A DNA stretch of 20,407 nt from a virus. Where the stretch lies: positions 1-20,407 of IMG/VR virus record IMGVR_UViG_3300046655_000080; one strand, 5' to 3'. The number at the start of each line of letters is the position of its first letter. Positions within the stretch are counted from its first letter, which is position 1. Below are positions 1-20,407 of this stretch, in pieces. The position numbers and the translations under genes were made by a program. The notes under the pieces were generated by a model, which was not told the origin of the DNA, did no database searches, and saw nothing but the letters and a program-made list of their open reading frames with translations.

Positions 1-212
1 TCAGGAAGCGCTCCTAGCTCGCCTCTAGGCCATTTAACCCGGAACTCGCTGTTCATCTCGATGTCGTGTTTAAGGCGTATTAATTCGAGTTCTAGCGCGC
101 TTATACGGTTGACTATGACGGAGTATGACCAGACGGCTGTAGCGACGCCTAGGACGACCTTAATCGCGAAGGCGGCGTTTGCTTTGATCTGTGTTGTTTC
201 GTCAAGTTTCAT
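1..212 (-). CDS. Small single-pass membrane protein, 3' end outside the window
   Basis: The first 70 residues are visible and the frame is still open at the window edge. Residues about 14-35 form one hydrophobic stretch (AAFAIKVVLGVATAVWSYSV), followed by a short charged helix and then the motif FRVKWPRGELGALP. From memory, small membrane proteins with this membrane helix, short coil and KWPRGELG pattern recur in marine tailed phages, usually without an assigned function. A holin or spanin-like role is possible because T7 lysis genes also lie among the terminase genes, but nothing here proves it. The ATG at 210-212 overlaps the end of the upstream gene by 11 bases in another frame, which suggests coupled translation. 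Confidence 0.75.
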   Translation of the reverse strand, partial: MKLDETTQIKANAAFAIKVVLGVATAVWSYSVIVNRISALELELIRLKHDIEMNSEFRVKWPRGELGALP

Positions 213-417
213 GCTTGTTTAAAGATTCTGAGTCGTCTTGTACCTCGTCTGTAAGACCCGCTATAAACGCGATATTAACGTAGTCTTGATCGGTCGCTAC
301 TTCTTTACCCCATTTAACCATCTTGTCGTGTGTATCGTCGTCCATTTCGAGTTCTAAGTCGTAACACGTTACTTCGGTTTCTTTGACGACTTTGATTGTG
401 GGTAATGGTTTTGTCAT
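202..417 (-). CDS. Small hypothetical phage protein, 71 aa
   Basis: A complete small ORF starting at ATG 415-417. The N-terminal half has alternating hydrophobic and charged residues (TIKVVKETEVTCYDLELEMD), suggesting a short beta hairpin. It is followed by an acidic stretch and a helical region (YVNIAFIAGL), and the last 15 residues are acidic and polar. There is no signal peptide or membrane helix. I do not recognise a named family, though small proteins with a similar DLE(L/V)E(M/L)DD start occur near terminase genes in marine phages by my recollection. It sits in a run of four small genes downstream of the large terminase and overlaps the next one by 11 bases. Function unknown. Confidence 0.65.
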   Translation of the reverse strand: MTKPLPTIKVVKETEVTCYDLELEMDDDTHDKMVKWGKEVATDQDYVNIAFIAGLTDEVQDDSESLNKHET

Positions 418-428
418 TGCTTCGTTTA

Positions 429-656
429 TTAAAACGACGTTGAGTCCCGGTCTTCTTCGTCGTCGTTAATCTCGTCGTCTAGGTCGATGTCTGACTCGAA
501 GCTTACATCGTCCAAAGGATCGATTAGGTAATCCATCTTGACGAGTTCAAGCGTACCGATAATGGTTGCGTGATTGAGGTCAAATTCAAGACGAAACTTA
601 TTAACGACGCCTTGAAGCTCAAATAAAAAAGCATCGGTTTGATCGTTGATATTCAT
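429..656 (-). CDS. Small acidic hypothetical protein, 75 aa
   Basis: The start is placed at ATG 654-656 because it forms an ATGA overlap with the stop of the upstream gene (653-655). An in-frame ATG at 671 would add five residues but overlap more. The N-terminal 45 residues look like two helices (DAFLFELQGVVNKFRLEFDL, then ATIIGTLELVKMDYLI). The last 30 or so residues are strongly acidic (DDEINDDEEDRDSTSF). The IGTLELVK pattern is typical of small phage proteins of unknown function. No membrane segment or catalytic motif is visible. An acidic tail can mimic DNA or bind basic partners, but that is speculation. Confidence 0.65.
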   Translation of the reverse strand: MNINDQTDAFLFELQGVVNKFRLEFDLNHATIIGTLELVKMDYLIDPLDDVSFESDIDLDDEINDDEEDRDSTSF

Positions 657-880
657 GGATTTATGAAACACTCGTAAAGTTTAGGGTTGACATTTTGAAA
701 TATTGTGTAAAATACATCTATAGGCGTTACAGCCTTAATCGCGTTATTAACGCGTTGGAAATTCGAAACAAACGAACCGCTTACTATGGAAACCGTTAGG
801 ATTGAAAAGTTTAAAACGGATCGTTTGGAAAGCGGCGTTATAAACGCGTTATAAACGCCGTTAGAACCAAACGTGTTCAT
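653..880 (-). CDS. Small putative membrane protein downstream of terminase, 75 aa
   Basis: I prefer the ATG at 878-880. AGGTGG lies 11 bases upstream of it, whereas the GTG at 893-895 has no clear ribosome binding site and overlaps the terminase further. Residues about 21-38 (SVLNFSILTVSIVSGSFV) could be one membrane helix, and a second, more amphipathic stretch (IDVFYTIFQNV) lies near the C-terminus. There are no cysteine pairs or enzyme motifs. The gene overlaps the terminase large subunit by 20 bases and the next gene by 4 (ATGA). T7 keeps lysis genes close to its terminase, so a lysis accessory role is conceivable but not shown. I recognise no family. Confidence 0.6.
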   Translation of the reverse strand: MNTFGSNGVYNAFITPLSKRSVLNFSILTVSIVSGSFVSNFQRVNNAIKAVTPIDVFYTIFQNVNPKLYECFINP

Positions 881-2534
881 TATGACGTTTTCCACCTAAA
901 GCGGAGTTCATAAAGCGTTCTAATTCTTTATCCATCAGTTCGTTCCTTCTGTCGTTCATTTTCAAGTCGGCGTTAGACGCCATTTGCTCGACCCAATATC
1001 CTATAGCGATTGCAAGCGCGTCTAACCTATCGTCTTGAAGAAGCGCTCCCTTGTCGGCTGTAATACGACTTAATTGATGTATTAAAGTGTACTTCGTTTG
1101 CTGTTCAATAGGGTAGGAAAGTACGCTTTGATAGTCGTCTTTAACGACGTTTAAATCGACGATTAACCTATGCGCATTCATAACGGGTTCCATCGTGTCA
1201 ATAATACGTCTTTCCTTTTGGATGTTGTGTCGAACCTCGTTCATGGTGACAGGGTGAACGGCGTTTATAACGGGCTTGAAAAGCTCGCTAAACATACCGT
1301 CTCCAAAGTTCGATTCGACAATAACTTCGTTGACCTTATATCGAGCGGCTAGGAGAGCGAGTTGTTTAAGAACGTTTTCACCGTATCCACCACGAATACC
1401 GCCACAGGCGTGTACGAATAGAAACCCGTTTAACATCTTAACGACGGCATAACCTGTTTCATCTCTACCCCGTCCCGAAGGATCGATCGCCATGACGGAG
1501 CCTGTGTAGTCAACCATCTCGCCTAGAGCTTGAAAGGGACGATGAAAGCGATCCCCGCTAAAGCCGACGTTAGGAACGTCGTTTATAACTTGTTCAGGAC
1601 TGGACGCCCAAACGTACTTCTCACACGCCACATCGTTGTCTAAGTCGGTAATGATTAGATCGTTGATCTTTAGTGGGTATCTGTCAGCGTCGCTTAATCG
1701 CGGGTTAAGCATGAACTGAAGTGCGTACCCGGAACGTCCGTATGAAAGCTTTCGTTCTTCAAGGTCAATATCCGTAAAGCGTAAAGGCTCGGTTGTGTGT
1801 CCGATGTTAGATTCCGTCACAGACGCCACTAGGAACGGCGATAGGGCTTCTTCGTATGTCTTGGTATTCACATCGCTTGAAACGTACTCTGAAGGCCATA
1901 TACGCGTGTTGTAGCCCCGTTCTCTTAGTTTTGTGTATATGGAGTCCTCGCATTGAGGTGTACCGAGAAAGATGATCCTAGAGTCGTCTAGGGGCTTTAC
2001 AATGGCGTCAAACTCTTTGACTTGATCGGATAGCTTATCCCGCATCCCTTGGGTTGCTGAGTTGTTCGCTACCTCGATGTCATCAGCGACGATTATGTCG
2101 GCACGACTACCCGTCAACTGTGACGTTATACCAAGCGATTTAACCGATGGTGCGTGTGAAGCGGGAGCAGGGCCGACGTCAAAGCTGATCTTAGAAAAGC
2201 GTTGTCCGTCCTTTGGCTTGAGTCCTGCGAGTATTGGTAGTTCGTTGATAAGACGTAATGTAAATGTACTAAAGTCATCAGAACGCGTTTTAGACGCCGA
2301 TACCACAAGGATGTTAAGTGCCGGGTTTAGGTACAACTGATGAACGACATAAGCCGAACACAGCCACGATTTACCGACGCCTCGAAACGCTTGTATAACG
2401 GATCGTTTAGGGCCGCCTTGTAGGTACTGACAGATGTCGTATTGAAGCGGCGTTGGGTCGGGTAGTCCTAGATGCTTCCAACAGATGTATACGAAGTTAC
2501 GAAGGTCTCGTAGTTCGTCAGGTATGTTGCTCAT
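861..2534 (-). CDS. terL: Terminase large subunit (T7 gp19-like, DNA maturase B)
   Basis: This is the ATP-driven DNA packaging motor and headful or concatemer nuclease, 557 aa against about 586 in T7. The N-terminal ATPase shows a Walker A with the sequence FRGVGKS (residues 50-56), a Walker B with IIVADDIE (147-154) and a coupling motif LGTP (190-193). The C-terminal RNase H-like nuclease has its expected acidic residues in MAIDPSGRGRDETG (D351), VESNFGDGMF (E407, D412) and DDRLDALA (D501, D502, D505). All key residues are intact. TGSRADIIVADDIEVANNSA is close to the pattern I recall from marine T7-like phages. Its ATG overlaps the small terminase stop by one base (TGATG), which implies translational coupling. 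Confidence 0.97.
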   Translation of the reverse strand: MSNIPDELRDLRNFVYICWKHLGLPDPTPLQYDICQYLQGGPKRSVIQAFRGVGKSWLCSAYVVHQLYLNPALNILVVSASKTRSDDFSTFTLRLINELPILAGLKPKDGQRFSKISFDVGPAPASHAPSVKSLGITSQLTGSRADIIVADDIEVANNSATQGMRDKLSDQVKEFDAIVKPLDDSRIIFLGTPQCEDSIYTKLRERGYNTRIWPSEYVSSDVNTKTYEEALSPFLVASVTESNIGHTTEPLRFTDIDLEERKLSYGRSGYALQFMLNPRLSDADRYPLKINDLIITDLDNDVACEKYVWASSPEQVINDVPNVGFSGDRFHRPFQALGEMVDYTGSVMAIDPSGRGRDETGYAVVKMLNGFLFVHACGGIRGGYGENVLKQLALLAARYKVNEVIVESNFGDGMFSELFKPVINAVHPVTMNEVRHNIQKERRIIDTMEPVMNAHRLIVDLNVVKDDYQSVLSYPIEQQTKYTLIHQLSRITADKGALLQDDRLDALAIAIGYWVEQMASNADLKMNDRRNELMDKELERFMNSALGGKRHNEHVWF

Positions 2535-2779
2535 CAGTTCGACTGACGCATCGCTTCCTTGTCGTCATCAGACGCTTCAAACGGCAGAACTTCAGCGAGG
2601 TTACCAAGCGGTGATCCTTGTTCGGTAACGGATATAATAGCGTTATCTTTTAAGAACTGTCTGGAGCCGTTAAGGATAGCGGCGTTGTAGTCGCCTGTTT
2701 CCCGCATCTCAAGGATTGCTTCCTTGTAGACATCAGCGGTTAAGATTTGTAGTTGTTCTAGTTGTTCTCGTTTCTTCAT
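2534..2779 (-). CDS. terS: Terminase small subunit (T7 gp18-like, DNA maturase A)
   Basis: 81 aa, against about 89 in T7 gp18. It would recognise the packaging site and regulate the large subunit. Residues 1-30 are a charged helix (KKREQLEQLQILTADVYKEA). The central part holds the pattern AAILNGSRQFLKDNAI typical of this family as I remember it. The C-terminal third is acidic with LAEVLPFEA, probably the contact region for the large terminase. The position directly upstream of terL, with a one-base overlap (TGATG), supports the assignment. There is no clear Shine-Dalgarno sequence; the start follows AACAACTATT. Confidence 0.85.
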   Translation of the reverse strand: MKKREQLEQLQILTADVYKEAILEMRETGDYNAAILNGSRQFLKDNAIISVTEQGSPLGNLAEVLPFEASDDDKEAMRQSN

Positions 2780-2787
2780 AATAGTTG

Positions 2788-2931
2788 TTACTTCCCTACG
2801 CGTTTTAAGGCGAGATTATGAGCTTGTGTAAAGTTGCGTCCCTTTTTCATCTCCGTCTCCATCAACTTCATGTGTTTCTTAGAGTGATGCTTGGAGTGAC
2901 GTTTAAGGGTGAGCTTTTGTCTTTTGTTCAT
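2788..2931 (-). CDS. Tiny basic His/Lys-rich phage protein, 47 aa
   Basis: The protein begins MNKRQKLTLKRHSKHHSKKH and ends ALKRVGK. It is strongly basic in its first half, with a central amphipathic helix (MKLMETEMKKG) and the tail FTQAHNLALKRVGK. Very similar 45-50 residue proteins (a KxHSKHHSKKHM core followed by an FTxAHxxAxKxVGK tail) recur in marine podophages by my recollection, always of unknown function. The ATG at 2929-2931 forms an ATGA overlap with the stop of the upstream adhesin gene, and the stop lies 8 bases before the small terminase start. That conserved spacing supports real translation. Charge suggests nucleic-acid binding, but this is inference. Confidence 0.75.
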   Translation of the reverse strand: MNKRQKLTLKRHSKHHSKKHMKLMETEMKKGRNFTQAHNLALKRVGK

Positions 2932-4145
2932 CGTACGATAGTTACGTCGTTAAGGCGCGATCCTACATTGAATAAAGAGGTGTCTATGTATAGGTCGTTA
3001 CCGTTGGTTAATGTTGTGTGTGTGTGAAAAGTTACGTAGTCCTGACCGTCGCCTACAGCTTGTCGCTTTTGAAAGTGTATGGTGTTATCTGCGGAGTAAT
3101 GACGAATACGGAAGAAGTCTCCTGTCGACACATTACCCGCTGTAAGTACTTTAGTAGCGCCTACCCATCCTGAACCGTTGTAATTTAAAACCAAACGAAA
3201 GGGATTGATGTCCGCAAAGTCTACATCGGAGTAGGTTAATCCGACTCTAATCGGCGCTTGAGCTATTTGAAACTGCACATAACCGTCGGAGTTTCCTCCA
3301 ATCGCTTGAACGCTTGATGCTCCCGCGTTGTATCCGGCTGATCCGCTTATCTTCTCGATCGTGCCTCCGGCATATACCTGTACAGAACCACCTGAGATCG
3401 CGCCTTGAAACACAGAAATACTTGATATTGAACGCGTTCCGTGAAGCGTATCTAATCGTATTCCTGCCATTGCGTGATCGGCAACCGTGTATTCAACAAA
3501 GCCGGGAGAAGGTGGGATTTGCACAACATTACCGTGCATATTACCGTCTGATTTAACGAGCCTGAAACCCGCGTTACCTGTGTTCGTATCGTAGCGTTCT
3601 ACTTTAACAATGATCTTTGTGCCGATAGCTAACGGGCTACTGAACATTTGTTGTAGTGCTACAGCCCCGTTTAAACCGTCAACACGCCCAAGCGCTAATT
3701 GATCGGCGTCTAAAGTTCCGTTTTGCAATACCCAATTCGTAGGAACGTCTCCTGTAACGCTACTAAAATCGCCGTTGCTAATCTTCTCACCACTTAGATT
3801 GATCTCGCTTATATTCGTCCAATTAACGGTCTCAGACGACATACTACCGTCTCCTGAACTCGATCCACCGCCGTTTTCTAACGTGACCAGACGCGCAGTA
3901 AGCGCCGCCATAGTCGTGTCCTTTAGCGTCTTATCGTTTTCTAACTGCAATAACTGAGCGTCTTTAGCTATCTTATCAGTTTCAAGTTGAATCAGTTTAG
4001 CGTCCTTTAAAAGCTTATCGCTTTCTAAAAGATTAATACGGGCTTCTTTAGAACCGAGTTTAACGTGCGCTTGAGCCGCTGATGAATGCGTTCTTGTTAG
4101 AGCTTGTCGAAGCTGTTCGGAATCTCTGCGTCGAGGAAGTGGCAT
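2928..4145 (-). CDS. Putative tail appendage or receptor-binding protein with coiled coil and lectin-like domains
   Basis: 405 aa in three parts. Residues 32-90 are a coiled coil built from three 14-residue repeats (pattern LIQLETDKIAKDAQ). Residues 91-103 are a Gly/Ser linker. The rest is beta-rich: residues 104-250 include KISNGDFS and VPTNWVLQNGTL, which resemble carbohydrate-binding jelly rolls with a "NGDFE...W" opening, and residues 253-405 form a second sandwich ending FHTHTTLTNGNDLYID. A trimeric stalk followed by sugar-binding heads would suit a virion adhesin. T7 has no counterpart between fibre and small terminase. No signal peptide, protease or chaperone domain is visible. Assignment as an adhesin is inference from architecture and context. 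Confidence 0.65.
   Translation of the reverse strand: MPLPRRRDSEQLRQALTRTHSSAAQAHVKLGSKEARINLLESDKLLKDAKLIQLETDKIAKDAQLLQLENDKTLKDTTMAALTARLVTLENGGGSSSGDGSMSSETVNWTNISEINLSGEKISNGDFSSVTGDVPTNWVLQNGTLDADQLALGRVDGLNGAVALQQMFSSPLAIGTKIIVKVERYDTNTGNAGFRLVKSDGNMHGNVVQIPPSPGFVEYTVADHAMAGIRLDTLHGTRSISSISVFQGAISGGSVQVYAGGTIEKISGSAGYNAGASSVQAIGGNSDGYVQFQIAQAPIRVGLTYSDVDFADINPFRLVLNYNGSGWVGATKVLTAGNVSTGDFFRIRHYSADNTIHFQKRQAVGDGQDYVTFHTHTTLTNGNDLYIDTSLFNVGSRLNDVTIVR
3912..4037 (-). repeat. Three 14-residue (42-base) coiled-coil repeats
   Basis: Residues 37-78 of the putative adhesin are three consecutive units: INLLESDKLLKDAK, LIQLETDKIAKDAQ and LLQLENDKTLKDTT. Each unit is two heptads with the frame L-x-x-L-E-x-D-K-x-x-K-D. 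The exact two-heptad period suggests expansion by duplication and gives a rigid, probably trimeric, stalk. Confidence 0.85.
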
Positions 4146-4148
4146 GGT

Positions 4149-4388
4149 TCAGCATTTCCAACGACGTAGCGCCAGAGCCTTTCTAGTTGGTCGTCCTTTG
4201 CTGTCTTTCATCGGGCCTTTAACGCCGCCCATACGCGCACAGAACGACCGCTTACGACCGCCTCCACCCGGTTGAGGGGCTTTGAGGTTCGATCCTGTCT
4301 TACTGTTGTAATACGCCCGTCCTTTCGCGGTTAAGCCGCCTTTCTTGGACTTGTGTTCTTTACGTAGTGATACTCCTTTACGCTTCAC
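4149..4388 (-). CDS. Small basic conserved phage protein (KKGGLTAKGRxxYN / SFCARMxGVKGP), 79 aa
   Basis: The start is GTG at 4386-4388, sharing four bases (GTGA) with the stop of the upstream micro-ORF. The protein is very basic and carries SKKGGLTAKGRAYYN, TGSNLKAPQP, RKRSFCARMGGVKGPM and DSKGRPTRKALALRRWKC. From memory these blocks define a small family of uncharacterised proteins common in marine cyanophages and other podo- and myophages, so I expect strong homologues (a DUF6321-type protein). Two cysteines, C50 and the terminal C79, are part of the conserved blocks. No enzyme motif is visible; RNA or DNA binding is plausible from the charge. Two bases separate its stop from the ATG-bearing leader of the adhesin gene. 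Confidence 0.8.
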   Translation of the reverse strand: MKRKGVSLRKEHKSKKGGLTAKGRAYYNSKTGSNLKAPQPGGGGRKRSFCARMGGVKGPMKDSKGRPTRKALALRRWKC

Positions 4389-4513
4389 TTCTTCGGAAAG
4401 CCTTTCTTCATATTACTGTAAGCCTTCGAAGAGACTGTTGATTTACTTTTAGGACGACTTATACCGAGTTTACGGCGTCGGTTCATGTTTGCGTATAATC
4501 CTTTTCTTTTCAT
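4385..4513 (-). CDS. Tiny basic protein MKRKGLYANMNRRRK..., 42 aa
   Basis: The protein starts MKRKGLYANMNRRRKLG and ends YSNMKKGFPKK. The pattern "KGLYANxxxRRKLGxSRPKSKST...AYxNMKxGFxKK" is one I recall from many marine podophages, where the protein has no known function. It is bracketed by two four-base overlaps: ATGA with the upstream membrane protein (4510-4513) and GTGA with the downstream gene (4385-4388). Such coupling supports real translation. It contains about 40 percent Lys plus Arg and no acidic residues, so binding to nucleic acid or to virion proteins is likely, but this is inference. Confidence 0.75.
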   Translation of the reverse strand: MKRKGLYANMNRRRKLGISRPKSKSTVSSKAYSNMKKGFPKK

Positions 4514-4800
4514 CTTTTCATTAGCATCTCCATCATGCGATCTAGTTTTGAGTTAATTTCTTTTACCGTTATTTCCAACCCGCTCATGCGGTTTTCAACG
4601 GCGTTATCACGTTCACGTTGTGAAGCTAGTTCGACCTCTATCTTAGTCAGACGGTCTTCGTCCTTTTCCAAACGGTCAGAAAACTTCTTGAATATCCACC
4701 CAAAGACGCCCATAGCGATCGCTAAAAGCGTGTCTAGGAAGTGGGAGATTTGTTCGGTCATGACGTTATGCGAGAGTGAGTAGTCGTGATTGCCATACAT
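4510..4800 (-). CDS. Membrane-anchored coiled-coil protein, candidate holin or lysis protein
   Basis: With the start at ATG 4798-4800 the protein has 96 residues. Residues 21-37 (FLDTLLAIAMGVFGWIF) are a membrane helix. Residues 38-96 form a charged coiled coil rich in E, K and R (SDRLEKDEDRLTKIEVELAS) ending MMEMLMKR. One helix with a cytoplasmic or periplasmic coil, placed directly after the tail fibre, corresponds to the T7 gene 17.5 holin position. A spanin or a virion-associated protein is also possible. The start is uncertain: ATG at 4761 would give 83 residues and keeps the membrane helix, while a TTG at 4839 would overlap the fibre gene. None has a clear Shine-Dalgarno sequence. Confidence 0.65.
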   Translation of the reverse strand: MYGNHDYSLSHNVMTEQISHFLDTLLAIAMGVFGWIFKKFSDRLEKDEDRLTKIEVELASQRERDNAVENRMSGLEITVKEINSKLDRMMEMLMKR

Positions 4801-4820
4801 TAGGTGGTTAGAAGGATTAA

Positions 4821-6446
4821 TTAGTGAAGGGGTACCCAAGATCCGCCTGCTCGTCCGTAGAACTTATTAGCGGTGGTGTTGTAAATCATTTCGCCATCGG
4901 TCGGACTCGCTATGTCAATCATTTGAGTAGTAGTCATACGAGGCATAATCATGCCTCCAGTTGTTGAAGCTACTTCGAGGGGCGCACTAGGACTCGCCGT
5001 TCCAATCCCGACTTTTCCTGCGGAGTCGATAGTCAGCTTATCCGAGGCTCCCCTTGTTATATGTGCTTTATTATTTGCATCGATATAAAGCCTTAAACTA
5101 TCGATACCTACACCTCCAGCATGACCCAACAGAAGTCCGCCGAGATTGCTTGAATCCCCGTCGAGATGTAAGACAGCTGAGGGACTATCCGTTCCAATCC
5201 CGACCTTGCCGTTTCGGTCAATACGCATTGCTTCTATTAATGGATCGCCACTTGTACCGCCTTGATGTACCTCGAAAGCTAGTCCTACATTATTTGAGTC
5301 CACATCGGTCTGTACCGCTGTAATTGCCGCGTGTTTACCTCCTGCTCCTGTTAGAGCGGTAAAAGCTACCGAGCCGCCTTTATTACCACTTCCTTCTGTC
5401 GTATTACTTTTAATTAATAAACCGACTTGACTAAAATCGTTTGTACTAAGTGAGTATGTACCCGCATCTGTTTCTACAGCTAACTTTGCATCAGGACTCG
5501 CCGTTCCAATCCCGACATTTCCAGTTGTCTGTATGTTAAAAATAGAATCACTTGTACTTACCTTACCAGATGTAATCGAACCGTCTTGTATCTCACTATT
5601 GGTCACGGCGTTAGTAGCGATCTTAGCGGTCGTAATCGCGTCATCTTGTATCTTAGCGGTCGTAATTGCGTTATCATCAATCTTGTCGGTTGTTAAATTA
5701 CTTGTCACAGGAACCGCATAACCGCGTTGTACAACAACAATAGCGGCGCTCGTAGGAGGCGCGCTTGTAAAGGTAATAGTGTTCGCGTTTGCATCGATCG
5801 CATAAGCGGTTGTAGGCGCTTGTAAGACGCCGTCTATAGCGACTTCATACATTGTGTCACCATCGAGGTTAATCGCGGGACTAAACGTAAAAGCGGTCGT
5901 GGTGTTGTCGCCTGTAAAGGTGTACTTAGATGATACGGTTGATGATCCTGTAATCGTGTTACTGATTTGAGTATCGACATAGTTCTTTGTAGAAGCGCTT
6001 TGAACAAGGGTAGGGTCAGTAACGTTTACAAGCTCCTGAGACTTTGCATCCCATTTTGTAGTGTCACCAACTTTCTTCTGAAGAGACAGGTCGTTCATAG
6101 CCGCGATCTCTTCGTTTAAATACAAGTTATGCAGATACGACTTATCGAGTTCAGTCTCGTTTAAAACCGAACCATTAACGAAGTTTACAAGCGGTGCGTC
6201 TGAATCGGCGTTTGAATCGCGTTTAACACGCACGACTTGTCCGGCGGTTATACCGCTTGCCACACGGACGCGTTTGTCAGGCGACGTTTGAATCGAGTAG
6301 TTAGACGACGCTAAAACTGATCCATCGACCTCTACAACGATATGTGACGCGTCGAGAAATGGGAAGTTAAACACGAAGCCATAAGCGGCGTCACTCGAAT
6401 CGAGTTGTGCCGACGTTGCGGTGTAGTCGTTAAATGTATTTGCCAT
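4821..6446 (-). CDS. Tail fibre protein with T7 gp17-like N-terminal domain
   Basis: 541 aa. Residues 1-130 match the particle-anchoring domain of T7 gp17 (TSAQLDSSDAAYGFVFNFPF, then HIVVEVDGS and YLHNLYLNEEIA). Residues 170-245 hold a second domain of similar design (FTFSPAINLDGDTMYEVAIDG ... VVVQRGYA). Residues 251-296 are decapeptide repeats of the ITTAKIQDDA type. Residues 308-490 contain three VGIGTxSPxxxL modules, which are typical of marine phage fibres. The C-terminus (MPRMTTTQMIDIASPTDGEM) is a common tip module, and no intramolecular chaperone is seen. T7 gp17 has 553 residues, so length fits. Its ATG lies 6 bases after the gp16-like stop. It would bind the host receptor as a trimer. 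Confidence 0.88.
   Translation of the reverse strand: MANTFNDYTATSAQLDSSDAAYGFVFNFPFLDASHIVVEVDGSVLASSNYSIQTSPDKRVRVASGITAGQVVRVKRDSNADSDAPLVNFVNGSVLNETELDKSYLHNLYLNEEIAAMNDLSLQKKVGDTTKWDAKSQELVNVTDPTLVQSASTKNYVDTQISNTITGSSTVSSKYTFTGDNTTTAFTFSPAINLDGDTMYEVAIDGVLQAPTTAYAIDANANTITFTSAPPTSAAIVVVQRGYAVPVTSNLTTDKIDDNAITTAKIQDDAITTAKIATNAVTNSEIQDGSITSGKVSTSDSIFNIQTTGNVGIGTASPDAKLAVETDAGTYSLSTNDFSQVGLLIKSNTTEGSGNKGGSVAFTALTGAGGKHAAITAVQTDVDSNNVGLAFEVHQGGTSGDPLIEAMRIDRNGKVGIGTDSPSAVLHLDGDSSNLGGLLLGHAGGVGIDSLRLYIDANNKAHITRGASDKLTIDSAGKVGIGTASPSAPLEVASTTGGMIMPRMTTTQMIDIASPTDGEMIYNTTANKFYGRAGGSWVPLH
4989..5516 (-). repeat. Three VGIGT fibre modules with shared 16-24 base DNA repeats
   Basis: The DNA encoding VGIGT(A/D)SP occurs three times. 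The + strand string ccgttccaatcccgac is present in all three copies (ending about 5012, 5204 and 5516). The outer two copies, 4989-5012 and 5493-5516, match over 24 bases. Such identical stretches can serve as recombination sites for swapping fibre parts between phages. Each copy starts a separate module in the distal fibre. Confidence 0.8.
5559..5696 (-). repeat. Tandem decapeptide (30-base) repeats in the fibre shaft
   Basis: Residues 251-296 of the tail fibre read as 10-residue units: LTTDKIDDNA, ITTAKIQDDA, ITTAKIATNA, VTNSEIQDGS and ITSGKV. At DNA level two units share the + strand string tcttagcggtcgtaat. These repeats probably form an extended trimeric shaft linking the virion-bound domain to the tip. 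Confidence 0.85.
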
Positions 6447-6452
6447 GTTATT

Positions 6453-9400
6453 TTATTTATTGAGTTGGTTTAGAATTGCAGGAGCGACGCCAGAAGCTTC
6501 ACCACTCCTTTCGTACTTATAATTAATTAACTGTTCTAGAGTCTTATAGCGACCATACTTTTCAAACTCCGGTGTATTTTCTTCGTTTTCTTCGGTAGAA
6601 ACGAATGACTGTTGGAGTTCTATGTCGTCAAGAATGTCGTTCTTAACGTCTTTGTGATAGCTTCGGAATATTGAGTTGAGACTCGAAATAGCGGGGTTAG
6701 TAAACTTACCGGGAGTGTCGCTCGGTATCGCCCCTTCATCCACCCACGCTTTAAAATCTTCGTTGTTAATTTCGTTGTAGATGTCTTGTTTTACGTTTGT
6801 CTCTCTAAGTTGTTTATTGAAAGTATAAAGCAGTGTGATGCCGTCTTCGTTTGTAAACTGGGTCATATTAATACCTCCCATTAAAAACGTTGGTTGTTCC
6901 ATTAAATCGCCGTACACATCTTTGTTTCGGAGTTCGGTAAACTCATCTCCTTCAGTAATCCTTCCCGGTGCTAGACGTGTAAATTGTTGAGCGCCTGTTC
7001 GGGTTGATTCTAAATCTTCTCCAAAGTCGTCTGTCTTGTAGTTTTTAGGGCCGTTTCCAAACGCTTCGTAATACGCACGGTCGAGAAAGCTACCACCACG
7101 TAAGTCGATGATTTTACCATCCGATTGCGCCCATTTACTTGTCTTCTTAATTTGCGAGGGCGTAAGGTTGAACGAGTTACCAAGCCCCGAAATAGCTCTC
7201 ATACGTATTTCTTTCGTACCCGTCAGGATATGCTCCACCGTCTTCGCTCCTTGATTGGCTGGCATGTCTTGGAATGTTGCCACCATTGAGCTTTTAATAA
7301 CGTCAAATAAATCTTGGTTGTCGCTGAGTATCTTCTGTCCTGTGCGTTTTTCTTCTATTTTATACGAGAGCCACGTACGAACGTCAGCACCAACTACCAA
7401 CGCTAAATTGATAGGTATCCAATCTTTAACGGATATACCAAACACCGTTTGGGGCGGTTTGTAACCCGGTGAACCTTGAACGCCTTCGTGTGCTTTACGC
7501 TGGTCTTCGTTCATCCACGCGTTCGTTCCTTGCGTGTCGTTACTCGACATTGCATAAGCAAAGAACGTCGCGCCTAAAGCCGCATCCGCATAAGCATCCC
7601 TGTTGTATTCAATCCGTCGTTCGTCGAGTGTTTTTAGTTTTTCTTGAAGCCCTTTAATCGCTTCTTCAGCGTCCGCTTTATCCGAGGCGCTTGTCTCAGG
7701 ATTGTTAACTGTGTCCGTGAGTCCTGCCAAATCGGTTTCAACGTCCTGCATCTTACCCTTGTACGGGTTGCGGTACTTTTGGATCGCTGTGGAACCGCCG
7801 TAAGTAATCGGAGCCGCCGCTACTCGTCCCATCATACCGAATCCCCGCATGATAACACCGAAGTAGGGAACAAGCGTTCGTACCGTCCATCCAAAGCTAG
7901 GGTGATCGATAGGTTGTTTAAGAACGTTATTTGCCTTCACAATCGTTTCAGCTAAAGGCACAGCAATTTCGCTTGGATCGCGATCTGCTACGTTCGCCAT
8001 AAAAAGAAGCTGACGGTTTGTTTTATCGACCGCCATAGCCCGTTCGCCTATTGAGCTTAATACGCGTAGCCCGTCCGACTCCGTCCAATAAGAATCAAAT
8101 ATAATCTTTGCTTGCTTCTGAGTAGACGCCCAATCGCCTTTGTGAGCGGGGTTTAGAGCGGCCTCTTGAAGCGCTTCCGCCCATAGGTTGGAATGAATCA
8201 ACGGACGTCTAAATCCGTCATCAACGCCTTGAATACCACGCGCGCCAAGAGATAATGCCCACGTCGCCCAGTTACCTATAGGCAACGATTTAGCTACGAA
8301 GTTCTTCCATTGGGATTCTGTTTTTATTCGAGCTTCAACACGGCGTCTTGCTTCTTTCAACTTACGTTGACTACCTAGAGGCTTACTAACGTCAACGTCG
8401 TCAATCATACGTCCCCTTCCGCCTGTACCGCCTGTGGCGCTTTCGAAATCTCTCATGGTGCGTCCCATTGACTTAAAGAGTTCTTTGGCGTGGGTTTTCT
8501 TAAAGAAGTCGAACATTTTAAACGCCGCCGCTACTTCAATATTAAAGTTAAGATTAGCGCGACTTAATGTCATACCGCTCTTAGCGTCTTTGCCTACGGC
8601 CTTTCTGAATAAGTCCCCGACAATATCCATTAAATCGTTCGTCCAAGCGGCGGGAGGGCGAATAAATTGCTTACCAATGCCGGAAACACCTGTAACCACA
8701 CCAGCGAGCGATGAAGGTACTTGGTTAATAAGTGACAACTGTCGAGCGACTAACCAGTTTTCCGCCAATGAATCGACACCGAATTTTTGGTTCTTTTTAG
8801 CAATGTCGTACATCGCTTGTTCAGCGCTGGCTAAGATACGAGCGTTGATACGCGCTTCGATCTCGTCTTGTTTCGCCTTTGTTATATCCCTGACTTTAGC
8901 CCTCATACGCGATTTGGACTCTCGGATTTTCTTACGTAATTCATCGGAAGCTTTAGGCTTTGTCGGCCCTTTAGGCTTTGGATCAGTCGCCGCCCTCATC
9001 TCGCCTACGACTCCCCGTGCTTCCATCTCTACGGTGTCTGCAAATTCCTTTTCCAACTTGGCTAACAGGAGCGCTTCTTTCTCGGCGTCTCTATGCCATT
9101 TTAACTGCGCTTCTTTCTCGGCGATAACAGGATGCTTCTCAGGTTTAGGTTTATTAGCGGCGGCTTCAGCGCGCGCTTCAACGGCGTCCATGTCGCCGAA
9201 CCGTTCCCGTGCTTCTTTTAATTCCTTGTCGAGACGCGCTATCTTACGTTGATGTACCTTTGCCGCTTGTTCGGCTTGGAACTCAGGCGTCATTTCTAAA
9301 CGCGCTCTATCGATTTCACGAACACGATTCCTCATGTTCTTTTTAAGAAACGCTATATCTTCGTTAAGCTTCTCAATACGTCCAGGAGCTTTGTTATCCG

Positions 9401-12281
9401 TCTTAGTGGATTTAGTTATTTCCGCCCTTTGAGCGCCTACTGGCCCCGTTTCCAACGCAAGAAGTCTGTTACGCTCTGCTATCTTCTTATTAAGTGTTAT
9501 CGCTTCCTGACGCGCTTCCTTATGGAATTTGATCTGCGCTTCCTTCGCGACTATGTCGGGATGCTTCTCTTTCTTAGGTGCGCCTTCAACGTCGTCTTTT
9601 ACTAACGCGCTGTCGTCGCCAAATTCTTTACGTAATTGTTCAAGTTCCTTGTCTAACTTCGCTATCTCTTCGTCATGGAGTTGTGTTGCTGTCTTAGCTT
9701 CTTCCTTGTCTATACGTGCTTGGTCAATCTCACGCACACGGTCACGCATGTTCTTACGAAGGAATGCGATGTCAGCGTTTACTTTCTCCAACTTACCCGG
9801 CGTCTTACTCGGCCCTTTAGGCTTTGGTGATGTCTCGTCACGCTGTGCGCCTAGACGTCCTGTCTCTATTTTAAGTAGACGGTCACGCTCTTTAAGGCGT
9901 TCGCCTAACTTTATGGCATCACGCTCGTTAGCTTCGTGAAAACGTATACGCGCTTTAAGATCGGCGACCTCCTCGCTTGATTCTTGCTTCTTAGCTTGTT
10001 GTTGAAGCGTGAGTTTAGAGTCGTCCCCAAAGCGGTCTTGTAATTTCTTTAAGCGTTTCTGTAGACGTACTTTCTCTTTCGCTTCTAACTTCTCTACACG
10101 CTTCGGATCTTTCGTCGCCTCTTCTTCGATGTTACGACGTTTATGATCCTTTACAGCTTGCTTATGAATGTCCTTACCTTGCTTACGTAGATTAGGACTC
10201 ACTTCCAGCACTTGCTTATACAGATTATCTAGCTCGATACCGTCTGCTTCTTCTAACGACTCACGAAGTCCTCGTTCTAACTTAGACCACGCATCGTCTT
10301 GAAGGAGTGCCTCGTTGCTTTTCTTGGTCTTCCACCAATCCGCTGAAGCTATTTCCTTTTGAGACTGTGTAGTACGTCCACCCATAGCGCGTACGGGATC
10401 GCGTACTTGATCGTTTAACTTGCGGATAAAGCGTACGACATCTAAGGCTTCTTCAATTACGTTGGTATCGCCAATGCCTTGGCCTTTCTTACCGCCTTTG
10501 ATGCTCTTTAAATAATCGTCACCTAATAGTCCGTAGAGTTTTATAAAATGTTCGTCGTATAACTTTCGAGATTCAAGCCCGATATTAGGAAGTTCAATCG
10601 ATCCTTCTTCTTGGGGCTTCATTCCCTTCAAACGTTTCTTTAGTTCTTCTAACTTCGATTCATGTTCGGGCAGATCGACAGTCGGTTGCTCTGGCGCTTT
10701 AGGCTCTTCCGTCTTTTTTCTTAACTTCTCCTCTGCTTCCTTTAGTCTTTTTTCCCGCGCTTCTAATGCTTCAGTATCTTTAAAAAACTTATTTTGCCCT
10801 ATTACTTCTGGTAGTGCTTCATCATCTCCTTGTTTAAGTTTATCTTCAGTTACTTTATTAACAACGGAATCGCTACTAGGGCCTCTACTACCGTCAGGGT
10901 TTAATTCGTAAGTAGTAGTTCCTTGATATTTTCCCTCGTGCCATTTAACGACAACTTCAACAGGGCTTCCTTTATCGTCTACACCCTTCCATGAACTTGT
11001 CTTTACTTCTACGCCCGATTCGCCTTTAGCTTCTGTAGTGGTTTCCCATTGTTCTTTAGGCGCTGTTACTTCGGGTTCCTCGACGGTTGGCTCTTCTGTT
11101 TTAGGTGCGGTAACATCAGGTTCTTCAACGGTCGCTGTTACTTCAGGTTCTTCAACGGTCGGTTCTTCCGCTTTAGGCGCGGTTACTTCGGGTTCTTCAA
11201 CGACGTCTTTAAGCGGTTGTGGGTTAGCTTCACGATCCTCGATCATCTTGTTACCGACTTCGATCTCTTCCAGTCCTTCTTCCGCCATCTGTTTGACTTG
11301 GTCGAGTTGTTTTATCTGCTTCCTCAGTCCAAACTTTTTACGTGCCGCTACGGCGTTGGCGCGCGGGTTTCCTTTAAGTAAAGCCTTTTTGTTAAGCTCT
11401 GCGAGTTCGGCTTCAAGCGTAGCTTTTTGAGCGTCTACATTATTGACGACACGTTGCGTAGCCTGAACCGCTTGGTCGCGTCCCCACGCCCCTGACTTAC
11501 GCCATAAACTCCACAACGACCCAGTACCTTTAATAGCGAGGTTCATACCACCGCCTGCCGCCATTGAAGATAGATAGTCGTATTCGTTACGGTTCTCGAC
11601 CTCGTTCATCATGACCGCAAGTTCTTGACGAAAGATCGATTCAGCTAATCCGAGAGTAGCGCCGCTTACGACTGTTTTAGTTCCGTTTAACATGACGGTT
11701 CGAGCCTTCGCTCCAAACGCGTCACCTACGGCAGGTTGAGCAAATTGGAATATCTTACGACCTTCTACGAACTTTTGAACGGGGGATATACCGAAAGCAA
11801 AAGTCGACCAAAGTTCGGATGCGTGAGTGTCGTCTGTTTGTTTACCTTCGCCGTCTAGTTGAATGCCGTAATACTTACGAACTTCTTGTCCGAGAAAGTT
11901 TCCTGTCATCCATGTTAGACCTTCCGTACCTACCATCGCCGCCCAACCTAAAGGATTCGACCAAAATGCCGGATTTGTTTTGGTTCCTCGATTCACCCAC
12001 TTTAAACCACCGAGATATTTTTGAGCCGCCATTGTGCCGGAAATACCGACGCCCATCTCCACGCCCATACTCTTCAACCAAGAGGATACTTTCCCTTCGT
12101 CGATTTTGGCTTGTTTCTGAGCTAGTTCGATGTCGTATTTTAACTGATCAGAAGCTCTAAGTACGTCGGCGTTAATATCAACAGGATCGCTTTTCCCCGG
12201 TAACACATAATCCGAGACAGCGCCTGTTTGGCGATCTTCGTCATCAAGTGCTTGTTGAAACTGTTCTTCGAGGCTACTCAT
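6453..12281 (-). CDS. Giant internal virion protein, T7 gp16-like position, 1942 aa
   Basis: The gene follows the gp15-like gene by 3 bases, the place of T7 gp16, which has 1318 residues and is ejected into the cell envelope. Residues 1-330 include hydrophobic Gly-rich stretches (MGVGISGTMAAQKYLGGLKW). Residues about 359-408 are a P/E/V/T repeat linker. Residues about 728-1146 form three tandem charged helical repeats. The C-terminal part shows WVDDGFRRPLIH-type sequence (VDDGFRRPLIHSNLWAEALQ near residue 1350) and LVPYFGVIMRGFG near 1469, patterns I associate with large virion proteins of marine podophages. No lytic transglycosylase motif is seen. The role in genome ejection is inferred from position. 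Confidence 0.82.
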   Translation of the reverse strand: MSSLEEQFQQALDDEDRQTGAVSDYVLPGKSDPVDINADVLRASDQLKYDIELAQKQAKIDEGKVSSWLKSMGVEMGVGISGTMAAQKYLGGLKWVNRGTKTNPAFWSNPLGWAAMVGTEGLTWMTGNFLGQEVRKYYGIQLDGEGKQTDDTHASELWSTFAFGISPVQKFVEGRKIFQFAQPAVGDAFGAKARTVMLNGTKTVVSGATLGLAESIFRQELAVMMNEVENRNEYDYLSSMAAGGGMNLAIKGTGSLWSLWRKSGAWGRDQAVQATQRVVNNVDAQKATLEAELAELNKKALLKGNPRANAVAARKKFGLRKQIKQLDQVKQMAEEGLEEIEVGNKMIEDREANPQPLKDVVEEPEVTAPKAEEPTVEEPEVTATVEEPDVTAPKTEEPTVEEPEVTAPKEQWETTTEAKGESGVEVKTSSWKGVDDKGSPVEVVVKWHEGKYQGTTTYELNPDGSRGPSSDSVVNKVTEDKLKQGDDEALPEVIGQNKFFKDTEALEAREKRLKEAEEKLRKKTEEPKAPEQPTVDLPEHESKLEELKKRLKGMKPQEEGSIELPNIGLESRKLYDEHFIKLYGLLGDDYLKSIKGGKKGQGIGDTNVIEEALDVVRFIRKLNDQVRDPVRAMGGRTTQSQKEIASADWWKTKKSNEALLQDDAWSKLERGLRESLEEADGIELDNLYKQVLEVSPNLRKQGKDIHKQAVKDHKRRNIEEEATKDPKRVEKLEAKEKVRLQKRLKKLQDRFGDDSKLTLQQQAKKQESSEEVADLKARIRFHEANERDAIKLGERLKERDRLLKIETGRLGAQRDETSPKPKGPSKTPGKLEKVNADIAFLRKNMRDRVREIDQARIDKEEAKTATQLHDEEIAKLDKELEQLRKEFGDDSALVKDDVEGAPKKEKHPDIVAKEAQIKFHKEARQEAITLNKKIAERNRLLALETGPVGAQRAEITKSTKTDNKAPGRIEKLNEDIAFLKKNMRNRVREIDRARLEMTPEFQAEQAAKVHQRKIARLDKELKEARERFGDMDAVEARAEAAANKPKPEKHPVIAEKEAQLKWHRDAEKEALLLAKLEKEFADTVEMEARGVVGEMRAATDPKPKGPTKPKASDELRKKIRESKSRMRAKVRDITKAKQDEIEARINARILASAEQAMYDIAKKNQKFGVDSLAENWLVARQLSLINQVPSSLAGVVTGVSGIGKQFIRPPAAWTNDLMDIVGDLFRKAVGKDAKSGMTLSRANLNFNIEVAAAFKMFDFFKKTHAKELFKSMGRTMRDFESATGGTGGRGRMIDDVDVSKPLGSQRKLKEARRRVEARIKTESQWKNFVAKSLPIGNWATWALSLGARGIQGVDDGFRRPLIHSNLWAEALQEAALNPAHKGDWASTQKQAKIIFDSYWTESDGLRVLSSIGERAMAVDKTNRQLLFMANVADRDPSEIAVPLAETIVKANNVLKQPIDHPSFGWTVRTLVPYFGVIMRGFGMMGRVAAAPITYGGSTAIQKYRNPYKGKMQDVETDLAGLTDTVNNPETSASDKADAEEAIKGLQEKLKTLDERRIEYNRDAYADAALGATFFAYAMSSNDTQGTNAWMNEDQRKAHEGVQGSPGYKPPQTVFGISVKDWIPINLALVVGADVRTWLSYKIEEKRTGQKILSDNQDLFDVIKSSMVATFQDMPANQGAKTVEHILTGTKEIRMRAISGLGNSFNLTPSQIKKTSKWAQSDGKIIDLRGGSFLDRAYYEAFGNGPKNYKTDDFGEDLESTRTGAQQFTRLAPGRITEGDEFTELRNKDVYGDLMEQPTFLMGGINMTQFTNEDGITLLYTFNKQLRETNVKQDIYNEINNEDFKAWVDEGAIPSDTPGKFTNPAISSLNSIFRSYHKDVKNDILDDIELQQSFVSTEENEENTPEFEKYGRYKTLEQLINYKYERSGEASGVAPAILNQLNK
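8844..10100 (-). repeat. Three tandem ~138-residue charged repeats in the giant virion protein
   Basis: Landmark block FGD recurs at residues 751, 887 and 1028 (codons at 10029-10031, 9621-9623 and 9198-9200), spaced 136 and 141 residues apart. Each unit contains in order: a KLDKELEQLRKEFGDDS-like helix; a (R/K)FHxxAxxEAI-like helix (RIRFHEANERDAI, QIKFHKEARQEAI, QLKWHRDAEKEAL); a G-x-x-GAQR or GVVGEMRA turn; a proline/lysine linker; and a RVREIDRAR-like helix (RVREIDQAR, RVREIDRAR, RVRDITKAK). Copies 1 and 2 are most alike and copy 3 has diverged. Boundaries are approximate. Confidence 0.9.
11058..11206 (-). repeat. Pro/Glu/Val/Thr short-repeat linker
   Basis: Residues about 359-408 of the giant virion protein are built from the units EEPEVTAPK and EEPTV, with five EEP(E/D)VT-type copies. 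DNA copies of the EEPEVTAP unit are near identical. The composition predicts an extended, flexible acidic spacer between the N-terminal hydrophobic part and the charged helical part. Confidence 0.85.
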
Positions 12282-12284
12282 ATA

Positions 12285-14576
12285 TTAGAGGCGTTCGCGA
12301 TTCTGAAAGAGATTGAACTGTGCGAACTTAAATGTGTCTAAGTCGTCTTCAGAGAAAATTCCGTAAGGAACGTACTGCTTTTGAATCTTACGTTCTTCAG
12401 CGTTTAAAGGTTCGTTATCAAAGTCTTTTTTAACGACGGCTCGCCACTCTTCAACTTTCTCACTCAATTCTGTAACACTAGAAAACAAACGTACATCGTC
12501 AACATCTAAACGTGTTTTGGCTAATATCTCAGCGTTGCGCTCGCTAAACCCGTTAGGGAAACCGTAGTTCCATAGAGACCTCGATAAGTGACCAACGCCT
12601 TTCGCCCCCTCTTTAATCATCGCTTCTCTGTCTGTAAGAACGTCTTGAATAGTTGCGCCCTGTTGACTAGGGTCGTCGATTACAGCCAATGACCTATAAG
12701 TAATCGTGTCATTGAAAAACCCTTTATCAATACCTTTAGCGGATACCATTGACTGTAAAACACTTGTGCCGGGACTCGCTTTCTTAAACTCGCCGTCCGT
12801 CTCACTTACATACCCTTCGGGTTTAAGAGCGTTTATACTGCTATCATAAATACGTTGGAACCTGTCGACTTGTTGTTGAATCAAAAGTTGTTGATGACTG
12901 CTTATATCTGAAGCGCGGTCTTCTTGCGTCTCAAACGTCGTGTACTTTTCTTTGCCTCGGTTTCTAAGTTCCCGCTGTACGTAATCAATCATATCCCGTT
13001 GATAATCGGCAAACAAAGTATCCATAAAACCTTTTTGTCTGACATTTCGAATAGCGTCTACACGTTTCTTTATTATTCCTTTTAAATCGGTTGAAACGCT
13101 TTTATAAGCAGGTACGTCTTTCACGAATAAACCTTGTAGAGATTCCACTTGCGCTTTTTTTAATTCGGGGAAAGTTTCAAAGTTACCCTCTTCGCCGAGC
13201 GACGCTTTATACTCTTCGATCGTTCCGTCATTCTTCTCGGCCCACTCGCGGTATCCGGCTTCAAGAGCGTTCTTCTCCTCCGGCGAGGTGACCACGCGCT
13301 TACGTAAGGTTAAGTCCGTGAAAGTCTTACGCCGCGTGGATGTCGTTCCGAAAAATATCTGGGAAGCGTTGTCGCCAAACGAAGTAGACCGTTGCCTTAA
13401 AACCTGTTCGTAGTCACCACTTGGATTATTAGACTCTTGTAACTCGCTAACTACCTCCTCGATCTCCTCGCTTCCCATACTCAACATGCCGAGAGTTTGG
13501 CGGACTCCTGTCCATATTTGATCGGGGACTTCTCCGCCATTATCAAACGAGTTTAAGTTCATTAAGTCCGTGGCCCACCGTCCTGTAAACTCTTGCTTCT
13601 GCGACGCTATAGAGCGTGTGGCTTGCGTCTTACGAGCGCTGGTTAAATCCGCATAAAGTTGATTCGTTACGCGTCTCGCTTCGCCTGTGTTAAAGACCCG
13701 ACGACCGCCTATAACGGTGTCTTCCATCGCATTTAACATATTGTCAGCGTCGTCAAGACGTCCTTCTACGATAAGCGTCTTAACACGTGTGCCTGTCTCT
13801 TTAATGATAATCGAATTACGAGCGGCTTTGTCAGTAATCCCGCTTTGTTTCATCAACTCTTCGCGGCCTTTGATAATTTCTTTTAATCCGACAACATCAA
13901 GAGGAAGGGCTTCGCCTTCAGCGTTTACCCGTCGTTGTGTTATATCGTTAAGCTGTAGCGAATATTCTTCCGCTTGTCCGTCCTCGATAAAGGCGTCTTT
14001 CTTCTTATCGTAAGCCGCGAGCATATCCGCCTTGAACGGCCCTGTGATCGAGTTCCATACGACAGAGGCTCCGTCGCTTGACGCGGCTTCCTCACCGATC
14101 TGTCCTGAGAAATCTTCCCACTTCTTTTTAGTAAAGTCATCGACCGCTTGTAAGAACGATGCGTTGTCTTTGTATTTCTCAACGTCCAACAAAGCGTCTG
14201 ACTCCGCTTTCATAGCGGGTAGTAAATCGTTGTTCACAGCGCGTTTGATAAGCGTGTTACGAAACGCACGGTTACGGTTCTCGATGCCTAAAACTTGAGA
14301 CAATGAACCACCGCTACTACCTTTGCCTTTGATCTTGTCCATGACATCAGCGTCAGCGACCTTTAAAGCTTCGTCCTGTCCGATAGCAGTTTCAACACGG
14401 GCGATCCCTGCGTAATTCTCTAGTATCGGATTGATCTTCGATAAGGACGCCGCTAAGTCCATCATCTTATTACTTCCGGCTTGTTGCACCGCCACGCTGT
14501 ATTGACCGCCGCTTCTAACTGTAGGCTGTAAGCCGGGAGCGTCGGGAAGGTCTTGTACTTGTACTCGTTGTGCCAT
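12285..14576 (-). CDS. Internal virion protein, T7 gp15-like, 763 aa
   Basis: T7 gp15 has 747 residues and lies between gp14 and gp16, as this gene does. The sequence is polar and mostly helical, with a Gln-rich N-terminus (YSVAVQQAGSNKMMDLAASL) and repeated charged helices such as TFETQEDRASDISSHQQLLI. There is no signal peptide, membrane helix or recognisable enzyme motif. By analogy to T7 it would form part of the core stacked on the portal and then a periplasmic tube during DNA entry. Assignment rests on order and length, since similarity in this family is low. The ATG directly abuts the gp14-like stop and has no Shine-Dalgarno sequence. Confidence 0.75.
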   Translation of the reverse strand: MAQRVQVQDLPDAPGLQPTVRSGGQYSVAVQQAGSNKMMDLAASLSKINPILENYAGIARVETAIGQDEALKVADADVMDKIKGKGSSGGSLSQVLGIENRNRAFRNTLIKRAVNNDLLPAMKAESDALLDVEKYKDNASFLQAVDDFTKKKWEDFSGQIGEEAASSDGASVVWNSITGPFKADMLAAYDKKKDAFIEDGQAEEYSLQLNDITQRRVNAEGEALPLDVVGLKEIIKGREELMKQSGITDKAARNSIIIKETGTRVKTLIVEGRLDDADNMLNAMEDTVIGGRRVFNTGEARRVTNQLYADLTSARKTQATRSIASQKQEFTGRWATDLMNLNSFDNGGEVPDQIWTGVRQTLGMLSMGSEEIEEVVSELQESNNPSGDYEQVLRQRSTSFGDNASQIFFGTTSTRRKTFTDLTLRKRVVTSPEEKNALEAGYREWAEKNDGTIEEYKASLGEEGNFETFPELKKAQVESLQGLFVKDVPAYKSVSTDLKGIIKKRVDAIRNVRQKGFMDTLFADYQRDMIDYVQRELRNRGKEKYTTFETQEDRASDISSHQQLLIQQQVDRFQRIYDSSINALKPEGYVSETDGEFKKASPGTSVLQSMVSAKGIDKGFFNDTITYRSLAVIDDPSQQGATIQDVLTDREAMIKEGAKGVGHLSRSLWNYGFPNGFSERNAEILAKTRLDVDDVRLFSSVTELSEKVEEWRAVVKKDFDNEPLNAEERKIQKQYVPYGIFSEDDLDTFKFAQFNLFQNRERL

Positions 14577-15169
14577 TATGAATTAATTTCTTTACTTAGT
14601 GCTAATCCCGATCGATACCCACTTAATCCGCTTTCTGCGACGTCTAAAGCGCCGCTTAAAAAGCTGGGTCTATTGATCGGTCTGTTAATGTCGATTTGTC
14701 TATTTTGAGTGCGGAACCCTGCATCGGTTAGAGCGAGTCCCGTCTGTAAATCTCTCATGTCTTGCTGTCTGGAAACGCCCATCTTATACGCCGCCTCTTG
14801 ACGGGTGTAATCGTCGATAAGAGCGTCAACAGACAATCCTGCTACACCCGCTTCTCCTGCGCTTGTGGTCGCTCTGGCACGTGCTTCACGCGCTTTCATG
14901 GCAACGTCCGCAAGCTCACGATTAGTCGATTCCTGTTCCTGCGCCTGACGCATACGAATAGAACGTTGTTCTTGCATCGCGCGTTGGCGTTCGGCTTGAG
15001 CCGCTTGTGCTTGATAACGCGCTTGTTGCTTCGCTTGTTGGCGTTGGCCTTGGTATTGAGCGCCCGCTGAAGCCGCGCTTATAGCGGCAGTCGTTGCCGC
15101 TAAACCTGTCGCTGTGGCGTTAGCGGCGGTCGCGCCTAAAGCTTGTCCTATTACTGCAAAAAAACACAT
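14576..15169 (-). CDS. Internal virion protein, T7 gp14-like, 197 aa
   Basis: T7 gp14 has 196 residues, almost the same length. Residues 1-40 are Ala/Gly/Thr-rich and hydrophobic (AVIGQALGATAANATATG). Residues 40-98 are a long Gln/Arg/Ala helix. The block AGEAGVAGLSVDALIDDYTR (104-123) is a conserved gp14-like feature as I recall. In T7, gp14 inserts in the outer membrane as the first ejected protein, and the hydrophobic N-terminus suits that. It starts 5 bases after the gp13-like gene and shares one base with the gp15-like gene. No clear ribosome binding site; the leader is TAAATAATAATT. Confidence 0.82.
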   Translation of the reverse strand: MCFFAVIGQALGATAANATATGLAATTAAISAASAGAQYQGQRQQAKQQARYQAQAAQAERQRAMQEQRSIRMRQAQEQESTNRELADVAMKAREARARATTSAGEAGVAGLSVDALIDDYTRQEAAYKMGVSRQQDMRDLQTGLALTDAGFRTQNRQIDINRPINRPSFLSGALDVAESGLSGYRSGLALSKEINS

Positions 15170-15174
15170 AATTA

Positions 15175-15651
15175 TTATTTATAGATTTTAAATTGTTTAT
15201 AACCGTCGATTGAACACTCTTCGAAGATGGCTCCTAACCAAACCAACCATCGCATGGAGAGTTTGTTGTCCGTCATAATGACGTTTGTAAGTACGTCATA
15301 ATCGCCCATCATTCGTTCTATCCATTCTTTTGAGTGTTTAATAAAAGTCTTTTTAATGAGGTGCATTCGATGCGTTCCTAATAACCACGGTATTCCTACC
15401 TTCGGGTCTTCAGACGCACATACACCGAAGCTTCCAACCATTCGATAATCGTCGGTCAAGATCGTCCAAGCGCGTTCAGAGCGTTCGTAGGACTCTTTAA
15501 GAGCGATACGGGGATGATGACCCAGACCGATACACTCAAGCATATCCATCGTTCTCATATCGTCGTATACCTGTGGTAGATCAAAATCGCCTTTAGCGAC
15601 TTCAATACGGCAGTCCGTATATTCTTTAACTGTATCGCCGGGATCGTGCAT
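15175..15651 (-). CDS. T7 gp13-like internal virion protein with GNAT-like fold, 158 aa
   Basis: The C-terminal half resembles T7 gp13: a YDVLTNVIMTDNKLSMRWL segment, then WLGAIFEECSIDGYKQFKIY, matching the "N...H.RFL...GA.F" pattern. The central TILTDDYRMVGSFGVC and GIPWLLGT parts look like the beta strands of GNAT acetyltransferases, the fold used by the gp13 family. The acetyl-CoA loop (Q/R-x-x-G-x-G/A) is not evident, so catalysis is doubtful. T7 gp13 is needed for particle assembly but is not clearly part of the final core. The start overlaps the tube protein B gene by 26 bases; T7 gp13 has 138 residues. Confidence 0.78.
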   Translation of the reverse strand: MHDPGDTVKEYTDCRIEVAKGDFDLPQVYDDMRTMDMLECIGLGHHPRIALKESYERSERAWTILTDDYRMVGSFGVCASEDPKVGIPWLLGTHRMHLIKKTFIKHSKEWIERMMGDYDVLTNVIMTDNKLSMRWLVWLGAIFEECSIDGYKQFKIYK

Positions 15652-18475
15652 GAATGAAACTTTCGAACTCTGCCGCTAATAACTTCATAGGCAATGCAGA
15701 GGACGATTTAACTTTGATGACAACGTCATCGTGTTTGGTGTGGATTGGAAAGCGAAAGGAACCACTATCTAAAGCTAACGATCCGATTACAGCGTCCGCT
15801 CCAAGTGTGGTCGGATTAAACGCATAGGAATACGTGTCTCTAAATTGTGGTGTCACCTCAACGGTAAAGTGTCCAGTCTCATCGTATTCAATCGATCCGT
15901 TACGTAGGACTTGATTGGTAAAGTTAGATGCGGCACGTCCACCTCGTTCGGTAGGTTGCTTTAAGGTCTGCGTTGAAAACGTGTAGGAAGCTTCGTATTC
16001 AAACCCGACAAAGAACGCGGTAGAAGAGAAGTCGCCTTCAAGCGTGAACGAAGTAGTAGACACTTTAGTCACCGTTAAACGTAATCCGTCAGCGGTATAA
16101 GCGACGGTTCCTGCCGGGTCATAAGGCATTGTAGTAAAAGTCGTCTTGTTTGTAGTGGCGTTGTAAGATGCGGACAAAGCAGAACTAGCGACCCTACTGT
16201 CAAGATGTATCGAGTAAGTCTTACCTGTATCTTTATGTCCTGCTTCCATCGCCATCTTTTCAAGATGTCCGTCCTTGGTAATGATGAATAAATCACTATC
16301 GATAAATCCGCTTCCTACGATGTCCTTAGCGAAGTCAAAACGCATCCAAGCCGATTGTACTTTTTCCCTGTTCGTCCAGTAATATTTATAGACATACAAA
16401 TGTTTTAAATTAGAGCCTGAAGCGGCGACTATAACGTCTTCACTAGGCGTACCTGAAAGACTGCGTAAGCTTGACGGTATGTAAGTAGGTACTTGAGAAG
16501 TGATTTCAGACGCGTCAAAAGTGTCCGTATTCTTATCGATAAAGAACTCGTACATTCCTTCGTATTGATCGCGTGGAAAACTGAAGTAGATATAGTTAGT
16601 AAGCGCGAGTGGAGCGATGTCACTAGACACGTTGTACTCGGTAATTGGCGATATGTTGACGGTTTTAGGCGTCAATAAATCAGAACCTCTTAACACGAAC
16701 TGTGACTGAGGACTAAATAGAATGAGCTTCTCTTGGAACGGTATAGCGTGTTTAAGAAGTGATACCTTAGTGTGTGCGACTCCAACGTCGATTGGGGCGC
16801 TGTCAAGAAGCGATTGAGTAGTCGTTCTCCAGAAATTGAAATACGAATCAGCTTCGGAAAAGATGACGTTATTGTCAGTAAGAAATCCTAAACGGTTCTT
16901 AAAGAAGAAGATGTCGTTAATGGTGGTTCCAACAAAAGAAGGTAGAGGATTGGTAGATAGATTTCCCGCATACCTTTTTACCCAAGCCGCAGGACGCACA
17001 CGATATGCGTTTATAGTTTTACCGTCCGTAGCAAAGCCGTTGTTAGTCGCGTCAGGGTCTGGAATAAGTTCGACAGGTAAAGTCGCAGGATCAAACGCTA
17101 TTAGCTCTCCTACAGTTTGTCCTGTTTTAGAACCGTCGGAACCCCAACCCACGCATTCAACCCATGCTCCTTCTCCAAAATCTTCGTTATCTTTAGTTTC
17201 AAATTCGACGTAATAATCATCTTGATCGAGTTCAACGTCACCTCTGATTTTTACTTTAAAACCATCAAAACATCGAGCAGGAAGGTCAGTAATATAAGCA
17301 ACCTCTTTATAAATAACGCCAAGACCTGTATTAGATAAACCGTCTTTAGCTGATATTTGAAAATCAAGCCCGTCAGATTTGCTTATCTTTATAAGGCTTC
17401 CTTGACGTTCTGCGTTTACCGTTCCTGAATCGGGAGTTGTAGTAGCTATAGCGCCCGTACCACCGCCTGTGTACGAAATCCAACTATCGCTAGTAGGTCC
17501 TGGATGCAGCTGCCATTGGCCCGAATCCCATGGCCTTGAAGTCGTTTTTTCGGTAATAGTAACCGTCGGTGGAGACGTATAACCCATACCACCGCTCGTT
17601 ATATTTACACCTGTAACCACTCCTGAAGAATTAATAACAGCTACGCCTCTGGCTCCTGAGCCTCCGCCGCCTGTAAATTCAACTTCAACCTTTGCGCCGT
17701 AATAATAGCTACCTCCAGAGCCAGTCCCCGCGGGACGAAATAAATCAGGAGTTCCGGCGGGAGCATATTTTGATGCAAAGGGTAATACTTGTGTCTTAGT
17801 AGCCGTAGCGTCTGTTAGGTAACCGCTTCCTCCGTTTGTTATCGTAACGCTTGTAACACTCCCCGCGGTAACCGAGGTAAAAGCCGAAGTAAGCGCCGTT
17901 GCAATAACTTCAGAATCGGCGGCTGATCCTGTAGAGCCTGACGTAATGGACACAGAGTCAGCACCGTCAATGGTTATGGTGTAATTAGTGTTATAAGCGC
18001 CTTGTTTAACAAAGACTAAAGCTTCTTTTGCCAAGGACGGAGAAAGTTCTGTGGTCGTGTCGCCCGTCACTTGTTTATTAACGATGAAGGTCGAGTCAGC
18101 TACGGTAATGGCTTTTAAATCCTTTAACGGATCAGTAGCGGCGTTTAGATACGTTTGAGCGTCCGTAGCGTCTGTCGTTATAGGAAGCCCTGTAAGCGCG
18201 TCATAGACGTTTACGGAAGTCGTTCCGCCAGAATGATTAAAGACAGCGACGTGTTTATTTAAGCTATCTCGATTTATAAAATGTACTAAAGCGTCGTCTT
18301 CAAAAGACGTGTTTAGATTACCTACGTGTTCGGTATGGGGGCGTTTTGTAAGCCCGTCCACAACGGAACTAAAGGCGTTTATTTGTTCTTCAGCTTGTCC
18401 CGGAAACCTCAGATTGTCAGGCTGTTGCGAAACGCCTTGAACGAGGTTTGGTACGGAAGTAGTGAGTAACGGCAT
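15626..18475 (-). CDS. Tail tubular protein B (T7 gp12-like nozzle), 949 aa
   Basis: The N-terminus is diagnostic: PNLVQGVSQQPDNLRFPGQAEEQINAFSSV plus GLTKRPHTEH. Middle blocks such as WVKRYAGN, FFKNRLGFLTDNNVIFSE and LLKHAIPFQEKLILFSPQSQF are characteristic of T7 gp12-type nozzle proteins. T7 gp12 has 794 residues; the extra length is largely an insertion at residues about 205-350 with two Gly-rich modules. The C-terminal part (FTVEVTPQFRDTYSYAFNP) is beta-rich. It forms the hexameric nozzle closing the tail. The ATG lies two bases after the tube A stop and no Shine-Dalgarno sequence is seen. Confidence 0.93.
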   Translation of the reverse strand: MPLLTTSVPNLVQGVSQQPDNLRFPGQAEEQINAFSSVVDGLTKRPHTEHVGNLNTSFEDDALVHFINRDSLNKHVAVFNHSGGTTSVNVYDALTGLPITTDATDAQTYLNAATDPLKDLKAITVADSTFIVNKQVTGDTTTELSPSLAKEALVFVKQGAYNTNYTITIDGADSVSITSGSTGSAADSEVIATALTSAFTSVTAGSVTSVTITNGGSGYLTDATATKTQVLPFASKYAPAGTPDLFRPAGTGSGGSYYYGAKVEVEFTGGGGSGARGVAVINSSGVVTGVNITSGGMGYTSPPTVTITEKTTSRPWDSGQWQLHPGPTSDSWISYTGGGTGAIATTTPDSGTVNAERQGSLIKISKSDGLDFQISAKDGLSNTGLGVIYKEVAYITDLPARCFDGFKVKIRGDVELDQDDYYVEFETKDNEDFGEGAWVECVGWGSDGSKTGQTVGELIAFDPATLPVELIPDPDATNNGFATDGKTINAYRVRPAAWVKRYAGNLSTNPLPSFVGTTINDIFFFKNRLGFLTDNNVIFSEADSYFNFWRTTTQSLLDSAPIDVGVAHTKVSLLKHAIPFQEKLILFSPQSQFVLRGSDLLTPKTVNISPITEYNVSSDIAPLALTNYIYFSFPRDQYEGMYEFFIDKNTDTFDASEITSQVPTYIPSSLRSLSGTPSEDVIVAASGSNLKHLYVYKYYWTNREKVQSAWMRFDFAKDIVGSGFIDSDLFIITKDGHLEKMAMEAGHKDTGKTYSIHLDSRVASSALSASYNATTNKTTFTTMPYDPAGTVAYTADGLRLTVTKVSTTSFTLEGDFSSTAFFVGFEYEASYTFSTQTLKQPTERGGRAASNFTNQVLRNGSIEYDETGHFTVEVTPQFRDTYSYAFNPTTLGADAVIGSLALDSGSFRFPIHTKHDDVVIKVKSSSALPMKLLAAEFESFIHARSRRYS
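17426..17863 (-). other. Gly-rich insertion in tail tubular protein B
   Basis: Residues about 205-350 contain two similar modules: VTSVTITNGGSGYLTDATA (207-225) and VTGVNITSGGMGYTSPPTVT (287-306), joined by a Gly/Tyr/Ser-rich segment (GTGSGGSYYYGAKVEVEFTG). The "NGGxGYxxxP" pattern is common in surface and tail proteins of environmental phages. It probably forms an exposed beta domain on the nozzle. Function is unknown and the boundaries are approximate. Confidence 0.65.
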
Positions 18476-18477
18476 AT

Positions 18478-19053
18478 CTAACGATCTATGACGCGTCTCA
18501 CGTCGTAGTTATCAAATATCGTTCTATCAGCGTTCTCGCTGTCGCTTTCAACCGCTGTAGCCTTAGACACAACTTCGTCACGAAGGGTAAAGCTTTCGAT
18601 CTCCTGCGAACCGAGAAACCGATTGGCGAACTTACGCGCCGCCCGAATCGTTATGTAGCTTCGAAACTGTTGTGGTAGTTCTTCGAAGGTAAGTTCAAAA
18701 GTGATAGTGACGTCTAAGTCTTGAGTAAAGACGTCGGTATGGTTTTTACGATCATAAAGCGTTGAACCGCGTTGAACGATGTCAATGTCGGTGTACTTCT
18801 CGATCGGTGTATCGATCTTCAAAACGTTGTTAGGAAGAACGAATTTATTAGCGGTGTCTCTTACCAACGGATATTCAAACTCAGTATTATAGTGCCAACC
18901 TTCGGATTGAACTTCTCGATTAACTTCGTTCAACACGTTTAAGGCTGTAACGACAGATACGGGAAGACTGCTTCCGACGATTGTATTAACAGGCGATTCT
19001 CCGATCACCCCAAGCATCGTGTTGACCGCTTCTAACTTAGTGGTAAGTGACAT
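18478..19053 (-). CDS. Tail tubular protein A (T7 gp11-like), 191 aa
   Basis: 191 residues, against 196 in T7 gp11. The opening LEAVNTMLGVIGESPVNTI is the family hallmark, followed by ALNVLNEVNREVQSEGWHYNTE and the late FRSYITIRAARKFANRFLGS. This adaptor dodecamer joins the portal to the nozzle protein encoded just downstream. The protein is complete. It is the first gene after the hairpin at 19083-19122, so its transcript may depend on read-through. The start follows an A/T run (TATTTATATAT) with no Shine-Dalgarno sequence. Confidence 0.93.
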   Translation of the reverse strand: MSLTTKLEAVNTMLGVIGESPVNTIVGSSLPVSVVTALNVLNEVNREVQSEGWHYNTEFEYPLVRDTANKFVLPNNVLKIDTPIEKYTDIDIVQRGSTLYDRKNHTDVFTQDLDVTITFELTFEELPQQFRSYITIRAARKFANRFLGSQEIESFTLRDEVVSKATAVESDSENADRTIFDNYDVRRVIDR

Positions 19054-19082
19054 ATATATAAATAGTTATAGTTAGGAAGTGA

Positions 19083-19122
19083 GCGAGGTCGAGGATAAAA
19101 CGAATGAAAACCTCGACCCCGC
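19083..19122 (-). terminator. Hairpin between capsid and tail tube A genes, candidate terminator
   Basis: On the minus strand GGTCGAGG and CCTCGACC pair perfectly over eight bases, with a 16-base loop. The stem extends by three more pairs (GCG/CGC) beyond one mismatch. It lies just after the capsid stop, the same place as the T7 Tphi terminator, which lowers tail gene expression relative to capsid. No U-run follows the stem, so it could instead be a processing or mRNA-stability hairpin. Confidence 0.6.
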
Positions 19123-19142
19123 CACACAACCAAACAAAAGGA

Positions 19143-20231
19143 TTACTTCTGCAATTCGATAGCGCACTCAGGACGGAGAACTCCGTGACCCATAGCGTAC
19201 TTCGCAATAAACAAAGTTCCTTGACGCTCCATTTGATACTCGGACTCAGTCGCGAGATCGAGAAGCTTTACGGTTCCAACAGCCGAAGGGTGAGCAACGA
19301 TACCAAGCGAGTTGGTGAAGTTACCGTTATATCCGCTTCCGCTTCCACCGAATACATCATTAGATGCGGCTCCGTCACCAGTCGCTACAGCCGACAAGTC
19401 GGTTGATGGAAGGTGAGTGGATTTGTAGATGCTGATACCCGCAACTTGAGGGATGTTACCAGAAGCGATTGATCCTACGCCTCCAACGTCTTTATTGACG
19501 GCGGAAGAACCGATGGTCAATGCTCCGCTACCACCAGTAATGAGACGGTAGTATTCTTGAGGACGAAGTACGCAAAAGCGTCCGTCTTCAGGAACGTCGT
19601 TCTCATCAAGAGCTTGAGCGGCGGTGAACAACGCGGCAACCATTTGAGCGCCTGTAACGTCGTTGTTGGTGCTGTCATCTCCGCTGTCGGAAATGTCGCC
19701 CATAACGTTAGCAGATACATCAAGTACTCCTCCGTCTTTTCCACCAGTAATAGTAGCGGCGGAACGAGCGGCGGCGATGAACACTTTAGCGATTGCGGAA
19801 TCAAAGCGGACAGCCAATGCTTTACCTAGCTCGGAAGCGTAGACGGAGCGGATGTCGTAGTGATTCTTTACATCGTCGATGGAACTCAAGAATGAGGAAG
19901 CCAAGAGAACGTCGTCAATAGTGATGATTCTCTCGTTCTTCTTGATGTCGCTCAAGTATGTGCTACCATTTACTCCACCTTCTTCTGCGATGTTCTGACC
20001 GGGAGTGTAGTAATTAGCGGTAGCAATTCCAGTTACAGGGAACTGCGCGCTTTTACCCGACTCAATGGTGCGGATAGTATGAAGAGCTTTGAATACGTTA
20101 TTCTCTTCAAATGTCGTTAATATTTCGCCAGCAAATTTCTTCAAGAAGAGGGCGTTATCGTTATCGAAACTTCCTCCTACTGAATTCTTCTGACCGACGC
20201 GTGAGGGATGAGTTATACCTTCATTAGCCAT
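19143..20231 (-). CDS. Major capsid protein (T7 gp10-like, HK97 fold)
   Basis: 362 aa, against 345 in T7 gp10A. The N-terminus includes FLKKFAGEILTTFEENNVFK and TIESGKSAQFPVTGIATANY; IITIDDVLLASSFLSSIDD and YDIRSVYASELGKALAVRFD follow; PEDGRFCVLRPQEYYRLI is near residue 215-235; and the end is GHGVLRPECAIEL. These are standard blocks of T7-like capsids. It assembles the icosahedral shell. A ribosome binding site AAGGA lies nine bases before the ATG, clearer than at most other starts here, as suits the most abundant product. No slippery site for a longer 10B-type form is evident after the stop. Confidence 0.95.
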   Translation of the reverse strand: MANEGITHPSRVGQKNSVGGSFDNDNALFLKKFAGEILTTFEENNVFKALHTIRTIESGKSAQFPVTGIATANYYTPGQNIAEEGGVNGSTYLSDIKKNERIITIDDVLLASSFLSSIDDVKNHYDIRSVYASELGKALAVRFDSAIAKVFIAAARSAATITGGKDGGVLDVSANVMGDISDSGDDSTNNDVTGAQMVAALFTAAQALDENDVPEDGRFCVLRPQEYYRLITGGSGALTIGSSAVNKDVGGVGSIASGNIPQVAGISIYKSTHLPSTDLSAVATGDGAASNDVFGGSGSGYNGNFTNSLGIVAHPSAVGTVKLLDLATESEYQMERQGTLFIAKYAMGHGVLRPECAIELQK

Positions 20232-20251
20232 AATTAATTTTCCTTATTTTA

Positions 20252-20274
20252 GGATTGATATTTAGTGATGATTA
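20252..20274 (-). promoter_or_regulatory. Possible phage RNA polymerase promoter upstream of the capsid gene
   Basis: The minus strand reads TAATCATCACTAAATATCA, sharing TAAT and TCACTA(x)A spacing with the T7 promoter (TAATACGACTCACTATAG) at many positions. T7 phi10 sits at the same place. I found no second convincing copy in the window, so the match may be chance. Confidence 0.25.
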
Positions 20275-20331
20275 GTCGTCGCTTCGTCGGTCAGTTGTCC
20301 CGCGCACGGGGCTTGTCGTCTGTGCTTCGTC
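20275..20331 (-). other. Leader with short hairpin flanked by direct repeats
   Basis: In the non-coding leader of the capsid gene, a six-pair stem with a four-base loop (20297-20312, + strand gtcccgcgcacggggc) is flanked by direct repeats: gtcgtcgcttcgtc at 20275-20288 and gtcgtctgtgcttcgtc at 20315-20331. It could be an RNA processing or termination site, but no U-run is present. Function unknown. Confidence 0.4.
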
Positions 20332-20342
20332 TAAAAGGGTTA

Positions 20343-20407
20343 TTAGCGGCGTCCTCCGGGTGTGAAGTAGAAGCCCACGATCATTGGGAGGACAATGGTC
20401 GCCTGAA
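20343..20407 (-). CDS. C-terminal end of an upstream gene, hydrophobic
   Basis: Only the last 20 codons are visible, reading QATIVLPMIVGFYFTPGGRR and ending in two stops (TAATAA). The hydrophobic run followed by GGRR resembles the C-terminal membrane helix of a small phage protein rather than a scaffold protein, which is what T7 would have here. Without the rest of the gene the identity cannot be settled. The frame choice rests on the hydrophobic pattern and the double stop; a second open frame across this stretch has no such pattern. Confidence 0.4.
   Translation of the reverse strand, partial: QATIVLPMIVGFYFTPGGRR

Follow-up and report, generated by a model that had tools for sequence, protein, structure and literature searches.

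The stretch of DNA analyzed here (the window) is a virus record of 20.4 kb whose late genes, on the minus strand, follow a T7-like order. Compared with the T7 record, it encodes, in this order, the major capsid protein, tube A, nozzle, gp13, gp14, a protein in the gp15 position, a protein in the gp16 position, tail fiber, and terminase. The gp16-position ORF is intact and, in agreement with a prior sequence-only reading of the locus, encodes a protein about 1.5 times the length of T7 gp16 (1942 vs 1318 aa). That reading had also linked the excess to a repeat, and the excess is indeed largely repeat, with an array of 416 residues against 624 extra residues over T7 gp16. The gp15- and gp16-position proteins and the regions of the latter are as follows.

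12285-14576, minus: protein in the gp15 position, 763 aa, presumed periplasmic tube subunit by synteny with T7
6453-12281, minus: ORF of the gp16-type internal virion protein, 1942 aa, flanked by the gp15-position ORF and the T7-type tail fiber; its C-terminal half has its matches among the internal virion proteins of T7-like phages of the marine branch
11382-12281, minus: conserved N-terminal region, residues 1-300, with weakly hydrophobic segments in homologues and no recognized transglycosylase
10482-11381, minus: acidic, proline-rich, fast-evolving linker, residues 301-600, with few conserved columns and a dN/dS of mostly 0.1-0.5 among relatives
10092-10481, minus: conserved helical region directly ahead of the repeat array, residues 601-730
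9684-10091, minus: repeat unit R1, residues 731-866
9261-9683, minus: repeat unit R2, residues 867-1007
8844-9260, minus: repeat unit R3, residues 1008-1146, whose orthologues are the last unit in relatives and, in one-copy relatives, the only unit
6453-8843, minus: C-terminal part, residues 1147-1942, with homology to marine T7-like internal virion protein D

Elsewhere among the late genes, residues ~254-320 of the nozzle protein (window 15626-18475, 949 aa) match PHROGs of head closure and baseplate proteins. A peptidoglycan-hydrolase domain was not recognized in either the gp15- or the gp16-position protein (window 6453-14576), unlike in T7 gp16 and K1E gp35.

The reading of the ORF product as a T7-like, gp16-type internal virion protein, already made from sequence alone, is borne out by gene order, a profile-profile match, and a fold match. 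Direct scans of the window protein produced no Pfam or PHROG family match. The family profile, compared with six described marine internal virion proteins, aligned over 563 columns in the C-terminal half (probability 98.1, E 1.2e-13), and a bridging protein (L078), which belongs to the family by profile (E 3e-25), matches the PHROG of internal virion proteins, phrog_6651 (5.5e-17). The predicted structure of the C-terminal part (pTM 0.62) matches internal virion proteins of Eyrgjafa (E 1e-11) and S-CBP3 (E 1e-8) in BFVD. Neither sequence nor fold searches of the PDB yielded a significant match (for the C-terminal model, none at E <= 0.001), and hhalign against T7 gp16 gave no match (best E 0.018, probability 2.6). 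We therefore place the ORF in the marine branch alone and do not regard it as a direct homologue of T7 gp16; it is mapped onto the T7 topology only by order and weak hydropathy.

The marine Autographiviridae internal virion proteins D of phrog_6651 (P-SSP7 gp16 and those of Roseobacter phage CRP-804 and Pelagibacter phages Eyrgjafa and HTVC041P) share the gene position, C-terminal homology, and a similar predicted fold with the window protein; they differ in length, the six that were fetched having 1205-1334 aa, and tblastn of phage records with unit-bearing homologues found no repeat unit. T7 gp16, which combines a transglycosylase with a DNA-binding hub, likewise lies between gp15 and the tail fiber, and its hydrophobic-soluble-hydrophobic layout may recur in the homologues of the window protein, where hydropathy is weak; unlike T7 gp16, the window ORF has no recognized N-terminal transglycosylase and carries the extra array. 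No Pfam match to an N-terminal lytic transglycosylase was obtained for the window protein or for P-SSP7 gp16, and this domain is also absent in P22 (PMC8954989). In the homologues, hydropathy clusters around residues 70-180 and again in the C-terminal half, a pattern also seen in the T7 control, and the array lies in between; in the window protein itself, hydropathy is weak in the N-terminal part, with no peak above the cut-off. By homology, the ORF product is probably present in the virion of this uncultured phage and ejected from it.

The array occupies most of positions 8844-10100 on the minus strand, which encode residues 728-1146 of the ORF and for which three tandem charged repeats had been proposed. 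The repeat is real and consists of three tandem units of ~137 residues that score far above shuffled sequences and controls. Whole-protein BLASTP self-comparison gave no off-diagonal match, and the units were therefore aligned pairwise over their whole length, resulting in Smith-Waterman scores of 292 (R1/R2), 199 (R2/R3), and 174 (R1/R3), with z values against 500 shuffles of 33.5, 21.7, and 15.9, respectively. Among 260 control stretches, each 140 aa long and taken from large proteins of related phages, the best score was 56, and an HMM of the unit matched none of 58 other large proteins of these phages significantly, gp15 homologues included, so that the repeat is not generic coiled-coil similarity. 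The FGD landmark recurs at residues 751, 887, and 1028, spaced by exactly the 136 and 141 residues originally given. The rest of the proposed landmark set is found in the copies in a form that is degenerate in the third, where KWHRDAEKEA stands for (R/K)FHxxAxxEA, GEMR for GAQR, and KVRDITKAK for RVREIDxAR. Self-similarity against a coiled-coil background and a repeat pattern in relatives had been set beforehand as the tests that could refute the repeat, and both favor it. Searched alone against PHROGs, the units produced only scattered matches (best E 0.0037) with no shared family.

Relatives were reached in IMG/VR by a nozzle search followed by a gp16 profile search and then a unit search; when the window protein or its gp15 served as the single query in IMG/VR, no or few relatives were returned. 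The unit HMM detected full copies in 72 distinct complete gp16 ORFs besides that of the window. Among the resulting 73 unit-bearing ORFs, 14 have one unit, 7 have two, 37 have three, and 15 have four, where the counts take in both pieces of one split ORF (L120) and, from a second (L100), the long piece; the median unit spacing is 137. The split in L120 (2224-7653) falls within the array and that in L100 (785-6732) before it, and each could be a sequencing error or a real break. Within IMG/VR, the unit was found nowhere outside the gp16 family. Among 50,697 phage records, tblastn did not find the repeat unit with three unit-bearing homologues and gave no match to the window protein. For a pattern scan, an alignment of 50 units was too diverse; a closer set of units worked in IMG/VR and identified no relative in 84,980 species genomes. 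A description of tandem repeats in T7-like ejection proteins was likewise not found in the open literature, and the initial remark that such a repeat is not known from these proteins thus stands for the described phages and the literature searched. The complete, unsplit unit-bearing gp16 proteins listed in this analysis have at least 1439 aa, compared with 609-1337 aa for gp16-like proteins (PMC8954989).

Among the unit-bearing relatives, each unit adds 145 aa to gp16. Ahead of the array, length is independent of copy number, the part after it varies with a standard deviation of only 18 aa, and no compensating change in length occurs in gp15 or in the flanking parts of gp16. A variable linker also alters the total length, and one-copy proteins accordingly span 1439-1663 aa. 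The length of gp15 is 713-831 aa at any copy number (slope -7.5 aa per unit, p 0.19).

The units cluster by position rather than by protein. The last unit is present in every unit-bearing protein, and the single unit of one-copy proteins is its orthologue; extra units come and go. A tree of 45 proteins built on the C-terminal part requires at least 13 changes in copy number, an approximate figure given that the tree is quick and has long branches. Three close pairs indicate, independently of any tree, that copy number changed recently. L103 (three units) and L127 (two) share 97.6% DNA identity and differ by one indel of 181 residues, equal to one unit plus linker; L091 (four) and L113 (three) share 97.7% identity, the indel here spanning 137 residues, or one repeat period; and L192 (four) and L210 (three) also differ by one in-frame unit. 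The L113 junction is a hybrid unit whose two parts meet in register at the KDI/AFL helix, as is characteristic of unequal crossing-over. Assembly collapse as the source of the copy differences was rejected, because copies within a protein average only 22-40% identity, the differences are in frame, and the junctions are defined.

Exchange of sequence within the array is apparent in the window itself, in a segment common to the window and its nearest relative (L083).

9267-9926, minus: recently exchanged segment, from the second half of R1 (R1b) through R2, identified by dS comparison

Between the window and this relative, dS is 0.26-0.32 in the segment, ~1 to saturation in the rest of gp16, and at least 0.76 in the other genes compared; the low dS relative to the rest of gp16 points to recent exchange. 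Strong conservation was considered as the cause of the 93% match of R2 between the two and rejected on the same ground. Jumps in dS within the array also occur in the pairs L092/L097 and L098/L099. Taken with the close pairs, these patterns indicate that recombination inside the array adds, removes, and swaps copies. The dN/dS of the units is mostly 0.01-0.2, similar to or below that of the C-terminal half and mostly below that of the linker, and this purifying selection argues that the units are functional.

AlphaFold predicts alternating helices across the array (residues 759-806, 830-887, 908-944, 968-1041, 1051-1089, and 1112-1164) with a conserved loop between, such that each unit is predicted to consist of two long helices and a conserved basic, proline-rich loop.

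9804-9851, minus: R1 loop GAQRDETSPKPKGPSK, residues 811-826, with the conserved pattern GxxGxQRAE..PKPxGPxK between the two predicted long helices of the unit
9390-9437, minus: R2 loop GAQRAEITKSTKTDNK, residues 949-964
8958-9005, minus: R3 loop GEMRAATDPKPKGPTK, residues 1093-1108

The packing of the helices is not reliably predicted (pTM 0.33), and the model of the array was for this reason kept out of the fold search. The helical rod that had been envisaged is supported in its predicted helices and not in its arrangement, which may be a rod, a bundle, or side by side. The heptad periodicity of the unit profile, near 3.5, is not significant (p at least 0.09), and we accordingly speak of helices and not of a coiled coil. 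The units are mostly basic, with a mean net charge of +2.5 to +9 by unit position and +5 to +12 for the units of the window.

In T7, gp15 forms the periplasmic tunnel and the N-terminal part of gp16 binds gp15, and the large middle of gp16, flanked by two membrane regions, has been assigned to the host cytoplasm as a DNA-binding hub (PMC8954989). We tentatively favor the reading, with a probability of roughly 0.45, that the array is a modular extension of this central DNA-handling region. The array would sit in the soluble center of the protein, with the conserved N-terminal part on one side and the gp16-like C-terminal half on the other, and, given that the middle of T7 gp16 is the DNA-binding hub, would most likely enlarge that hub in the cytoplasm. 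Each unit would contribute further helical surface and basic loops for contact with DNA or with neighboring gp16 chains during ejection, and copy number would tune the grip on DNA or the size of the hub, not the length of the periplasmic tube. Contact with DNA is compatible with the mostly basic units, an argument from charge in a setting where charged long helices are common; the mean net charge of only ~+2.5 at some unit positions counts against the hub, as do the indirect mapping onto the T7 topology and the low confidence in the helix arrangement.

The same features were weighed for a length ruler, in which a helical rod would set, by its copy number, the reach of gp16 across the envelope, to the inner membrane or cytoplasm, in a manner matched to the host, as in tape-measure proteins. 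The growth of gp16 in discrete ~137-aa steps with no compensation elsewhere in the protein, the long alternating helices predicted, and the repeated gain and loss of units are what such a ruler would entail. However, the length of gp15 does not track copy number, which argues against a simple ruler of the conduit; near-identical phages differ in copy number, so that a strict requirement is absent; and the variable linker changes the total length as well. The suggestion that the array sets the length of the trans-envelope conduit is not supported, given that gp15 length is independent of copy number and the array occupies the middle of gp16, away from the N-terminal part that binds gp15. This location, between weak hydrophobic regions in homologues, together with the flat gp15 length, favors extension of the hub over a conduit ruler. 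We consider a ruler unlikely, and it keeps some weight because gp16 itself could carry the extension. It is similarly doubtful that copy number is an adaptive dial by which unequal recombination adjusts the reach of the ejectosome or its grip on DNA to the host envelope or to the conditions of genome entry; if it were, this would be repeat-based length control in the ejected machinery of a short-tailed phage.

Long-tailed phages have tail tape-measure proteins, virion proteins that are long and helical and that change in length by units, and the window protein resembles them in these respects. It differs in virion position and fold context, and the units had no reliable match to tape-measure families, the best being R2 at E 0.24.

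Still less probable is a role confined to the virion, where the array would strengthen or fill the core stack on the portal or contact packaged DNA, with no function after ejection. In T7, the top ring of the core is made of gp16, with the genome around it (PMC8954989), and mostly basic, helical units would suit such a place; however, a single unit suffices in the one-copy relatives. Least probable is that the extra units are a by-product of recombination in an insertion-tolerant gene in which the last unit alone matters, as its universality among unit-bearing proteins, the transience of the others, and the wide variation in size of ejection-protein genes (PMC8954989) might suggest, because the extra units are under purifying selection at least about as strong as that on the C-terminal half and are position-specific orthologues retained over long divergence.

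The unit-bearing family bears on how gp16-type proteins, that of T7 included, pass DNA across the inner membrane and on the role of their large middle. The relatives constitute a natural experiment, in that they include variants one structural unit apart in an otherwise nearly identical protein, which makes it possible to relate copy number to ejectosome size, DNA translocation, and host range. This ejection-protein gene evolves by the shuffling of units, and part of its variation in size is accounted for in this way. One relative (L140, 7602-15044) encodes a 2466-aa gp16 with two units and ~900 extra residues, in which matches to methyltransferases are weak and below the Pfam cut-off. The linker of the window protein contains a second, short, acidic, proline-rich tandem repeat, VEEPEVTAPK / TEEPTVEE (residues 361-412; window 11046-11201, minus), which is partly common to the nearest relative.
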